From: Acidobacteriota bacterium
GTDB taxonomy: Bacteria; Acidobacteriota; Vicinamibacteria; Marinacidobacterales; Marinacidobacteraceae
Assembly: GCA_022826825.1 (NCBI GenBank)
Contig: JAJDUD010000028.1
Coordinates: 1-64,000, forward strand
Length of the DNA stretch: 64,000 bases
Direction of reading: 5' to 3'
The position numbers and the translations under genes were made by a program. Shown piece by piece: positions 1 to 64,000 of this stretch. Within the stretch, counting starts at the first letter, position 1; each line of letters starts with the position of its first letter. The notes beneath the pieces are model-generated. The model saw only the letters and a list, made by a program, of their open reading frames with translations. It did no database searches and was not told where the DNA came from.

Positions 1-101
1 CGGAGGGAGAGACCGCCGGAGCCGCGGCCGTCGCCGTAGCATCCGGGTTCCCGGATGGTCTCGACAAAGCGCACGGAGAGTCGATAGGGTCGTTGGGTCA
101 T
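1..101 (-). CDS. Tyrosine recombinase/integrase, N-terminal fragment (cut by window edge)
   Basis: Only the first 33 codons are in the window, starting at the ATG whose complement is at 99-101. They read RFVETIREPG followed by YGDGRGSGGLSL. That is the start of the DUF4102-type arm-DNA-binding domain of P4/phage-like tyrosine integrases, where an 'F-v-x-t-i-x-x-P-G-x-Y-G-D-G' motif leads into a beta strand. In the family about 350 further residues follow, with the catalytic R-H-R-Y domain; here they lie beyond the left edge. If the match holds, the enzyme would integrate and excise a genomic island. Its start faces the hairpin-rich gene-free stretch at 102-602, a reasonable place for an attachment site. 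The call rests on a short segment. Confidence 0.6.
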   Translation of the reverse strand, partial: MTQRPYRLSVRFVETIREPGCYGDGRGSGGLSL

Positions 102-266
102 GGATGAGCGTTCCTGCGGGGACCGTGTGGGGGACACGAAAGGAGCGGGAACGAGGGAGTCTGTGGCGTTCCGGTGAGGAACAGTATAGCACCGTAAGCC
201 ATTGAATAACGGTAGCCATAGCGGAACGGCAGGGCACTCTGCGGAACCCTGCGGAACCGGTAGAAT

Positions 267-396
267 GCGGCCCGGAGGGCCGCAACCACGTACCGCCCCC
301 AGGCGAGATGGCGCCGGCAGACGGCGTCGCGCCATCCCTACGTCAGCAAGGACGCGTTCGCCCGCCTCCGGCGGGCGGTGCCGACCGGAGGTCGGC
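267..396 (+). repeat. Hairpin cluster, diverged relative of the 217-bp dispersed element
   Basis: Three perfect 7-bp-stem hairpins with 3-base loops: GCGGCCC/GGGCCGC at 267-283, GCCCGCC/GGCGGGC at 360-376, and GCCGACC/GGTCGGC at 380-396, the last followed by GCGTTCC. Between them an inverted pair GATGGCGC (307-314) and GCGCCATC (329-336) is followed by CCTACG. The order (GC-only hairpin, GCGCCAT block, GCCCGC hairpin, GCCGrYC hairpin, GCKYTCC) matches the right two thirds of the elements at 23216, 40939 and 63588. The bases differ, and the hairpins look compensatorily changed. I infer a distant family member whose left outer hairpin is absent. Confidence 0.5.
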
Positions 397-554
397 GTTC
401 CAAGCCGTTTCCACCATTTACATGACGGGAGGACTCGCCAAAGTGTCAAGAGACACGAACTCTTGCGCACGCCGGGTTTTGTCTCGGGGAGGCGTTTCGG
501 GTCGGTGAGGTGCGAGGCGGAGGGAGCGCACGGTCGCAGGTCCATCAGTTGTGC

Positions 555-593
555 TTGAAATATACGCTACCTACAGTGTTTATGCAGTAGGAT
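555..593 (+). promoter_or_regulatory. Putative promoter with inverted repeat upstream of ATPase gene
   Basis: A TTGAAA at 555-560 could be a -35 box. An AT-rich block (TTTATG at 579-584, TAGGAT at 588-593) offers -10 candidates at 18 bases or more. TACCTAC and GTAGGATA flank a 12-base spacer as an imperfect inverted repeat, which could be an operator. The gene starts only about 10 bases after it with TTG. Assignment is tentative. Confidence 0.3.
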
Positions 594-602
594 ACCGTCA
601 GT

Positions 603-1832
603 TTGACGCACTACCGCACCCGGCGGCTCGACGAGCGCTTGCCGGAACTCCTCGCTCTCCACCCGGCGCTGATGATCGTGGGTCCCCGGGGCGTCGGCAA
701 GACGACGACGGCGGCTCGCCATGCCGCCTCTGTCGTTCGCCTTGACGACGCCAGGCAGGCCCGCGCCTTCGAGGCGGACCCGGATGCGGCCCTCGAAGGC
801 CTTCCGGCGCCCGTTCTTCTCGATGAGTGGCAGGTGGTTCCGGGGATCCTCGGCGCAATCAAGCGCGCCGTGGACACCGAGCCCCGCCGCGGCCGCTTCC
901 TGCTCACGGGTTCGGTCACGGCGGAGATCGATCCGTCGATCTGGCCGGGGGTGGGGCGGGTGATCCGGGTTCCCATGCATCCGCTCACCGTTGCCGAACA
1001 ATTGGGGCGCCGAACCGAGCCGCTCCTGGAGCGGGTTGCGGCGGGCGCGCCCCTGCCGGCCGCGCCGGAAGCGCCGGATCTGCGCGCCCTGATCCGGATC
1101 GCCGTCACGGGAGGTTTCCCGGAACCGCGGTTCGGGGCGGGGGAAGCCGGCGGGCCGCAGTGGTACCGAAGCTATGCGGACCACATCGCCATCCGCGGGG
1201 CTCCGGGTGTGGAACGGAGGTTCGACGCGGGGCGGCTACGGAACTTCCTGGATGCCTGCGCGCTGGGATCCATGAAGGGCGCCTCCTTCGAAACGCTCTA
1301 CGCGTCCGCCGGCGTGAACGGACGGACCGGCGCGGCGTACTGGCGCCATCTCGAACGGCTGGGCGTGGTGTGGGAAATCTCGGCCTGGACTTCGAACCGG
1401 CTCAAACGGCTCGTGCGGCGGCCGAAGCGTTGTGTCGCGGACTGCGGCTTCTGGGCCGCCCTGCTGGACGCCGCCCCCGAGTCGGTCATCGAGGACGGAG
1501 ACCTGCTCGGTCCCGCGCTCGAGGTTTTCGTCGCCGCCCAGCTTCGGGCCGAAACCGAAACCCCGGACGGGCGATACGCGCTCTACCACCTCCGGGAAGC
1601 GCAGGGGCGGCGCGAGGTGGATTTCGTGGCCGAGGGGCCCCGGGGCCGGATCGTCGGGATCGAGGTCAAGGCAACCGCCGCGCCGGAGTTCCGGGACGGG
1701 CGTCATCTGGCCTGGCTTCGGGACCGGCTCGGCGAGCGCTTCCTGGGCGGGGTCGTCCTCCACACCGGGCAGGCCAGCTACTCCCTCGGCGAGCGCATCC
1801 GGGCGGTGCCCATCTCCACCCTGTGGGCGTGA
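603..1832 (+). CDS. AAA_14/DUF4143-type ATPase
   Basis: A 409-residue protein read from a TTG start; no ATG lies close upstream in frame. It has a Walker A loop GPRGVGKT at residues 27-34, a Walker B-like PVLLDEWQ near residue 70, and a C-terminal DUF4143-like half ending in strands that include DFVAEG and GIEVKATAAPEF (a nuclease-fold-like core). This is the architecture and length of the 'ATP-binding protein, AAA_14 + DUF4143' family. The family is widespread and often horizontally mobile, with no agreed function. Its position next to an integrase and a repeat-rich stretch supports recent acquisition. It ends 7 bases before the convergent amidohydrolase gene. The family call is firm; the cellular role is unknown. 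Confidence 0.85.
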   Translation: MTHYRTRRLDERLPELLALHPALMIVGPRGVGKTTTAARHAASVVRLDDARQARAFEADPDAALEGLPAPVLLDEWQVVPGILGAIKRAVDTEPRRGRFLLTGSVTAEIDPSIWPGVGRVIRVPMHPLTVAEQLGRRTEPLLERVAAGAPLPAAPEAPDLRALIRIAVTGGFPEPRFGAGEAGGPQWYRSYADHIAIRGAPGVERRFDAGRLRNFLDACALGSMKGASFETLYASAGVNGRTGAAYWRHLERLGVVWEISAWTSNRLKRLVRRPKRCVADCGFWAALLDAAPESVIEDGDLLGPALEVFVAAQLRAETETPDGRYALYHLREAQGRREVDFVAEGPRGRIVGIEVKATAAPEFRDGRHLAWLRDRLGERFLGGVVLHTGQASYSLGERIRAVPISTLWA

Positions 1833-1839
1833 TTCGCGG

Positions 1840-4800
1840 CTACCGAGTCCCAGGGGTTGCGGGAGGGTTGTCGTCCACCCAGAAGCGGTCCGGCGGCGGG
1901 CGCTCCACGGGCCACAACTGGGCCATGGTGTTCGCGTCGAAGAGTTCGCCGCCCAGCATCACGAAGCGGACCGAGTTGGTGTTCCGGATGTCCGCGAGGG
2001 GATCGGCGTCGAGGATCTGGATGTCCGCCAGCTTCCCGGCCTCGAGCGTCCCCAGGTCCTCGGGGAACCCGATGGCCTCCGCTCCGAAGAAGGTGGCGGC
2101 GATCAGGGTCTCGTGCTCGGTGAGCCCGCCCGACTGGAGCGCCCAGATCTCCCAGTGGGCGCCGAGCCCCTGGAGCTGGCCGTGGCTGCCCAGCGCGCAG
2201 CGCCCCCCGGCGCGCATCACTTTCATGCAGCCGTCGGAGATCCCTTCGTGGACGTATTCCTCGGGGAGGAACCACTGGCCGCGCCGGCGCACCATGTTGT
2301 CGAGGATGGCGGCCGGGATGAAGCGGGCCAGCTTCTCGTCGCCCACCACGTCGGTGTTCTGGAAGTAGTAGTTCTCGCTCCAGGGCCCGCCGTAGGCGAC
2401 CAGGATCGTCGGCGTGTAGTAGGTCTGGGTGCGCGCCACGTACTGCGCCACGTCGTCGTAGATCGGGACGATGGGCAGGCTGTGCTCGTGGCCGGAAAAC
2501 CCGTCCGCCATCTGGGTCAGGTTCAGCTTGAGATCGAGGGCGCCCTCGGTGGTCGGGATGAGCCTGTGTTTCATCGAAGCCATCGCCACCCACTGCCGGA
2601 CGATGCGGTCCCCGGCGATGTACTGCTTGATGGTGACCGCGTCGTACGCCTCGGCGTAGCGCTTCAGGAAGTCGTCGGCGGCGTCCGCGTCGTACACCCC
2701 GGAGCGGGAGAAGATCCCGGGGCCGGTGGCGTAGATCCGCGGCGCGAGGATGCGCCCGGTCTCCTGGAGGTCCCGGTAGGCGAAGACGTCGGCGGTGGAT
2801 GTCTGGGGATCGCGGGTGGTGGTAACCCCGTAGGCCAGGTTCGCGAGGTGCTGGAACACCTGGCGCTGGTGGACGCCGCGCGGCGCCCACATGTGGGCGT
2901 GGGCGTCCACGTAACCCGGCATCACGGTCTTTCCGGAGACGTCGAACACCCGGGCGTCCTCGGGTGCGTCGAGGTCCGTCCCCACGGCGGCGATGCGGTT
3001 GTCCTCGACGAGGACGTCGCCGCCGCGGATGATCTCCTCACCGTTCATGGTGAGCACCTGCGCCGCGTCCTTCAGCAGGATCCGGCCGCTGGGACGCGCC
3101 CGCGGCTCGGTCACCACCGCGTCGAAGGTGTCCGGCGTGAGGTCGTCCTCACCGCCGATGGCGGCAGCGTCCTGCCGGTAGACGCGGTTCCCGAGCGACC
3201 AGACCACCGCGTCGCCGGCCGCGGACCACGCCAGGTGGTCGCCGCCCTCGGGGGCCACTTCCCGCACCGGGACCGGGGTCTCCCCACCCCCCACCTTGAT
3301 CTCGAGGACGTTCTTCCCGAAGGTCGGAACCTCGACGAGGTAGTGCCGGTTCTGGAGCTCGAAGAACGCCCGGCCGCCGTTCGGGGAGAGCATGATCTGG
3401 CTGGCGGGCGGCGGGTTCGCCCCGGCGCCGCGGCCGGCGACCTTGAGGTGCGTCTTCCGGTCGGTCCCGTCCAGTTTGAGCGAGTAGAGCCCCGCGCTCG
3501 ACCCGGTGAGGAACACGCGCTCCGGATCGTTCGTGAAGTGGGGGAAGCGGCCACCTTCGGCCGGGCCGATGACGGTTGCGTCGCCGCCGGCGGCGGGCAC
3601 CAGCAACAGTTCGGAGAGTTCCGCCGGCCGCATGCCGCCGATCTCGTCCTCGTCGGCGTAGAGATCGGTCTTCCCCCAGCTCGCCCGCAGGTAGGAGTAG
3701 AGATGTTCCTTTACCGGGGCGCGCCGGATCACGATGGCGTCCCCGGCAGGGTTCCAGGCCGGCTCGGCGTAGAAGGCGGGGTCCGTCGTCAGCGCCGTCC
3801 CCGCTCCGCCGGCCGCCGGCACCGTCTTGAGATGGCCGCCGCTGCTCGACCAGGTCACGTAGGCGACCGTCGTCCCGTCCGGCGACCAGGCGGGCATGAA
3901 CTCGTCCTCGTCGGAGCCGGTGAGCCGCACCGGCGTTCCGCCCGGGAGATCCATGCGGTAGAGACGGCTGAACGCCGAGAACACCACCGCGCTGCCGTCG
4001 GGCGCCAGCCGCGGCCAGCGCACGATGCGGGCGGTGACCGTCGGTCCGTCGTCCACGCGGCGCGGGAAATACAGCCTGGGCGCGACCTCGGCCTCCACCC
4101 GCGCCTCGAACGGGATGGCGGTCAGGGCGCCGGTCGCGAAGTCGATCCGGGCGAAGCCGCCGTCCACGGTGGCGATCAGCGCGGACCCGTCCGGGGTGAA
4201 GGCGTAGCCGGGCATCGTGTCGCGGCTGGCGCGGGACTCCTGGTCGTCGCGGGTGACCCCGTCGATCAGCCAGCGCTCCTCGCCGGTTTCGAGATCGCGC
4301 ACCCGGAGCGCGGTCCGGGTGCGGTGGCGGGTGGCGTACACCAGGTGGCGGCCGTCGGGGTGCAGCAGCGGGCGCATCGCGCTCCCCGGAGCGCTGGTGA
4401 TGGTCGTCTCCTCGCCGGTTTCGCGGTCGAAGCGGACCACCTGCCAGATGGGGAACTGCGCGTTGTAGTTGAAGGTCCCGCGCCGCTCCGCGACATAGAC
4501 GTAGCGGCCGTCCGCCGAGGCGACCGCGCCCAGCCGGTTCGGCGGCTGCGCCCCGGGGACGCCCGGGGTGGGTTCGGGCGGCTTGTCGCCGAGGCGCACC
4601 CCGGTCCCGCCGTCCCGGTGGATCAGGAAGACGGCGGCGGTGCGCTCCGGCGGCCGGGACTTCGATACGAGGAGGTACTGCCCGTCCGGGGTCCAGCTCG
4701 GCGAGACCATGAGCTGCGGCCGGTCGCGCGTCGGCCCGTCCTCGGTCACCGCCCGCGGCTCGCTTCCGTCGGCGTTCGCGATCCAGAGGTTCTCCACCCC

Positions 4801-5148
4801 ATTGCGGTCGCTCAGGAACGCGATCTCGCTCCCGTCGGGGGAGAAGACCGGCTGGCTCTCGAAGGAGATGCCTCCCATGATCCGGGTGGCCGCGCCCCCC
4901 GTGATCGGCAGGGTGTAGAGGTCGCCGAGCAGCTCGAAGACGATCGTCTGTCCGTCCGGAGAGACGTCGAGGGACATCCAGGTGCCCTCGGTGACGGTGA
5001 AGGACAGCGTGTCGCTGGCGGCCAGCGGCAGCCCCTCCTCCTTTTCTTCAGCCTCCGCATCGTCCTGCGTCAGGGCGCCGGACGGCCCCGGCTGGAGAAG
5101 GCCCGCAAGGGCGAACAGCAAAGACAACGAAGCGAGTCGCACGCGCAC
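1840..5148 (-). CDS. Secreted TolB-type beta-propeller / amidohydrolase fusion
   Basis: A large 1102-residue protein with a Sec signal peptide (hydrophobic run to about residue 26). Residues 50-600 hold repeated SPDG/DGSEIAF/SWTPDG motifs of WD40-like PD40 (TolB) propeller blades. The C-terminal part, from about 690, is a metal-dependent amidohydrolase with MPGYVDAHAHMW (the HxH metal site). Further candidate ligands are the Lys in TIKQY, the GHEHS histidines and SHGQLQGLGAHWE. At the last site classical amidohydrolases have Asp, while this one shows His. Such fusions are common in Acidobacteriota and Gemmatimonadota and are thought to process peptides or cyclic amides in the periplasm; the substrate is unknown. 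It appears monocistronic, with a short gap before the small coiled-coil gene upstream. Confidence 0.85.
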   Translation of the reverse strand: MRVRLASLSLLFALAGLLQPGPSGALTQDDAEAEEKEEGLPLAASDTLSFTVTEGTWMSLDVSPDGQTIVFELLGDLYTLPITGGAATRIMGGISFESQPVFSPDGSEIAFLSDRNGVENLWIANADGSEPRAVTEDGPTRDRPQLMVSPSWTPDGQYLLVSKSRPPERTAAVFLIHRDGGTGVRLGDKPPEPTPGVPGAQPPNRLGAVASADGRYVYVAERRGTFNYNAQFPIWQVVRFDRETGEETTITSAPGSAMRPLLHPDGRHLVYATRHRTRTALRVRDLETGEERWLIDGVTRDDQESRASRDTMPGYAFTPDGSALIATVDGGFARIDFATGALTAIPFEARVEAEVAPRLYFPRRVDDGPTVTARIVRWPRLAPDGSAVVFSAFSRLYRMDLPGGTPVRLTGSDEDEFMPAWSPDGTTVAYVTWSSSGGHLKTVPAAGGAGTALTTDPAFYAEPAWNPAGDAIVIRRAPVKEHLYSYLRASWGKTDLYADEDEIGGMRPAELSELLLVPAAGGDATVIGPAEGGRFPHFTNDPERVFLTGSSAGLYSLKLDGTDRKTHLKVAGRGAGANPPPASQIMLSPNGGRAFFELQNRHYLVEVPTFGKNVLEIKVGGGETPVPVREVAPEGGDHLAWSAAGDAVVWSLGNRVYRQDAAAIGGEDDLTPDTFDAVVTEPRARPSGRILLKDAAQVLTMNGEEIIRGGDVLVEDNRIAAVGTDLDAPEDARVFDVSGKTVMPGYVDAHAHMWAPRGVHQRQVFQHLANLAYGVTTTRDPQTSTADVFAYRDLQETGRILAPRIYATGPGIFSRSGVYDADAADDFLKRYAEAYDAVTIKQYIAGDRIVRQWVAMASMKHRLIPTTEGALDLKLNLTQMADGFSGHEHSLPIVPIYDDVAQYVARTQTYYTPTILVAYGGPWSENYYFQNTDVVGDEKLARFIPAAILDNMVRRRGQWFLPEEYVHEGISDGCMKVMRAGGRCALGSHGQLQGLGAHWEIWALQSGGLTEHETLIAATFFGAEAIGFPEDLGTLEAGKLADIQILDADPLADIRNTNSVRFVMLGGELFDANTMAQLWPVERPPPDRFWVDDNPPATPGTR

Positions 5149-5254
5149 TACCTCCGACGGCTTTCGAGCCCGCCGATTCTATGGGCGGCGGCGGTGCGGG
5201 TCCGCCGGTCGGATCGGCTGTCCGTCGCCCGGCGCGACTCTTCGAGCGCGCCGG

Positions 5255-5512
5255 TCAGGAACCCGACGGACGCGAGCCGTCGGCCGCGGCCGCCTCGTCC
5301 ACCTGCAGGCGCAGGATCCCCTCGATGCGGGCCACGCGGCGGTCGAGATCGTCCAGCCGCCCCTCGATCCGATCCATGCGTGCGTCGACGCGCGCTTCCA
5401 GCCGGTCCATGCGCGCCTCCAGCCGCAGGTAGCCGAACGCGAAGATCCCCAGGATCAGCCCCGTCTGCGCCAGCATCAGCGCGCCGAGCGTGATCCAGTC
5501 CTTCTTTTTCAT
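5255..5512 (-). CDS. Small membrane-anchored coiled-coil protein
   Basis: An 85-residue protein if translated from the second of two adjacent ATGs (GGAGG then AATG then ATG); an upstream ATG at 5557 has a poorer ribosome site. After a KKKDW cap comes one transmembrane helix (about residues 6-26). A heptad-patterned charged coiled coil follows (RMDRLEARVDARMDRIEG and continuing) and then a short disordered tail. The layout and length match the gene at 52613-52870, which is also 85 residues, but sequence identity is limited. No catalytic motif is visible. It may be a membrane scaffold or adaptor; function unknown. Confidence 0.6.
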   Translation of the reverse strand: MKKKDWITLGALMLAQTGLILGIFAFGYLRLEARMDRLEARVDARMDRIEGRLDDLDRRVARIEGILRLQVDEAAAADGSRPSGS

Positions 5513-5727
5513 CATTCCTCCGGGCGGCTCTGACGGCCGCGACTCGTTCAGGTTCATGAGATTTTCAAGCTCAAGGTTCCCCGTTCAAGGTCGCGGTCGA
5601 AAGGTCCTCCCGACCCACCGGTTCAGTGTACAGCGCGCCGCCGATGCCGGTTGGAGGCTCGCCCGGACTCGTTGGCATCGCGTCGTTGTGACCGCGCCCC
5701 ATGCACTCCTGCTCGTCGGGATGCCAA

Positions 5728-6075
5728 TCAACCCTCGACAGGCTCATCCCCCACACCGCAGGCGAGTCCGTCCCCGTTCGTGTCGAGGTGGCGGTTGGCT
5801 CGATAGACGCGACCCTCGGAGCGGGTGACGCCCGCGACCTTGCCGGCGGAGATGGCGCCGGTCGTGTCCCCTCCATAGGCCCCCGGTCCAAGCCCTCCGT
5901 CCATGCCCGCGCGATCACCCATCGAGGCATAGCGAGAACGGACGCCGTTCGCCCAGTACTCCAGCAGCGCGGCGCAATCGGAAAAGACCTGTTCCGCCGG
6001 ATCGTTCGGGTCGAGCCTCCCGGAACATCCGGCGAGCGGAACGAGGGTCAGCAGCGCCAACGGGATGATCCTCAT
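5728..6075 (-). CDS. Lipoprotein with Excalibur-like calcium-binding C-terminus
   Basis: A 115-residue product. The start was chosen at the ATG preceded by GGAGAAACGCC, not at the longer ORF start, because it gives a clean lipoprotein signal (MRIIPLALLTLVPLAGC, lipobox Cys17). The C-terminus carries DTNGDGLACG, the DxDxDGxxC core of the Excalibur domain, here close to the end. The middle has AEQVFSDCAALLEYWANG and a Gly-rich segment, with no further domain recognised. It is likely anchored to a membrane leaflet and may bind Ca2+. The 170-base gap to the small coiled-coil gene shows no gene. Confidence 0.65.
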   Translation of the reverse strand: MRIIPLALLTLVPLAGCSGRLDPNDPAEQVFSDCAALLEYWANGVRSRYASMGDRAGMDGGLGPGAYGGDTTGAISAGKVAGVTRSEGRVYRANRHLDTNGDGLACGVGDEPVEG

Positions 6076-6160
6076 GGCGTTTCTCCTCTGCCTGGTCGCG
6101 GCGTCGCCCCGGCGGCGCCGTTTCCCGGCCCCGCTGGAGCGCATGCAAACCGGAGCTCCG

Positions 6161-7804
6161 TCAGGCCGTGGTCACCGCGCCGCGGCTCGCCGAGGACACC
6201 GCGCGGGCGTACTTGGCGAGCGCGCCGACCCGGAACTCGGACTCCGGCGGGGCCGCCACCCGGGAGTCCGCGTCCGGCATTTCCACGTCCAGCCTCCGTG
6301 AATCGAGATCGATGGTGATCCGGTCCCCGTCCCGGACGAGCCCGATGGGGCCGCCGGCGGCGGCCTCGGGAGCGATGTGGGCGATCATGAAGCCGTAGGT
6401 GGCGCCGCTGAAGCGGCCGTCCGTGACGAGCGCCACGCTGTCACCGAGGCCGCGCCCGATGACCGCCGCGGTGACGCCGAGCATCTCGCGCATGCCGGGG
6501 CCTCCCTGCGGTCCCTCGTAGCGGATCACGATCACGTCGCCCGGCTGGACCCGTCCTTCCTGGACCGCGGCGAAGGCCGCTTCCTCGGAGTCGAAGACGC
6601 GGGCGGGACCTTCGTGGCGGGTCTTGTCGTGGCCGGCCAGCTTCAGGACGCATCCCCCGGGTGCGAGGCTGCCGGTGAGGATCGCGAGCCCTCCGCGCGG
6701 CTTGACCGGCTGGCCGGCCGGCCGGATCACCTCCTGGCCGGGCTGTTCCGCGGCCTTCTCCCCGAGTTCGAACAGGGTCTCGCCCGAGACGGTCGGAGTG
6801 TCGGTGACCAGCCCCAGTTCACGGAGGCGTGACGCCAGCAGCCGCATGCCGCCGGCGGTCTCCATGTCGGGCGCGGTGAACCGGCCTCCGGGCTTCAGGT
6901 CGGTCAGCACCGGGGTTGCGGCGCCGATCTCGTCCAGGTCCTCCAGCGTCAGTTCGCTCCCTGCCTCGTGGGCGATGGCGAGCAGGTGGAGCACCGCGTT
7001 CGTGGAGCCGGCGGTCGCGGAGACCGAGGCGTAGGCGTTGCGGAGCGCATCCCGCGAAAGGAACTCCCGCGCGGTCCTGCCCTCCCGCAGCAGCTCCATC
7101 ACCCGCTCCCCGGCCCGGCGCGCCGCGGCGGGTTTCCGCGGGTCCATCGCGGGAACCTCGTTGCCCACCATGGGCGAGATTCCGAGGAAGGCCGTGGCCA
7201 CCGACATGGTGTTGGCGGTGAACTGGCCGCCGCAGGCGCCCGCGCCGGGGCAGGCGGCGTCCTCGATCTCCCGGAGTTCCTCGTCGGTGATGTTCCCGGC
7301 GGCGTGGGCGCCCACCGCCTCGTACACCTCCTGCAACGTGATCGCCTCGCCCCGGTACCGTCCCGCCGCGATGGAGCCGCCGTAAAGCATGAGCGAGGGA
7401 AGGTCCAGCCGGGCCAGCGCCATGACCGTTCCCGGGATGGTCTTGTCGCACCCGGAGATGGCCACCACGCCGTCGAACAGGTGGCCGCGCACGACGAGTT
7501 CGATGGAGTCCGCCACCGCTTCCCGCGAGACGAGCGAGGCCCGCATCCCCGACGTCCCCATCGCGATCCCGTCGGTCACCACGATGGTGTTGAACTCGAG
7601 CGGGGTCCCGCCCGCCTCCCGCACCCCGATCTTCACCTGCTCCGCCAGCGCGCGCAGGTGCCAGTTGCAGGGGGTGATCTCGGTCCAGGTGTTCGCGATC
7701 CCGATGAGCGGCCGGGAGATCGCCTCGTCGGTCAGGCCGATCGCCTTCCACATGGCCCGGGCGCCGGCGCGGGCGGGGCCGGTCTTGACTTCATCGCTTC
7801 GCAT
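6161..7804 (-). CDS. ilvD: Dihydroxy-acid dehydratase
   Basis: A 547-residue cytoplasmic Fe-S enzyme for the third step of valine/isoleucine and pantothenate-precursor synthesis, making 2-keto acids from 2,3-dihydroxy acids. Visible family blocks include the Fe-S cysteine motif [15 protein letters not shown], the second [16 protein letters not shown], and the C-terminal [20 protein letters not shown]. Length agrees with the shorter IlvD class (about 550-570). It is divergent from panE across 74 bases. IlvD supplies 2-ketoisovalerate, from which ketopantoate, the PanE substrate, is made, so the pairing makes metabolic sense. No other ilv genes are in the window. Confidence 0.96.
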
Positions 7805-7878
7805 GGGGTCCTCCTCGGGGCGGGCGCCGCCGGTGGGCGGCGCGGCGAGGGCCGCTACTCTGTCATGAACGTGGCCCG

Positions 7879-8796
7879 ATGACGTCCCGAGAACCCGTTC
7901 GTTTTCTGATCTTTGGCGCGGGAGCGATCGGCAGCGTCTTCGCCGTCCGGCTCGCCGCTCGCCATCCGGTTGCGGTGGTGGCCCGGGGCGAGCGGCTCGC
8001 CCGCATCCTGAAGGACGGCATCCACGTCGAGGGAGCGACCGAGGGGTCCATCCGTCCGCCCGCCGCGCCGGTCGCCGCCGAACTCGCCGGCTTTCGGCCC
8101 GACTTCGTGCTGGTCACGGTCAAGGCGCACGCGACCGCCACGGCGGCCCGCGCCCTCGCTCCGCTCGGGAGCGTTCCGATCCGCGTCTCCCTGCAAAACG
8201 GCCTCGGGAACGAGGAGGCGCTGGCCGCCGGCGGCTATCCGGTGGTCGGCGCGGTCTCGAACAGCGGCGCGACTCTGCTCGAAACCGGGAGGGTCTTCCA
8301 CGCCGGGCTCGGGGAAGTGATCCTGAGCGGCTTCCAGGGCGCCAGCGAAGAATCGGTGGCGGAACTCGCCGCCTGCCTCTCGGAGGCCGGATTTCCCGTG
8401 CAGCAGGTCCCGGACATCCGAAAACCGTTGTGGGAGAAGACGATCCTGAACGCCGCGCTGAATCCGGTATCGGCGCTCCTCGGTCTCCGGACCGGACAAC
8501 TCCTGCGCGATCCGGGCAGCGAGCAACTCCTCCGGCGGCTGGTTGGCGAGGCCGTGTCGGTAGCGCGGGCCGAGGGCATCCCTACCTCGGAGAAAGAGAT
8601 CTGGGCGATGGTCGAGCGCATCGCGGCCCGCACCGCGGGAAACAAGACCAGCATGCTGCAGGATCTCGAACGCGGTGTCCGTACCGAGGTGGATGCGATG
8701 AACGGCGTCGTCGTCGCCCAGGGCGCGAAGCGCGGGGTCGAGACCCCCTGGAACCGCCTCATGCTCCGGCTGATCCGGAGTCGCGAACGCGGCTGA
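7879..8796 (+). CDS. panE: 2-dehydropantoate 2-reductase
   Basis: A 305-residue NADPH-dependent ketopantoate reductase of the pantothenate/CoA pathway. An N-terminal Rossmann motif [15 protein letters not shown] is near residue 12. The central [15 protein letters not shown] region contains the conserved VKA. The catalytic lysine helix reads [20 protein letters not shown] with the expected Lys and two Asn. C-terminal [19 protein letters not shown] matches the conserved (S)MLQD-xxxG-xxTEID signature. It is transcribed away from ilvD and ends 12 bases before the convergent S24-type repressor. Confidence 0.93.
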
Positions 8797-8808
8797 ACCG
8801 GCTGCCCG

Positions 8809-9699
8809 CTAGACGTCGCCGGCGCCGTCCCGATCGCGCGGCCAGTGCCATGCCACCCGCCCGAGGATGCGGTCGCCTCCGGACAGGGAACGGTCGGCGT
8901 GGCTCGGGTGGCCCTCAACCATGAGCCAGCGATCCCGGTGGGAAAGGCGCCGGACCACCGGGCCGGAATCGGTAGCGAGGGCGAACAGGCCCTGATCGAC
9001 GGGCTCGGTGTGTCCCGGGTCGAAGGCGACGATGTCTCCGTCCCGAACGGCGGCGTCCATGGAATCGTCCGTGGCCCGCGTGCAGACCAGGCGATCCGGC
9101 CGCGCCCACGACGGGAGCGCCTCCTGCGCCACCCCCAGGGCCAACTCCGGAGACTCATGGAACACCGCCTCCCCGTGGGGATCGCCGGCCCGGATTCCGG
9201 AGGCGAAGGGGATCATCACCAGGCGCCCTCCGGGCGACCCGGCTTCGGTGGTCCCGGCCGTCACGACCGCGGGCTCCGGCAACCCGCCCGAAGCCACCTG
9301 CAGCAACGACTGCGCCGCCGTGGCCACCCGGTCGGCCAGTTCCTTCACGATGGCGACCCCATCGCGCAGCGGCGTCGCGACGGCTCCGCGGCAAGCCTCC
9401 GGAAACACCGCTGAAGCGGACCGGGACTCCGGCGCCAGGACCGAAGCCGGAGCGTTCGCCGGGTACGGCGTCGTCCGGGCCAGATCCCGCGTTCCGGGGC
9501 CGATCACGAGCGGTACGCCGAGCACCTCCGTCATGGACTGGATGGTCGTGACGCGGACCGCCCGCCCGTCGAGCAGGCTCCGGATCTGACCCACCGGGAT
9601 CCCCGTTCTCGCGGCGAGAGGCCGAAGTCCCTCTGCTTCCACCAACTCGCGAAATGCGTTCCTTAATCTCTCTATTCCGTTGAGTGTCACATCCGTCAC
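8809..9699 (-). CDS. HTH repressor with S24/LexA-like C-terminal domain lacking the catalytic lysine
   Basis: About 296 residues if started at GTG 9699; the frame is open to ATG 9762, but that would put the start only 11 bases from the divergent gene. An N-terminal HTH-like segment (RPLAARTGIPVGQIRSLL) is followed by a linker. The S24 fold has RLVMIPFASGIRAGDP in the cleavage-site region, then CTRATDDSMDAAVRDGDIVAF with the serine of the Ser-Lys dyad. The strand that normally carries the lysine reads GPVVRRLSHRD, with Arg in place of Lys. It therefore resembles a CI/LexA-type repressor that may not self-cleave. Direct repeats GTCACAT at 9686 and 9695 overlap its start. Confidence 0.8.
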   Translation of the reverse strand: MTDVTLNGIERLRNAFRELVEAEGLRPLAARTGIPVGQIRSLLDGRAVRVTTIQSMTEVLGVPLVIGPGTRDLARTTPYPANAPASVLAPESRSASAVFPEACRGAVATPLRDGVAIVKELADRVATAAQSLLQVASGGLPEPAVVTAGTTEAGSPGGRLVMIPFASGIRAGDPHGEAVFHESPELALGVAQEALPSWARPDRLVCTRATDDSMDAAVRDGDIVAFDPGHTEPVDQGLFALATDSGPVVRRLSHRDRWLMVEGHPSHADRSLSGGDRILGRVAWHWPRDRDGAGDV

Positions 9700-9701
9700 A
9701 T
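9686..9701. promoter_or_regulatory. Candidate operator: GTCACAT direct repeat at the repressor start
   Basis: Two perfect GTCACAT copies, 9 bases apart start to start (9686-9692 and 9695-9701), lie over the GTG start of the S24-type repressor. A second short inverted repeat, TGGCA at 9757-9761 and TGCCA at 9770-9774, brackets the region just before the divergent small gene. Both would suit autoregulation of a divergent regulator pair; binding is not shown by sequence. Confidence 0.35.
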
Positions 9702-9773
9702 TACACCAAATTCCCGTCGCGCGCGGGGATTCCGCTTGCTGCGGCTGTGCCCTCTGTGGCATGCTTTCGTGCC

Positions 9774-10025
9774 ATGGATGACACGGCGCGACAGCTTGTC
9801 CGGCTATGCGGTCTCTTCGCCGAACACACGGGCCGGAGCGTGTCCACGGTTTCGCGCTATGCGACCGGGAGCGGGGAGACGGTGGCCCGGCTTTGCCGCG
9901 GCAAGACGATCACGACCCGCCGGGCGGAGCGTGCGTTTCGTTTCCTTTCGGACAACTGGCCGGAGCCGGCTGAATGGCCCGAAGGGATTCCGCGTCCGGC
10001 TCGGCTCGAGACGGTGGAAACCTGA
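9774..10025 (+). CDS. Small HTH-like protein divergent from the repressor
   Basis: An 83-residue protein starting at the ATG in GCCATGGATGAC. An N-terminal helical segment (RLCGLFAEHTGRSVSTVSRY) resembles the HTH of small phage-type regulators. Next comes a Gly/Thr hinge with GKTITTRRAERAFRFLSDNW, and a conserved-looking tail WPEPAEWPEGIPRP. Such short proteins, with an HTH-like core and a 'WP..IPRP' end, occur beside prophage-like repressors in alphaproteobacteria and others; I recall no named family. Its divergence from an S24 repressor with short repeats between suggests a small regulatory switch. Function not established. Confidence 0.6.
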   Translation: MDDTARQLVRLCGLFAEHTGRSVSTVSRYATGSGETVARLCRGKTITTRRAERAFRFLSDNWPEPAEWPEGIPRPARLETVET

Positions 10026-10118
10026 GTCGATCCCCCGACGATTCACTAGCCGAGAGGCCCGATCCGGACTCGGGATCGCTCGTTCGCGTTTCCGGTTGGC
10101 GAACGCCGGCGGGAGCGT

Positions 10119-10982
10119 CTACGGCGTTCCCCGTTCCACCGGGCGGCTCGGGTCGGCGCACCACTCGGACCACGACCCCGAATACACCGCCACGTCGCGG
10201 ATGCCCGCGAGTTCCAGGGCCAGCGCGTTGTGCGCGGCGCTCAGGCCGGAGCCGCAGTAGCACACGACGCGGCGTTCCGCCCGGTCCCTGGTGAGGGCGC
10301 CGAGAATCTCACGCAGGTCTTCCGGCGACCGGAAGCGGCCGTCCGGGTCGAGGTTGCCCTTCCAGAGATGGTTGGCGGCCCCCGGGATGCGTCCCGCGAC
10401 CGGGTCGATGGGTTCGTGCTCGCCGCGCCAGCGAATCGGCTCCCGAGCGTCCACGAGGAGGTGCGCGCCGCTCGCGAGACCGGCCGCCACTTCGGCTACG
10501 CCGAGCGCCATCTCCGGCTCCGGTTTCGGGACGAAGCATCGAGGCGCGCGCGTCTCCCCTCCCGGGGCAAGGGATCCTCCGGCCTGCTCCCACGCGCCGA
10601 TCCCGCCGTCCAGCACCGCGACGTCGGTGTGCCCGAGATAGCGGAGCATCCACCAGAGCCGGGCCGCGAACAGTCCCGAAGCGTGGTCGTAGGCGACGAC
10701 CACGCTGTCCGGCCCGATGCCGAGGCGCCCGAACACCTCCGTCATCCGCTCCACCGTCGGGAGCGGGTGCCGCCCGTTGGTTCCGGTCTTCGGGGCGGAG
10801 AGGTCGCGGTCGGTATCCGCGAATACCGCTCCGGGGAGGTGCCCCTCGAGATAGCGGGCGCGCCCCCAGCTCGGGTCCTTGAGGTCGGAACGCACATCCA
10901 CCAGGACGAGCCTGGAGTCGCGGGCCGCGAGCTGCTCGCGGAGCCACGCGGCGGAGACGATGGATCGCGGGGCGCCGTTCAT
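10119..10982 (-). CDS. sseA: Thiosulfate/3-mercaptopyruvate sulfurtransferase (tandem rhodanese)
   Basis: A 287-residue two-domain rhodanese. The inactive N-terminal domain contains GHLPGAVFADTDRDLS and VAYDHASGLFAARLWWML. The active C-terminal domain has LLVDAREPIRWRGEHEPID and the loop VCYCGSGLSAAHN, where Cys243 is the persulfide-forming residue. The CGSGLS loop fits the thiosulfate/mercaptopyruvate sulfurtransferase group. It transfers sulfane sulfur to cyanide or thiols in the cytoplasm. It is preceded by a 70-base gap downstream of the YtcJ-type amidohydrolase on the same strand. The split between SseA and RhdA specificity cannot be made from sequence alone. Confidence 0.9.
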   Translation of the reverse strand: MNGAPRSIVSAAWLREQLAARDSRLVLVDVRSDLKDPSWGRARYLEGHLPGAVFADTDRDLSAPKTGTNGRHPLPTVERMTEVFGRLGIGPDSVVVAYDHASGLFAARLWWMLRYLGHTDVAVLDGGIGAWEQAGGSLAPGGETRAPRCFVPKPEPEMALGVAEVAAGLASGAHLLVDAREPIRWRGEHEPIDPVAGRIPGAANHLWKGNLDPDGRFRSPEDLREILGALTRDRAERRVVCYCGSGLSAAHNALALELAGIRDVAVYSGSWSEWCADPSRPVERGTP

Positions 10983-11052
10983 CGCAAGAGCGTAGCGGCT
11001 GACATCCCGGGGCCAACCCGGAGGCTGAGCCCTCCGTCCGGAAAGCGGCCCT

Positions 11053-12762
11053 TCAGCGCTCCGGTTCCGCGCGATAGGTGGAAGTCCCGCCCAGCCAGGT
11101 GGAATCCACCCGGAGATCGAGGATGGAAGGATCGGGCGGGTCTGGAACCGCGCCGCTCAACACGACGAAGTCGGCCCGTTTCCCCACCTCGATCGAGCCG
11201 ATCTCGCCATCCCAGCCGGAAGCGGCCGCCGGCGCGAGCGTGTAGGCGGTCAGGGCTTCCCGCCAGGAGACCCGCTGCTCCGGATACCACCCGCCCGGCG
11301 GTCCGCCGGAGGGTTTCTCCCGCACCGTCGCGGCGTAGAGCTGGCGCAGGGGGTCGAGCGGGGCCGTGGCCCAGTCGCTGCCGAAAACCAGGGTGGCCCC
11401 CGCTTCCCGCACCGCTTCCCAGGCGAAGGACCAGGCCGCCCGGGCGTCTCCCAGACGGTCGGTGTTGTAGACGTCGATCCCCGTGATGCAGTGGTGTGGG
11501 TTGAAGGAGGCGAGCACCCCGAGTTCCTCGAATCGCGGGGCGTCCTCCGGATCCAGCACCTCGATGTGTTCGATGCGGTCGGCGAGGTGCGGACGGGGTC
11601 CGCGGCCGGCGGCATGCTCGAAGGCGTCGAGGGAAGTACGTACCGCGCGGTCGCCGATCGCGTGGATTGCCACCGGGAAGCCGGCCTCGTGGATCCGGGT
11701 CACCGCGCTCGCGAGATCGTCGAATTCGGTCACCATGAAACCGGATTGGTCAGGAGCGTCGGCGTACGGAGTGAGCAGGGCCGCCGTCCGGGCGGACAGC
11801 ACCCCGTCCCCCATCAGCTTTGCGTAGCCGACCTCGAACGTCGGCCCGCGATCCGCGGTGACGGTGGCCAGAGCGCTTCGCGCGCCGTCGCGGGCCGCGG
11901 ACAGGGCGTCGACCTGGTGCTCGGCTCCGAACGCGCCGTACCAGACCCGCAGCGGCAGTTCCCCGGCCTCGGCGAACCCGACGTATGCCGGGATCCGGTC
12001 CAGCCCCGCCATGGTGTGGACTCCGGTGAGTCCGAGCCGTGCGGCGGCCCGGAAGGTCTGGCGCATGATCTCCCGCTCTTCGTCGCTGCTGAGCGGCGGG
12101 ACATGCTTCTGGACGAGCCCGCCGGCGGTCTCCAGGAGGATGCCGGTCGGATCGCCCGATGCGTAGCGGAGGATGCGGCCCCCCGGAGGATCCGGGGTGG
12201 TGGCGTCCACGCCGGCGATCCCGAGCGCGAGGCTGTTGGCCCAGGTGGTGTGTCCGTCGATGTCGGACAGCACCACCGGATTCTCGGGGGTCACCGGATC
12301 GAGTTCTTCCACGGACGGGAGCGAGCCGCCCGACAGGGTGTGGTCCCAGCGCCCGCCCACGATCCACGCTCCCGGACCCAGCTCGGCGGCGCGGGCGGCA
12401 ATCCGGCGCATCCATTCATCCCGGTCCGCGATTCCGGTCAGGTCCACCCCGCGGATCAGGGAGAGCCCGGATTCCAGGTGCACGTGGCCGTCGATCAGTC
12501 CCGGAACGACCGCTCGGCCGTCGAGATCGATCACGTCCGTGGCTTCGCCGATCCAGCGTGCCGCTTCCCGCGCGTCGCCCACGAAGACGAACCGCCCATC
12601 GCGGACCGCCAGCGCCTCCGCGGTCGGGTTCCGGGCGTCCACGGTGTGGATCACGCCCCCTCGCACCACGAGGTCCGCGGGCTCCCGTTCGGACGGACCC
12701 GCACACGCCGCCGCGGCGGCGAGCAGGACGGCGGGGAGCGCCGCGCGGCGGGGAAGAGACAT
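11053..12762 (-). CDS. YtcJ-type amidohydrolase lipoprotein
   Basis: A 569-residue metal-dependent hydrolase of the YtcJ/AmdA-like (amidohydrolase_3) family. The start is the ATG giving MSLPRRAALPAVLLAAAAAC, a lipoprotein signal, with AGGA about 8 bases upstream. VVRGGVIHTVDARNPTAEAL is the N-terminal beta-sandwich strand and VPGLIDGHVHLESGLSL carries the HxH metal pair. The central FPVAIHAIGDRAVRTSLDAF and ADRIEHIEVL provide further His ligands, and VFGSDWATAPLDPL the catalytic Asp. Family length is normally 530-580. Likely an exported amidase or esterase of unknown substrate. Same strand as the sulfurtransferase, separated by 70 bases. Confidence 0.88.
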   Translation of the reverse strand: MSLPRRAALPAVLLAAAAACAGPSEREPADLVVRGGVIHTVDARNPTAEALAVRDGRFVFVGDAREAARWIGEATDVIDLDGRAVVPGLIDGHVHLESGLSLIRGVDLTGIADRDEWMRRIAARAAELGPGAWIVGGRWDHTLSGGSLPSVEELDPVTPENPVVLSDIDGHTTWANSLALGIAGVDATTPDPPGGRILRYASGDPTGILLETAGGLVQKHVPPLSSDEEREIMRQTFRAAARLGLTGVHTMAGLDRIPAYVGFAEAGELPLRVWYGAFGAEHQVDALSAARDGARSALATVTADRGPTFEVGYAKLMGDGVLSARTAALLTPYADAPDQSGFMVTEFDDLASAVTRIHEAGFPVAIHAIGDRAVRTSLDAFEHAAGRGPRPHLADRIEHIEVLDPEDAPRFEELGVLASFNPHHCITGIDVYNTDRLGDARAAWSFAWEAVREAGATLVFGSDWATAPLDPLRQLYAATVREKPSGGPPGGWYPEQRVSWREALTAYTLAPAAASGWDGEIGSIEVGKRADFVVLSGAVPDPPDPSILDLRVDSTWLGGTSTYRAEPER

Positions 12763-12817
12763 CGTCATCGTCCTACGCTCGATGCGGTTCGGGACCACGG
12801 TCCCGCAAACGGCGAGA

Positions 12818-13477
12818 TCAACGGAATTCGCGGGGGGCGAGGGAGCTGCGCAGTTCCTGAGAATGGACAAGGGCTTCTCCGAGTTCGGTCATCGCGTTCT
12901 CGATCGCCATCTCGACGGCGAGCCCCACGGCCTCCGCCCCGCTCCTGCACGTCATCCCGCTGGCGTCATGGACGCCGCTGCCGTAGACGATTTCCCGGAG
13001 CAGCAGTCCGTCGCTCGTGAACGCCGAAACGGCGAGGGTCAGCTCGGCGTTCCCGCTGAAGTCCGAGAACGGGTCTCCGGAGATTCCGGCGTCGAAGGTG
13101 TCGGCGCGGACGACGATCACGGCGTCGAAGCCCTCGGCTTCCATCGTTTCCCGGCCGATGGGAGTTGGGGTTCGGTGTACCTCGTCCATCACGTGCTCCA
13201 GAGTTCCGATGACCGACCGCTCGACCGCTTCCCCGGCGTCCACGGGATATCGGGAGTCCTGGCACCATCCATAGCCACCGGTTTCCTCGGGACCGAGATG
13301 CACTTCCCGCCGGAGTCCGTCCGCGTCAACGAAAACGGCCGCCGCCGCCGGCAGCGGCGCTTCGAAGACGAGTACGGCGTACGAAGGCGCGGGGCGCACC
13401 AGCGTGGAGTGGGAACACGAGAGGACGAAACCCAGCGGGAGCGCTCCGATCGCCGCCCGCAAGGGACTGCCCGTCAC
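12818..13477 (-). CDS. Lipoprotein, paralogue 3 of the tandem set
   Basis: A 219-residue lipoprotein (MTGSPLRAAIGALPLGFVLSC, lipobox Cys21), probably from GTG. It shares LVRPAPSY, FEAPLPAAAAVFVDAD and the C-terminal AIENAMTELGEA with its neighbour at 13598. The middle contains VIVVRADTFDAGISGDPFSD and LTLAVSAFTSDGLLLREIVYG, a beta-rich pattern. The region resembles the periplasmic 'outer-membrane transport accessory' type of small lipoproteins that sample peptidoglycan or envelope state, but I recognise no named family. It lies 120 bases after paralogue 2 and is the last gene of the symporter-ligase run. Confidence 0.75.
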   Translation of the reverse strand: MTGSPLRAAIGALPLGFVLSCSHSTLVRPAPSYAVLVFEAPLPAAAAVFVDADGLRREVHLGPEETGGYGWCQDSRYPVDAGEAVERSVIGTLEHVMDEVHRTPTPIGRETMEAEGFDAVIVVRADTFDAGISGDPFSDFSGNAELTLAVSAFTSDGLLLREIVYGSGVHDASGMTCRSGAEAVGLAVEMAIENAMTELGEALVHSQELRSSLAPREFR

Positions 13478-13597
13478 GATATGGACTCTCCTCGCCGTTC
13501 CTGCTCCGGTCCCGGTCGCGCCAACGCGCCCCTCCGCGATCCGTCGGAGTGTATGACGCGACCGCGGTTCCCGGGTCGGAACGCCGAGCGGAGCGGG

Positions 13598-14254
13598 TCA
13601 GCCTGAGCCGCCCAGCGAGTCGCGCAGGGCGGGGGAATTGGCGATCAGTTCGCCGAGTTCGGTCATCGCATTCTCGATGGCGACCTCGACCGCGGCTCCG
13701 AGGGCCTCGGAGCCGTTGCCGCAGGTGATCCCGCTCTGAGTCTGGACCGCGTTGCCGAACACCACCTCGCGTAGCTGCAGGCCGTCGCGGGTGAACGCCG
13801 AGACCGAGAGCGTGAGTTCGGCGCCCGCTTCGAAGCTGAACAGCGGTCCGCTCGTGAGGCCTACGTTGAACGTGTCCGCGCGGACGACGAGCACGGCGTC
13901 GAGGCCCCGTGCCTCCATCGCCTGCCGGTCCAGCGGCGCCGCGGTCGGCCGGATGTCCCGCACCAGCCGCTCCAGGGTGCCGACGACCGAGACTTCCAGC
14001 GCCTCGCGTGCGTCGAGCGGAAAGCTGGCATCGCCGCACAGGGAGTCTCCCTCCACCGGGTCGGGCGTCATCCGGACTTGCCGGAAGAGCTGGTCGGCAT
14101 CCACGAAGACCGCGGCTGCCGCCGGCAGGGGCGCCTCGAACGCGAAGGCCTCGTACGAGGGCGCCGGCCGCACCAGCACCGCGTGCGAGCAGGAAGCGGC
14201 AGCGAGCGCCAAACCGGACACTGCTGCTGCGGTTCGAAGGAAGTCGTTCGTCAT
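13598..14254 (-). CDS. Lipoprotein, paralogue 2 of the tandem set
   Basis: A 218-residue lipoprotein. The start is the internal ATG at 14254 (AAAGGGAT 9 bases upstream), which overlaps the TGA of the preceding gene as ATGA and gives a proper signal (lipobox Cys22 in LALAAASC). The longer open frame is read-in from the neighbour. Strongly related to paralogue 3 over the whole length: LVRPAPSYEAFAFEAPLPAA, VLVVRADTFNVGLTSGPLFS, LTLSVSAFTRDGLQLREVVF and AIENAMTELGELI. Translational coupling suggests equimolar production with paralogue 1. Function unknown. Confidence 0.78.
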   Translation of the reverse strand: MTNDFLRTAAAVSGLALAAASCSHAVLVRPAPSYEAFAFEAPLPAAAAVFVDADQLFRQVRMTPDPVEGDSLCGDASFPLDAREALEVSVVGTLERLVRDIRPTAAPLDRQAMEARGLDAVLVVRADTFNVGLTSGPLFSFEAGAELTLSVSAFTRDGLQLREVVFGNAVQTQSGITCGNGSEALGAAVEVAIENAMTELGELIANSPALRDSLGGSG

Positions 14255-14913
14255 GGCGTGGATCCCTTTCGGAGGCCCTGAGCCGGCTGGAGCGTTTCGG
14301 TAGTCCATTCTGTGAGTTCGGTCATTGCGTTTCGGATCGCGCGTTCTGCTGCCCGGGCGGCGGGCAGCGCGCCCCGTCCGCAGCCCGTGAGGCCCCACCG
14401 ATCCGCAGCCGTCCAGGTAGCTACACCACGCATGCTCTTGCGGGTTTCGCCGTGTTTCGGAGTGACGGCGACAACCGTAAGGACAATTCGGGATTCAGCC
14501 GTGTAGGTCACACCGGTCAGCGTCCGGGCCGGGTGCAAGCTCACCTCGAGAGTTTCCACCTGGACCGTCAGTGCGGCGTCGAGGCCGTCATCGCGAAGAC
14601 TCCAACGGTGTGCCGGGCGATCGAGAAGACGAACAGAGGGAGCTGCCGAGCGGACCGCTTCGATCACCGACTGCGCGAATGCTCCCCGCGCTGCGAGCGG
14701 GTAGCGCATGAAACCGCAGGTGGGGCTGTCGTAGGAGTCCTCGACCACAACCGCATCCGGCACCCGGGTGGCATTCACAAGGAGGCCAATGGCAGCCGGT
14801 GACGGGGCGAGGCGTAGGGGTATGTCGCTGGCCTGCAAGGGTTGCACGGCGACCGGGTAGCTACACCCGGCGCCCGCGGCCAGGGCGAAACAGAGGACGG
14901 CGAACGAACGCAT
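14251..14913 (-). CDS. Lipoprotein, paralogue 1 of the tandem set (more diverged)
   Basis: A 220-residue lipoprotein (MRSFAVLCFALAAGAGC, Cys17). It begins one base after the stop of the D-Ala-D-Ala ligase gene. It shares the skeleton of the next two genes: a hydrophobic strand SPAAIGLLVNATRVPDAVVV, a Cys-containing turn, GLDAALTVQVETLEVSLHP, a strand IVLTVVAVTPK and AIRNAMTELTEW at the end, with lower identity. Continuous coupling to ddl makes a cell-envelope role plausible, but nothing catalytic is visible. Confidence 0.75.
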   Translation of the reverse strand: MRSFAVLCFALAAGAGCSYPVAVQPLQASDIPLRLAPSPAAIGLLVNATRVPDAVVVEDSYDSPTCGFMRYPLAARGAFAQSVIEAVRSAAPSVRLLDRPAHRWSLRDDGLDAALTVQVETLEVSLHPARTLTGVTYTAESRIVLTVVAVTPKHGETRKSMRGVATWTAADRWGLTGCGRGALPAARAAERAIRNAMTELTEWTTETLQPAQGLRKGSTP

Positions 14914-14914
14914 C

Positions 14915-15976
14915 TCAGTCCCTCCGTCTCGCGGCGAGCCTCGCGATCCGGTCGCAGAGCGCCGGAAAGCTGATCCCCATCACCGCCGCCGACTGGGGCA
15001 GCAGGCTGCGGGTCGTCATTCCCGGAAGGGTGTTGGCCTCGAGCACGAAGGGATCGCCGTTCGCGTCGAGGCGGAAGTCCACCCGGGAGAAATCCCTCAG
15101 GCCGAGCGCCCGATGGGTCGCGACGGTCAGATCGCGCAACTCCCGCGCCAGTGACTCCGGGATGTCCGCGGGGAAGATCTCTTCGGCGATTCCGGGCGTG
15201 TACTTGGCGTGGTAGTCGAAGAGCCCGGAGCCGGTCACGATCTCTCCCACGCCGAGCGGTTCGAGTCCGATGCCGTCGGGCTCGCCGACGACTCCGACGG
15301 TGAACTCGCGACCGGGGAGCATTTCCTCGATGAGAACGCAACGATCATGCCGCCGCGCCTCGGCGACGGCTGCACAGGCGTCGTCGAAGCCGTCCGCGAT
15401 CCGGAGCCCCACCGAGGAACCCACCCGGGACGGCTTGACGACCACCGGGGCGCCGAGCGCCTCGATCTCGCTCCGCCGGTCCTCCGCGGTCTGGAACTCC
15501 AGCATCTCGAAGCGCGGGGTGGGGATCCCGGCGCCCTGCAGGACGCGCTTGGCCGAGGCCTTTTCCATGGCCAGCGCGCTCGCCAGCACCCCGCTGCCCG
15601 TGTACGGCAGTCCGCCGAGTTCGAGGACCGCCTGCAGCAGCCCGCCCTCGCCGTCGAGCCCGTGGAGCACCAGAAACGCGAGATCAGCCCCGCTGACCGG
15701 CTTCAGGCGCAGGAGTCCGGGCACGTCCTCCCGTTCGCGCACCAGCGCCAGTTCCTGATCCGCCGGCGGTTTGCGGCCCACCCGGAGCGCGAGGAACTGG
15801 CCTTCCTGCTCGGGCCCCAGAGCCCCGTGAACGGTGTCCACCGCCGTGACCTCGTGTCCTGCCACCCGCAGGGCGCGAAGGACCTCGCCGGCGCCGGCCA
15901 GCGCCACGTCGCGCTCGGGAGTGGAGCCACCGGTGATCAGCGCGATGCGCAGGCGCCCGGCCGATCCGTCGGTCAC
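14915..15976 (-). CDS. ddl: D-alanine--D-alanine ligase
   Basis: A 353-residue ATP-grasp enzyme that makes the D-Ala-D-Ala dipeptide for peptidoglycan. Motifs: GGSTPERDVALAGA at the N-terminus, FLVLHGLDGEGGLLQAVLE, LPYTGSGVLASALAMEKASA, PVVVKPSRVGSSVGL, IEEMLPGREFTVGV, and the Mg site RVDFRLDANGDPFVLEANTLPGM (shown in parts: DFRLDANGDPF, LEANTLPGM). The start is GTG, overlapping the stop of the symporter gene as GTGA. As the third gene of a tightly coupled run headed by a Na+/solute symporter, it may be supplied with alanine by that carrier (inference). Confidence 0.93.
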   Translation of the reverse strand: MTDGSAGRLRIALITGGSTPERDVALAGAGEVLRALRVAGHEVTAVDTVHGALGPEQEGQFLALRVGRKPPADQELALVREREDVPGLLRLKPVSGADLAFLVLHGLDGEGGLLQAVLELGGLPYTGSGVLASALAMEKASAKRVLQGAGIPTPRFEMLEFQTAEDRRSEIEALGAPVVVKPSRVGSSVGLRIADGFDDACAAVAEARRHDRCVLIEEMLPGREFTVGVVGEPDGIGLEPLGVGEIVTGSGLFDYHAKYTPGIAEEIFPADIPESLARELRDLTVATHRALGLRDFSRVDFRLDANGDPFVLEANTLPGMTTRSLLPQSAAVMGISFPALCDRIARLAARRRD

Positions 15977-17418
15977 AGCGTCATCGCGAGCCGTACCGGC
16001 TCGGAGACCGGCTCCGGCCGGGAGACGAGACCGGCGGCGAGCAGCACCGCAAAGCCCGCCGCCATGGCGAGCAGCGCCGGTGGCGCCGGAAGTCCCGGCA
16101 CCAGGCTCTCGACCGCGACCAGCGATCCCAGTCCCGTTGCCATGGAAAGGGTCGCAGCCCGCGCGGTGATCCGCTGCCAGGCGAGCCCGAGCAGCAGCGT
16201 GGGTGCGAGAGCCGCGGCGAACGCGCCGAATCCGAGCGTCCCGAGCAGCGCGATGAGGCCCCCCTCCGCAAGGTGCCAGGCGGCAATACCCATCGCCCCG
16301 AGCCCCACGACCAACGACGCGAGCCGGGCCGCGGCGAGACTCTGGAACCGCTTCCGGTTGAGCGCCCGCGGCAGGTCCCGGCAGAGGGCCGCCGCCCCCA
16401 GGTTCAGGAAGGCGTCGCTCGTGGACATGATGGCGGCGAGCACGGCCGCGGCGACGAGCCCGGTCAGGAGTTCGGGAGTCCCGGGCAGGTTGAGGACCGC
16501 GAGCGCGGCCTCGTCGGGGTGTCCGGACGCGTTCCCCGGAGCGCCGCCGAGGAGGAGGACGGCTCCGGTCCCGAGGCCGATCCAGACGAGGATGCTGAGT
16601 CCCTGGGCGCCGCCGATGACCGCGGGCAGATAGCGGAGCGCCTCCGGGCTCTTGAGCATCAGGAACTTGTGGAGCATATGGGGTTGCCCGAGGGTGCCGA
16701 TCGAGAAGAGCAGCAGGAAACCGAACCCCGTCGCGGGCTCGAGGACCCCCAGCGGCTGGAGGAATCCGGCGGCGTCGAGTCCCGGGGCGTTCACGCTCTC
16801 GGCGACGTCAGCCGGACCCCCGACCTGGGTCATGACCCAGAAGAAGGCCGCCACCGACGCGGCCACCATCACGACCCCCTGCAACACGTCCGTATTCACC
16901 GAGGCCACCATCCCGCCGGCGAGCGAATAGGCGAGGACCACCGCCAGGCCGAGCACGAGACAGGTCATCAGGCTCATGTCGGGGAAAGCGAAGCGGGCGG
17001 CCCGGGCGAGCGCCGCGAGCTGGACTCCCAGGTAGATGACGCTCCCGACCAGGATGGCGACCGCCGCCAGGGCGGCCGGAGCCCGGGCCCCGAAGCGGAA
17101 GGCAATGGACTCCGGCAGGGTCTGCGCGCCGCTCGCCTCGGCGATCAGCACCAGCCGCCGGCCTACGGTGCGGCAGAGGAGCGCTGCGGTGAACCCGGCG
17201 GGAACCACGATGAACAGCGAACCGAAGCCGACCTGCCCGGTCAGGCCGGGCCCTCCGAGGAACACGAAACCGCTGAATGCCGAGGCGGCAACGGCGAGCC
17301 CCGCCCGGATGGCGCCCAGACGGCGCCCGGCGACGAAAAAGTCGGAGGAATCCCGGGTCTTCCTGACCGCGGCGATGCCGACCGCCAGGGTCAGGAGGAG
17401 CAGGAGCGCCGGAATCAA
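15973..17418 (-). CDS. Sodium/solute symporter (SSS family)
   Basis: 481 residues if started at TTG 17418, which overlaps the previous stop as TTGA. The longer open frame upstream is Arg-rich read-in and has no membrane character. It has about 13 hydrophobic segments and SSS hallmarks: KTRDSSDFFVAGRRLG after TM1, a Gly/Ala-rich FSGFVFLGGPGLTGQVGFGS, LAYSLAGGMVASVNTDVLQG in the core, and an intact C-terminal membrane half. SSS carriers import pantothenate, proline, sugars, acetate or others with Na+; the substrate cannot be read here. Coupling to ddl and to a small membrane protein upstream suggests a two-part carrier and perhaps alanine or a related nutrient. Confidence 0.85.
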   Translation of the reverse strand: MIPALLLLLTLAVGIAAVRKTRDSSDFFVAGRRLGAIRAGLAVAASAFSGFVFLGGPGLTGQVGFGSLFIVVPAGFTAALLCRTVGRRLVLIAEASGAQTLPESIAFRFGARAPAALAAVAILVGSVIYLGVQLAALARAARFAFPDMSLMTCLVLGLAVVLAYSLAGGMVASVNTDVLQGVVMVAASVAAFFWVMTQVGGPADVAESVNAPGLDAAGFLQPLGVLEPATGFGFLLLFSIGTLGQPHMLHKFLMLKSPEALRYLPAVIGGAQGLSILVWIGLGTGAVLLLGGAPGNASGHPDEAALAVLNLPGTPELLTGLVAAAVLAAIMSTSDAFLNLGAAALCRDLPRALNRKRFQSLAAARLASLVVGLGAMGIAAWHLAEGGLIALLGTLGFGAFAAALAPTLLLGLAWQRITARAATLSMATGLGSLVAVESLVPGLPAPPALLAMAAGFAVLLAAGLVSRPEPVSEPVRLAMTL

Positions 17419-17843
17419 GGGCCTTCCCGCGATCGCGCGCGGAGCCGTTCCAGTTCCGCCGGAGTCGGGGGTGCGAACGAGACCGCGAAACCGAGGCTCG
17501 TGACGACCAGCGGAATGAGCCAGACCCCGAGCACCAACCCCCAGAGCGACCGGGGCAGGCCGAAAGCGCCCGGACCGTCCGCGAAGCCCGCGGCCAGCAG
17601 CGCGCCGGCGGCGAGGGAGAGCCCGAATCCGATGCCGATCGCCGGATGAAGACGGTTCCGCCGCTTCCCGGTACCGGATGGCGGGCCGCCGGCGGAGCCG
17701 ACGTTCCACACGGCGATGATGGCAAGACTTGCGGCGGCGGCAGCGAGGAAACCCGCGGATTCGCCGGGGATGAGAAGCGTTGCCGCGGCGGCAACCACCA
17801 GGGACGCCGCGAGAATTCGGGACGCGCCCCCTTTGGCTAGCAT
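17415..17843 (-). CDS. Small membrane protein, probable symporter partner
   Basis: A 142-residue protein from the ATG at 17843 (AGGA upstream) with about four transmembrane segments, among them ILAASLVVAAAATLLI, FLAAAAASLAIIAVW and LWGLVLGVWLIPLVVTSLGF. It ends in a charged tail PPTPAELERLRARSR. Small membrane proteins directly preceding and overlapping SSS carriers are known (DUF485/DUF4212-type small subunits, as with ActP). This one has more TM segments than those, so the comparison is positional rather than a domain match. It is divergent from the cyclase gene across only 24 bases. Confidence 0.65.
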   Translation of the reverse strand: MLAKGGASRILAASLVVAAAATLLIPGESAGFLAAAAASLAIIAVWNVGSAGGPPSGTGKRRNRLHPAIGIGFGLSLAAGALLAAGFADGPGAFGLPRSLWGLVLGVWLIPLVVTSLGFAVSFAPPTPAELERLRARSREGP

Positions 17844-17867
17844 TTCGTCCTGCAAGGCAGGTTTTTC

Positions 17868-18689
17868 ATGGTAGCCCGATTCTTCCCCGTCGCCGTTGTC
17901 ATCACCGCCTTGGGCGCCGCCTCCTGCGAGGCTCCCCCGGAGCCGCCACCGCCACCCGGCCCCGAGACCGTCGCCGGCTGGACGATGGTGGATCTGAGTC
18001 ACGAGTACGGCGAGAACACGCTGTACTGGCCCACCGACACGCGGGGCTTTCAGCTCGACACGCTGGCCGAGGGGATGACCCCGGCCGGTTACTTCTACGC
18101 CATGAAGGAGTTCGCCACCGCCGAGCATGGCGGCACGCACCTCGACGCGCCGTACCACTTCTACGAGGACGCCGACCTCGTCGGCGAGATCCCGCTCCGC
18201 CGGCTGATCGCTCCCGGGGCAGTGGTGGACGTGACGGCGCAGGCGGAGGCGGACGCGGACTACCAGGCCAGTGCGGAAGACATCCGGAACTGGGAGGCGG
18301 AACACGGCGTCATCGCGCCGGGCACGGCCGTGCTCTTCCGGACCGGCTGGGCGGCCCGTTGGCCGGATGCGCTGTCGTATCTCGGTGACGACGAACCGGG
18401 GAGGGCCGACAACCTCCACTTCCCGGGCCTGGCCGAGGATGCGATGCGGCTTCTGGTCGAGCGGGACGTGGGGCTCGTGGGCATCGACACCGCCAGCGTG
18501 GACTACGGCCCTTCCACCGACTTCATCGTGCACCAGGTAGGCGGCGCGGCCGGGATTCCCAACCTGGAGAACGTCGGGGACCTTTCCGAAGTGCCGGAGA
18601 CCGGATTCCTGCTGATCGCCCTGCCGATGAAGATCGAGTCCGGTACCGGAGCCCCGGTACGGATCGTCGCGCTGATTCCGCCAGCCTGA
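17868..18689 (+). CDS. Cyclase-family (kynurenine formamidase-like) lipoprotein
   Basis: 273 residues with a lipoprotein signal (ITALGAASC, Cys20). The mature part opens with MVDLSHEYGENTLYWPTD and carries the metal motif HGGTHLDAPYHF, the HxGTHxDxPxH signature of the cyclase/KynB superfamily. VGIDTASVDYGPSTDF and FIVHQVGGAAGIPNLENV supply the remaining conserved blocks. Members hydrolyse N-formylkynurenine or isatin-type amides. The exported location argues against a standard KynB role, so the substrate is open. It stands alone between the divergent symporter operon and the MATE gene. Confidence 0.85.
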   Translation: MVARFFPVAVVITALGAASCEAPPEPPPPPGPETVAGWTMVDLSHEYGENTLYWPTDTRGFQLDTLAEGMTPAGYFYAMKEFATAEHGGTHLDAPYHFYEDADLVGEIPLRRLIAPGAVVDVTAQAEADADYQASAEDIRNWEAEHGVIAPGTAVLFRTGWAARWPDALSYLGDDEPGRADNLHFPGLAEDAMRLLVERDVGLVGIDTASVDYGPSTDFIVHQVGGAAGIPNLENVGDLSEVPETGFLLIALPMKIESGTGAPVRIVALIPPA

Positions 18690-18774
18690 TCCGGTACCCG
18701 AGCGTGCGCCCCACCCACGGTCCGGCCGGCTGTACGGACAGCAGTCGCTAGGCCACTCGACTCCGTACGTCACC

Positions 18775-20172
18775 ATGCCCTCCGGCTCGAGGACGCGACG
18801 CCTGCTCGCGCTCGTTGTCGAATCGTTGCGGGGCTCCGACCGCGATCTGACGTCCGGCCCGCTCACCCCCGCGGTGTTCGTGCTCGCGGTCCCGATGGCG
18901 CTCGAAATGGTCGGCGAGTCGATCTTCGCGGTGGTGGACGCGTTCTTCATCGCCCGCCTGGGGGCTTCGGCGCTCGCCTCCGCGGGGATCACCGAAACCG
19001 CGATCGGCCTGGTGTACGCGCTGGCGATCGGGTTCTCGTTCGCGGTCACTGCGGTGGTGTCGCGACGCTACGGCGAGGGGGACCGGCGGGGAGCGGCGCG
19101 CGCGGGCGTGCAGGCGATCGGGCTCGGGCTGGTGGTGTCCCTGGCGCTCGGTATCGTCGGGGTGATCTTCGCTCCCCGCGTGCTGGCCCTGATGGGAGCG
19201 GATACCGAAACGATCGCGGTCGGCACCACCCACGCCCGGATCATGTACGCGGGGATGGCGACGATCATCCTGCTGTTCCTGAACAACGCGATCCTGCGGG
19301 GGGCGGGGGACGCCCAGGCCGCGATGCGGGCGCTCTGGCTCTCGAACGGGATCAACATCGTGCTGGATCCCTGTCTCATCTTCGGACTGGGGCCGTTCCC
19401 GGAACTCGGGCTTCCGGGGGCCGCCGTAGCCACCACGATCGGCCGGGGAACGGGAGTCCTCTACCAGTTCTGGATCCTCACCCACGGCGCGCGGCTCCGG
19501 ATCCGCCGCGAGGACATCCGGACCCAGTGGGGGGTGCTCAGGAACCTGTGCCGGGTGTCGGTCGGCGGCATCGCGCAGATGCTTGCCGACATGCTGCCGT
19601 GGATCCTCCTGATCCGCATCATCGCGAGCTTCGGCACCATCGCGGTCGCCGGCTGGGTCATCGCCATCCGGGTGGCGCTCTTCGTCATCCTCCCGTGCTG
19701 GGGACTCTCGAACGCGGCGTCCACGCTCGTCGGCCAGAACCTGGGGGCCGGCAAGCCGGACCGCGCCGAGCGCGCGGTGTGGATCACGAGCGGCTGGAAC
19801 ATGGCGTTCATGGGCCTCGTGACGGGCGCCTTCGTGGTCTTCGCACCGGACATCGCCCGGATCTTCACCGACGATCCGGAGGTGCTCGGCATCGCCGCCA
19901 CCGCGCTGCGGGTGGTCAGCTACGGCTATGTCTTCTACGCGTTGGGCATGGTCACCCGGCAGGCGTTCAACGGGGCGGGGGACACCCGCACCCCGACCTG
20001 GATCGACCTCTTCTGCTTCTGGCTCTTCGAGATTCCGGCCGCCTGGCTGCTGTCCCGCACCGCCCTCGGGGTGGACGGGGTGTTCTGGGCGGTGGCGCTC
20101 GCCTATTCCCTCTCCGCGGTGGTCAGCACCCTCGTCTTCCGCCGGGGCGGCTGGAAGACCACGTCGGTCTGA
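18775..20172 (+). CDS. MATE family efflux transporter
   Basis: A 465-residue, 12-TM protein with the MATE two-bundle repeat. The first half has VPMALEMVGESIFAVVDAFF and the second the corresponding RVSVGGIAQMLADMLPWILL. Typical internal residues appear in AVVSRRYGEGDRRGAARAGV, ILRGAGDAQAAMRAL and RQAFNGAGDTRTPTWIDLF. It exports cationic drugs or metabolites using Na+ or H+. It is preceded by an 85-base gap and followed immediately by a convergent hairpin shared with the oligopeptidase gene. Confidence 0.92.
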   Translation: MPSGSRTRRLLALVVESLRGSDRDLTSGPLTPAVFVLAVPMALEMVGESIFAVVDAFFIARLGASALASAGITETAIGLVYALAIGFSFAVTAVVSRRYGEGDRRGAARAGVQAIGLGLVVSLALGIVGVIFAPRVLALMGADTETIAVGTTHARIMYAGMATIILLFLNNAILRGAGDAQAAMRALWLSNGINIVLDPCLIFGLGPFPELGLPGAAVATTIGRGTGVLYQFWILTHGARLRIRREDIRTQWGVLRNLCRVSVGGIAQMLADMLPWILLIRIIASFGTIAVAGWVIAIRVALFVILPCWGLSNAASTLVGQNLGAGKPDRAERAVWITSGWNMAFMGLVTGAFVVFAPDIARIFTDDPEVLGIAATALRVVSYGYVFYALGMVTRQAFNGAGDTRTPTWIDLFCFWLFEIPAAWLLSRTALGVDGVFWAVALAYSLSAVVSTLVFRRGGWKTTSV

Positions 20173-20205
20173 GCCGCCGGCGCCGTTTCGGCGGGAACGG
20201 CGGCT
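20172..20205. terminator. Hairpin between convergent MATE and oligopeptidase genes
   Basis: AGCCGCC (20172-20178) pairs with GGCGGCT (20199-20205), and GGCGCCG/CGGCG adds an inner pairing. The hairpin begins at the MATE stop codon and ends at the oligopeptidase stop on the other strand. It could act on both converging transcripts. No T-run is present on the plus side, so intrinsic termination is only suggested. Confidence 0.35.
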
Positions 20206-22294
20206 ACTTTCCGCTCAGCCCGATGAGGAACGCGTAGATCTCCGCGGTCTCCTCGAGTCCCCGGTAGCGCCCCGAGCGGCCTCCGTGGCCGGCGTCGAGG
20301 TTCGTGCGCAGGAGGATCCGCGCGTCCGGATCGGTGTTCCGCCCGCGCAGGCGTTGCACCCACTTGGTGGGCTCCCAGAACTGGACCTGCGAGTCGTGGA
20401 GGCCGCTGGTCACCAGGACGTGGGGCAGCGGAGCCTCGGGGACGTTCTCGTAGGGGGCGTAGCCGGCCATGAGTTCGAAGAACTCCTTCCGGTTGGGATC
20501 GCCCCACTCGTCGTACTCGGCGGTGGTGAGGGGAATGTCCGGGTCGAGCATCGTGTTCAGGACGTCCACGAAGGGGACGATCGCCACGATCCCGGCGAAG
20601 AGTTCCGGTTCCTCGTTGAGGACCGCTCCCATCAGGAGCCCTCCGGCGCTTCCTCCCATGGCGAACATCCGGTCCGGATCGCACATCCGGCGCTTTCGGA
20701 GATGGCGCGCGCAGGCGATGAAGTCGTGGAAGGTGTTGGTCTTCCGCTCCTGCCGGCCCGCCTCGTACCAGTTCCGCCCGAGTTCCTGGCCGCCCCGGAT
20801 GTGGGCGACCGCGAAGGCGAATCCCCGGTCGAGCAGGCTGGGACGCGCCCGGGAGAAGGCGGGGTCCATGGAGATGCCGTAGGCGCCGTAGCCGTAGAGC
20901 AGCAGGGGCGATGACGGCGACGGCGGATGGTCGCAGTGGTGGACCAGCGAGATCGGGATCCGGGTCCCGTCCGCCGCCCGCGCCGCGAGGCGGCGCACCC
21001 GGTAGTCGGCAGAGCGGAATCCGGGCACTTCTTCCCGCTTCAGCGTTCGCCGGCGTCCCGTCGCGAGGGAGACCGCGAGCGTGGTCGGTGGTGTCCTGGG
21101 GGTGCTCACGACCACCCGGACCTGACCGGCGCCGGCTTCCGGGTTGTCCTCTTCGTCGAGCGCCCGCACCGGCCCCGGCAGCGGCACCCGCCGGCCCGGG
21201 CCGCCGTCCCAGTCCAGCAGGCGGAGCTCCTGGCGTCCGGCGCGCCGTTCGAAGAGCGCCAGGTGGCTGTCGAAGAGCTCGAAACCTTCGAGCTGGACAT
21301 CGTTTCGCGGCGGGACGAGGTCCTCCCACGCCGTTTCGTCCGCGGGGCTCTCCTCGGGCGCGGCCACCAGCCGGAAATCGGGAGCGCCGCGGTTCGTGCG
21401 GATCAGGAAGCGGCCACGGAAGTGGTCGAGCTGGAACTCGTGCCGATCGCCCCGGGGGATGATCCGGCGCGGTCCGGCCGCGGGATCTCCGCTCGGGATC
21501 GCCCAGGCCTCGGCGCGGTCCGTCTGTTCGCAGTGGAGCAGCACGAACTCCCGTGAGCGGCTCTCGTGGGCGGCCACCCAGAAGGTCTCGTCGGTTTCTT
21601 CGTAGAGGAGGACGTCGCGCTCCGGCGGGTCCCCGAGGCGATGGAGCATCACCCGGTCCCAGCGCAGCGTCTCCGGATCGAGGCGGGTATAGACGATCGC
21701 GTCGCCGGCGCGGCTCCAGACGAGGTTGGGCGCGGCGCCCTGAATGCGGTCCTCCAGTTCCCCGCCCGTCCGGGTGTCCCGGAACCGGATCTCGTGGATG
21801 CGTCGTCCCACGGTGTCGGTGGCGAAGGCGAGGATCCGGTGCTCCGGACAGATCTCGAGGGCGCCGATCGAGAAGTAGCCGTCGGCCGCGTCCCCGTGCG
21901 CCTCGCGGGCCAGTTGGTTCCCGTCCAGCAGGATCTCTTCCCGCCCGGCGCGGCGGCCCGCCGCGGCCGGTCGGCGGCAGAACACCGGGTACTCCTCGCC
22001 GCGGCGGTAGCGTGAGGAGTAGAGGAAGGGGCCGTGCCGGACCGGCGGAGAGGCGGTGTCCGGGACGATGCGGGACTTCATCTCCTCGAGCACCGCATCG
22101 CGAATGCCGGACCAGGGGGCGAGACACCGCTCGGTCCAGGCGTTTTCGGCCCTCAGATGACCGAGCACGTCGGGGTCGTCGCGATCCCGGATCCAGGCCC
22201 AGGGATCGGTCCACCGCCGCCCGAACTTCTCGTGGGTTGCGGGGCGTCGGGCCGCACGCGGCGGCCCGGGAGGTGATTCGCCGCGGGAGTTCAT
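20204..22294 (-). CDS. ptrB: Oligopeptidase B-like S9 serine peptidase
   Basis: 696 residues, the normal length of oligopeptidase B. The N-terminal half is the seven-bladed propeller (RTNRGAPDFRLVAAPEESPA and similar). The C-terminal alpha/beta-hydrolase domain has LLLYGYGAYGISMDPAFS, FAVAHIRGGQELGRNWYEAG and the nucleophile elbow MGGSAGGLLMG. Counting from the C-terminus places the triad at Ser549, Asp634 (TSGLHDSQVQF) and His670 (LDAGHGGRSGRY), consistent with E. coli PtrB at 532/617/652. It cleaves small peptides after basic residues. No signal peptide is visible, so it is cytoplasmic or unconventionally exported. It converges on the MATE gene. Confidence 0.92.
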   Translation of the reverse strand: MNSRGESPPGPPRAARRPATHEKFGRRWTDPWAWIRDRDDPDVLGHLRAENAWTERCLAPWSGIRDAVLEEMKSRIVPDTASPPVRHGPFLYSSRYRRGEEYPVFCRRPAAAGRRAGREEILLDGNQLAREAHGDAADGYFSIGALEICPEHRILAFATDTVGRRIHEIRFRDTRTGGELEDRIQGAAPNLVWSRAGDAIVYTRLDPETLRWDRVMLHRLGDPPERDVLLYEETDETFWVAAHESRSREFVLLHCEQTDRAEAWAIPSGDPAAGPRRIIPRGDRHEFQLDHFRGRFLIRTNRGAPDFRLVAAPEESPADETAWEDLVPPRNDVQLEGFELFDSHLALFERRAGRQELRLLDWDGGPGRRVPLPGPVRALDEEDNPEAGAGQVRVVVSTPRTPPTTLAVSLATGRRRTLKREEVPGFRSADYRVRRLAARAADGTRIPISLVHHCDHPPSPSSPLLLYGYGAYGISMDPAFSRARPSLLDRGFAFAVAHIRGGQELGRNWYEAGRQERKTNTFHDFIACARHLRKRRMCDPDRMFAMGGSAGGLLMGAVLNEEPELFAGIVAIVPFVDVLNTMLDPDIPLTTAEYDEWGDPNRKEFFELMAGYAPYENVPEAPLPHVLVTSGLHDSQVQFWEPTKWVQRLRGRNTDPDARILLRTNLDAGHGGRSGRYRGLEETAEIYAFLIGLSGK

Positions 22295-22419
22295 GCGGCG
22301 GCAAGGCTAGCGGGACCGGGGCGGCGATGCGTCTCGACGGGCGCGCATGGCGTTGGCGTTCGTCCCGAGGAACCAGGCGTTGCAGTCGTCCGCCGCGGTC
22401 GCGCGGCGCATATGATTGG

Positions 22420-22478
22420 TCTTCAATTATGCGTACTCACGCATATCTTTGTAGACTTCAACTATGCGTACCACGCTC
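22420..22478 (+). promoter_or_regulatory. Palindromic operator/promoter of vapBC module 1
   Basis: A perfect inverted repeat TATGCGT/ACGCATA (22428-22434, 22439-22445) has a 4-base centre ACTC. CTTCAATTATGCGTAC is nearly repeated about 37 bases on as CTTCAACTATGCGTAC, and the second copy contains the ATG start codon of the antitoxin. So three TATGCGT half-sites lie across the AT-rich promoter and start. VapB-VapC complexes are known to repress their own operons through such palindromes. Confidence 0.55.
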
Positions 22479-22664
22479 GATCTCCCTGCGGAACTGCTCG
22501 ATGAGGCGCGGCGGTTGCTCGGCTTCAAGTCGAAGACCGACACCGTCGTGCAATCCCTCCGCGAACTCGTTCGGCGGAAGCGAATCGAGGAACTCAGGGA
22601 ACTGCTCGGAGCTGTCACCCTGGACGTGGATGTCCCCAGATCACGGCGTCGTCCCCGGCGATGA
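22464..22664 (+). CDS. VapB-type antitoxin (module 1)
   Basis: 66 residues: an N-terminal ribbon-helix-helix MRTTLDLPAELLDEARRLLG with the GFKSKTDTVVQSLREL helix pair, then a basic tail. This is the MetJ/RHH VapB type (DUF2191-like) that pairs with PIN toxins. It ends by overlapping the toxin start as ATGA, the classic coupled arrangement. The tail lacks the acidic toxin-binding stretch seen in many VapBs but retains LGAVTLDVDV. Confidence 0.85.
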   Translation: MRTTLDLPAELLDEARRLLGFKSKTDTVVQSLRELVRRKRIEELRELLGAVTLDVDVPRSRRRPRR

Positions 22665-23059
22665 TCTGCGCTGACATTTCCGTGTGGATCGAGGCGCTCC
22701 GTGACCGCGACTCGGATGCGGGGCGGCTGCTGGACCGACTGCTGGACGACGACGAGGTCGCTCTACCGGTTCCCGTGCGGCTGGAACTCCTGGGCGGCGT
22801 GTCGCGCGCCCAGGAGCCCCGGTTGCGTCGGGCGCTGTCCGGCCTGCCCGTGCTGTTACCCACCGAGGTGACCTGGGAGCGCATGGACCGCTGGGTGCGG
22901 GTCGCGGCCGCCAAGGGCCACCGCTTCGGCATCGGTGACCTCCTGATCGCCGCCATTGCGGCGGAACACCGCACGCTCTTGTGGTCTCTCGACCGCGATT
23001 TCGAGCGGATGGAGAGCCTGGGCTTCATCCAGACGTACGCGGCGGAACGCCGGACGTAG
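22661..23059 (+). CDS. VapC PIN-domain ribonuclease toxin (module 1)
   Basis: 132 residues with the PIN fold acidic quartet visible: CADISVWIEALRD (Asp near residue 4), LPVPVRLELLGG (Glu), FGIGDLLIAAIAAEH (Asp) and LLWSLDRDFERM (Asp). It is an Mg-dependent endoribonuclease that stalls translation, often by cutting an initiator tRNA or the rRNA loop, when not bound by its antitoxin. Translation is coupled to vapB by ATGA. About 155 bases of unremarkable sequence separate it from the dispersed element at 23216. Confidence 0.88.
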   Translation: MICADISVWIEALRDRDSDAGRLLDRLLDDDEVALPVPVRLELLGGVSRAQEPRLRRALSGLPVLLPTEVTWERMDRWVRVAAAKGHRFGIGDLLIAAIAAEHRTLLWSLDRDFERMESLGFIQTYAAERRT

Positions 23060-23215
23060 TTGCGATCCGGTGGAGGCGACCGGACAGCGATAGGAGTTGG
23101 GCGCTGCAACCGCTTCGGCGCCGCTTCGGAAATCTGATCCCCCGCTCTTGGCCCTTCAGGCGTGGCGGTCCGCAGGGTGGGGTGGCCATGACTACCGGAA
23201 CGCGCCCTGGACCCA

Positions 23216-23434
23216 GGAGCGCCGGTCTTCAGACCGGCATCGCGGCCAACGGCCGCTAAACTCCCGGCGCCATCGCGCCACATTGCGGGGATCCGAAACG
23301 AAGACGGCGAAAGCGGAGTACGCGCGCGCCGTTGTCGTCGCGCCATTCCCTTTGACGGGGGCGCCATGCGGCGAAATGAAGCCCAGGAGTTTCGCCCGCT
23401 GCGCGGGCGATGCCGGTCTGAAGACCGGCGCTCC
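23216..23434 (+). repeat. Dispersed hairpin-ended element, copy A (219 bp)
   Basis: One of three full copies. The left end is GGAGC followed by the perfect hairpin GCCGGTCTTCAGACCGGC and then GCGGCCAACGGCCGC. The right end mirrors it: GGAGTTTC, a GCCCGC/GCGGGC hairpin, GCCGGTCTGAAGACCGGC and GCTCC. The ends form imperfect terminal inverted repeats of about 55 bp around a core with GCGGGGATCCGAAACGAAGA and GCGCCATTCCCTTTG. Conserved flank continues rightwards to about 23490 (CGGGCTGCATTTTCACAGCA). The gene-free stretch 23060-23512 is otherwise empty. The core carries no transposase and no plausible gene. This is the most diverged full copy. Confidence 0.85.
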
Positions 23435-23512
23435 TCGCCGTCCCCGCCGTCGGGCCGGGCTGCATTTTCACAGCAACTGGCCGGCGGTCCCCGTGGCGGG
23501 GCCCGCGTTCCC

Positions 23513-25930
23513 TCACGGCTCCAGCAACAGACGGTGCTCCGTGACCGATTCGACCTTGGCCCGGGTGTAGGCGAGCGGGAAGTACTGGTGGCGGACCCAG
23601 AGTTCGAAGAGGTCGCGGTAGTGCGGGTTCATCGGATCGCCCGACTGGCCGGGCGCGCTGGTCGCGATCGAGTTGTCCCAGTTCGACGGATCCAGGATGA
23701 CGCGGAAACTGCCGCCGCCGCGCTGGTTGTCGCTGCCGCCGGTGTTGTTCACGGTGGACTCGTAGCCGCCCCGCGGGTAGGGGCCGACCTCCAGCAGCCG
23801 GCGGGTCTCCTCGTTGACCGCCTGCGCCATGTAGTGGGTGATGTGAACGTGCTTCATGGCCTCCTGGCCGTAGCGCCAGTTCGCCATGTCCGCGCCGAGC
23901 CGCTCCGTGACGTCCTGAACTCCGTCGGCGAAGGCCTGTACGAGGAGCGCGTCGCGCGCGGTGATCGGGTCGTCCCCGAACTGGCCGAGGGGCGCCATCA
24001 GGTGGTCGAGCATGCGCTTCTTGTTCACGCCCCGGACCAGCCCGCGGGCGGCCTCGGGAATGAAGAGTTCCCGCATCGCCTCCGAGACCCGCCGCTCGAA
24101 GTGAAGGTAGATGGTCGCGGCGACGGACTCCTTGCCCATCACGAAGTCCCAGTCGGCGAGGGCGGCCTTCGCCGCGCTTTCGGGCGGCTCGGCCTGCATC
24201 AGCAACGGCACCAGGTTCCGGGCGACCACGCTGAGTTCGTCGTGCTGGTAGGCCATCATGTCCTGGACGGTGTGGCGCTGGCCGTTCCGCATCAGCTCGT
24301 CCACCCGGAGGCCCCGCATCTCGTCGCCCCACGTGAAGTGGAGGGCCTCAGGGTGCGGGTAGTGGGAGGCCACCGCGGGCGCCATCAGGTTGTTCGCGGT
24401 GCCCCAGAAGCCCTTCTCTGGATTCTTGACCGCGGGCAGCGCCTTGATCGGCAGGTATCCCTGCCACTCGTAGCGCCCGTCCCCCGGCACCGGCACGAGG
24501 CCGCTCCAGTTGGCGTTGCGGATGGGGGACACGCCCACCGCCTGGTAGCCGATGTTCCCGTCCACGTCGCCCCAGATCATGTTCTCGGCGGGGATGCCGC
24601 TGTAGTTGCAGGCCTCGACGAATTCCTCCCAGGTCTGGGCCTGATCCATGCGCAGGCTGGCGAGATAGGGCGAGTTGCCGATCTCGAGCCAGGCGGCGTT
24701 GAGCGCGTACGCCTTGTTGTTTGCCGTGTCCTCGTAGACCACGGGGCCGTGGCGGGTGTACTTCAGCGTCGCCTCGTGGTCGGCGGCCCCCTTGACCTCG
24801 ATGGTCTCGGTGCGGACGGTCATGGATTCCCACTCCCCGAGGTAGCGGTACTGGTTCGGGTCGTCGGGATTCGTGTCGTAGACCATCAGGTCCTCGTTGT
24901 CCTGCCCGAAGACGGTGAGGCCCCAGCCGCCCTTCTCGTTGTGGCCGATGGAAAGGCCGGGGAGGACCGGCTCGCCGCCCCCGATGACGTCCCAGCCGGG
25001 CGCCTTCAGGTGCACGAAGTAGCGGAGCGAGGGCGCGATGATGGTGCGGTGCGGGTCGTTCACGATGAGCGGCAGCCCGGTCCAGGTGCGCTCGCCGTGC
25101 GCTACCCAGTTGTTGGAGCCGATGTGCTCGCCGAGGTCCACCAGGTGCAGTTCGTTGGGGATCTCCCGGAGGAGCGCGAGCCGCTCGGCGTCCTCGTTTC
25201 GGTACTCGGCGGCAATCTGTTCCGGCTTGAAGATCACCGGGCCGCGGAATGCCCGGTAGATGTCCAGGATCTCCGGCTTCAGCAGCGATCCGTCGATCGC
25301 CGGGTCGAGTTCGAGCTGGGGCACCCCCGGCCGGAACCAGTCGATGTCCATGAGCGTTGCCGCGCCCACCGCGGCGACCGCCATCCCGTAGTTCAACTCC
25401 TGGGTCACGTTGGAGAGGAGCCCCTGGTGGCGGGAGATCACCACCTCCTCGGTCCAAGGTTCGGGGAGGATGCCGAGCAGGCGGAACTCGAGGGGCAGGG
25501 AATCCGGGTCTTGCCGGGCGCGTTCGACGGCGGCGTTGATGCCGCGGACGAAGGCCGGGATGATCTGGTCCCCGCGCGGGTGGTACCAGCGCATCTCCTC
25601 GCCCATGTCCTTCCGGAACATGTGGAGACGGGTGCCGATGTCCCGTTGCAACTCCGACGGGCCCAGGATGGCCGCCACGGTCCCGGTCGCCTGCCGCCGC
25701 CACATCTCGAACTGGAACAGGCGGCTCTCGGCGGCGCGGTAGCCCTGGACGAAGAAGAGGTCGTCCTCGTTCTCGGCGTAGATGTGGTCCAGCCCCCACC
25801 GGTCGGTGAGGACCTCGACGGAGGCGCTCAGGCCGCTCACCTCGCGGGTTTCGTCCTGGGCCGCGGCCCCGGTGGCGAGAAGAGCGCTGGCGAGCAGCAC
25901 TCGAAAAACGCGGACGGCGGAAAGACGCAT
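23513..25930 (-). CDS. Penicillin acylase family Ntn hydrolase (precursor)
   Basis: An 805-residue precursor from the ATG at 25930, where a signal peptide ends in ATGAAAQ. The upstream frame is read-in. The alpha-chain region contains WGLDHIYAENEDDLFFVQGY and FQFEMWRRQATG. Autoproteolysis is expected at Gly271/Ser272 in EHIGSNNWVAHG, making Ser272 the N-terminal nucleophile of the beta chain. LPLIVNDPHR and LSIGHNEKGGWGLTVFGQDN follow as in the family. Exported N-acyl amidases of this group act on beta-lactams, acyl-homoserine lactones or acylated peptides; the preferred substrate is unknown. Same strand as nothing adjacent; divergent from the symporter at 26022. Confidence 0.9.
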   Translation of the reverse strand: MRLSAVRVFRVLLASALLATGAAAQDETREVSGLSASVEVLTDRWGLDHIYAENEDDLFFVQGYRAAESRLFQFEMWRRQATGTVAAILGPSELQRDIGTRLHMFRKDMGEEMRWYHPRGDQIIPAFVRGINAAVERARQDPDSLPLEFRLLGILPEPWTEEVVISRHQGLLSNVTQELNYGMAVAAVGAATLMDIDWFRPGVPQLELDPAIDGSLLKPEILDIYRAFRGPVIFKPEQIAAEYRNEDAERLALLREIPNELHLVDLGEHIGSNNWVAHGERTWTGLPLIVNDPHRTIIAPSLRYFVHLKAPGWDVIGGGEPVLPGLSIGHNEKGGWGLTVFGQDNEDLMVYDTNPDDPNQYRYLGEWESMTVRTETIEVKGAADHEATLKYTRHGPVVYEDTANNKAYALNAAWLEIGNSPYLASLRMDQAQTWEEFVEACNYSGIPAENMIWGDVDGNIGYQAVGVSPIRNANWSGLVPVPGDGRYEWQGYLPIKALPAVKNPEKGFWGTANNLMAPAVASHYPHPEALHFTWGDEMRGLRVDELMRNGQRHTVQDMMAYQHDELSVVARNLVPLLMQAEPPESAAKAALADWDFVMGKESVAATIYLHFERRVSEAMRELFIPEAARGLVRGVNKKRMLDHLMAPLGQFGDDPITARDALLVQAFADGVQDVTERLGADMANWRYGQEAMKHVHITHYMAQAVNEETRRLLEVGPYPRGGYESTVNNTGGSDNQRGGGSFRVILDPSNWDNSIATSAPGQSGDPMNPHYRDLFELWVRHQYFPLAYTRAKVESVTEHRLLLEP

Positions 25931-26021
25931 GGCCGGACTCCTTCGGATGGGTGTTGGGCGGAGCCGATGATACGGGAGAGTTCGGCGTTTCCCCGCCGAA
26001 ACCGGCTTCTGCGCTGATACC

Positions 26022-27254
26022 GTGCCGCCCGTGACCGCCGCCCGCCGTCGCCTGCCGTCGCTCGGCAACCTGATGCTGATGGGGATGGGGGTCGGGGTGG
26101 CCGCCGGGATCCTGCTCGGGGAGAGTGCGACCCGCCTCGCGTTCCTCGGCGACATCTTCATCCGGCTGCTCACCCTCGTCGCGGTCCCGCTCGTTTTCTT
26201 CAACCTCATCGGGGCGCTCGCTTCGTCGCAGGCATCCGGAGGGGTCAGCCGGCTGCTGCTCCGGATCGGCGCCTGGTTCGCGCTGACCACGGTGGCGGCG
26301 CACGTCATTTCGCTGACCGTCATCGGGGTGCTGCGTCCGGGTGCGGGGCTCGCGCGTCCGGCGGAGAGCGGCGGCGGAGCCGGGCCCGCCGTCACGCCCG
26401 GTTTCGAGGACTTCCTGTTCACCCTCGTTCCCGACAACGCGCTCGGTGTCTTCGTGGACGACCGGGTCACCGCGGTGGTGGTGCTCGGCCTGATGGTCGG
26501 TTTCGCCACCTGGGGCCTCAGCGGAGAACGGCGCGCCGACGTCACCCGGTTTTTCGCCTCGGGAACCGCCCTCCTGCGCCAGTTGGTCGCCGGCGTCCTG
26601 TGGTTCGGACCCGTCGGAGTCGCGGCGCTCGCCGCGGCGAGCGTGGGCGAGTACGGAAGTTCGATTTTCGGTCCGCTCGGCGTATATATTGCGGCCGTCT
26701 GGATCGCGGATGTCGCGATCTTCGCTCTGTATTTCGCCGCCCTGCGCTTTCTGGCGGCGACTTCCCCGCTGTCGTTCGTCCGGCGGACGGCGACCGTGTG
26801 GACGACCACGGTATCCACCTGCAGCAGCCTCGCGAGTCTCGGCGCTTCGCTGAATGCCGCCGAAAAGATGGGGCTGCCCCGCTCGACCTATGCCCTCACG
26901 CTGCCGCTCGGCGCCCAGTTCAACAAGGACGGCAGCGCCGTGCTGCTGTCCGGAATCGTGCTGTTCACCGCGCAGGCGGTCGGCGTCTCTTTCGGCATGG
27001 GGGAGATCCTGGTCGTGATCGCCCTCGGCGGGCTGCTCTCGGCCGCCGCGCCCGGCGTTCCGAACGGGGGGATCGTGAACCAGTTCCTGCTGCTCAGCGC
27101 CTTCGGCCTTCCCGTGGAAATCGGGGTGCTGGTCGCCGGGGTCTATCGGCTGGTGGACATGCCCACCACCACCGCCAACATCATGGGAGACCTCGTGGGG
27201 ACGATGGTCGTGACCCGCAGGGAAAGGGAGGAATCCGCCGTTGACCCATCCTGA
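26022..27254 (+). CDS. Dicarboxylate/amino acid:cation symporter (DAACS)
   Basis: 410 residues, probably from GTG 26022 (an in-frame ATG 17 codons in is the alternative). Family features: FIRLLTLVAVPLVFFNLIGA near the start, the serine-rich TTTVSTCSSLASLGASLNAA before TM7, PLGAQFNKDGSAV in place of the usual NMDGT sodium/substrate site, and GVPNGGIVNQFLLL with DMPTTTANIMGDLVGTMVV at the end. It imports glutamate/aspartate or C4-dicarboxylates. It overlaps the aminotransferase gene by 14 bases, hinting that the imported amino acid is used by that enzyme. Confidence 0.9.
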   Translation: MPPVTAARRRLPSLGNLMLMGMGVGVAAGILLGESATRLAFLGDIFIRLLTLVAVPLVFFNLIGALASSQASGGVSRLLLRIGAWFALTTVAAHVISLTVIGVLRPGAGLARPAESGGGAGPAVTPGFEDFLFTLVPDNALGVFVDDRVTAVVVLGLMVGFATWGLSGERRADVTRFFASGTALLRQLVAGVLWFGPVGVAALAAASVGEYGSSIFGPLGVYIAAVWIADVAIFALYFAALRFLAATSPLSFVRRTATVWTTTVSTCSSLASLGASLNAAEKMGLPRSTYALTLPLGAQFNKDGSAVLLSGIVLFTAQAVGVSFGMGEILVVIALGGLLSAAAPGVPNGGIVNQFLLLSAFGLPVEIGVLVAGVYRLVDMPTTTANIMGDLVGTMVVTRREREESAVDPS

Positions 27255-28464
27255 ATCCGAATCCATCCGGGCCGCGCGCGACCTCTATCCGGGTGCTCCC
27301 CGACGTCCCTACCTGAACGTAGCGGTGCGCAGCCTGCTCGCCCGCCCCGTACGCGAGGCGTGCGACGGGTACCTCGACGGCGCCATGGAAGGGGGACCCG
27401 ACAAGGACGGGCTCTTCGAGACCGTGGAGCGGGGCCGCGCCCGCTTCGCCCGTTGGATCGGGGCGGACCCGGACGAGGTGGCCTGGACCCGGAACGTCAC
27501 CGACGGCATGAATCTCTTCCTGACGGCCCTCGACTGGCGGGACGGCGACGAGGTGGTGTATTGCCCGGACCTGGAGCACCCGGCGAACGTGCTGCCGTGG
27601 CGGAACCTGGCGCTTCGCCGCGGTGTGACGCTCAAGGCGGTCCCCGCTGACGGAGGACGGTTGCCGTCCGTCCGGATGGCGGAGGCGGTCGGCCCCCGCA
27701 CCCGGGTCATCGCGGCCGCGGCGGTGTCCTATTCGCCGGGCTTCGTCGCCGACCTCGCCCCGCTCAAGGAGGCGCGAGATCGACACGGCGCCTCCCTGGT
27801 GGTCGATGCGGCCCAGTCCGTGGGGGTGCTCCGCACCGACGTGGACCGGATCGGCGCCGACGTGCTGGCCGTGGCGACGCAGAAGTCGCTCTCGGCGTTC
27901 TACGGGACCGGATTCCTCTACTGTCGCCGGGGCGTCGCCGAAGCGCTCAAGCCCGCCGCACTCGGTCGTCACGGAGTGATCTTCAACGCGTCCGAAACCG
28001 CGCTCCCTGACGCGGATATCCCCTACGCGCCGGGCGCGCGCCGTTTCGACCTCGGCAACTACAACTACCTCGGCGCGGTCGCCGCCGACCGGGCGCTCGC
28101 CATGCTGGAGTCGTTCGGGGCGGCGGCGATCGAGGACCGGAGTCTCGGACTGGCGCGGCGGCTGGCCCACGGACTGGCGGAACTCGGCCTGCCGCTGACC
28201 GGGGGCGCGCCGGGCCCCTGGCTCTCCCACATCGTGACCGTCGGAGCACTCGGCCGCCAGGGCGAACGCACGGTGAAGGACCCGGCGCTGGCGGATCTGT
28301 GGGCGCGCCTGAAGGCCGCCGACGTGGTCATGTCGGTGCGCCGTGCGGTGCTGCGCATCTCCTGCTTCATCCACAACGACGAGGCCGACATCGACCGGGT
28401 GCTGGAGGTGGCGCGCGAGTGGCGGCGCGAGACCGCCCCGCCGATCCTCAGCGGAGTGGCCTAG
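27241..28464 (+). CDS. Class V aminotransferase (PLP-dependent)
   Basis: 407 residues from TTG 27241, reading out of frame over the end of the symporter gene. PLP-binding blocks: WTRNVTDGMNLFLTALDW near residue 80, YCPDLEHPANVLPWRNLA, SLVVDAAQSVGVLRTDVD (cofactor Asp), and ATQKSLSAFYGTGFLY with the Schiff-base lysine. RISCFIHNDEADIDRVLEVA is the family's C-terminal signature. The subgroup covers isopenicillin-N-epimerase-like, cysteine-desulfurase-like and other enzymes. The absence of a Cys loop argues against desulfurase. Co-translation with an amino-acid carrier suggests catabolism or epimerisation of the imported compound. Confidence 0.85.
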   Translation: MTHPESESIRAARDLYPGAPRRPYLNVAVRSLLARPVREACDGYLDGAMEGGPDKDGLFETVERGRARFARWIGADPDEVAWTRNVTDGMNLFLTALDWRDGDEVVYCPDLEHPANVLPWRNLALRRGVTLKAVPADGGRLPSVRMAEAVGPRTRVIAAAAVSYSPGFVADLAPLKEARDRHGASLVVDAAQSVGVLRTDVDRIGADVLAVATQKSLSAFYGTGFLYCRRGVAEALKPAALGRHGVIFNASETALPDADIPYAPGARRFDLGNYNYLGAVAADRALAMLESFGAAAIEDRSLGLARRLAHGLAELGLPLTGGAPGPWLSHIVTVGALGRQGERTVKDPALADLWARLKAADVVMSVRRAVLRISCFIHNDEADIDRVLEVAREWRRETAPPILSGVA

Positions 28465-28525
28465 AATTTCCGACCCGCAGTTACCGCCGCCCAGCGGCCC
28501 CCAACGTCTTCAACGGAGCACGATC

Positions 28526-29023
28526 ATGACCCGCATCGCTTCCTTCACGCTCGCCGCGCTCGCCGTTGCCGCGCTGGCCTTCGCCCATCCGCACTTCAAC
28601 AAGACGGTTTCCACCACCATCGGCGAGGTGGACGTCTCCGTCTCCTACAACTCCACCGACGCCAACATGGAACGGGTTGCCGCCGTCGAGGCGGGAACCT
28701 TCGTGAGCCCGCGCGGCCCGCGCCTGAATGTCTCGGCCGACGTGATGGCCGGCGACATGACGATTTCGGCCGGGGAATACACCATCGGCGTCATCAAGGG
28801 CGACGATGGCTCCTGGACGATGGCGCTCCACGAGGGCCGGATCCCGCGGGGCGAGATGCCCGACATGGGCAAGGTCATGAAGCTGGATTCCCGCTATTCC
28901 GATCAGATGGGGACCGCCGATCACATGCTGATCGACATCACCGCGGGCTCGGGCGACTTCGCCGGGAAGCCGGTGCTGACGATCCACTTCGGCAACATGC
29001 ACCTCCAGGCCGCCATCGGATAG
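28526..29023 (+). CDS. Secreted beta-rich protein, DUF2911-like
   Basis: 165 residues from ATG 28526 (preceded by CGGAGCACGATC), with a cleavable signal MTRIASFTLAALAVAALAFA. The mature part begins HPHFNKTVSTTIGEVDVSVS. It contains MTISAGEYTIGVIKGDDGSW, similar in pattern to the 'pAGkYtlftipg-W' block of DUF2911 proteins. The rest is beta-rich, with many Met and Asp residues. No enzymatic residues are evident. It sits 61 bases after the aminotransferase and could be the third gene of that unit. The domain link is weak. Confidence 0.6.
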   Translation: MTRIASFTLAALAVAALAFAHPHFNKTVSTTIGEVDVSVSYNSTDANMERVAAVEAGTFVSPRGPRLNVSADVMAGDMTISAGEYTIGVIKGDDGSWTMALHEGRIPRGEMPDMGKVMKLDSRYSDQMGTADHMLIDITAGSGDFAGKPVLTIHFGNMHLQAAIG

Positions 29024-29059
29024 GTCGGCCGGCCCGTCAGCCGCGCGGCGGGTTTCGCG

Positions 29060-29222
29060 TCACGGTGCGCGCCCGCTTTCCCGCCGCCGCGCCGCCTCCA
29101 GGGCGCGCTCGAAACTGACCAGGCGGCGGATCAGGGCGTTGTAGCGCGAGTGTGCGTCGCCGTCCCCGCCGCGCAGCGCGGCATACTCGTGCCTCGGGAC
29201 ATCGGCGAACCCGCGGTCCGCG
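29060..29222 (-). pseudogene. Coding-like tail in +1 frame after the octaheme cytochrome
   Basis: Directly after the cytochrome stop (CCC TGA C), the +1 frame stays open for 54 codons to a TGA at 29060-29062. About nine of ten of its third positions are G or C, and its protein-like content includes RYNALIRRLVSFERALEAAR. Either the cytochrome once ended here and a one-base change shortened it, or the CCC-UGA-C site permits a low-level +1 shift as in prfB, or this is a fragment of another gene. No good start codon lies in this frame. Confidence 0.4.
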
Positions 29223-31235
29223 TCAGGGTTCGAGCTGGCGGAGCAGGTTCTGCGCTTCCTGGGCGAAGGGATCTTCGGCGGGGACCGAGCGCAGCAGTTC
29301 CCGCGCCTCCGGGATTCGCTGCTGCGAAAGCCGGGTCACCGCCATGAAGAAGCGGATTCCGGGCTGGCTGGAGTCTAGGTTGTAGCTCTGTTCGAACGCC
29401 CTGCTGGCCGCCGCCGAGTTGCCGTCAAGGACATGCAGCCGCCCGATGTTGAGCTGCTGCGGCGCGTCGTCGGCGAAGAAATTCCCCCGGATCGCGTGCA
29501 GGCGCTTCGCGAGTTCGAAGCTCTCCTCGGCTTCTCCCGGAAGCGTGCGGATGCCGAGGTTGAGCAGCGAGATCGCCGCGTTCATCCGGACGGACCGGCG
29601 TTCGTCCTGCACGCGGGCGACCAGGGTGTCCCGGATCTCGGCGGACTCGGTGTTCCCGGTCTCCCCCAGTTTCAGCGACGCAACGGCCCTCACCAGGGGA
29701 TGGGAATCCCCCGACGCGGCGAGCAGGGCGCGGGTCGCCGGCTCGCGGGTCGCCGGATCCGCAAGGTAGCGGCCGAGATGTCCGGCGGCGTTGGCCCGGT
29801 TGAGGGGGCCCTCGCCCTCGTCGGCGGACATGGCGAGCAGGAGGTCGAGCGCCTCCCGGCTCAGTTCGCGCGCGCCGGTGTAGGCCTCGGCCCGCCGTTC
29901 GATCTTCCGGCGGCGCGGGGTCTCTCCCCACCATTCGTCCATCCGCTCGCTCGCCCACTCGGGGCTCTCGGCGGAGTGGCATTCGTTGCAGGCGTTGGGC
30001 ACTCCGTACCGGGCGGTGTTCCGGGGCGACGGGATCGAGATGCTGTGGTCGCGCATCTTGGCCCGGATGCTGGTGACGCTGCGCGGCATGTGGCACTCGA
30101 CGCACGAACTGCCCTCGCTCTCGGCGGGGTGGAAGGTGTGCGCCGTGAGATCGGCGCCGATCGCCTCGTGGCAGCCGGTGCAGAGTCCGTTGTTCGTCGG
30201 AAGGAGCTGTTCGTTCTGCTCGATGTCCGGGCGGTGGGGATCGATGTGGCAGCCCGTGCAGGTCGCGCCCCCCTCCACGAAGCACTCGCTCTGCCAGATG
30301 CCGAGCGTGTTGGTGGAGAACCGCCGGGTCTTTCCGTCCGGGTACCAGGTGGGGTCCTCGGAAGGCTCCTGGGTGTACTCGAGGATCGGGAAGAAGTGGT
30401 CGAAGTAGTTGTCGCCGGCGGCGAACCCGAAGGCCATCTGGTCCCGGAACGAGTGGCACTGCGCGCAGACCATCGAGTTCGTCTCGTGGTCCAGCCGGGT
30501 CTGCTGCACGATGTAACTCTCGGGATCGCCGCCATAGACGTCGAGGTTCATGTACTTGTCCACGTGCCGGCTGCCCGGTCCGTGGCAGCGCTCGCAGGTG
30601 GTGCCGAAGTCGAGCCAGGTGGTGTCGTAGCGGTTCTCGCCCGGACGGAACCCCTTCACCTGGTCGCTCACGTGGCAGCCGAAACAGTTCTTGTTCCAGA
30701 GCTGCACCGGGACGATTCCCTCCGCCTGATCGGGCGCGGCGATCTCGAGGTTGTGGAACCACTCCCGGCGCAGCACGTCCCAGGTGGGCGGCAGCACGAT
30801 GACCCGTCCGTCCTCGAGCGTCGTCAGGTAGTGCTGGATGCGGCGGTTCCCGAGCGTGTAGTCCACCTGGTGCTCGACGGGTTCGCCCGTGAAGAACGGC
30901 TCGGTGATGAAGTACTTGGAGCCCACGCGCCGTATCCGGTACTCCTCGCCGCGGAGCCTGAGGACTTCCTGGGAGAAGTCGCCCTTCACCTGGCCGGGGA
31001 CGGCCGGCTGCACCATCTTGGAGTGACGCGAGGAGGTCCAGTCGTCGTGGGCCTGCTCGTGGCAGGTCAGGCACTCGGCCGAGCCCACCATCATGGCGGG
31101 CTGCTCGGACAGGGGCGGGGGGACCGGCTGCGACGTCTGAGCGAACGCCACTGCGGGCGGCGAGCCGATGGAGGTGGCGAACAGGCCGAGCGCCGCGAGG
31201 GCGGCCGCGCCGGAGCAAGCGACGGTGAACCTCAC
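29223..31235 (-). CDS. Octaheme c-type cytochrome with HEAT/TPR C-terminus
   Basis: 670 residues from GTG 31235, which overlaps the previous stop as GTGA and gives a signal peptide (AALAALGLFATS); the longer frame is read-in. Eight CxxCH haem sites: CLTCH, CFGCH, CERCH, CAQCH, CTGCH, CTGCH, CVECH and CNECH. After the last haem come alpha-helical repeats (GPLNRANAAGHLGRYLADPA, then TPR-like QLNIGRLHVLDGNSAAASRA). A periplasmic electron carrier or reductase; the arrangement resembles the multihaem 'cytochrome c554/c-prime-like plus TPR' proteins of Acidobacteriota and Planctomycetota. The FG-GAP/UnbV neighbour is usually found with it. Redox partner and substrate unknown. Confidence 0.88.
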   Translation of the reverse strand: MRFTVACSGAAALAALGLFATSIGSPPAVAFAQTSQPVPPPLSEQPAMMVGSAECLTCHEQAHDDWTSSRHSKMVQPAVPGQVKGDFSQEVLRLRGEEYRIRRVGSKYFITEPFFTGEPVEHQVDYTLGNRRIQHYLTTLEDGRVIVLPPTWDVLRREWFHNLEIAAPDQAEGIVPVQLWNKNCFGCHVSDQVKGFRPGENRYDTTWLDFGTTCERCHGPGSRHVDKYMNLDVYGGDPESYIVQQTRLDHETNSMVCAQCHSFRDQMAFGFAAGDNYFDHFFPILEYTQEPSEDPTWYPDGKTRRFSTNTLGIWQSECFVEGGATCTGCHIDPHRPDIEQNEQLLPTNNGLCTGCHEAIGADLTAHTFHPAESEGSSCVECHMPRSVTSIRAKMRDHSISIPSPRNTARYGVPNACNECHSAESPEWASERMDEWWGETPRRRKIERRAEAYTGARELSREALDLLLAMSADEGEGPLNRANAAGHLGRYLADPATREPATRALLAASGDSHPLVRAVASLKLGETGNTESAEIRDTLVARVQDERRSVRMNAAISLLNLGIRTLPGEAEESFELAKRLHAIRGNFFADDAPQQLNIGRLHVLDGNSAAASRAFEQSYNLDSSQPGIRFFMAVTRLSQQRIPEARELLRSVPAEDPFAQEAQNLLRQLEP

Positions 31236-32932
31236 GACGGCGGCTCCTCCACGACGTGTATGCGGCGCGCCGCCGGGGCCTCGACCTCGCTCCGGGTTCC
31301 CGAAGGCCAGAGGATTGCGGCGGAGACCGCCCGCCCGGCGGAGCCCAGCCCGAAGACCACCTCGAGCTGGTTCTGCGAGGCGTACCCGGTGGCGCTCTTC
31401 ACGACGCGGGTCTCGGTGCGAGTCATGCCGGCATCCTCGATGGCAACCGTGATCTTCGCACCGATTCCGTCCCGGTTCGAATTTCCTCCCCGGAGCCGGA
31501 ATCCCACCCAGCCGTTCCGCTCGCCGCCGTCGTTCCGGAAAAGGCGCGCCCGGCCGCCGTTCGCGCTGACCGCGAGGTCCGGATCGCCGTCTCCGTCGAT
31601 GTCGCCGAAGGCCGCCCCCCGGGCCACCATGGGTTGTGCGAGATCCGGCGAGGCCGTGGTGACCTCGTCGAAGCCGCCGTCGCCCCGGTTCCGGAAGAGA
31701 TGGGGGGCCTGGCGGTAGCTGACCCGCTGCTGGACGGCGGCGATGTCGTTCTCGACGTGTCCGTTCGCGACGAAGATGTCCTGGCGGCCATCGAGGTCGT
31801 AGTCGAAGAAGAACGCCCCGAACGCCAGGGTGAGAAGACTGTTGCGGCCGATCTCGGATACCGGCGCCTGGTCGATGAAGAAGCCGACGCCCTCGTTGTG
31901 GTAGAGCGAGACCATCTCGTTCGAGAAGTTCCCGATGACGAGGTCGGGCATGCCGTCGCCGTCGTAGTCGGAGGCGTCGATTCCCATGGCGCCCCGGGCC
32001 GCCCCGTTCTCCGCAAAGGCGATTCCGGAGAGCACTCCGGCGTCCTCGAACCGCCCGCCGCCGAGGTTCCGGTAGAGATAGTTGGGCTGGGTGTCGTTCG
32101 CCACCGCGAGGTCGAAGAGCCCGTCGCCGTCGAAGTCGAGGACCGCGACGCCGAGTCCCTTCCCCCGGGGGTTGAAGAGTCCCGCTTCCCGCGTGACGTC
32201 CGTGAACCCGTCCGCCCCGTCGTTCCGGTAGAGGACGGCGCTCGCCCCGTTGTAGGACTCCGGCGTGCAGTAGCTCTTGTTCACCCCGTCGAGGGCGCAG
32301 AAGATGTCCTCCTCGATGGACCATTCCACGTAGTTCAGCAAGAAGAGATCGAGGTCCCCGTCGCGGTCGGCGTCGAGCCAGGTGGCGACGCTCGAAAAGC
32401 CGGGATCCGCGACCGAGGGGGCGTGCGGCGCCTCCCGGAACACCCCGCCGCCGGTGTTCTCGAGCAGGCGGTTCGGTCCGAGGACGGTGAGGTAGAGGTC
32501 CTGGTCCCCGTCGGCGTCGTAGTCGGCGATGGCCACCCCCATGCCGTAGAGCGGGACGTCCAGCCCCGAACCGGTGGTTTTGTCCTCAAAGCTCCCGTCG
32601 CCCCGGTTCAGGTAGAGCGCCGCCGTGGGTTCGGGTTGTGTCCGGTGTCCCGGCCACCTCCGGCTGTTCACGAAGAGGAGATCCTGGTCGCCGTCGCCGT
32701 CGGCATCGAAGAAAGCCACCCCCGAGCCCATCGTCTCCGGCAGGTACTTCTCGCCGAACGCCCCGTTCTCGTGCACGAAGTCGATCCCGGCGGCCTCGGT
32801 CACGTCCACGAAGCGCGGCTCCTGGGCGGCGGCGGTTCCGGCGAGGACAAGCGCCGTCAGCAGAACCCCGGCGCGCGCGGTCGCGCGGAACGGCCGACAC
32901 CCCGGCACGGCCGTCCCCGGGTCAGAGATCAC
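31232..32932 (-). CDS. FG-GAP/VCBS repeat protein with ASPIC/UnbV domain (CRTAC1-like)
   Basis: 566 residues from GTG 32932, with a signal peptide ending TALVLAGTAAAQ. Seven or so FG-GAP propeller blades show DxDxDGxxD calcium loops (FFDADGDGDQDLLFVN, YDADGDQDLYLTV, DFDGDGLFDLAVAN, DYDGDGMPDLVIGN, DYDLDGRQDIFVAN and DIDGDGDPDLAVS). The C-terminal NRDGIGAKITV ... GLGSAGRAVSAAILWPSG segment is the ASPIC/UnbV domain. An exported, Ca-stabilised propeller likely to bind partners or surfaces. It overlaps the octaheme gene by GTGA and its own start overlaps the tiny gene upstream, so the proteins are probably made together. Confidence 0.87.
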   Translation of the reverse strand: MISDPGTAVPGCRPFRATARAGVLLTALVLAGTAAAQEPRFVDVTEAAGIDFVHENGAFGEKYLPETMGSGVAFFDADGDGDQDLLFVNSRRWPGHRTQPEPTAALYLNRGDGSFEDKTTGSGLDVPLYGMGVAIADYDADGDQDLYLTVLGPNRLLENTGGGVFREAPHAPSVADPGFSSVATWLDADRDGDLDLFLLNYVEWSIEEDIFCALDGVNKSYCTPESYNGASAVLYRNDGADGFTDVTREAGLFNPRGKGLGVAVLDFDGDGLFDLAVANDTQPNYLYRNLGGGRFEDAGVLSGIAFAENGAARGAMGIDASDYDGDGMPDLVIGNFSNEMVSLYHNEGVGFFIDQAPVSEIGRNSLLTLAFGAFFFDYDLDGRQDIFVANGHVENDIAAVQQRVSYRQAPHLFRNRGDGGFDEVTTASPDLAQPMVARGAAFGDIDGDGDPDLAVSANGGRARLFRNDGGERNGWVGFRLRGGNSNRDGIGAKITVAIEDAGMTRTETRVVKSATGYASQNQLEVVFGLGSAGRAVSAAILWPSGTRSEVEAPAARRIHVVEEPPS

Positions 32933-33140
32933 GCCAGGCTGTCTGGTCTCCCTTGGTTTCCCATTCGTCCAGCGAGCCCTGGACGGCCGCCAGGTAGTCA
33001 TCCTCCGAGTGATTGCCGGACGGCGCATCCGTTGCGGGATCCTCGTCGGGCCGTGGGCGCGGCGGCGGGCCGTCGTCGCGGTGAGGGGAACTCCCGGGGG
33101 CGGGGAATTCCGATGCGCACCCCTCCCGGGCGCGGCTCAT
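32922..33140 (-). CDS. Small acidic protein in the cytochrome operon
   Basis: 72 residues. The ATG overlaps the stop of the DUF1640-like gene as ATGA, and its stop lies 11 bases inside the FG-GAP gene start; that coupling is the main argument that it is real. The sequence is hydrophilic: a Pro/Arg/Asp-rich low-complexity first half, then EDDYLAAVQGSLDEWETKGD and QTAWRDL. The acidic EW.....AW.DL ending resembles the toxin-binding tail of some small antitoxins, but no toxin is adjacent. No TM segment and no catalytic motif. Confidence 0.5.
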   Translation of the reverse strand: MSRAREGCASEFPAPGSSPHRDDGPPPRPRPDEDPATDAPSGNHSEDDYLAAVQGSLDEWETKGDQTAWRDL

Positions 33141-33382
33141 CCGAAGACCCGCAGAGCGGCGAAGAGCAGTCCGGCGATGGCGAGATTGGCGAGGATGACG
33201 CGGCGCTCACCGGCGGCGATCGCAGCATGGAGTTCGGCCTTGATGGCGGCGAGGTCTGCCCTGGTGGCGAGTTCGGAATCCGAGCGAGTCACCGTCGCGA
33301 CGATGGCCTCCGCCTGTTCGGGCGCGAACCCCGCCGCGGTGAGATTCCGAACGGCGGCGTGGGTGTCGAGGGCGAATGCCAT
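33137..33382 (-). CDS. DUF1640/CCDC90-like small coiled-coil membrane protein
   Basis: 81 residues from the internal ATG at 33382. It begins MAFALDTHAAVRNLTAAGFA and PEQAEAIVATV, the FDTHxxVxxLxxAGFxxxQAEA head of DUF1640-like (CCDC90/MCUR1-related) proteins. A coiled coil (SELATRADLAAIKAELHAAI) and one C-terminal transmembrane helix (VILANLAIAGLLFAALRVF) follow. In bacteria these tail-anchored proteins are frequent near mobile DNA and toxin-antitoxin genes and lack a known role. It heads the operon with the tiny acidic gene, the FG-GAP protein and the octaheme cytochrome, 79 bases after the pentaheme gene. Confidence 0.75.
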   Translation of the reverse strand: MAFALDTHAAVRNLTAAGFAPEQAEAIVATVTRSDSELATRADLAAIKAELHAAIAAGERRVILANLAIAGLLFAALRVFG

Positions 33383-33461
33383 GAGCGGGATTTCTGCGGA
33401 GAGTCTAACTTGAAGATCAGCCCGTCCGGCGGGCATGGATTTCGGGTCGTGAGCGGCCGCC

Positions 33462-36212
33462 CTAACGGTGCGGTGGGGCGGCGGCCGCCCGATCGAGCCC
33501 GTTTCGATGTTCGTGGATCGGCAGCCGCTGGTTGTTGTCGTCGGGATGGGTGCGGCGGTATTCGCCGGTGACGAACTGGGAGGCCTCGTCGGCCTTGAAG
33601 CGCAGGTAGAGCTCGCGGTGGCGGGTCGCGCGCTCCGGATCCCGGAGGCCCTGGGAAGCGAGCATCAGGTTGTAGTGGGCCTCGAGGTCCTCGGGATCAA
33701 TGCTGAGTGTCTTCTCGAGCACGGCGACGGCCTCGGCGAAATCGCGCTTCAGGAACAGCAGACGTCCGACCTGGTTGTTCACCACCCGGTCGCGCGGATA
33801 GGTCTCCTGCACCGCGCGGAGATCGGCGAGCGCCTCGTCGTAGCGGCCGAGCGCCTTCAGCGCCATCGCCCGGAAGAAGAGCGCCCGGGGGAGGTTCGGG
33901 GCGAGCTCGAGGGCTGCTTCCGCCGCCTCCCGGGCCCCTTCGGGATCTCCTTCCTGGAGACGGACCCGCGCGAGATTGACCGGCGCGTCCGCGAACCCGG
34001 GGGCGAGCCGCGCCACCGTGGAAAAGGCGGCCTCCGCGGCGCGGAGATCCCCGGCGAGCAGCATTCCGATGCCGTAGTCGTTGAAGCGCAGCGCCCGGGC
34101 GAGGTCGCCGGCCGCCGGTTCCGGAGGCGGCGATGGCTCGTTCGCCACCGGGAGCCGGAGCGAGGCCGTGGCCATCTCCACGATCGGGACGTCCGGCGCC
34201 GCGACGTCGTCCGCGAATCGGACCTCCCGGTCGTCGTAGGCCGAAGCGACCTCGCCGGTTTCCTCGAGCTGTCCCCGGAAGGTCCACTGGGTGTGCCACC
34301 AGTCGAACTTCCGGTAGTTCAGACGCGCGGTCAGGGTGACCGGTCCCTCCACGCCCTCCGGGACCCGCAAGCGGTAGCGCACCGTATGGGCGGCGCCCGG
34401 CGGAATCGGGGAGACGTAGAGGACGCTGCGCGCCGCCCACGCGTTGCGCTTGTTGATCGGGTTGCCGCGGGCGTCGAGCAGCAGCGAGCGGAAGAAATGC
34501 GCGGAGCCGTCCACCGGGGCGTCGTCCGTCTCGCCCGCTTCGCCGGTGAAACCGCTCCAGAAGAACGGCCGCCCGGCGGCGTCCCGGGCCTGGAACTCGA
34601 GCCAGACCTCCTGGGCGTCGATGGTGCCGCTCGGGAAGAAGTGGCCCACGTTGCGGGTGCGCACCACGACGTCCACCCGGACCGTCTCGCCCGGAACCAG
34701 CGCGGGCAATGCCTCGTCGAGCGGAGCGTTCAGTTCGCCGATCGGACCGGTGCCGGCGTAGCGGGTGGTGGGGGCGGCCGCCTCCTCTCCGACGGCGAAG
34801 GTGGACGCGAGCGCCAGCGGGTCGGGGCCGCCGACGGGGAGCTCATCGTCAGGCCCCTCGGCCGCGTCGTCACGGACGAGTCCGAAGATGTCCACCGTGA
34901 CCTGTCCGGCCCGGAGGAAGTCGCGGACCGCCTGCAGTTGCTCGTCGAGGCCGAAGTGGGTCGGGAGCGCCGTGTTGGCGGTCGCGAAGCGATGGGAGCG
35001 GATCAGGCCGCCTGGCGCGGCCGGGTCCTCGCCGGCGACCGGCGGCATGTGGCAGTCCGCACAGGTCCTGGGCTCGTCGGGGTAGTAGAACGAGCGGGCG
35101 CCCTCTCCCGAAACGCCGCTCGCCTGCCAGTTGTCGTAACTGTTGAAACCCCGCAGCCAGCGGTAGTCGTTGACCGGCTGGTCGAGGTGCACCTTGTGGC
35201 AGGTCGAGCAGAAGGCCGAGCTGTCGCCGGTGTGGAGCGGCTTCAGGAACGCCTGGCGGTGGGGTTCGGGGTCCAGGTGGATGACCAGGTCGTGAAGCGT
35301 CCGGAGCAGCGGATCCTCCGAGGTGGCGAGGTCGTGCATCTCGGGGTACTCGATGACGAACCCGGCGTTTCCCATGGTGTCCTTCACGCGGGTGATCGCG
35401 TGGCAGGACACGCAGCCGAGTCCCGCGCTCGCGGAGGGACGGTCCACGATCTCGGCGAGCGGCCGGTCCATGAGCCCGCTGAAGAGCACCGCGTGGTCGT
35501 GGCAGCCCGCGCACCACTTCGAGGGGGTGACGCCCACGACGTCCTGCATGTATTCGATCGAGCGGCGGTACCAGGGGTTGTTGAAGGACGCGAAACGATG
35601 CGCGGACTCGCTCCACTGGTGGGTGATGTCGGCGTGGCAGCGGCCGCACGCGTCGCTGCCGAGGAAGAACTCCTCGGGGATGAGCCCGCCGTGGAGCGTT
35701 TCGGCCGCCGACGGGAAGAACGGTCCGTCCGCCCCGCCCATCGCCTCGCCGGACATGGTCGCGGGCGGCAGTCCGGCGTTCAGGAGCGCTCCGGGCGCCG
35801 GGAGCAACGGCCTCAGCAGGGCGCCCGCGGGAATTGCGACGGCGAGCAGCAGGGGCGCCATGAGCAAGCGCCGCCGGGCGAGCAGCCCCGCGAACCCGGC
35901 GGCGGCGGCGAGGTGGGCGTAGAGAAGCGGCCGGCTCTCCGGAGTCGATCCGACGATGGCGAGCCCCAGCCCGGTGAGCGCCAGCAGGGTTCCCGAGGCC
36001 CAGAACCACCGCCGCAAGGGATCGGTTCTGAGCGCGGGACCGACCTTCTTCCACCCCCAGAGCATCAGTTTCAGCGCCGCGATGCCGAGTACCGGGTGCA
36101 GCAGGATCTGCGCGGAGTGGAAGAGGTTCGCGCCCCGCGCGGCCAGCAGGTATCCGGAATTGACCAGCAGCAGGGCTGCGGTGGCGATCAGGAACCGGTG
36201 GCGGAGACTCAG
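33462..36212 (-). CDS. Membrane-anchored pentaheme cytochrome with TPR domain
   Basis: About 916 residues. The likely start is a CTG at 36212 overlapping the TVP38 stop as CTGA; no ATG, GTG or TTG occurs before the first TM segment in frame, so the start is uncertain. About five N-terminal TM helices (FLIATAALLLVNSGYLLAAR, ILLHPVLGIAALKLMLWGW and others) precede a periplasmic part with five haem sites: CGRCH, CAGCH, CVSCH, CSTCH and CADCH. A beta-rich region follows (GHFFPSGTIDAQEVWLEFQA), then TPRs at the C-terminus (PVNLARVRLQEGDPEGAREA, NLPRALFFRAMALKALGRYD). Likely passes electrons between the quinone pool and periplasmic carriers such as the octaheme protein. Confidence 0.82.
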   Translation of the reverse strand: MSLRHRFLIATAALLLVNSGYLLAARGANLFHSAQILLHPVLGIAALKLMLWGWKKVGPALRTDPLRRWFWASGTLLALTGLGLAIVGSTPESRPLLYAHLAAAAGFAGLLARRRLLMAPLLLAVAIPAGALLRPLLPAPGALLNAGLPPATMSGEAMGGADGPFFPSAAETLHGGLIPEEFFLGSDACGRCHADITHQWSESAHRFASFNNPWYRRSIEYMQDVVGVTPSKWCAGCHDHAVLFSGLMDRPLAEIVDRPSASAGLGCVSCHAITRVKDTMGNAGFVIEYPEMHDLATSEDPLLRTLHDLVIHLDPEPHRQAFLKPLHTGDSSAFCSTCHKVHLDQPVNDYRWLRGFNSYDNWQASGVSGEGARSFYYPDEPRTCADCHMPPVAGEDPAAPGGLIRSHRFATANTALPTHFGLDEQLQAVRDFLRAGQVTVDIFGLVRDDAAEGPDDELPVGGPDPLALASTFAVGEEAAAPTTRYAGTGPIGELNAPLDEALPALVPGETVRVDVVVRTRNVGHFFPSGTIDAQEVWLEFQARDAAGRPFFWSGFTGEAGETDDAPVDGSAHFFRSLLLDARGNPINKRNAWAARSVLYVSPIPPGAAHTVRYRLRVPEGVEGPVTLTARLNYRKFDWWHTQWTFRGQLEETGEVASAYDDREVRFADDVAAPDVPIVEMATASLRLPVANEPSPPPEPAAGDLARALRFNDYGIGMLLAGDLRAAEAAFSTVARLAPGFADAPVNLARVRLQEGDPEGAREAAEAALELAPNLPRALFFRAMALKALGRYDEALADLRAVQETYPRDRVVNNQVGRLLFLKRDFAEAVAVLEKTLSIDPEDLEAHYNLMLASQGLRDPERATRHRELYLRFKADEASQFVTGEYRRTHPDDNNQRLPIHEHRNGLDRAAAAPPHR

Positions 36213-36889
36213 GACGGTCCTCCGGATTCGACCCCCGCCTCGCGAAGCGCCTTCCTGGCGATCCGGGTGATGAGGATCGTGACCAGGACGAAGGCGGCGA
36301 GCCCGACGATCCGCAATCCGGCTTCGAGCGGGTCCGATTCGCCGGAAACGGCGCGCGCCACGCTGCTCCCGAGGTAGATGTAGAGAAGCGTTCCCGGAAG
36401 GATTCCGGTCGCCGAGGCCGCGAGATAGCCCGCGAAAGAGACTCCGGTGAGTCCGTAGGCGTAGTTCAGGACCGTGAACGGGAAGACCGGCGTCAGCCGG
36501 GTGAGGAAGACGATCTTCCAGCCCTCGGCGGCCACCGCCCGATCCACCGCGGCGAACGACGGCTTCGTGGCGAGCCAGCCGGTCACCCGTTCGCGGGCGA
36601 GGCGCCGGGCGACGAGGAAGGCGAGCGCCAGGCCGATGGTCGCACCGAACCAGACCGCGGCGGTACCCGCGCCGAATCCGAACGCGCCGCCGGCGATCAG
36701 GGTGAGCGCCGACCCGGGGACCGCGAACACGGTGGCGACGGCGTAGAGCGCCGCGAAGACCAGCAGGCCCGTGGTTCCCTGGCCCTGCGCCCACGCGGCG
36801 CCCGCTTCGATCCACTCCCCGATGGGGAAGATCACCACCAGGGCAACGATCAGCGCGAGCAGGGCTCCCAGCTTGAGGGTCTTGTTCAT
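36209..36889 (-). CDS. TVP38/TMEM64 (DedA-like, SNARE-associated) membrane protein
   Basis: 226 residues from the ATG that overlaps the flavoprotein stop as ATGA. Five to six TM helices. The family core is clear: FAVPGSALTLIAGGAFGFGA, the amphipathic VDRAVAAEGWKIVFLTRLTP, then FPFTVLNYAYGLTGVSFAGY and ASATGILPGTLLYIYLGSS. VTT/DedA proteins are lipid scramblases or transporters. The fusion or pairing of TVP38 with a mercuric-reductase-like flavoprotein is common in bacteria, though the joint function is unsettled. Confidence 0.9.
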   Translation of the reverse strand: MNKTLKLGALLALIVALVVIFPIGEWIEAGAAWAQGQGTTGLLVFAALYAVATVFAVPGSALTLIAGGAFGFGAGTAAVWFGATIGLALAFLVARRLARERVTGWLATKPSFAAVDRAVAAEGWKIVFLTRLTPVFPFTVLNYAYGLTGVSFAGYLAASATGILPGTLLYIYLGSSVARAVSGESDPLEAGLRIVGLAAFVLVTILITRIARKALREAGVESGGPS

Positions 36890-38361
36890 CGCCGCCTCCG
36901 GTAGAGCCACTCGAAGATCGCCTTCGCCCGGGGAGTGAGCCGGGTGCGCTGGTAGGCGTCGGCCACCCGCTGCGCCGCCTGCGCCCAGGTGGGATAGCCG
37001 TGGATCGTCGAGGACAGCGACGCCAGTCCGACCCCGTGCTTCGCGGCGACCATGATTTCGTGAAGGATCTCACCCGCGCGGGGAGCGCAGACGGTGGCGC
37101 CCAGGATCTCGTCCTTTCCCTTCCGCGTGAGGACCTTCACGAAGCCCCGGGTCGCCGCCTCGGTGATCGCGCGGTCGAGATCGTCGTTGTGATGCCGGTG
37201 GACGTCCACCGGGATGTTCTTCGCCTCCGCATCTTCCTCGCGGAGCCCGAAATGGGCGACCTCGGGGTCCACGTAGGTCACCCAGGGCACGTACCGGTAG
37301 TCGGCCTTCGCCCGGGGCAGGGGAGGCGGGAGGAGGACGTTCCGCACCACCAGCCGCGCCTGGTAGTCGGCGGTGTGGGTGAACCGGTAGGGACCGGCCA
37401 CGTCCCCGCACGCGTAGATGTGGCCCACGTTCGTGCGGAGCGCGCCGTCCACGGGAACGCCGCCCCGCACGTCGTACTCCACGCCGGCCGCTTCGAGGCC
37501 GAGATCCTGCACGTTCGGGGATCGGCCGGTCGCGACCAGCAGCCGGGAGGCGGTGACCGAGCGGGTGCCGCCGTTACAGCCCATCTCCGCGGTGATCCCG
37601 CCGTCCGGCTCCCGGCGGAAGGCTTCGACGCGGCAGTCGGTGACGGTCTCGATCCCCTCGGCCGCGAAGGCTTCGTGCACGACCGCCGAGGCCTCGGCAT
37701 CGTCGCGGGGCAGGAGCCGGCTGACGTCGGTGAGGATCGTCACCCGGACCCCGAGCCGGTTCATGACCTGGCCCATCTCGCACCCGATGGGGCCGCCCCC
37801 GAGCACGATCAGCGATTCGGGAGGCGTCTCCTGCTCGTCGAAGAACGTCTCGTTGGTGAAGTAAGGGACCTCATCGATGCCCGGAATGGGGGGGACGAAC
37901 GGCCGCGTCCCGGTAGCGATCACGAAGTGGGCGCCCTCGAGACGCGTTCCGTCGTCGAGTTCCACGGCGTGGGGGCTGACGAACCGGGCGCGCGCTTCGA
38001 AGACGTCCACGCCGAGCCCCGTGAACCGCTCCACGGAATCGTTGGGAGCGATTTGGGCGCGCCGCTCGCGCATGTGCTCGAAGACGCGCTGGAACCGGAA
38101 ACGCGGCTCCATGGCATCGAGTCCGTGCGCTTCGGCGTTGCGGATGCTCTGGATCAGTTTCGAGGTGGAAACCAGGGCCTTGGAAGGCACGCATCCGGTA
38201 TTGAGACAATCGCCACCCATTTTGGCGGCCTCCACCAGTGCGACGCGTCCTCCGAGACCCGCGGTGCCGGCGGCCGTCACGAGACCCGCGGTGCCCGCCC
38301 CGATGACGACGACGTTGTAGCGGCCCTTGCCGCGCTGATTTCTCATGTGCTCATTCTTCAT
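36886..38361 (-). CDS. Mercuric-reductase-like FAD pyridine-nucleotide disulfide oxidoreductase
   Basis: 491 residues. FAD Rossmann motif VVIGAGTAGLVTAAGTAGLG, redox-active disulfide GGDCLNTGCVPSKAL, NAD(P) motif VLGGGPIGCEMGQVMNRLG, the YACGDVAGPYRFTHTADYQA FAD block, and the dimer-interface LSSTIHGYPTWAQAAQRVAD with the catalytic His. There is no N-terminal HMA domain and no C-terminal Cys pair, so Hg(II) reduction is not implied. The family also includes soluble transhydrogenase- and lipoamide-dehydrogenase-like enzymes. First gene of the run through TVP38 to the pentaheme cytochrome; divergent from rnhB across 80 bases. Confidence 0.9.
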   Translation of the reverse strand: MKNEHMRNQRGKGRYNVVVIGAGTAGLVTAAGTAGLGGRVALVEAAKMGGDCLNTGCVPSKALVSTSKLIQSIRNAEAHGLDAMEPRFRFQRVFEHMRERRAQIAPNDSVERFTGLGVDVFEARARFVSPHAVELDDGTRLEGAHFVIATGTRPFVPPIPGIDEVPYFTNETFFDEQETPPESLIVLGGGPIGCEMGQVMNRLGVRVTILTDVSRLLPRDDAEASAVVHEAFAAEGIETVTDCRVEAFRREPDGGITAEMGCNGGTRSVTASRLLVATGRSPNVQDLGLEAAGVEYDVRGGVPVDGALRTNVGHIYACGDVAGPYRFTHTADYQARLVVRNVLLPPPLPRAKADYRYVPWVTYVDPEVAHFGLREEDAEAKNIPVDVHRHHNDDLDRAITEAATRGFVKVLTRKGKDEILGATVCAPRAGEILHEIMVAAKHGVGLASLSSTIHGYPTWAQAAQRVADAYQRTRLTPRAKAIFEWLYRRRR

Positions 38362-38441
38362 GGTTCGAACGGAACTCTATTTCGGCGGGACGGTCGTCCG
38401 TGCGGCCCCGGGCCCGAGGGAGGCTCCCCGCTCCGCATCGC

Positions 38442-39122
38442 ATGCCTCGTAAACCACCGCCCGCCGCGCGGGATCGCCTGGTGCTGGGTCTCGACGAAGC
38501 GGGGCGCGGTGCGGCGCTCGGGCCGCTCGTGGTGGCGGGGGTGACGCTCGATCCCCTGAAGGCTGGCGCGTTGACCCGGCTGGGAGTGCGCGACTCGAAG
38601 CGGTTCGGCGCCGGGGACGCCGCCCGGACCCACCGGAAGGCGCTGGCCTGGCACATCGAGCGGCTGGCGGAGTGCATCGTCGTCCGGGTCCTCGACGCCG
38701 GCGAAGTGGACCGCTATGCGGAAGTCGGGGACCTGAACGTCCTGGAGCGCCGCGCCGCCGACGAGATCCTCAGTGAGGCCGGGACCGTCCACCGGGTGGT
38801 AGCGGATGGACGCCGGCTCTTCGAGGCCCTGCAACCGCGCTATCCCCACCTCGAAGCCGTGGACGACGGGGAGTCGCAGCACGTCGCGGTCGCCGCCGCG
38901 AGCGTCATCGCCAAGGACCGGCGGGACGCGCTGCTGGAGACGCTGATGGAGCCCTACACGCTCGAATACGGCGAGGTGAAGGGAGGCGGCTACGTCAACG
39001 CCGCGACCGAGCGTTTCCTGCGCGCCTACCACGAGCGGACCGGCAGGCTGCCGGCCGAAACCCGCTTGAGCTGGCACTGGGACGTGATCCGCGAACTCCG
39101 CGGGCAACGCCGGCTCTTCTGA
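38442..39122 (+). CDS. rnhB: Ribonuclease HII
   Basis: 226 residues from the ATG at 38442. It removes RNA from RNA-DNA hybrids and single ribonucleotides. The motif LGLDEAGRGAALGPLVVAGV carries the first two catalytic acids. The canonical text is DEAGRGPLAGPVV, so the stretch after GRG is altered. VRDSKRF, VVADGRRLF (third acid) and VAAASVIAKDRRDALLETL follow, with GGGYVNAATERFLRAYHE near the end. It converges with the vapC of module 2 and shares a terminator-like hairpin with it. Confidence 0.85.
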   Translation: MPRKPPPAARDRLVLGLDEAGRGAALGPLVVAGVTLDPLKAGALTRLGVRDSKRFGAGDAARTHRKALAWHIERLAECIVVRVLDAGEVDRYAEVGDLNVLERRAADEILSEAGTVHRVVADGRRLFEALQPRYPHLEAVDDGESQHVAVAAASVIAKDRRDALLETLMEPYTLEYGEVKGGGYVNAATERFLRAYHERTGRLPAETRLSWHWDVIRELRGQRRLF

Positions 39123-39146
39123 TCCGGGCCCACGCCGCCGGATCAG
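39119..39146. terminator. Perfect hairpin spanning both stop codons of rnhB and vapC-2
   Basis: CTGATCCGG (39119-39127) and CCGGATCAG (39138-39146) form a 9-bp perfect stem with a 10-base loop. The TGA of rnhB lies in the left arm and the TGA of vapC-2 in the right arm on the other strand. A symmetric hairpin between convergent genes is expected to work for both transcripts; there is no strong T-run. Confidence 0.5.
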
Positions 39147-39556
39147 GTGCGAGGTGGGGACCCCTCGGTTGCGGCGGGAATGTCGGTGAGCGCGAAGTCG
39201 CGGCCCTTGAAGAGCAGGGGCGCGCCGGATTGCCTCGCCAGCGCGTATGCGAAGCAATCTCCGTAGTTGAGAGCGGCTGGATGACCCGTTCCCTTCCCGT
39301 AGCGGCGGTAGGCCTCGAATGCCAGTTCCGCGTTTCGCGGCGAGACCTCGACAACGACGATCCCGGCGCGGAGGAGAAACGCGTCCAGCGCCTGCACCGC
39401 ACTCTCTCCGGCCCGCGTGAGCAGGACGATGCGCGCCTCCAGCAGGTTGGCGGCGCTGATGCGCACCTCGGCGGCCGCTTCGATCCTCTTGTTGAATGTC
39501 CGCCGTTCGGGCTCGTCCTGGAGAATGGCGACGAGCGCGGAACTGTCCAGCACCAT
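39143..39556 (-). CDS. VapC PIN-domain ribonuclease toxin (module 2)
   Basis: 137 residues. PIN acidic residues: MVLDSSALVAILQDEPE (Asp4), AANLLEARIVLLTRAGE (Glu), ALNYGDCFAYALARQSG (Asp) and LLFKGRDFALTDI (Asp). This is the VapC subgroup with the D-SSA-LVAIL start that pairs with Rv0623-like VapB antitoxins, exactly the neighbour here. Its ATG overlaps the antitoxin stop by one base (TGATG). An Mg-dependent endoribonuclease, unrelated in detail to the VapC at 22661. Confidence 0.92.
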   Translation of the reverse strand: MVLDSSALVAILQDEPERRTFNKRIEAAAEVRISAANLLEARIVLLTRAGESAVQALDAFLLRAGIVVVEVSPRNAELAFEAYRRYGKGTGHPAALNYGDCFAYALARQSGAPLLFKGRDFALTDIPAATEGSPPRT

Positions 39557-39810
39557 CAGGTCGGGAGTCCCCGGTCGTCGTAGCCAAGGATTTCCTCGGC
39601 GCTGCGCGCATCGCGTACCGGAAGACGCGCGCAGTGGAGAGCGATCCGGTCCAGTTCATCCGCCAGCGACGTCGTTTCCCGGATGCGCTCCAGGCGGGTG
39701 AGGCGCTCCTGAACTGCCTGTCGGACCGCCTGGGTGAGGGATTCTCCCGTCAACCCGGCGAGCCGTCTGGCCAGCAAGTGCGTGTGGGGGTCCTTGATGT
39801 TCAGCGGCAT
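39556..39810 (-). CDS. VapB antitoxin, Rv0623-like (module 2)
   Basis: 84 residues: MPLNIKDPHTHLLARRLAGL then TGESLTQAVRQAVQERLTRL, the conserved start of the Rv0623/PSK family VapB. A helical middle follows, and the toxin-binding end RSAEEILGYDDRGLP. It is the DNA-binding partner and neutraliser of the adjacent VapC. The ribosome site GGAGGAAAT lies within the palindrome described at 39813. Confidence 0.92.
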   Translation of the reverse strand: MPLNIKDPHTHLLARRLAGLTGESLTQAVRQAVQERLTRLERIRETTSLADELDRIALHCARLPVRDARSAEEILGYDDRGLPT

Positions 39811-39812
39811 AT

Positions 39813-39840
39813 TTCCTCCATAAAGGATGGAATGGAGGAA
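39813..39840 (-). promoter_or_regulatory. Palindrome over the ribosome site of vapBC-2
   Basis: TTCCTCCAT (39813-39821) and ATGGAGGAA (39832-39840) are perfect 9-base arms around a 10-base centre. On the coding strand the arm nearest the gene contains the Shine-Dalgarno GGAGGA two to three bases before the ATG. The palindrome could act as the VapBC operator, and as an mRNA hairpin it would also hide the ribosome site. Confidence 0.5.
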
Positions 39841-39921
39841 TGCTACCTCCTGGCTCGGATTGGAGGCTTTCCGCCGGTCGATCTCCGGCGCCGCGCCGCC
39901 AGGAACTTCGCGGCGCGCCCT

Positions 39922-40554
39922 TCATCCCCCTGGAGGAACGGGCGCCGGCATCCCGTCCGTCCGCGCCCGCGCCGCCAGCGCCCGGACGTGTTCCCGGGCC
40001 ACCGGCTCGAGGGACCGGTTGTAGAGGATGGCGGCCGGGTGGTAGAGCGTGACGAACTCGCGTCCCGGCCATTCGTCGAGTTGGAAGAAGCGGCCCACCT
40101 GCTCGGCCAGCCGCCCCTTCGCGCGGTCCGGAGCGATATGGCGGAGGGCGGTGGTCCCCATCAGCGCCACCACCCGGGCCGGCGAGAGGGCAAGCTGCCG
40201 CTCGAGGAACGGACGGCAGCGGGCCGCTTCGTCCCGGTGCGGCGCCCGGTTGAGAGGCGGGCGGCACTTCACCACGTTCACGATGAGCAGGTGCTCGTCG
40301 GTGGAGAGCCCCTCGGCCGCGAACAGTTCGTCCAGCATCTTCCCGGCGCGTCCGCAGAACGCCACGCCGGTCTCGTCCTCTTGGGCCCCCGGCGCTTCCC
40401 CGATCGCGAGGATCGCGGCGTCCGGATTCCCGCGGTCCACCACGATGTGCGTCCGGTGCTCGGCGAGCGCGCAGCGCGTGCAGCCGCTCTCGCGCATGCG
40501 CTCCCGAAAATCGGGATACGTCTCGGCCTTCAGAACCGCAAAGAGGGGATGCAC
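39922..40554 (-). CDS. Uracil-DNA glycosylase, family 4 (4Fe-4S)
   Basis: About 210 residues from GTG 40554; the open frame extends further, but the extra Arg/Ser-rich stretch is not family-like. It removes uracil from DNA to start base-excision repair. Visible: GCTRCALAEHRTHIV and KCRPP...RCRPFL providing the four Fe-S cysteines, motif A GEAPGAQEDETGVAFCGRAG, VNVVKCRPPLNRAPH, and motif B LYHPAAILYNRSL. Length suits family 4 (about 200). It follows the 56-codon ORF by 19 bases on the same strand. Confidence 0.9.
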   Translation of the reverse strand: MHPLFAVLKAETYPDFRERMRESGCTRCALAEHRTHIVVDRGNPDAAILAIGEAPGAQEDETGVAFCGRAGKMLDELFAAEGLSTDEHLLIVNVVKCRPPLNRAPHRDEAARCRPFLERQLALSPARVVALMGTTALRHIAPDRAKGRLAEQVGRFFQLDEWPGREFVTLYHPAAILYNRSLEPVAREHVRALAARARTDGMPAPVPPGG

Positions 40555-40573
40555 CGGAGCTCGCTTCCCCGAC

Positions 40574-40744
40574 TCAGCGTCCCGGGCGCCTGTTGAAGCC
40601 GCATCGCGGGGCCTTGCCCGACCGGCCTTGCTGTTCCTCGTTCTCGACGACCTGCCCATTCGCGTAGTTGTCGAGTGACTTCGCCTCCTCCTTGAACCGG
40701 AGGACACCCTCGGTCAGTGGGAAGCTGCTGCTCGAACTCGGCAT
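40574..40744 (-). CDS. Possible small protein upstream of the uracil-DNA glycosylase gene
   Basis: 56 residues (MPSSSSSFPLTEGVLRFKEE and onward). Support: a good ribosome site (AGGAACG directly before ATG), a plausible promoter just upstream (TTGTGT with AACAAT about 18 bases on), and 19-base spacing to the glycosylase gene. Codon use is lower in GC than the neighbours. It is hydrophilic with a basic end, RCGFNRRPGR. No family recognised; it could be a leader peptide or a small conserved protein. Confidence 0.4.
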   Translation of the reverse strand: MPSSSSSFPLTEGVLRFKEEAKSLDNYANGQVVENEEQQGRSGKAPRCGFNRRPGR

Positions 40745-40938
40745 CGTTCCTATTGTTCCCAGTTCCGGGATCGACACAAGGGGGGGTGGGGGGCTGGGCG
40801 AGGTCGCGCGGACGGGGCCGGAGTTTCGCTGCCTGCGGCCGCGATGCCGGCCGGAGGCCCCCACCGGGAGAAACGCCCATGCGCGCGTCGTCCTACGCAC
40901 CCCGCTTGTCATGAAAACGCACAGGGGGCCAGGAGCGA

Positions 40939-41155
40939 GGAGCGCCGGTCTTCAGACCGGCATCGCGGCCGCAGGCCGCGAAACTCCCGGCGCTGTTGCG
41001 CCCCATTGCGGGGACCCGAAACAAAGACGGCGAAGCGGAGTAAGCGCGCGCGGTTGTCGCTGCGCCATTCCCTTTGGCGAGGGTGCCATGCGGCGAAAAG
41101 ACGTCGGGAGTTTCGCCCGCTGCGCGGGCGATGCCGGTCTGAAGACCGGCGCTCC
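40939..41155 (+). repeat. Dispersed hairpin-ended element, copy B (217 bp)
   Basis: Almost identical to copy C at 63588 (same 217-base length, only a few substitutions) and close to copy A. Left: GGAGC, hairpin GCCGGTCTTCAGACCGGC, hairpin GCGGCCGCAGGCCGC, AAACTCCCGG. Right: TCGGGAGTTT, hairpin CGCCCGCTGCGCGGGCG, hairpin GCCGGTCTGAAGACCGGC, GCTCC. Related flank runs on to about 41243 (CGGGCGGGATTGCATTTCAC, then a GCGCGCGATTGG block also seen beside copy C). It lies in the gene-free stretch 40745-41272; the bases between 40745 and 40938 are plain GC-rich spacer with the likely promoter of the small ORF. Confidence 0.9.
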
Positions 41156-41272
41156 TTGCGCTCCTCGCCGTCCCCGTCATCGGGCGGGATTGCATTTCAC
41201 AGCAACTGGCCGGCGCTCCGCTGCTGCGCGCGATTGGCGGGGAGGGGAGCCGCGGAGGTCCGGTGGTCCGGA

Positions 41273-42844
41273 TCAGCGTCCCCGGTGTTCGCCGAAGACG
41301 GCGCGCAGCGCGTCGCTGATTTCCCCGACGGTGGCGAGCGCGGAGACGGCGTCGAGGATGGCGGGCATCAGGTTGCCGCCCGCCGACGCGACCTCGCCGA
41401 CCTCGGTGAGTGCGGCTTCCACCGCCGCTGCATCGCGCCGCGCCCGGACGCCACGGACGCGCTCCACTTGGGCCGCTTCCGTTTCCGCGTCCAGTTCGAA
41501 CGGTTCGACCCGGCTTTGATCCCCCTCCCGCCGGAAGCGGTTCACTCCGACCACGACTTCGTCGCCGGCCTCCACGTCCTGCTGGTAGGCGTAGGCCGCC
41601 TCCTGGATGCGGGCCTGCACGAACCCCGCCCGGATCGCCGCGACCGCGCCGCCGAGCCGGTCCACCTGCTCGATCCACTCCAGCGCTTCCGCCTCGATCC
41701 GGTCGGTGAGCGCCTCGATGGCCCACGAGCCCCCGAGCGGGTCCACGGTGGCCGCCACCCCGCTCTCGAAGGCGATCACCTGCTGCGTGCGAAGCGCCAG
41801 TTCGGCTGTCTCCTCGGTCGGGAGCCCGAGCGCCTCGTCGAGCGCGTTCGTGTGGAGCGACTGGGTCCCCCCGAGCACCGCCGCGAGCGCTTCCAGCGTG
41901 GTGCGGACCACGTTCACCTGCGGTTCGAGGGCGGTGAGGGTCGATCCCGCGGTCTGGGTGTGGAACCGCAGCATCTGGGCCCGGGGGCTCTCGGAGCCGA
42001 AGCGGTCCCGCAGCAGCTTCGCCCAGAGGCGGCGGGCGGCGCGGAACTTGGCCACTTCTTCGAGGAAATCCCGATGCGCGTTGAAGAAGAAGGAGACGCG
42101 GGTTGCCACCTCGTCCACCGGCAGCCCTCGCGCGACGGTCCACTCGACGTAGGCGAGGCCGTTGGCCAGGGTGAATCCCACCTCCTGGGCGGCGGTGCAA
42201 CCCGCCTCGCGCATGTGGTAGCCGCTGACGCTCACCGGCTGGAAGCGCGGCAGCTCGCGCCGGCACCACTCGATGAGGTCGGTGGCGAGCCGCATGGAAG
42301 GCTCGGGCGGATAGATCCAGGTTCCGCGCGCTGCATATTCCTTCAGGATGTCGTTCTGGACCGTTCCGGCGATCTTCTCCGGCGCGACCCCCTGACCCCG
42401 CGCCGCCGCCACGTAGAGAGCCACCAGGATCGGCGCCGTGGCGTTGATCGTCATGGACGTGGAAACGCCGTCGAGGGCGATCCCGCGGAACAGCGTTTCC
42501 ATGTCCTCCAGCGAATCGATGGCGACCCCGACCCGGCCCACCTCGCCGGCGGCCAGCGCGTGGTCGGAGTCGTAGCCGATCTGGGTGGGAAGGTCGAAGG
42601 CGACGGAAAGACCCGTCTGTCCGCTCTCCAGCAGGCGCCGGTAGCGGCGGTTGGACTCGGCGGCGGTGGCGTAGCCGGCGTACTGCCGCATGGTCCAGAG
42701 CCGCTCCCGATAGCCGGCGGCCCGGATGCCGCGGGTGAACGGCGCTTCGCCCGGCGGACCGGCCCGGGTCCCGGCGTCCGGCGCGTCCGCCGGCAGGTAG
42801 ACGGGCCGCAGGTTGCGGCGTGAACGCCCGCGCCGCGAAGTCAC
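41273..42844 (-). CDS. Acyl-CoA mutase large subunit (methylmalonyl-CoA mutase-like, no B12 domain)
   Basis: 523 residues from GTG 42844, overlapping the previous stop as GTGA; the longer frame is read-in. Carbon-skeleton mutase barrel: [20 protein letters not shown] (Tyr of the RQYAG motif), [79 protein letters not shown] and [20 protein letters not shown]. The cobalamin-binding domain is absent, as in two-part enzymes where a small subunit binds B12; no such gene is in the window. It could isomerise methylmalonyl-, isobutyryl- or 2-hydroxyisobutyryl-CoA. It is operonic with a PhyH-family oxygenase. Confidence 0.88.
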
Positions 42845-43287
42845 CGCGCCGGATCTGACTCCGGGGCGCAGGCGAACTCGCAGACCAGCACCTGATTGCC
42901 CCAGATTTCCGAACGCGACTGGTCGAGGGGACAGAGCTGGATGAGTTCCTCCTCGAAGAAGAGCGGGCACTCCTCGGTGAGCGTCGGGCGGAGGTCCTCC
43001 GGCCGGGCGATGGTCATTTCCAGCCGGCGGTTCACCGGAGTCCAACCTTCCGCCTCGCCCACCGCCTTCAGGTCGCGGAGGAGTTGTTCGATCTGACGGC
43101 GGGCCACCGTGAGCGGGACCTCGCGTTCCTGGACCCCGGCGAGGATGTCCCGGGCCCGTTCCCGCAGCTCGCTCAGCGACACCGCGGCGGAAGCGGGCTC
43201 GGTCTGGCTCTCGGCGGCCAGGCCGGACGTGGCGAGAACGAGCGCCGCACCGAGGGCGCCGGCGGGCAGGGCGCGCAACCGGCTCAT
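42841..43287 (-). CDS. Secreted hypothetical protein between PhyH and mutase genes
   Basis: 148 residues from the ATG at 43287 (ATGA overlap with the PhyH stop). Signal peptide to about residue 25 ([14 protein letters not shown]). The mature part has a helical stretch [20 protein letters not shown], a [20 protein letters not shown] segment, and a Cys-containing end ([31 protein letters not shown]). Four Cys in the last third suggest disulfides. No family recognised. Its place between two cytoplasmic enzymes of an overlapping operon is odd for an exported protein. Confidence 0.65.
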
Positions 43288-44249
43288 GTTTCGGGGCCCA
43301 GGTCCTGCTGAGGCTGCGAGGACGGTGGGTTCCACAGGGCCTCTTCCCCGACTCGGGCCGCGAGCCAGGAACGAAGCGGCACGTCCTCGGGTTGCGGCTG
43401 GTACCAACCCGCCTCCGTCCGGCCGTCGCCAAGAAGCTGGCGGAGCACCGGATCGCAGCGATCGAGCAGCGCCTGCGGCATGGCCGTGTAATCGAGCGCC
43501 CGCAGCCAGCGGTAGCTGTATCCGAAGAAGAGCGCCTTGCGCACCACGCCGGAGGTGTTCTTGCCGTGGCGATGCCAGAGCCGCCGGTCGAAGATCACCG
43601 CGTCCCCGGGGGAGGCTTCGAGCAGCAACCGTCCGTCCCAGTCCGGGTCGCCGCACTCCGGGGGAGGGGCGTCCAGCCGGTGGCTGCCGGGAATCACTTC
43701 CATGGCGCCGCGGTCCGGCCCGTGGGTGTCGGTGAGCCAGTAGCCGACCTTGACCGACAGCCGCGGGGCGGGGCGCTCCAGTTCGAGGACCGGACGGCCG
43801 CTGTCCTGATGCCAGACGGGCGCCCGGCACTGCTGGCCGCCCCAGGTCTCCGGCGGGTACACCACCAGGTGGGAGATATAGAGCTGGATGTTCCAGCCGA
43901 GGATGTCCCAGACCTTGGGGAACGTCCGGGGCCAGGCGACAAGTCCGACAAAGGCCGGGTCGAAGCGAATGACCGAAAAGCGGGACATCATGTCGCCGGG
44001 AGCCAGATCGAGGCGCCGCCGCTCCCGTTCATCGAGGCGGTCCACCGCTTCGAGAAGACGGATCAGGGTGCCCGGGTCGAGCGCTTCGGGAACGACGAGA
44101 TAACCGTCGCGCTGGAAGGCCGCCAGTTCGCGCGGCGTGATCGCGTACCGCAGATGCGCTTCGGTGAGGGCCTCGAAGGACTGCCCGTCCATCGGAAAGT
44201 GAATCGTGGCCTCGGCCGTTTCGACCGGAGGAGCGACGAGTTTTCCCAC
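43284..44249 (-). CDS. Phytanoyl-CoA dioxygenase (PhyH) family protein
   Basis: 321 residues. Fe(II)/2-oxoglutarate dioxygenase fold: [20 protein letters not shown] at the start, [20 protein letters not shown] with the HxD iron pair, [17 protein letters not shown], then [20 protein letters not shown] with the distal His and [18 protein letters not shown] carrying the 2-oxoglutarate Arg. Such enzymes hydroxylate acyl-CoAs or secondary metabolites. First gene of a three-gene overlapping operon with the acyl-CoA mutase, which suggests a branched acyl-CoA substrate (inference). Divergent from the DUF2939 gene over 74 bases. Confidence 0.87.
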
Positions 44250-44323
44250 AGTTTTCGCGAGACCGGGTTTCTGGAGGAGCAGTCGGGAAACCCGGAGGTT
44301 CCGCGACCGTTAGTATTGCCGAA

Positions 44324-44959
44324 GTGACCCGCGGGCGCCTTTATCTGATTCTCGTCTTCGCCTGGGCGGCACTCCTGGGCCTCGGCGCCAGCATCTATCT
44401 CGGCCCTTACTTCGCGGCGTGGCAGATCCGGCAGGCGGTGGCCGCCGGCGATGCGGAAACCCTCCACGACTTCGTGGATTTCGAAGCGGTTCGCGACAAC
44501 CTGAAGAGCGAACTGCGCCGCACGGTGGGGGCATCGCGGCGGGCCCAGGATCGGCAGAACGCCGCGTCGGGAGACGGGGGATCCAGGGCTTCCGAACCGG
44601 AGTCCGATCTGGGCGCTGACCTCGCGGTGGCGGTCGGCGAGGCGATGATCGACCAGTTCGCGACCCCCGAAGGGGTGGACCGGGCTCTCCGCGACGGCCC
44701 GACGGTCGCCAAGGGGTGGTCCGCCTTTCTGGACCTCGGCGGAGAGTCCGGCGAGGCGGTCGAAGGAGCGGGCGGAGTGTCGGTGAGCGCCGAGTACGAG
44801 GGGTGGAACGATTTCGCCGTCCGGCTGGGTGTCGAGCGGGACCCACCCGAGGAGGATCCCCTCTGGGCCGACATCCTGTTCGAGCGGCGCGGCATCTGGG
44901 CCTGGCGCGTCACCGGCGCCCGGGTGAGCCCCGACGCGATACCCCTGCTCACGCGCTAG
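44324..44959 (+). CDS. DUF2939 membrane-anchored protein
   Basis: 211 residues from GTG 44324. One N-terminal TM helix (LYLILVFAWAALLGLGASIY) is followed by the DUF2939 pattern PYFAAWQIRQAVAAGDAETL and DFVDFEAVRDNLKSELRRTV. An acidic/Gly linker and a C-terminal beta region come next (WNDFAVRLGVERDPPEEDPL, FERRGIWAWRVTGARVSPD). A periplasmic or extracytoplasmic domain of unknown role, common in Proteobacteria. Its stop overlaps the convergent PfkB kinase stop by four bases. Confidence 0.85.
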   Translation: MTRGRLYLILVFAWAALLGLGASIYLGPYFAAWQIRQAVAAGDAETLHDFVDFEAVRDNLKSELRRTVGASRRAQDRQNAASGDGGSRASEPESDLGADLAVAVGEAMIDQFATPEGVDRALRDGPTVAKGWSAFLDLGGESGEAVEGAGGVSVSAEYEGWNDFAVRLGVERDPPEEDPLWADILFERRGIWAWRVTGARVSPDAIPLLTR

Positions 44960-45846
44960 GCGCCAAGCCGAGCGCTTGCTCCTTCGAGGGTCGGGATCCC
45001 CTCGGTTCCCGGGGATTCGATGCTGATCGCCGCGGCCGCGGCCGCCAGCCGGGCGGCGCTTTCGGCAGGCACTGACTCCCACAATCCAATGCAGAGCGCG
45101 GCAGCGAACACATCGCCGGCTCCCGTGGGGTCCACTTCCGCGCCCGGGACAGCGGGAATCTCGGTAGCCGGGACGCCCGGACGGCGAAGCACCGCCCCGC
45201 GGCGGCCGCGGGTCGCCGCCACGAGCGGGACGGAGAGTCCCACGCCTTCCGGTAGTTCCGTCTCGGAGAGCGAGAGGAAGTCGAGACCGGCCAGTCGGGC
45301 GAGCGCCCGGGCTGTCCAATGGACCGAAACCCGTCCCGCGTCGTCCCAGCGACGGATCAGGCCCTGGGGCGCCGCCCCCGCGAGGGCGCCCCGGCCCCCC
45401 GGCCGCGGCAGGGCGCCGCTGCCTCCGAGTTCATCGGCCACCGGGGCGTAGAGCACCGCGGATCCGGGCGGAAGCCCGGCCACGGCCCGGTGGATTTCCG
45501 ACTCCGGAATGGTCGCGGCGCGACCCAGGATGATCTGTTCCCGTGACCCGTCCGCTCGATAACGGTTTTGGAACCGGGTGCGATCCGGCGAATGGATCCG
45601 GTCCACCCGGATCCCGGTCAGCGCCTCGAGGTACGGAAACGCTGCATCGACGGCGGTGAGGATCGTGGCCGGAGCGCCAAAGCGGCGGGCCAGCAGTCCC
45701 GCGAAGGCGGCTGCGCCGCCGAGCCGCGGTCCCTCGGGAGTCAGGTCTTCCGTCAGGTGCCCCACGACCAGCAGCCGGGGCCGGTGATCCCCGGCTCCCC
45801 TAGTGTGGTGTCCCAGAAGTACTACGGTATTCGAGCGCCGATGCAT
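44956..45846 (-). CDS. PfkB-family carbohydrate kinase, 5' end supplied by a mobile element
   Basis: 296 residues as read from ATG 45846. Ribokinase-fold features: LLVVGHLTEDLTPEG, RLGGAAAFAGLLARRFGAPA (substrate-binding Gly-Gly), FLSLSETELPEGVGL, and the catalytic/anion-hole DPTGAGDVFAAALCIGLWES. It phosphorylates a sugar or nucleoside. The first 16 codons (MHRRSNTVVLLGHHTR) lie inside the palindromic element at 45803-45976. The native protein probably began near PRLLVVGHL, which is where family members start, so the element has replaced the original 5' end and may affect expression. The rest of the family core looks intact. Confidence 0.82.
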   Translation of the reverse strand: MHRRSNTVVLLGHHTRGAGDHRPRLLVVGHLTEDLTPEGPRLGGAAAFAGLLARRFGAPATILTAVDAAFPYLEALTGIRVDRIHSPDRTRFQNRYRADGSREQIILGRAATIPESEIHRAVAGLPPGSAVLYAPVADELGGSGALPRPGGRGALAGAAPQGLIRRWDDAGRVSVHWTARALARLAGLDFLSLSETELPEGVGLSVPLVAATRGRRGAVLRRPGVPATEIPAVPGAEVDPTGAGDVFAAALCIGLWESVPAESAARLAAAAAAISIESPGTEGIPTLEGASARLGA

Positions 45847-45976
45847 CCCGGCTGGACCGCTGCGCTCGGCGTTCCGAATCAGTCGGAATACGCTCGGTAT
45901 TCCTCCCGATTCGCGCCTTGCCAGCCGGGTGCCTCGCCGCTCTCGGTAGCTCGCATTACTTCCCGCGACACCACAC
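45803..45976. mobile_element. 174-bp palindromic MITE-like element flanked by TA
   Basis: Ends GTGTGGTGTC (45803-45812) and GACACCACAC (45967-45976) are perfect inverted repeats, each flanked by TA (45801-45802, 45977-45978). A TA target duplication is characteristic of IS630/Tc1-mariner transposition. Pairing continues inward imperfectly (GAAGTA near both ends, CCCGGCTGG in both arms), with an internal hairpin GGAATAC/GTATTCC at 45885-45903, so nearly the whole element can fold on itself. It encodes no transposase and must have moved in trans. It sits between the kinase and the gene at 46050. Confidence 0.75.
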
Positions 45977-46049
45977 TAGAATCCGGGTCGGGAGCGCCCG
46001 TCTCACCTGTCGGCAGCGGCGTGATCTCACCGGCTGCCGACCGGCCCCC

Positions 46050-46625
46050 ATGCTCGTCTGGACTTCGCTCATCGCCCGCGACAAGCGGCGTTCGCTGCTC
46101 TCGCTTTCCGGCACCGTCCTGGGTGCGCTCTTCTTCGTCCACCTGGCGACCTTCTACGGTTGGACGCTTCCGTGGCTGATCGGCGGCCTCGTGGTGGCGC
46201 TGTTCCTGGTTCGCTCGGCGGGGGCGACCGTGTGGTTCCTCAGCCGGCACCCCTTCTCGGTCTGTGATCTTGGTCTCAGCGAGGCGGCTGTGCCGGGGGG
46301 AGCGATCCACTGCGCGGTCCGCATCGTGACAAGGCGGCCGGTCGAGATCAAGGAGGCCCGGATCACGTTGACTGCCGAGCAGCGCGGAGCGGACGGGACC
46401 ACCCGCAAGGGGTTTTCCCAGGATCACGAGCTCTGCCGCAACGAGTCCGTTCCGGCCGCGGGCCGCTGGGAGACCGCATCGCAACTCCCGGTCCCCGAGG
46501 ATGCCCGTTTCTCCTATCGCTCCTTCGAGGGTCGCTTCCGCTGGCTGGTGCGCGCCCGGATCGAAACGCTCGACGACACCGTCGCCGAGGAGGAGATCGA
46601 GGTGCTCATCGCACCGGCGGAATAG
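46050..46625 (+). CDS. Membrane protein with two TM helices and soluble beta domain
   Basis: 191 residues from ATG 46050; the longer frame starts inside the mobile element. Two TM helices (SLSGTVLGALFFVHLATFYG and LIGGLVVALFLVRSAGATVW) are followed by a beta-rich domain: VPGGAIHCAVRIVTRRPVEI, ARITLTAEQRGADG, FRWLVRARIETLDDTVAEEE. This recalls the arrestin-like/immunoglobulin fold seen in membrane stress proteins, but I recognise no named family. It ends 36 bases before the convergent rlpA. Confidence 0.65.
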   Translation: MLVWTSLIARDKRRSLLSLSGTVLGALFFVHLATFYGWTLPWLIGGLVVALFLVRSAGATVWFLSRHPFSVCDLGLSEAAVPGGAIHCAVRIVTRRPVEIKEARITLTAEQRGADGTTRKGFSQDHELCRNESVPAAGRWETASQLPVPEDARFSYRSFEGRFRWLVRARIETLDDTVAEEEIEVLIAPAE

Positions 46626-46661
46626 TCCGGTGTCCCGGAAATGGGGCGAGCCCTCGGCCCG

Positions 46662-47309
46662 TCAAAGCTGAACCTGGACGACCAGCGCTTCGTAGCCGCG
46701 CCGCTTCAGGGCGCGGGCGGTCAGTTCGGCGTCCGACCGTTTCAGGAAACGTCCGACGCGGACCCGGTGAACTCCGTCGCCCGCGGTCACCTCGACCCCC
46801 GAGTACCCGTCGGCGCGGAGCCTCCGGGAATACTCCTCGGCCGTCTGGCGGCGGCCAAACGCCGCCACCTGTACGGTGAAGGGGATCCGCGGGGGAATGT
46901 TCGCCACCGTCAGCCGCACCCGCGCCACCCCCTGCCGGAGGATGCCGAGGCGGCGCGCCGCCTCGTGGGACAGATCGATCACCCGCGGATGGACGAAGGG
47001 CCCGCGGTCGTTGATCCGGACCTGGACCGCGGCGCCGGTTGCGATGTTGGTGACCTCCACGATGGTGCCGAAGGGCAGGGTGCGGTGGGCGGCGGTCAGC
47101 GCACCGGGGTCCATCGGCTCGCCGCTCGCGGTGGGCCGGCCCCGCTCCTCGATGCCGTACCAGGAGGCCTCACCGACCTCGGCAAGGTCCGGTGGCGTCG
47201 CTGGCGGCCGGTTGGCGCCCGCACAACCGCCGGCGAACAGAGCGAGGACTGCGATCAGGACGCGCGCCGGGCGGGGTTTCGAAGTGGTGTTGGAGTGCGG
47301 AAATCTCAT
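46662..47309 (-). CDS. rlpA: RlpA septal/peptidoglycan lipoprotein with SPOR domain
   Basis: 215 residues from the ATG overlapping the previous stop as ATGA. Lipobox LFAGGC (Cys29). Double-psi beta-barrel with GEASWYGIEERGRPTASGE, LTAAHRTLPFGTIVEVTN, VQVRINDRGPFVHPRVIDLS and the Asp of INDRGPF. A C-terminal SPOR domain (FTVQVAAFGRRQTAEEYSRR) binds denuded glycan at division sites. RlpA of Pseudomonas is a lytic transglycosylase that cuts naked glycans. Translationally coupled to the DinB-like gene upstream. Confidence 0.92.
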   Translation of the reverse strand: MRFPHSNTTSKPRPARVLIAVLALFAGGCAGANRPPATPPDLAEVGEASWYGIEERGRPTASGEPMDPGALTAAHRTLPFGTIVEVTNIATGAAVQVRINDRGPFVHPRVIDLSHEAARRLGILRQGVARVRLTVANIPPRIPFTVQVAAFGRRQTAEEYSRRLRADGYSGVEVTAGDGVHRVRVGRFLKRSDAELTARALKRRGYEALVVQVQL

Positions 47310-47872
47310 TGCTTGTAACGCCTCCGGAAGTCGGGGCTCGCCCCGCGCGGGATGGAAAGCGATGTCCAGTCCGGGGTGTTCGCGCGGGCGAGCAGAACGA
47401 TCTGGCCCGTGTGGTAGGCCAGATGGACGATCACCTTCTGGATGGCCTCCTGGACCAGGAACGCCTCGCCACGGATACGAACGGTGCGGCCCAGATCCGC
47501 GGGCTCGAGTTCGGCCATCACCTGCTGGGCCAGCGCGAACGCCGCGTCCCACTCCGCGAGGAGTTGTTCCCTGCTCAGATGGTCGCAGGGATCGAATTCA
47601 GACTCGCGATTCCGATCGGGCTTTTCGCCGTCGGTGGTCAGGAAGTCCGTCCACCGCGACCGGAGGTTGCCAGCCAGGTGGCGGATCAGGATCCCGATGG
47701 AGTTGGTGTCCTCCGCGAGCCGGCGATGAAGGGCCGCGTTGTCCGGGACCTGGGCGAACGCCGCTTCGGCCAACCGGCGCAACCGCCCGAACTCGAAGCG
47801 CGCGTTCTCCAGATACACCTCTCCCGCCGGCCGGGAATCTGCCGGCGCGAAGCCGTGCGGTCGGGTGTTCAT
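47306..47872 (-). CDS. DinB/DUF1572-like four-helix protein
   Basis: 188 residues. The helical-bundle fold of the DinB/YfiT superfamily: YLENARFEFGRLRRLAEAAF, then NSIGILIRHLAGNLRSRWTD with a metal His, and VIVHLAYHTGQIVLLARAN, the HxxxH pair. Such proteins often use bacillithiol or mycothiol, or act as metal-dependent hydrolases/isomerases; the precise activity is unknown. First gene of a two-gene unit with rlpA; a -10 like TATACT lies upstream on this strand. Confidence 0.85.
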   Translation of the reverse strand: MNTRPHGFAPADSRPAGEVYLENARFEFGRLRRLAEAAFAQVPDNAALHRRLAEDTNSIGILIRHLAGNLRSRWTDFLTTDGEKPDRNRESEFDPCDHLSREQLLAEWDAAFALAQQVMAELEPADLGRTVRIRGEAFLVQEAIQKVIVHLAYHTGQIVLLARANTPDWTSLSIPRGASPDFRRRYKQ

Positions 47873-48178
47873 GGGAGACGGTCTTCAAGGGATGGGAAGA
47901 GGGCGAGGGGGGCGGGCGACAGACCGCCGGAACCTTGGACGGGGAGGTGAGATCCGCGATTTCCGCCGTTCGGGGCGGCTCGGATGCGCCAGATCGCGGT
48001 GGCGCCGTGTGATGGTACGGGCTCTGAGGATGGTCGGCGCCGAATCTGCGATTCCGGGCCTTCGTACGATACTTGAGGTCGAGTATAGCAAATGCCGTTA
48101 GCACTTGCCACCCACAGCCACGACACTCCTCCGCGCGGAGCCGCGCCGAAGGGATCGGTCGGGTAGGATTTCCCAATC
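47873..48178. other. Divergent gene-free stretch between DinB-like and sulfite oxidase genes
   Basis: 306 bases with no gene. It has a locally AT-richer patch at 48060-48110. On the minus strand this holds an extended -10 element TGCTATACT (TATACT at 48082-48087) with a weak -35 about 17 bases away, pointing at the DinB-like gene and leaving a 5' leader near 200 bases. On the plus strand TAGGAT at about 48163 is the best -10 for the sulfite oxidase gene. Confidence 0.4.
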
Positions 48179-49378
48179 ATGAAACCTGTTTCCGGGTTGT
48201 CTCGCCGGCGGTTTATCGGCGCCGTTCCCGTGGCCGCGGGCGTGAGCGCCCTGGCTCTGGAGCGCGCTGCCGGGCAGGGCGGGGGCGCCGTCTTCGGAAA
48301 GAGCGGCCTGCGGATTCTGAGCGAGCGGCCGGTGAACGCCGAGACCCTGGTTGCCGACCTCGATCCCCGGTACACGTCCAACGACAAGCACTTCGTTCGC
48401 AACAACGGCGGCCTGCCGGAGCGCGCCCTCTCCGGAAGCCTCGAAGGCTGGTCGCTCCGTATCGACGGCGAGGTGGGAAACACCCTCGAGTTCTCGCTCG
48501 ACGATCTCCAGGCGCGCTTCGAGACCGTGAGCCGCGCTCTCGTGCTCGAGTGTGCGGGCAACGGGAGGGCGGCCTTCCAGCCGGGGGCCTCGGGCAACCA
48601 GTGGTGGCTCGGCGCGGTCGGTTGCGCGCGCTACACCGGCGTCCGCCTCCGGGATGTGCTGGGCGCGGCCGGCGTGCGCGACACCGCCGTTTACGTCGCC
48701 TACTACGGGGAGGATCCGCACCTCAGCGGGAATCCGGACGATGTCCCGATTTCCCGGGGCGTCCCGCTCTCCAAGGCCATGGACGAGTCCACCCTGCTTG
48801 CCTGGGAAATGAACGGCGAACCCCTGCCGCCGCACCACGGATTCCCGCTCCGGATCGTCGCCCCGGGGTTCCCCGCCTCGGTGAGCGGGAAGTGGCTGCG
48901 CCGCCTCTGGGTCCGGGACCAGGTCCACGACGGCCCCAAGATGATGGGCTACTCCTACCGGGTGCCGCGGTATCCGGTCGCGCCCGGAACCGACGTGCCC
49001 GAGGAGGACATGGAGATCATCGGACCCATGCCGGTGAAGTCCATCATCACCCGTCCCGAGACAGGCGTCCGTCACGCCGGCGGAGGCCCGCTCGCGATCC
49101 GGGGTTGGGCGTGGGCCGGTGACGGGCCGGTGAACGCGATGCACCTGAGCGCCGACTTCGGGACCACCTGGCTCCCGTGTCAGCTCGAGGAACCCGAGAA
49201 CCCGTTCGCGTGGCAGCGCTTCGAAGGCTCCGTGGCCTTCGACATTCCGGGCCACTACGAACTCTGGGCGCGCGCGACCGACCACCAGGGACGCCAGCAG
49301 CCCATGGTCGTTCCCGGCTGGAACCCGCGCGGCTACCTGAACAACGCCATGCACCGGATCGCGGTGACGGCTCTCTGA
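48179..49378 (+). CDS. Molybdenum sulfite oxidase family enzyme (SorA-like), Tat-exported
   Basis: 399 residues. Tat signal LSRRRFIGAVPVAAGV. The Moco domain holds VLECAGNGRAAFQPG with the Mo-ligating Cys125, and WWLGAVGCARYTGVRLRDVL. The dimerisation domain is C-terminal (PLAIRGWAWAGDGPVNAMHL, PGHYELWARATDHQGRQQP). It lacks the haem b5 domain, as in bacterial SorA and plant enzymes. It would oxidise sulfite to sulfate, or a related S-oxide, in the periplasm. The cytochrome gene follows after one base, as in sorAB. Confidence 0.92.
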   Translation: MKPVSGLSRRRFIGAVPVAAGVSALALERAAGQGGGAVFGKSGLRILSERPVNAETLVADLDPRYTSNDKHFVRNNGGLPERALSGSLEGWSLRIDGEVGNTLEFSLDDLQARFETVSRALVLECAGNGRAAFQPGASGNQWWLGAVGCARYTGVRLRDVLGAAGVRDTAVYVAYYGEDPHLSGNPDDVPISRGVPLSKAMDESTLLAWEMNGEPLPPHHGFPLRIVAPGFPASVSGKWLRRLWVRDQVHDGPKMMGYSYRVPRYPVAPGTDVPEEDMEIIGPMPVKSIITRPETGVRHAGGGPLAIRGWAWAGDGPVNAMHLSADFGTTWLPCQLEEPENPFAWQRFEGSVAFDIPGHYELWARATDHQGRQQPMVVPGWNPRGYLNNAMHRIAVTAL

Positions 49379-49379
49379 G

Positions 49380-49784
49380 ATGAAACGTCTGCTGCTTGCC
49401 GGCGCCATCGCGTTGCTGCCGGTGGCCGCGTTCGCGAACCCCGAGGAACGCGGCCTCCCGGCGCTTGCCGCTGTCCAGGAGAGCGACGGGCAGGCGCTCA
49501 TCGACGAGAACTGCCTCTACTGCCACGACGACAGCTACATCAGGGCGTTGCACCTTCCCCGTGAAGAGTGGGAAGGCGTGCTCGACATGATGATCGGCAT
49601 GGGCATGCCGCCGCTCGATCCCGAAGTCCAGGAGCAGATCCTGGACTACCTCGAGGAAGAGCACGGCCCCCGGGAGAGTTCCCCGTCGCCCGGAGCCGGG
49701 GCCTCGGCGGACGCGGAAACGGAGGACCTCCCCTGGGCGTTTCCGCGCTACCGCCCCAATCCGCTCTTCTGGCGGGAGCGCTAG
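49380..49784 (+). CDS. Monohaem c-type cytochrome (SorB-like partner)
   Basis: 134 residues with a signal peptide (LLLAGAIALLPVAAFA). One haem site CLYCH (Cys45, Cys48, His49) and a methionine-rich loop DMMIGMGMPPLDPEVQ for the axial Met. A Pro/Ser/Glu-rich linker and WAFPRYRPNPLFWRER at the end follow. Its start lies two bases after the sulfite oxidase stop, so it should accept electrons from that enzyme. It converges with the candidate selenoprotein gene. Confidence 0.88.
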   Translation: MKRLLLAGAIALLPVAAFANPEERGLPALAAVQESDGQALIDENCLYCHDDSYIRALHLPREEWEGVLDMMIGMGMPPLDPEVQEQILDYLEEEHGPRESSPSPGAGASADAETEDLPWAFPRYRPNPLFWRER

Positions 49785-49832
49785 TCCGACTCAGGCGCTG
49801 CCCAGGCGTTCTGCGGGGCGCGCGCCGGGCTC

Positions 49833-49849
49833 CCGCTACCGCAGCGGGA
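49833..49849. terminator. Hairpin at the end of the candidate selenoprotein frame
   Basis: CCCGCT (49833-49838) pairs with AGCGGG (49844-49849) around ACCGC. The TAG that ends the read-through frame (49836-49838) lies in the left arm. It lies between two convergent genes and may stop transcription from either side; there is no T-run. That the hairpin sits at this TAG, and not at the internal UGA, fits the longer gene. Confidence 0.35.
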
Positions 49850-50426
49850 TGTCGGTGAACTCGTGTTCGTAGATCGCCTCGCGGATTTCTTCGGGACTCG
49901 CGCCGTCTTCATGCATGTCCTTGGCCAGGAGGACCTCCTGGAGGCAGGTGCTTCAAGTGGCGGCGTGGTTGTCCACGTAGCAGTCGAGCAGGCTTCCGTG
50001 ATCCTCCGACGCCCCGTGGCAGCCGCAAAGACACGGCAGCTGGACGAGCACTTCCGGGATCTCCTTGGCGATGGCGTAGGTCGTCTGCAGCGTGTCGTTC
50101 TCGTAGGTGTTGGGAGGGAGGGTCACCGGGAAGGGACGCGCTTCCTCCACCGAGTCGTAGTAGGGGAACGGCTTCGCCGCCTGACCTCCCAGGTTGTACG
50201 CGTCGGCGGACAGGTCCGAGGCCGGCTGCAGGCTGCTCTCCACCGTCGTGTCCTCGAATGCGGCGATGAAGAAGACCGCGGCCCCCAGTACGAGCAGGCC
50301 GATCGCGAGGATCGGCGCGGCGCCCCACCCCTTGCGGGTCGGGGGCGATGGGGTGGCTACCGGTGCAGCCGAGGTCTTCCGGGCCGCGGAGGTCCTGCGG
50401 GGAGGCGGTGTTCGGCGTTTCTTCAT
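49836..50426 (-). CDS. Candidate selenoprotein: PCYCGC-type thiol protein with in-frame UGA (UxxC)
   Basis: A 196-residue membrane-anchored protein read through UGA at 49953-49955. TM helix at about residues 37-58 (APILAIGLLVLGAAVFFIAA). Then QLPCLCGCHGASEDH (Cys132, 134, 136), SLLDCYVDNHAAT (Cys149) and the UGA at codon 158, followed in frame by STCLQEVLLAKDMHEDG and SPEEIREAIYEHEFTDIPLR to a TAG. PCYCGC-motif (PF13798-like) proteins have a CxxC at this point; here it becomes Sec158-x-x-Cys161. The downstream 36 codons keep strong GC third-position bias and family-like sequence. Likely a periplasmic redox or metal thiol protein. A TGC to TGA error or nonsense mutation is the alternative. Divergent from 50453 by 26 bases. 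Confidence 0.72.
49925..49941 (-). promoter_or_regulatory. SECIS-like stem-loop after the in-frame UGA
   Basis: On the coding strand, starting 11 bases after the UGA, CCAGGAG pairs perfectly with CTCCTGG across the loop GTC; opening one pair gives a GGTCC loop. The loop GGU begins 18 bases after the UGA. From memory, E. coli fdhF has GGU starting 19 bases after its UGA in a short minihelix, and the GU in the loop is the SelB contact. The stem lies inside codons that also make sensible protein, as bacterial SECIS elements do. Confidence 0.55.
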
Positions 50427-50452
50427 GACGGGGTCGTATCGTAACCCGTCGC

Positions 50453-52534
50453 ATGCTCAGAATCTGGCTCTCCGGCGCCGCGGTCTTCCTCGCGGCGATG
50501 CTCCTGTTCGTGGTGCAGCCGCTCGCCGCGCGCAGCCTGCTGCCCTGGTACGGCGGGGCCCCGATGGTGTGGGCCGTCGCGCTCTTCTTCTTCCAGGCGG
50601 TGCTGCTCGGGGGCTATCTCTACGCGCACCTGCTGGTCACGCGCCTGGCGCCGCGCGTCCAGTTGGCGGCCCACGGCGCCCTCCTCGCCCTGGCCGCGCT
50701 CGCCAGCCTCCCGCCGCTCCCCGCATCCGGCTGGGCGCCGGACGGCGGGGAAGCGCCCGCCGGGTGGATCCTGCTCACGCTCCTGGTCACGCTGGGGCCG
50801 GCCTTCTTCGCGCTCGCGGCGACCACGCCGCTGGTGTCGGCCTGGGTAGCCCGCGCGGGCCCGTCGGGAGCCGACGATCCGGCGGCATCCGGCGTCTACC
50901 GGCTGTACGCCCTCTCGAACGCCGGGTCGCTGATCGGCCTCGCCCTCTATCCGCTGCTGCTCGAGCCCCTCCTCGGGCTGGGCGCCCAGGGACGGCTGTG
51001 GTCGGCGGGGTTCGTCGGCTTCGCCGCGTTGACCTTCCTGGTGGGCGCCGCTTCCGTCCGGGCCTCCGCCGGGGACGCGGAGCGCGCCGCCCCGCCCGTC
51101 CGGGCGGGGCTCGGCGACTTCCACGTTGCTGCCTTCCTGCTGGCCGCAACCGGCTCGCTGGCGCTGGTCGCGGTCACCACCCATCTCACCCGCGACGTGG
51201 CGGCGGTGCCGTTCCTGTGGATCGCGCCCCTCGCCCTGTACCTGCTCACGTTCATCCTCGCGTTCCGGGGCGGAGATCCGTATCCGCGGCGGTTCCTCGT
51301 GCCGTTGCTGCTGGCTTCGGTGGCGGCGTGCTTCTACGTCTGGTTCCAGGACATCACCTACGGCCTCGACAGCGCCCTGCTCGCCCACGCGGTGGCCGCG
51401 CTCGGGTTCCTGTTCACCGGCTGCTGGGTCATCCATGGGGAGATCGTCCGGCGGAAGCCGGCCCCGTCCCGCCTCACGGGTTTCTACCTGTCCATGACGG
51501 CCGGAGGGGCTCTCGGGGGGCTCCTCGCCTCCATCGGCAGTCCGCTGCTCTTCCCGAACGTCTGGGAGTATCCGCTCGCGCTGGTGCTCGCCGTGGTGGT
51601 CGCCTTCCGCGTCGCCAAGCTGCCCCGGGGGGCTTTCCGGTCGCTCGCCTGGAAGGCCATTCCCGCGGCCACCCTGGGGGTCGCCATCGCCATCAGCGCC
51701 CTCGAACACCGCCGCCCGCTCACCGCCACCCGGAATTTCTTCGGCGTCGTGCGCGTCATGGAGGCCTATCCGGGCACTCTGGAGTGGCGGCGCGACATGT
51801 GGCACGGGGGCATCGCGCACGGCTCCCAGTGGTTCGCCCCGGGACGCCGCCGCGAGCCCACCCTCTACTACTACGAGGGGACGGGCATCGAGGCGGTGCT
51901 GAACCGCCACCCCCACCGGCGGCTGGTGCGGCCCCTCCGGGTCGCCGTCGTCGGGCTCGGGACCGGGTCCATCGTCGTTCACGGGCGGCGCGGGGACCTG
52001 TTCCGCTTCTACGAGCTCGACCCCCAGGTGGTGCAGGCGGCGCGCGACTCCTTCACCTTCCTCGCGGATGCGCCGGCGGACGTGGAGGTCGTGCTGGGAG
52101 ACGGCCGGCTGAGCCTGCTGCGGGAGGAAAGCGCCGGAGAGGAGGGCTTCGACGTGATCGTGCTCGACGCCTTCGCCGGCGACGCCATCCCGGTCCACCT
52201 GCTCACCGCCGAAGCGTTCGATCTCTACCGGAGCCGGCTGGCCCCGAACGGCACCATCGCGGTCCACATCTCGAACCGCCACGTGGACCTCGCCCCGGTG
52301 ATCCGCGCCCAGGGCCTCCGCCTGGACCTGCTGTCGCTGCTCACCGTGAGCGACCCGGATCCCGACCTGTTCCACTACACCGCGACCTGGGTGGTGCTCA
52401 GCCTGAACACGGACCTCATCACGGACCCGAGCCTGCTCGGGAGGGCGGAGCCCTGGGCCGGAGAGGCCGCCGATCCGGACGACCGGTTCCTCTGGACCGA
52501 CGACCATTCCAACCTGCTCGACGTCCTCAGGTAG
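50453..52534 (+). CDS. Multi-TM spermidine-synthase-like fused membrane protein
   Basis: 693 residues. The N-terminal about 410 residues hold about ten TM helices (LSGAAVFLAAMLLFVVQPLA, WAVALFFFQAVLLGGYLYAH, and more). The C-terminal domain has the spermidine-synthase Rossmann fold: VAVVGLGTGSIVVHGRRGDL, FRFYELDPQVVQAARDSFTF, VEVVLGDGRLSLLREE and DVIVLDAFAGDAIPVHLLT. The Asp residues of the polyamine site are largely kept (GDGR, DAF). The family is widespread ('fused MFS/spermidine synthase'), but the reaction is unproved; a methyl/aminopropyl transfer on a membrane substrate is possible. Confidence 0.88.
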   Translation: MLRIWLSGAAVFLAAMLLFVVQPLAARSLLPWYGGAPMVWAVALFFFQAVLLGGYLYAHLLVTRLAPRVQLAAHGALLALAALASLPPLPASGWAPDGGEAPAGWILLTLLVTLGPAFFALAATTPLVSAWVARAGPSGADDPAASGVYRLYALSNAGSLIGLALYPLLLEPLLGLGAQGRLWSAGFVGFAALTFLVGAASVRASAGDAERAAPPVRAGLGDFHVAAFLLAATGSLALVAVTTHLTRDVAAVPFLWIAPLALYLLTFILAFRGGDPYPRRFLVPLLLASVAACFYVWFQDITYGLDSALLAHAVAALGFLFTGCWVIHGEIVRRKPAPSRLTGFYLSMTAGGALGGLLASIGSPLLFPNVWEYPLALVLAVVVAFRVAKLPRGAFRSLAWKAIPAATLGVAIAISALEHRRPLTATRNFFGVVRVMEAYPGTLEWRRDMWHGGIAHGSQWFAPGRRREPTLYYYEGTGIEAVLNRHPHRRLVRPLRVAVVGLGTGSIVVHGRRGDLFRFYELDPQVVQAARDSFTFLADAPADVEVVLGDGRLSLLREESAGEEGFDVIVLDAFAGDAIPVHLLTAEAFDLYRSRLAPNGTIAVHISNRHVDLAPVIRAQGLRLDLLSLLTVSDPDPDLFHYTATWVVLSLNTDLITDPSLLGRAEPWAGEAADPDDRFLWTDDHSNLLDVLR

Positions 52535-52612
52535 CCGAACGGCCCGGGCCTCGAAGACGCCGGGGGCGCGGCCGCGCCGATGGTCCGGAAATCCGCCGGG
52601 GCCGGCCGCGGA

Positions 52613-52870
52613 TCAGTCGCCGGCCGGCGGCGCGCCTTGCCCGGGGGGACGCCCCATCAGGAGGTTCTCGATCCTCAGGAACCGGGCGTTCATTTCCGTC
52701 TCGATCTTCAGGAACCGGGCGTTCATGGCGGTGTCCATGGCGTCCACCCGCGTCGCGAGCGCGCTCAGCGTGCCCTTGATCTGGCCGATGTCGGAGACGC
52801 ACTTCAGCAGGGTGCCGAGCACCAGGAGGAGCAGCGCCCCGCCGCCGATCTGGAGCCACGGATCAGGCAT
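52613..52870 (-). CDS. Small membrane-anchored coiled-coil protein
   Basis: 85 residues from the ATG at 52870. MPDPWLQIGGGALLLLVLGT forms a signal-anchor, then LKCVSDIGQIKGTLSALATR leads into a coiled coil with an internal repeat (AMNARFLKIETEM / NARFLRIENLL). The tail is Pro/Gly-rich. It resembles the 85-residue protein at 5255-5512 in layout. No known role. It converges with the spermidine-synthase-like gene across about 80 GC-rich hairpin-forming bases. Confidence 0.55.
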   Translation of the reverse strand: MPDPWLQIGGGALLLLVLGTLLKCVSDIGQIKGTLSALATRVDAMDTAMNARFLKIETEMNARFLRIENLLMGRPPGQGAPPAGD

Positions 52871-53008
52871 GGATCGAAACCTCTTCGCCGCCCGGATTCT
52901 ATCCGGCGGCCGGCCGCCGGAGTTGCGGGTCCGGGGAACCCTCCACCGGCCGCAGCCGTTACCGAAAGCCTTACCATTACTGGCCGCTCCGATCACGGGA
53001 GGACCCGA

Positions 53009-55081
53009 ATGACCCCAATGAGCCCTCTTCGCGCGTCCGCGAAACGCCCGCTCCGGATCGCGGGCATTGTCGCGGTCGCGATGCTGTTCACCCTGCCGCT
53101 CGCGGCGCAGAACCGCGACATGCCCGAAGGCGAATGGCGCTACCAGAGCGGCGACGCCTGGGGGACCCGCTCGTCACCGCTCAGCGACATCAACGCGGAC
53201 AACTTCAACGACCTGGAGGTCGCGTGGATGTGGCGGGGCGACAACTACGGGCCGAAGCCGAGCTTCCTGTCCAAGTCCACCCCGAGCTACATCGACGGCA
53301 GGCTCTACACCGTGGTGGGCTACCGGCGGACGGTGGTCTCGATGGACCCCGCGACCGGTGAAACCCTGTGGACGTACGCCGAGCCCACCACCCGGCGTTT
53401 CGAGGAGTCGATGCGTTCGAGCTACGGCAAGGGGGTCGCCTACGCCGAGATCGACGGGCGGCTGGTCATCTACGTCGTCTCCCCGGCGTTCTTCCTGCAC
53501 GCGTTCGACGGCGAGACCGGCGAGCACATCGAGGGCTTCGGCGCGCCGGTGGACATCCCGAGATTCCCGAAGACCGGCGTCGTGGACCTCCTCGCCCACT
53601 TCGGCTACAACTACGACCCCTACGAGGGGTTGACCCCCACCGTGGGCTACATCACGAATTCCTCGCCCCCGATCGTGGTGAACGGAACCATCGTGGTGGG
53701 GAACTCCGCCGCGCAGGGATACCACCAGACCCGCATCGAGAACGTCCCCGGCGACATCCTCGCGTTCGACGCCCGCACCGGCGACTTCAAGTGGAAGTTC
53801 AACGTGACCCCGCGTTCCGAGGACGATTTCGCCGCCAGCACCTGGGAGAACGACGCCTGGAAATGGACCGGCGACGTCTCCTCGTGGGCCCCGCTGTCGG
53901 CCGATCTCGAGCGGGACATCGTGTACATCCCCACCAACGCGCCGACCATCGACTTCTACGGCGGGTTCCGGCCGGGCGACAACCTGTTCGGGACCAGCGT
54001 GATCGCGCTCAACGCCCAGACCGGGGAGCGGGTCTGGCACTTCCAGACGACCCACCACCCGATCTGGAACCACGACCTCCCGAACGTCCCGATCCTGGTG
54101 GACGTGGAGGTGAACGGCGAGAAGGTGCCGATGGCCATCCAGACCACCAAGCAGGGGTACACCTTCGCCTTCAACCGGGAGACCGGCGAGCCGGTGTGGC
54201 CCATCGAAGAGGTCGAGGTCCCGCAATCCATCGTGCCCGGCGAAAAGCTGTCGCCCACCCAGCCGGTCCCGACGAGGCCCGCACCGGTCGAGATGCTCGA
54301 CCTCAGCGAGGACAACCTGATCGACTACACCCCGGAACTCAGGCAGAAGGCCATCGAGATCGTCTCCGAGTACACCGTCGGCGGCCCTTACATGCCTCCG
54401 ATTCCCAAGGGATACACCGAGAACAAGGGGTGGATCGCCTGCGGCGTCCACTCCGCGGTCAACATCACCCATCCGGCCGCCCTCGACCCCGCGACCGGGA
54501 TCCTCTACCAGTCGTCCGGCCCCAACTGCTCGGGCCGCATCGTGCAGCCGGGCGTGGACGCCGACCAGCCGGACCACGACTGCACCTCGCCGAGCGGCAA
54601 GTGCACGACGATCGGCGAGACGGTCGCCGACTGGGTCAACTACCGGGCCATCGGGGTGCCCGGCCCGGACGGGCTCCCCATCTACAAGCCGCCTTACAGC
54701 CGGGTCACCGCGATCGACATGAACACCGGAGAACACCTCTGGTGGGTCCCCATCGGCGAGCCGAACGACCGCATCAAGAACCATCCCGCCCTCGAGGGCG
54801 TGGACCTGTCGAACGTGGGCGGCCAGGGCCGCGCGATCCTCATGGTGAGCGGCGACCTGCTGCTCACCACCGAGGGGATGGGGGGTCCACGGGTGCTGAA
54901 CGCCCACGACAAGCGGACCGGCGCGAAGGTCGGCAGCATCGAGCTTCCGGCCATCGGGATGTACGGCATGATGACCTACAAGCACGACGGCAAGCAGTAC
55001 ATCGTGGTGCAGACCGGCCAGCGCGGCCGGGTGCCGGAGTCCTACGTGGCGCTCGCGCTGCCGGACGCGGACGGGAACTGA
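53009..55081 (+). CDS. PQQ-dependent dehydrogenase (quinoprotein), soluble periplasmic
   Basis: 690 residues from ATG 53009 (GGAGG six bases upstream); signal peptide ending FTLPLAAQ. Eight-bladed quinoprotein propeller: WRYQSGDAWGTRSSPLSDIN start, VVSMDPATGETLWTYAEP, LAFDARTGDFKWKFNVTPR, VIALNAQTGERVWHFQTTHH, FAFNRETGEPVWPIEEVEV and VTAIDMNTGEHLWWVPIGEP W-docking motifs. HPIWNHDLPNVPILVDV is the glucose-dehydrogenase-type PQQ/substrate block. There is no N-terminal five-TM domain as in Gcd and no haem domain. It oxidises an alcohol, sugar or polyol and passes electrons to a quinone or cytochrome; substrate unknown. Confidence 0.9.
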   Translation: MTPMSPLRASAKRPLRIAGIVAVAMLFTLPLAAQNRDMPEGEWRYQSGDAWGTRSSPLSDINADNFNDLEVAWMWRGDNYGPKPSFLSKSTPSYIDGRLYTVVGYRRTVVSMDPATGETLWTYAEPTTRRFEESMRSSYGKGVAYAEIDGRLVIYVVSPAFFLHAFDGETGEHIEGFGAPVDIPRFPKTGVVDLLAHFGYNYDPYEGLTPTVGYITNSSPPIVVNGTIVVGNSAAQGYHQTRIENVPGDILAFDARTGDFKWKFNVTPRSEDDFAASTWENDAWKWTGDVSSWAPLSADLERDIVYIPTNAPTIDFYGGFRPGDNLFGTSVIALNAQTGERVWHFQTTHHPIWNHDLPNVPILVDVEVNGEKVPMAIQTTKQGYTFAFNRETGEPVWPIEEVEVPQSIVPGEKLSPTQPVPTRPAPVEMLDLSEDNLIDYTPELRQKAIEIVSEYTVGGPYMPPIPKGYTENKGWIACGVHSAVNITHPAALDPATGILYQSSGPNCSGRIVQPGVDADQPDHDCTSPSGKCTTIGETVADWVNYRAIGVPGPDGLPIYKPPYSRVTAIDMNTGEHLWWVPIGEPNDRIKNHPALEGVDLSNVGGQGRAILMVSGDLLLTTEGMGGPRVLNAHDKRTGAKVGSIELPAIGMYGMMTYKHDGKQYIVVQTGQRGRVPESYVALALPDADGN

Positions 55082-55142
55082 CCGCCGCCAGCGAACGGGG
55101 GGCGGACGCGTTCTCCGCCCCCCGGGCCGTCCTCGCCGGGAC

Positions 55143-56057
55143 GTGAAGCCCGGGACGGGCCCCCGCACCTCCGGGCTCCCGCCTCCGGTTGCGGTCCTCG
55201 AGGTCCGGCTGGACGATGAGATCACGGCGCCGGTGCGGCGATACGGGAACCCGGACGGTCCCCGCCTGCTCCTGAGCCACGGCAACGGGCTCGCCATCGA
55301 CCTCTACTACCCGTTCTGGTCGCTGCTGCTGGACGACTTCGATGTCCTTGTCTTCGACCTCCGGAATCACGGAGCGAACCCGCTCGGAGATCCGGAACGC
55401 CACACCGTTCCCGCCCTGTGCCGCGATCTGGAAGCCGTCGGGAGTGCGGTGGACCGCGGCTTCGGGGTCCGTCCCCGGGCCGGCGTCTACCACTCGGTCT
55501 CGTGTCTGGCCGCGCTCCTGTCGCCGTCGGTCGCGGTCTCGTACGCGGCGCTCGTCCTGTTCGAACCACCCCTCACCGTGCCGGGGGTCGGCCGGCAGGT
55601 CTTCGAGGCGGCGTGTCGTCAGGCCGCGGCGCGAACGCGGATTCGGGCGGGCCGCTTCCGAAGCGAAAGGGACTTCGTCGAGCTCATGAGCGCCCAGCCG
55701 GCGATGGCGCGGGTGCTTCCGGAGGCGCTCCGCCTGATGGCGGGCGCCACGCTGCGCCCCCGCGGCGGCAGCTGCCTCCTCCGCTGTCCGCCCGATTACG
55801 AGGCGAAGATCCTGGCGGCGATACCGGGTTTCGCGCGGATGGTGGACCCGGATGCCCTGCCGCTACCGGTCAGGGTGGTCGGCGCCGACCCCTCCCTCAG
55901 GCACTATTTCCTCCCTCCCTGCGACCTGAGCCGGGCGAGGTCCCTCGACTTCGAGTCGCTCCCCGGAACCACCCATCTCGCCCAGCTCGAGAGACCGGAG
56001 GAATGCGCCGCGCGGACCGTGGACTTCCTGAAGAAGACCGGATTCGTCCGTTCCTGA
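55143..56057 (+). CDS. Alpha/beta-hydrolase
   Basis: 304 residues from GTG 55143. Fold landmarks: LLLSHGNGLAIDLYYPFWSL (oxyanion HGNG), FDVLVFDLRNHGANPLGDPE, VYHSVSCLAALLSPS as the nucleophile elbow, ARMVDPDALPLPVRVVGADP for the acid strand, and LPGTTHLAQLERPEECAART with the terminal His. The elbow is unusual: HSVSC where most have GHSxGG, so the second Gly is missing while Ser remains. Most relatives hydrolyse esters or acyl-CoA-like thioesters. It ends seven bases before the convergent phosphopantetheinyl transferase. Confidence 0.8.
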   Translation: MKPGTGPRTSGLPPPVAVLEVRLDDEITAPVRRYGNPDGPRLLLSHGNGLAIDLYYPFWSLLLDDFDVLVFDLRNHGANPLGDPERHTVPALCRDLEAVGSAVDRGFGVRPRAGVYHSVSCLAALLSPSVAVSYAALVLFEPPLTVPGVGRQVFEAACRQAAARTRIRAGRFRSERDFVELMSAQPAMARVLPEALRLMAGATLRPRGGSCLLRCPPDYEAKILAAIPGFARMVDPDALPLPVRVVGADPSLRHYFLPPCDLSRARSLDFESLPGTTHLAQLERPEECAARTVDFLKKTGFVRS

Positions 56058-56063
56058 CCTCGC

Positions 56064-56807
56064 TCAGCCACCCGGGCGCGGGCCGGTCCCCCCTTCCGGA
56101 GCGCGGGGCGGAAGCCGGTAGGCCATCGCGGCGGCAAACCGGGGCTCTCCGAGATCCATCAGCCACCACCGGTCGGACGGTGCGTGCGGGAAGCGGAACA
56201 CCGAGGACCGGGCGCCGCCGAGCATCGCCGCGGGAACCTCGAAGCGCGACGGATTCAGCGAGAAACCGGTGCCGAGCGCCTTGATCAGCGCTTCCTTCAG
56301 GCTCCAGAGCCGGTAGAACACGTCCGCCTTCTGCGTTCCCGTCGCCGCGGTGAGGGCGCGCCGTTCGGCCGGGCCGTAGACGCTGCTGCCGATGCCGTCG
56401 AAGTTCCGGTCCGGGGCGCGTTCCTCCAGGTCCACTCCCAGCCCGTCGTGTTCGGCGAACCCGATCAGGCCGTTCGCCCCGCTGTGGCTCAGGTTGAAGC
56501 TGACCGGCGAGGGCGTCCCGTTCACCTTCGCGAAGGGCTTGCCGTGCTCGAGGTAGCCGAAGGAGAGATCGTCGTTCGCGCACCCGAGCCGCTCGCACAG
56601 GTTGATCCGCAGCGCGGCGCGGCAGAGCGAGAACCGGCGCCGGGCTCCCGAGACCACGAAACGGTCCGCGCGGCGTCGTTCCTCGTCATCGAGGAGCGAC
56701 CGGGCCCGCTGCTCCCGGCCCTCGTCGGGACGGAGGTCCACATGCAGGATGAGCGAGCCGTCGGCCTCGCGCCAGGGGCTCCACCACGCGTCACCCGGCG
56801 TCGTCAT
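56064..56807 (-). CDS. 4'-phosphopantetheinyl transferase (Sfp type)
   Basis: 247 residues from the ATG overlapping the phosphoesterase stop as ATGA. Sfp-type blocks: FNLSHSGANGLIGFAEHDGL, GVDLEERAPDRNF (Mg Asp/Glu) and FYRLWSLKEALIKALGTGFS (the KEA motif). It loads phosphopantetheine onto carrier proteins of fatty-acid, polyketide or peptide synthases; no such synthase is in the window. Immediate coupling to a PptH-like hydrolase matches the pptT-pptH pair of mycobacteria. Confidence 0.92.
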   Translation of the reverse strand: MTTPGDAWWSPWREADGSLILHVDLRPDEGREQRARSLLDDEERRRADRFVVSGARRRFSLCRAALRINLCERLGCANDDLSFGYLEHGKPFAKVNGTPSPVSFNLSHSGANGLIGFAEHDGLGVDLEERAPDRNFDGIGSSVYGPAERRALTAATGTQKADVFYRLWSLKEALIKALGTGFSLNPSRFEVPAAMLGGARSSVFRFPHAPSDRWWLMDLGEPRFAAAMAYRLPPRAPEGGTGPRPGG

Positions 56808-57640
56808 CGGGAGACGGCGCCCGCCGGCGCCAGCGTCACTTCCCGCAGGTAGGCGCCGATTCCCCGGCTCTGGTCCCACTGCCGCGGGTACCCGAGGGAG
56901 ACCTCCTGAAACGGCACGCCGTCGAGCCAGTCGGTCTTGCGGATGTGCAGGTGGCCGTACACCACCGCGCCGGCGCCGAACCGCCGGTGCCAGCCGCGCG
57001 TTCGCTTCGTGCCGCACCAGGGCGTGAAGCGGGGCACGCGCGGCAGCACCGCGTGTTCCTCTTCCAGCGGGAAGTGGTTGATCAGCACCTTGGGGATGTC
57101 CGGCGGGCAGGCGGCGAGCCGCGCGGCGGACGACGCGCACCGGGCGGCGCACCACGACTCCCGGTCCGGAAACGGGTCGGGGTGGAGGAGGTATTCGTCG
57201 CTGCAGACCGCCCCGGTCTCGCGCGCCCAGCGGACGACCTCGCCGCGCGCCACGTGCGCCGGCCGGAAGCTGTAGTCGTAGAGCAGGAAGAGGGGCGCGA
57301 TGAGGATCCTGCCGGCCCGGTGTTCGACGACCGGATAGGGATCCTCGGGGGTCAGGGCGCCGTGGGAGCGGGCCACGGCGACGAGCCGCTCGTAGAGCGC
57401 CACGCCCCGGACTTCCGGTTCCCTGCCGGGGACGGTCCAGAGTTCGTGATTGCCCGGCGTCCAGACCAGCCGGCGGAACCTGGGGGTCAGCGCGCCCAGC
57501 AGCCAGTCGAGCCCCCGCTCCCCGTCGGTCAGGTCCCCGGCCAGGATCAGCCAGTCGTCGGGATGCGCCGGGAACTCGTCCAGCGCCTCCCGGTTCGGTG
57601 GGTGCGAGATGTGGAGATCCGAAAGCGCCCACAGACGCAC
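56804..57640 (-). CDS. Calcineurin-like phosphoesterase, PptH-like phosphopantetheinyl hydrolase
   Basis: 278 residues from GTG 57640 (GGGAGA seven bases upstream); upstream frame is read-in. Metallophosphoesterase motifs: ALSDLHISHPPNREALDEF (D-x-H), LILAGDLTDGERGLDW (GD), WTPGNHELWTVPGREPEVRG (GNHE), VLINHFPLEEEHA (H) and VVYGHLHIRKTDW (GHxH). Several stretches match what I recall of mycobacterial PptH (Rv2795c): LTPEDPYPVV, PLFLLYDYSFRP, LLHPDPFPDRESWC and VSLGYPRQW. PptH removes phosphopantetheine from carrier proteins, opposing PptT. The coupled gene order makes that function likely here. Confidence 0.88.
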   Translation of the reverse strand: MRLWALSDLHISHPPNREALDEFPAHPDDWLILAGDLTDGERGLDWLLGALTPRFRRLVWTPGNHELWTVPGREPEVRGVALYERLVAVARSHGALTPEDPYPVVEHRAGRILIAPLFLLYDYSFRPAHVARGEVVRWARETGAVCSDEYLLHPDPFPDRESWCAARCASSAARLAACPPDIPKVLINHFPLEEEHAVLPRVPRFTPWCGTKRTRGWHRRFGAGAVVYGHLHIRKTDWLDGVPFQEVSLGYPRQWDQSRGIGAYLREVTLAPAGAVSR

Positions 57641-57831
57641 CGGGCTATCTCCCGGCACAACGGTTGGACGACATGGGTGTTCGCGGCGGAGTGTAGGCCG
57701 TTCGAAGGCGCCCGCCGACGCCAGGCCCGCGTGACGTGTCAGGCTCACTTCGCCGTACACTCCGTCTTGATGATGTGGGGGTGTCCGGGCGCCTGTACTC
57801 CCGCCGGCCGGCGGGAAGGCCCGAGCCGGTG

Positions 57832-58998
57832 ATGCGGCGTTTCCTGTTCGTCCCGATCCTGCTGGCCGCGTTCGCCGCCGTCGCGCTCCTGGTGGCGCTG
57901 GGTCCGGAGCCCGAGGCCCAGGATTCCGAGCCGGCGCTCCCCGAGGTTCCGGTCCGGACCGTGCGACTGGACACGCAGCGGGTCGTGGTCACCGTGCACG
58001 GCACGGCGCGGCCCGCCCGCCGCACCGGGGTCGCCGCCCGGGTCGCCGGCGAGATCGTCTGGGCCGCCGATGCACTCCGCGCGGGGACGCAGGTGGCCGA
58101 GGAGACCCCACTCTTCCGGGTCCGGCAGACCCGCTACGCCCAGGCGGTGGCCGAGGCGCGAAGCCGTCTCGCGGAGGCCGAACTGCGACTGCTCCGCGAG
58201 CGGGCGGCCCGGGAGCTGGCCCGATCCGAGTGGGAACGGACCGGAGCCGAGCCGGACCCGCTGGCGCTTGGGGTTCCGCAGTTGGCGGCTGCGGAAGAAG
58301 GCGCCGCCGCCGCCCGGGCGGCGCTCGAGACCGCGGAAGCGGACCTGGGGAACACGGAGGTCCGGGCGCCGCACGCGGGCCTGGTCGCCTCGCGGGACGC
58401 GGAAGTCGGCGAGTGGGTCACCCCGGGCCAGCGCTTGCTGGAGTTGTTCTCGCTGGAGGTGTTCGAGGTCCGGGTTTCGCTCCCGGATGCTGCTCTCCCG
58501 CTCCTGGACCTCCCGTTCCGGGAAACCGGCGGGCGGGCGTCCCCGGCTCGCGTGACCGCGACCCTCGGGCCCCCGGACGCGGAGGTCCGTTGGACGTGGG
58601 AAGGACGGCTTGCCCGGGTTGAGGGCGCAATGGATCCGGCGACGCGCTTCCTTCCGGCCGTCGTTGAAGTGGCCGGGCCGTACCGGACGACGCCGGATGG
58701 CAGACCGCCGCTGGTGGCCGGGATGTTCGTGCGGGTCGAGATCGAAGGGAAGGAGTTCGCGGACGTGGCCACCGTTCCGGTGAGCGCCTTCCGCGCTGAC
58801 GGGACCGTCCTCGTGGTGGACGGTGAGGACCGGATCCGGATCCGGCAGGTGGACGCGTTCTGGCCCGCCGGCGAAACGGCGCTGCTGGTTCGCTCCGGTC
58901 TGGCGGCCGGGGACCGGCTCGTGGTGTCTCCGCCGTCCATGGTCGCGGAGGGGATGCGGGTCCGGATCGCCGGTTCTCCGGAGGCTGCGGTTCCCTGA
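57832..58998 (+). CDS. RND efflux periplasmic adaptor (membrane fusion protein)
   Basis: 388 residues from ATG 57832; a GTG directly before it is possible, and GGAAGG lies upstream. N-terminal membrane anchor (FLFVPILLAAFAAVALLVAL), then the lipoyl half RRTGVAARVAGEIVWAADAL, a long alpha-hairpin (AVAEARSRLAEAELRLLRER, GAAAARAALETAEADLGNTE), the second lipoyl half RAPHAGLVASRDAEVGEWVT, and a beta-barrel/MP domain with VPVSAFRADGTVLVVDGED. It links the inner-membrane pump at 59040 to an outer-membrane channel; no TolC-like gene is here, so an unlinked one is needed. Confidence 0.9.
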   Translation: MRRFLFVPILLAAFAAVALLVALGPEPEAQDSEPALPEVPVRTVRLDTQRVVVTVHGTARPARRTGVAARVAGEIVWAADALRAGTQVAEETPLFRVRQTRYAQAVAEARSRLAEAELRLLRERAARELARSEWERTGAEPDPLALGVPQLAAAEEGAAAARAALETAEADLGNTEVRAPHAGLVASRDAEVGEWVTPGQRLLELFSLEVFEVRVSLPDAALPLLDLPFRETGGRASPARVTATLGPPDAEVRWTWEGRLARVEGAMDPATRFLPAVVEVAGPYRTTPDGRPPLVAGMFVRVEIEGKEFADVATVPVSAFRADGTVLVVDGEDRIRIRQVDAFWPAGETALLVRSGLAAGDRLVVSPPSMVAEGMRVRIAGSPEAAVP

Positions 58999-59039
58999 CG
59001 AGGCGGAGTGACCGGGATTTCCTGAGCGGCACGGGCGGG

Positions 59040-62000
59040 ATGGACGGAGAACCGGCAGCGAAGGAGCGCCGATCCACCGGTGTGATCGCCTGGTTCGTCC
59101 GGAACCGGGTCGCCGCGAACCTCGTCTTCTTCGGCGTTTCGCTGGCGGGCTACCTGTCCCTCGGCGGCATACCGCACGAACTCCTTCCGGAAACCTCCTC
59201 CCCCGCGGTCGTGGTGCGGGTCGTGCTGCCCGGGGCGGAGGCCGAAACGGTCGAGTCCCGGGTGCTGCTTCCTCTCGAAGAAGCGCTGCGGGGCATCGAG
59301 GGGGTGCGGGAGATGATCGGGCTCGCGGCGGACGACGCCGGGGGGCTCACGCTGGTACTCGAGGCCGGGGCGGACATCCGCCGCATCGGGGACACGGTGC
59401 GCGAACGGGTGGGATCCCTCACCCCGCTGCCGGCCGAGGCGGAGGACCCCGTGGTCTCCGAGATCGCTCCGTACCGGGAGATCTTCCGGATCGCCGTGCA
59501 CGGAGCGGCGAGCGAGCGCGATCTCCACCAGGCGGCCCGGCGCGTCCACGACGCGGTGGTGGCGGTGCCCGGGGTGGCCGCCGTGGAACGGCTCACGGGC
59601 TGGGATCAGGAACTGACCATCGAGGTCCCCGAGGCGAACCTGACGCGGTTCGGGTTGACCTTCGATGGCGTTCGAGACGCCGTCCGGCTGGGTTCCGCGG
59701 ACATTCCCGCGGGCACCGCGCGCAGCGGCGTTCACGAGCTCAGTCTCCGTACGGAGGGCGCTGCGACGACCGCCGGGGAGTTCCGGCGGATTCCGGTCAT
59801 CACGGCTCCGGACGGCGGCGTGGTGCGTCTGGCGGACATCGCCACGGTGACCGACGGTTTCGCGGCGTCGGACCGCGAAGCGTGGATGAACGGCGAGCCG
59901 GCGGTGTTCCTGAGCGTTCTGCTGCGAGACGGTGGCCGGCTGGCGGACACCACGGTGAGCGCGCGAGAGGTCATCGCGGCCTTGCAGGTCCCCGACGGGA
60001 TCCGGGTCACGCCCTGGTACTTCGCGTCCGAGGATTTCCAGGGTCGCCTGGACCTCATGGTCCGGAACGGGCTGTCCGGCCTCGGACTCATCTTCCTGGT
60101 GCTCTTCTTCACGCTCTCGACCCGGCTCGCCGTCTGGACGGCGGCGGGACTGCCGTTCACGTTCTTCGGCGCCTTTCTGTTGATGCCCGGACTCGGGATC
60201 ACCGTCAACCTGCTCAGCATGTTCGCGTTCATCGTGGCCCTCGGCATCGTGGTGGACGATGCGATCGTGGTGGGCGAGAACGTCCAGCGACGGATGGACG
60301 ACGGCGGGGAGAGCCGGGAGGAATCGGCGATTCGCGGCACCCGGAGGGTGCTCTTCCCGGCGGCTTTCGGGGTCCTCACCACGATGGCCGCCTTCGCCCC
60401 GCTCCTCGGGATCCCGGGCGTGTACGGCGAACTCATCGGCGACGTGCCGCGGATGGTGATTCCCATCCTGGCGTTCTCGCTGCTCGAGGCCGCCTGGATC
60501 CTGCCGCATCACCTGGCGCACGGCGGCCTGTCCGTGCGTCCGAGCCGCCGTCTCGCCCGGATCCGGGGCACGGTCCAGTCAGGTTTCGACGGGGCCGTGG
60601 AGACGGTCTACCGGCCCGCGCTCGGGTGGGCGCTCGACAACCGGCTCGCGACCCTCGCGCTCGGAGTCTTCGCGCTCTGCCTCGCGTTCGGGCTCACCGC
60701 CGGGGGTTTCGTGCAGGTGGTGACCGGTTCGCCCATGGACAACAACATCGCGTTCGTCCAGGTCAAGCTGCCGGCGGAAGCGACTTCGGACGCCACCCGG
60801 GCGGTGGTCGCGTCGCTCGACGCCACGGTGGACGAGGTGCGCGAGGCGATCCGCGCCGAGTCGGGAGTGGACGTCGAGCGGCACCGGGCGGTTCTCGTGG
60901 GACAGCGGATTCCGATCGGCGTCGGGGAGTCCTTCGGCGGGCAGTCCGCGGAGGTGGGCCCGTCCGTCGGCCAGATCGTCTGGCGGCTCAGCCCCCAGGA
61001 AGACCGGGCGGGAATCCCGACGCGCTCCGTCGCGGACCGGATCCGGGAGCGGATTCGATCGGAGCCGGTGGACGCCCGGGTGTCCGTGATCAGCGATGCG
61101 TTCGGCCAGGCGGCGGACGTCTCGCTCCGGATCCGGGGTCCCGACTTCGACGGTCTGCGGGCCGCCTCCGAGGCCCTCCAGGCGGGACTCCGCGAGGTCC
61201 CGGGAGTGACCTCCGTTTCCGACGACTTCGAGGGCGCCGCTCCGGGTCTGGTGGCTCGGGTCCGCCCCGGGGAATCGGGAACCGGGATCCCCGCGGGCGC
61301 CGTGGGCCGCCAGCTCCGCCAGGCCTTTCACGGCGAGGAGATCGCGCGGCGGCAGCGGGGCCGCGACGAGATCCGGGTGGTGCTGCGCGCCCCGCGCGCC
61401 GATTCGGGCGGGGCGCTGGGGGTGGCGGACATGCTCGTGCGCGGCCCCGACGGACGGCTGAACCCGCTGGGTGAGATCGCCGAGGTCTCCGCCGCTTCCG
61501 GACAGTCGGTCATCCGCCGCGTGGACTCGCTGCGGGCGGTCACCGTCCTGGCCAGTGTGGACGGGCGGGTGGCCACTCCCGACGCGGTCATCGCCGCTGC
61601 CCGCGACCTCCTGCTCCCGCCGCTCCGCGAGCGCTTCCCGGGATACGACTTCGGGATCGCGGGGCTGGCGGGCGAGGCGGAGGAGAGTCAGGAAGCCCTG
61701 GCGCGGAGCGGCCTGCTGGCCGTGATGCTCATCTTCGTGCTGCTCGCGGTCCCGCTCGGCTCGTGGACCCAGCCGTTCCTCATCCTGGCGGCGATCCCGT
61801 TCGGGCTCGCCGGGGCCGTGTACGGGCACCTCATCATGGGAATCGATCTCGACTCGATGAGCCTCTTCGGGATGGTGCCGCTCATCGGGATCGTGGTGAA
61901 CGACGCGCTGGTGATGCTGGATCACACCAACCGGAACCGGGCGCGGGGGCTATCGGCCCGGGAGGCGGCGCTTCAGTCCGGGCCGGCCCGCTTCCGGGCC

Positions 62001-62210
62001 GTGATCCTCACGTCGGTGACCACCTGCGCCGGGGTGACCCCGTTGCTGGCGGAGCGGAGCTACCAGGCCGCCCTGCTGATTCCGATGGCGGTGTCCCTGG
62101 CTTTCGGGGTCGCCTTCGCGACGTTGGTCACGCTGTTCGTGGTGCCCGTTCTCTACAGCCTCGCGAGTGACCTGACCGGGACGCTGGCGCGCCGCGGGTC
62201 GGCTCCGTGA
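59040..62210 (+). CDS. RND superfamily efflux permease (HAE1/AcrB-like)
   Basis: 1056 residues, 12 TM, the standard length. WFVRNRVAANLVFFGVSLAG begins TM1. Two large periplasmic loops contain the porter signatures (VVVRVVLPGAEAETVESRVL, PTRSVADRIRERIRSEPVDA). TM4 has AFIVALGIVVDDAIVVGENV with the Asp-Asp proton relay, and TM10-12 include FGMVPLIGIVVNDALVMLDH. The substrate range is unknown (drugs, lipids or metals). It follows its adaptor after 41 bases and is the last gene of that pair, converging on galK with a four-base gap. Confidence 0.93.
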   Translation: MDGEPAAKERRSTGVIAWFVRNRVAANLVFFGVSLAGYLSLGGIPHELLPETSSPAVVVRVVLPGAEAETVESRVLLPLEEALRGIEGVREMIGLAADDAGGLTLVLEAGADIRRIGDTVRERVGSLTPLPAEAEDPVVSEIAPYREIFRIAVHGAASERDLHQAARRVHDAVVAVPGVAAVERLTGWDQELTIEVPEANLTRFGLTFDGVRDAVRLGSADIPAGTARSGVHELSLRTEGAATTAGEFRRIPVITAPDGGVVRLADIATVTDGFAASDREAWMNGEPAVFLSVLLRDGGRLADTTVSAREVIAALQVPDGIRVTPWYFASEDFQGRLDLMVRNGLSGLGLIFLVLFFTLSTRLAVWTAAGLPFTFFGAFLLMPGLGITVNLLSMFAFIVALGIVVDDAIVVGENVQRRMDDGGESREESAIRGTRRVLFPAAFGVLTTMAAFAPLLGIPGVYGELIGDVPRMVIPILAFSLLEAAWILPHHLAHGGLSVRPSRRLARIRGTVQSGFDGAVETVYRPALGWALDNRLATLALGVFALCLAFGLTAGGFVQVVTGSPMDNNIAFVQVKLPAEATSDATRAVVASLDATVDEVREAIRAESGVDVERHRAVLVGQRIPIGVGESFGGQSAEVGPSVGQIVWRLSPQEDRAGIPTRSVADRIRERIRSEPVDARVSVISDAFGQAADVSLRIRGPDFDGLRAASEALQAGLREVPGVTSVSDDFEGAAPGLVARVRPGESGTGIPAGAVGRQLRQAFHGEEIARRQRGRDEIRVVLRAPRADSGGALGVADMLVRGPDGRLNPLGEIAEVSAASGQSVIRRVDSLRAVTVLASVDGRVATPDAVIAAARDLLLPPLRERFPGYDFGIAGLAGEAEESQEALARSGLLAVMLIFVLLAVPLGSWTQPFLILAAIPFGLAGAVYGHLIMGIDLDSMSLFGMVPLIGIVVNDALVMLDHTNRNRARGLSAREAALQSGPARFRAVILTSVTTCAGVTPLLAERSYQAALLIPMAVSLAFGVAFATLVTLFVVPVLYSLASDLTGTLARRGSAP

Positions 62211-62214
62211 GCGT

Positions 62215-63474
62215 TCAGGCCGGGAGCAGGGCCGCCGGCCCGGAGGGCGTGGCGTCGAGCAGGTGGGTGCCGGCGGGGGCCGGGATTCCACGGGGGAGGT
62301 AGTAACGCTCGGTCAGATCGGCCCGGATGGCCGCCTCCCGGCCGGGCGGCGCGAGGAGTACCACGGAGCCGCCGAGTCCGGCGCCGGTCAGGCGAGCGCC
62401 TCGCGCTCCTGCGCTGCGGGCCGCTTCCACGAGGGCGTCGAGCTCGGGGGTGCTCACCTCGTAGTCGCGCCGCAGGCTTTCGTGGGAGGCATCCAGCGTT
62501 TCGCCGAATGCGGTGGCGTCGCCGTCTTCCAGGTGTCTTGCGGCGGCGGCGGTGCGCCCCGCTTCCGTAACGACGTGGCGGAACCGTCCGTCGAGCGGCG
62601 CCGGCAACCGGTCCGCGGCCGACCGTAGTTCCTCGGCCGGGTGATTGGCGACGAGCGCCGGATAACCGTCCGCGTGGGGCAGGAACTCCCGGACGAGGCG
62701 GTACGCCTCCCGCGTCTGCCGGACCCGTTCGTCGAAGATGCGCCCGGCGGCGGCCGCCTTGTCGGCCCGCCGGCCGCTGTAGGCGACGAGGAAGGAGAAC
62801 CGTGACGGGTCCACCGGGACGGGGTTCCAGCCGGACGGCTCGAAAGTGATGTGGAGCGCGTGCCCGGAGACGGCCCCGAGGCAGATCGACTGGTCCATCG
62901 CGCCACCTTGGATGGCGACCCCGTGTTCCGCCTCGGCGAGGTCGAGCGCGAGACGCATCGTCTCCGCGCGCGGCAGCGTCTCGCCGGGGGTGAGGCGGCC
63001 GCGGACCCCGAGCAGGGCGACGGCTCCGGCGATCACCACCGCCGATGAGGAAGAGAGACCGGCGGCGACGGGAAGGTCCGAGGCGATCGCCCCGTCGAAC
63101 CCGGCGCGGGCGTCCGGGGTCCAGCCCCCCGTCTCGAGTCCGGCCGCGGCGGCGGCCAGGTAGCGCCCGAATCCCGTCCCCGCCGGCGCGTCGCCCAGGG
63201 TGAGAGCGACCTCTTCGAATCCCGGTTCCGTCGTCCGGCACCGCACCCGCTCGTCCCGGCGCGCCGCGAAGGCGAGCGCGACCCCGTGCGAGAGGGCGGC
63301 CGGCAGGACCGGGAGGCCGCAGTAGTCCACGTGCTCCCCGATCAGGTTCACCCGCCCCGGCGCGAACGCGACCCCCTCCGGAGCGCGGCCGAACCGCTCC
63401 CGGAACGCCCGCTCAGCCGCGGCGACCGGTCGGGTGTGCGCTGTCCCCCTCACCTCAGCGGCCCGCGGTGACAC
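62215..63474 (-). CDS. galK: Galactokinase
   Basis: 419 residues from GTG 63474 (another GTG eight codons in is possible). GHMP fold: FAPGRVNLIGEHVDYCGLPV is the galactokinase signature, ASDLPVAAGLSSSSAVVIAG the ATP-binding loop, QGGAMDQSICLGA the catalytic Asp, and ARLTGAGLGGSVVLL the third motif. It phosphorylates galactose at C1 for the Leloir pathway. A few relatives act on N-acetylgalactosamine or arabinose. No galT/galE is adjacent. The stretch 63475-63587 upstream is short and holds its promoter. Confidence 0.92.
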   Translation of the reverse strand: MSPRAAEVRGTAHTRPVAAAERAFRERFGRAPEGVAFAPGRVNLIGEHVDYCGLPVLPAALSHGVALAFAARRDERVRCRTTEPGFEEVALTLGDAPAGTGFGRYLAAAAAGLETGGWTPDARAGFDGAIASDLPVAAGLSSSSAVVIAGAVALLGVRGRLTPGETLPRAETMRLALDLAEAEHGVAIQGGAMDQSICLGAVSGHALHITFEPSGWNPVPVDPSRFSFLVAYSGRRADKAAAAGRIFDERVRQTREAYRLVREFLPHADGYPALVANHPAEELRSAADRLPAPLDGRFRHVVTEAGRTAAAARHLEDGDATAFGETLDASHESLRRDYEVSTPELDALVEAARSAGARGARLTGAGLGGSVVLLAPPGREAAIRADLTERYYLPRGIPAPAGTHLLDATPSGPAALLPA

Positions 63475-63587
63475 TCACCCGGCCCACCACCACGCTCCCC
63501 CACACCAATCGCGCGCGGCAGCGAAGCGCTGGCAAGTTGCCGTGAAAATGCAATCCCGCCCGATGACGGGGACGGCGAGGAGCGCCA

Positions 63588-63804
63588 GGAGCGCCGGTCT
63601 TCAGACCGGCATCGCCCGCGCAGCGGGCGAAACTCCCGACGTCTTTTCGCCGCAAGGCGCCCTCGCCAAAGGGAATGGCGCAGCGACAACTGCGCGCGCT
63701 TACTTCGCTTCGCCGTCTTTGTTTCGGGTCCCCGCAATGGGGCGCAACAGTGCCGGGAGTTTCGCGGCCTGCGGCCGCGATGCCGGTCTGGAGACCGGCG
63801 CTCC
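63588..63804 (-). repeat. Dispersed hairpin-ended element, copy C (217 bp, inverted)
   Basis: Reverse orientation relative to A and B, and same length as B with few substitutions. The reading on the minus strand starts at 63804 with GGAGC and hairpin GCCGGTCTCCAGACCGGC (one base change in the loop) and ends at 63588 with hairpin GCCGGTCTGAAGACCGGC and GCTCC. The inner hairpins GCGGCCGCAGGCCGC and CGCCCGCTGCGCGGGCG are intact. A shared flank (GGATTGCATTTTCACGGCA on the minus strand, then a GCGCGCGATTGG block) extends to about 63505. It fills most of the gene-free stretch 63475-63883. Confidence 0.9.
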
Positions 63805-63883
63805 TCGCCGGCGGCGTCATCTGCCCGATGGGGGGTCGGCGCGCACGTGGGTTTCACCACCGCCTGTCGATGCGGCGCGCAGC

Positions 63884-64000
63884 TCACTCATCCGGGTCGA
63901 ACAACCGCCGATACGCCGCCTCCGCCTCCTGCATCCCCGATTCGGTCAGAACGACCGACTTCGCCTTGTTCACCGGGTTCGGGATCAGGTCCTTCCGGTG
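63884..64000 (-). CDS. C-terminal end of a DUF6429-like protein (cut by window edge)
   Basis: The last 38 codons of a minus-strand gene, ending with TGA at 63884-63886 (HRKDLIPNPVNKAKSVVLTE then SGMQEAEAAYRRLFDPDE). The 'KDLIxxPxxKAKSVVLTExG...A..ar.LF' pattern is that of the small DUF6429 family (about 80-90 residues), whose genes are scattered near mobile DNA. It begins beyond the right edge. Function unknown. Confidence 0.6.
   Translation of the reverse strand, partial: HRKDLIPNPVNKAKSVVLTESGMQEAEAAYRRLFDPDE

Follow-up and report, generated by a model that had tools for sequence, protein, structure and literature searches.

The closest described system is a family already present in the selenoprotein literature and in profile databases. 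A 2026 review that tabulates prokaryotic selenoproteins, both known and predicted, includes CYCXC (OS_HP4) with the domain PF13798, a UxxC motif and one Sec, and credits the entry to a 2007 paper (PMC13188914). The OS_HP4 entry of a 2022 review gives UxxC and names no domain (PMC9312934). The bacterial SECIS (bSECIS) model set out in the former review allows stems of 4-16 bp and loops of 3-9 nt whose first two bases include a G, at a distance of 16-37 nt from the UGA and with an energy of -7.5 or lower (PMC13188914). A second point of comparison is CcmH, described as a three-helix bundle with its redox cysteines in the loop that joins helix 1 to helix 2, and held in one species by a single membrane helix (PMC3884852). 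A literature search, with most subscription journals outside its scope, returned no paper combining PCYCGC with selenoproteins; nor was any link between PF13798 and CcmH met when the two names were searched separately within the same kind of scope.

The window, i.e. the whole stretch of 64,000 nucleotides that was analysed, harbors a predicted gene of this kind (Table 1). With Cys written for Sec, its protein matched PF13798 (PCYCGC) at 44 bits (cut-off 25) and the NCBIfam profile NF041379 (OS_HP4_CYCXC, 'CYCXC family (seleno)protein') at 99.6 bits, above the curated cut-off of 90, and it shares with NF041379/OS_HP4 the CxCGC core and a single Sec in UxxC. An earlier reading of the letters alone (hereafter the sequence-only reading) had correctly assigned the gene to a PF13798-like family. 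It had also called the selenoprotein new, which does not hold: since NF041379 and the two reviews already list OS_HP4, the family is not new, and the window gene is a well-supported additional member of it. Family members also gave other weak Pfam matches, for instance to RAG1_imp_bd (12 of 63, best E 0.0066), which were attributed to chance. The named relatives, 66-91% identical, come from MAG records that mostly carry the label Acidobacteria, with one labelled Vicinamibacteraceae and one Dehalococcoidia.

Table 1. Features of the CYCXC locus and its neighbors in the window.
Feature	Position	Strand or orientation	Basis
CYCXC/OS_HP4 selenoprotein gene, predicted	49836..50426	-	TGA=U translation; PF13798 and NF041379 profile matches
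Sec codon UGA (codon 158), inferred	49953..49955	-	column TGA 46, Cys 62 in 108 parsed loci
Sec-x-x-Cys motif U158-S-T-C161	49944..49955	-	TGA=U translation and alignment
PCLCGC motif, residues 131-136	50019..50036	-	alignments of 63 and 88 sequences
Probable N-terminal membrane anchor, ~residues 32-57	50256..50333	-	read off translation by eye
SECIS-type hairpin: 7-bp CCAGGAG/CUCCUGG, loop GUC, loop 18 nt past UGA	49925..49941	-	published constraints, by script
Small ORF with CLYCH motif	49380-49784	convergent with CYCXC gene	no Pfam match
Molybdopterin oxidoreductase, precedes CLYCH ORF	48179-49378		PF00174 and PF03404
693-residue ORF	50453-52534	divergent from CYCXC gene	no Pfam match

With TGA read as U, the frame comprises 196 codons followed by TAG at 49838-49836, and its sole in-frame TGA (49955-49953) is codon 158. 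Both codons lie where the sequence-only reading had put them, and the Sec-x-x-Cys motif that it proposed is found in the translation. Upstream, the basic N-terminus precedes the hydrophobic stretch at about residues 32-57, as judged by inspection of the sequence, and C132, C134 and C136 of PCLCGC are invariant in alignments of both 63 and 88 sequences.

If the UGA were an ordinary stop, the product would be truncated and the downstream frame decayed or unused. Translation table 11 does end the ORF at 49953, after 157 residues, and the case for Sec decoding is itself drawn from sequence. Against this stands the pattern of variation in nine genomes of f1, the taxonomic family of the window genome. 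The variable sites at codon positions 1, 2 and 3 numbered 8, 8 and 32 in the 50 codons upstream of the TGA and 9, 7 and 23 in the 38 codons downstream of it, and 40, 40 and 39 in the 120 nt past the terminal stop. Because the substitutions downstream are of the coding type in the f1 loci, translation appears to run on past the TGA; the end of the family domain also lies beyond it, and the TGA aligns with the Cys of relatives. An ordinary stop is thus very unlikely, as the earlier reading had held, and the stretch that it took for coding is coding, although 38 codons long rather than 36.

The Sec column was followed across relatives by searching for the NF041379 profile in 198 relative genomes. 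Matches were found in 102 of these, and 11 were above the curated cut-off, namely nine in f1 and two in a second taxonomic family, f2. Out of 110 loci fetched, 108 were parsed, the others being a partial match (L038) and a locus at a contig edge that reads as Cys (L131). Among these 108 homologous loci across the class, 46 had TGA in the column and 62 had Cys, as read by a parser that sought only TGA or Cys near the site, other residues being beyond its reach. The expectation that relatives have Cys where the window has UGA was thereby borne out. As an independent check, MAFFT alignments of 63 and 88 sequences, with near-duplicates and others omitted, gave an invariant Sec column when TGA was read as Cys. 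TGA is present in all nine f1 loci that were found, the window's among them, and Cys in both f2 loci (G011 and G012). The remaining 37 TGA loci, which belong to other families, all score under the NF041379 cut-off; annotation relying on it would miss them, and may leave Sec genes in this branch without a label. One genome of the same genus as the window genome (G007, 92% complete), with the Sec machinery present, had no NF041379 match, which reflects either genuine loss or a gap in the assembly.

A separate scan identified nine named MAG contigs with the same TGA and hairpin, eight of which are f1 contigs already counted. The only addition is L141 (JAJDWB010000007.1), labelled Dehalococcoidia, with an 87% identical gene, the same TGA and hairpin, and similar neighbors. 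This is perhaps a mislabelled or mixed bin, or otherwise a case of transfer.

Downstream of the UGA, the window hairpin falls within the bSECIS ranges with its 7-bp stem, GUC loop, distance of 18 nt and energy of -16.5 kcal/mol (computed for the 47 nt after the UGA). The perfect 7-bp stem and the SECIS distance were thus rightly recognized from the letters, while the GGUC loop was not: the loop is GUC with 7 bp, or GGUCC when the stem is written with 6 bp. In the E. coli formate dehydrogenase SECIS, GGUC likewise sits atop a short hairpin soon past the UGA, though in a gene and with a stem sequence unrelated to those of the window. The identical 17-nt hairpin occurs in all nine f1 loci, window included; as it is invariant among close relatives only, it offers no covariation, and its identity is modest evidence when taken alone. 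The bSECIS rule is moreover loose, a perfect stem of at least 4 bp at the right distance being found also in 50 of the 62 Cys genes. Stems of at least 7 bp occur in 9/9 f1, 36/37 other TGA and 3/62 Cys genes. Two further measures were rejected: folding energy did not separate the groups (means -16.2 in TGA and -15.6 in Cys genes), and a longer outer SECIS stem, derived from single folds, showed no excess of pairing in TGA genes (191 of 296 cells, against 340 of 496 in Cys genes).

The TGA loci outside f1 have another hairpin, GUCGCG-CGUGA-CGCGAU as against CCAGGAG-GUC-CUCCUGG in f1, and also a longer interval between CxCGC and UxxC than the f1 genes. Their 6-bp helix is complete in 37/37 loci versus 3/62 Cys loci, and its loop is CGUGA in 36 and CGGGA in one (L119, in G131). 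In L123 (G116), two base pairs of the helix are altered on both sides with pairing kept. The 18-mer GTCGCGCGTGACGCGATG is present in 35 of the 37 genes and in none of the 62 Cys genes; when only genes with the same VARDAM peptide are compared, the counts are 35/36 for TGA and 0/9 for Cys. At codons +6, +7, +9 and +10 past the TGA, the commonest residue is written with a single codon in the TGA genes and with several in the Cys genes, and codon +8 is CGT in 36/37 of the non-f1 TGA genes, as against several codons in the Cys genes. The non-f1 hairpin is frozen at synonymous sites in the Sec forms and variable in the Cys forms. Two of the three Cys loci with a complete 6-bp helix, L104 (G097) and L109 (G083), both of family f9, retain the old stem GTCGCG...CGCGAT with a changed loop. 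This hairpin remnant looks like a relic, as if Cys had replaced Sec.

The window genome (3.98 Mb, 77 contigs, 93% complete) has the genes that Sec decoding calls for. The search for selA, selB, selC (tRNA-Sec) and selD that had been proposed along with the sequence-only reading found all of them above cut-off: tRNA-Sec at 69.7 bits (gathering score 47), also identified by ARAGORN as a tRNA-SeC with TCA anticodon, selB at 323 bits (cut-off 242) with both its two pieces found as well, selA at 485 bits (cut-off 268), and selD at 246 bits (cut-off 125). The cut-off matters for these calls because, in 14 control genomes, the machinery searches gave matches at E<=0.001 in 14, 14, 4 and 14 genomes, far more often than above cut-off (5, 2, 1 and 2, respectively). 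Two PF00578-type genes in the same genome each have one in-frame TGA, L195 (G000:C43:103872-104261) in GGW-U-PFC and L197 (G000:C39:46783-47232) in TGG-U-TLQ; from their sequences these are probable further selenoprotein genes, with the TGA within a peroxiredoxin-type domain. The classic Sec user formate dehydrogenase alpha (TIGR01591) gave no match in this genome.

Machinery and codon were also compared over the relatives. For this, tRNA-Sec was counted at 56 bits or more, a threshold of our own choice that 140 genomes reach (169 of the 198 pass the gathering score); genomes without selB numbered 53-54, G189 was entered as Cys and G193 was excluded from the table. Among the 46 genomes with a TGA copy, 35 had both selB and tRNA-Sec, four selB only, six tRNA-Sec only and one neither, while the 55 genomes with Cys copies only were distributed as 28, 3, 5 and 19 over the same categories. 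Hence selB and/or tRNA-Sec were found in 45/46 TGA-copy genomes, and both were absent in 19/55 Cys-only genomes. The single genome with a TGA copy yet neither gene at the thresholds used is G166 (77% complete).

Judged from these comparisons, the UGA of the window gene is very probably read as Sec, standing as it does at the position of the relatives' Cys; a conserved SECIS-type hairpin comes after it, and the genome has the complete Sec machinery. Decoding by other means, be it general readthrough or UGA as Trp in the window genome, is extremely unlikely, with Cys in the column at all 62 non-TGA loci, a Sec tRNA and SelB in the genome, and a non-f1 hairpin that TGA genes conserve and Cys genes do not; nothing was found in favor of such decoding. 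An error of sequencing or assembly could have produced the TGA from a Cys codon by a single base change, and the relatives, being metagenome assemblies, could be prone to it too. This is so improbable as to be negligible, given that nine separate f1 assemblies, window included, share the TGA and the hairpin and that 37 loci from other families have TGA in the same column.

What the protein does was approached through structure. A core model (81 residues, from 88 sequences with Sec as Cys) was all helical (pLDDT 89, pTM 0.80), with helices at 3-14 and 16-19, CxCGC at 24-28 followed by short helices, the Sec column at 50 directly before a helix at 51-65, and then a helix at 70-80; a longer model reached pLDDT 76 and pTM 0.66. 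Foldseek gave no match at E <= 0.001 for either model. Searching solved structures by sequence returned nothing at E up to 1 for the long alignment and, for the core alignment, four weak matches (E 0.43 to 1.3) that were apparently chance. In the VIA comparison of the long model, CcmH (2KW0) had a Z of 4.1 over 67 aligned residues at 3.4 A, with a designed protein higher at 5.4. This designed, zinc-induced protein tops the lists of both models, and Z scores in this range may reflect no more than a common arrangement. For the core model, VIA aligned only 14 chains and did not list CcmH, an absence that with so few chains excludes nothing.

The likeness to CcmH lies in the order helix, Cys loop, helix, G, helix, which is seen also in the CYCXC core model. 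Several CcmH proteins of the class resemble CYCXC in having a motif of the CxCG type and, after the G, a third helix; the number and spacing of the cysteines differ between CcmH (PF03918) and CYCXC. A CcmH was identified in 33 of 40 genomes, the window genome having an ordinary, separate one. When a class CcmH profile, built from 22 of 34 matches, was compared with CYCXC by hhalign, the probability was 84% (P 7.5e-6, score 39.4), and with the CYCXC core alignment 80.8% (P 1.3e-5). The score of 39.4 compares with a maximum of 22.7 in 150 full column shuffles, 15.1 after reversal, and a maximum of 34.9 (probability 69%) in 150 shuffles that kept Cys and gap columns in place. None of 63 CYCXC members matched the Pfam CcmH domain (PF03918) in a search at E up to 10, in which HMMER's filters drop most matches above ~0.1.

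In the mechanism that we propose, the N-terminal helix would anchor the protein in the membrane and place the helical C-terminal domain, with CxCGC, Cys149, His154 and Sec158-x-x-Cys161, in the periplasm. In thiol-disulfide (or thiol-metal) exchange with an exported partner, the selenol of Sec158 would act as the attacking nucleophile, leaving Cys161 or a cysteine of CxCGC to resolve the intermediate. Because helix order and a weak profile match point to CcmH, a helical reductase of apocytochrome disulfides, the protein may work in a similar way, a suggestion made tentatively and without classing CYCXC as CcmH. Just as speculative is the fuller reading of CYCXC/PCYCGC as a distant, membrane-anchored CcmH relative, one thiol of which became Sec in some lineages, giving a helical (non-thioredoxin) selenol reductase that acts on disulfides in exported cytochromes or in other proteins of the envelope, and in which at least two unrelated SECIS hairpins serve one Sec codon within one class.

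It is also possible, though again doubtful, that CxCGC, Cys, His and UxxC serve to ligate copper, zinc or haem, the protein being chiefly a metal binder and not a redox enzyme. The alignments of 63 and 88 sequences have five invariant Cys columns, the Sec/Cys column included, and one invariant His, with a second His and the last Cys near-invariant. The top VIA rows of the core model are the designed zinc-induced protein (Z 6.5) and the Cu(I) form of CueR (Z 4.5), values that may reflect a common arrangement only. The gene of a PCYCGC lipoprotein in Bacillales is reported to adjoin that of an iron substrate-binding protein. On the other hand, the 2026 review counts UxxC among redox-related motifs (PMC13188914).

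Gene neighborhoods suggested one more function, in which the protein would sense redox state on behalf of a two-component system. A homologous kinase-type ORF adjoins the CYCXC gene in 14 out of 17 neighborhoods outside f1 and f2 (among L143-L162), and the two such kinases checked by Pfam (L158 and L160) have HisKA, HATPase_c and Response_reg domains and lie 9 and 6 nt from the CYCXC ORF. The kinase ORF cluster, however, is without any f1 locus, and is hence not a neighbor of the window gene, and the synteny may be merely inherited; for the window protein a sensor role is unlikely. Farther on, most of the kinase-adjacent loci have one ORF of sigma-70 type and another for an NtrC-type regulator (Pfam, L158 only). 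The neighbors of the window gene, for their part, recur at the f1 loci and in part at f2. Gene context varies and yields no firm function.

The additions made here are thus a new member, two SECIS types and a CcmH-like lead, the function of CYCXC being inferred. For a family hitherto only predicted, the Cys/TGA column over 108 loci and the frozen hairpin provide strong comparative support for Sec. The standard code would end the Sec genes of this family at the UGA. As one codon is served by two types of hairpin and some Cys genes still carry the old hairpin sequence, it becomes possible to test how SECIS elements are gained, lost and replaced, and the CcmH-like reading, if true, would give the uncharacterised CYCXC family its first testable function.
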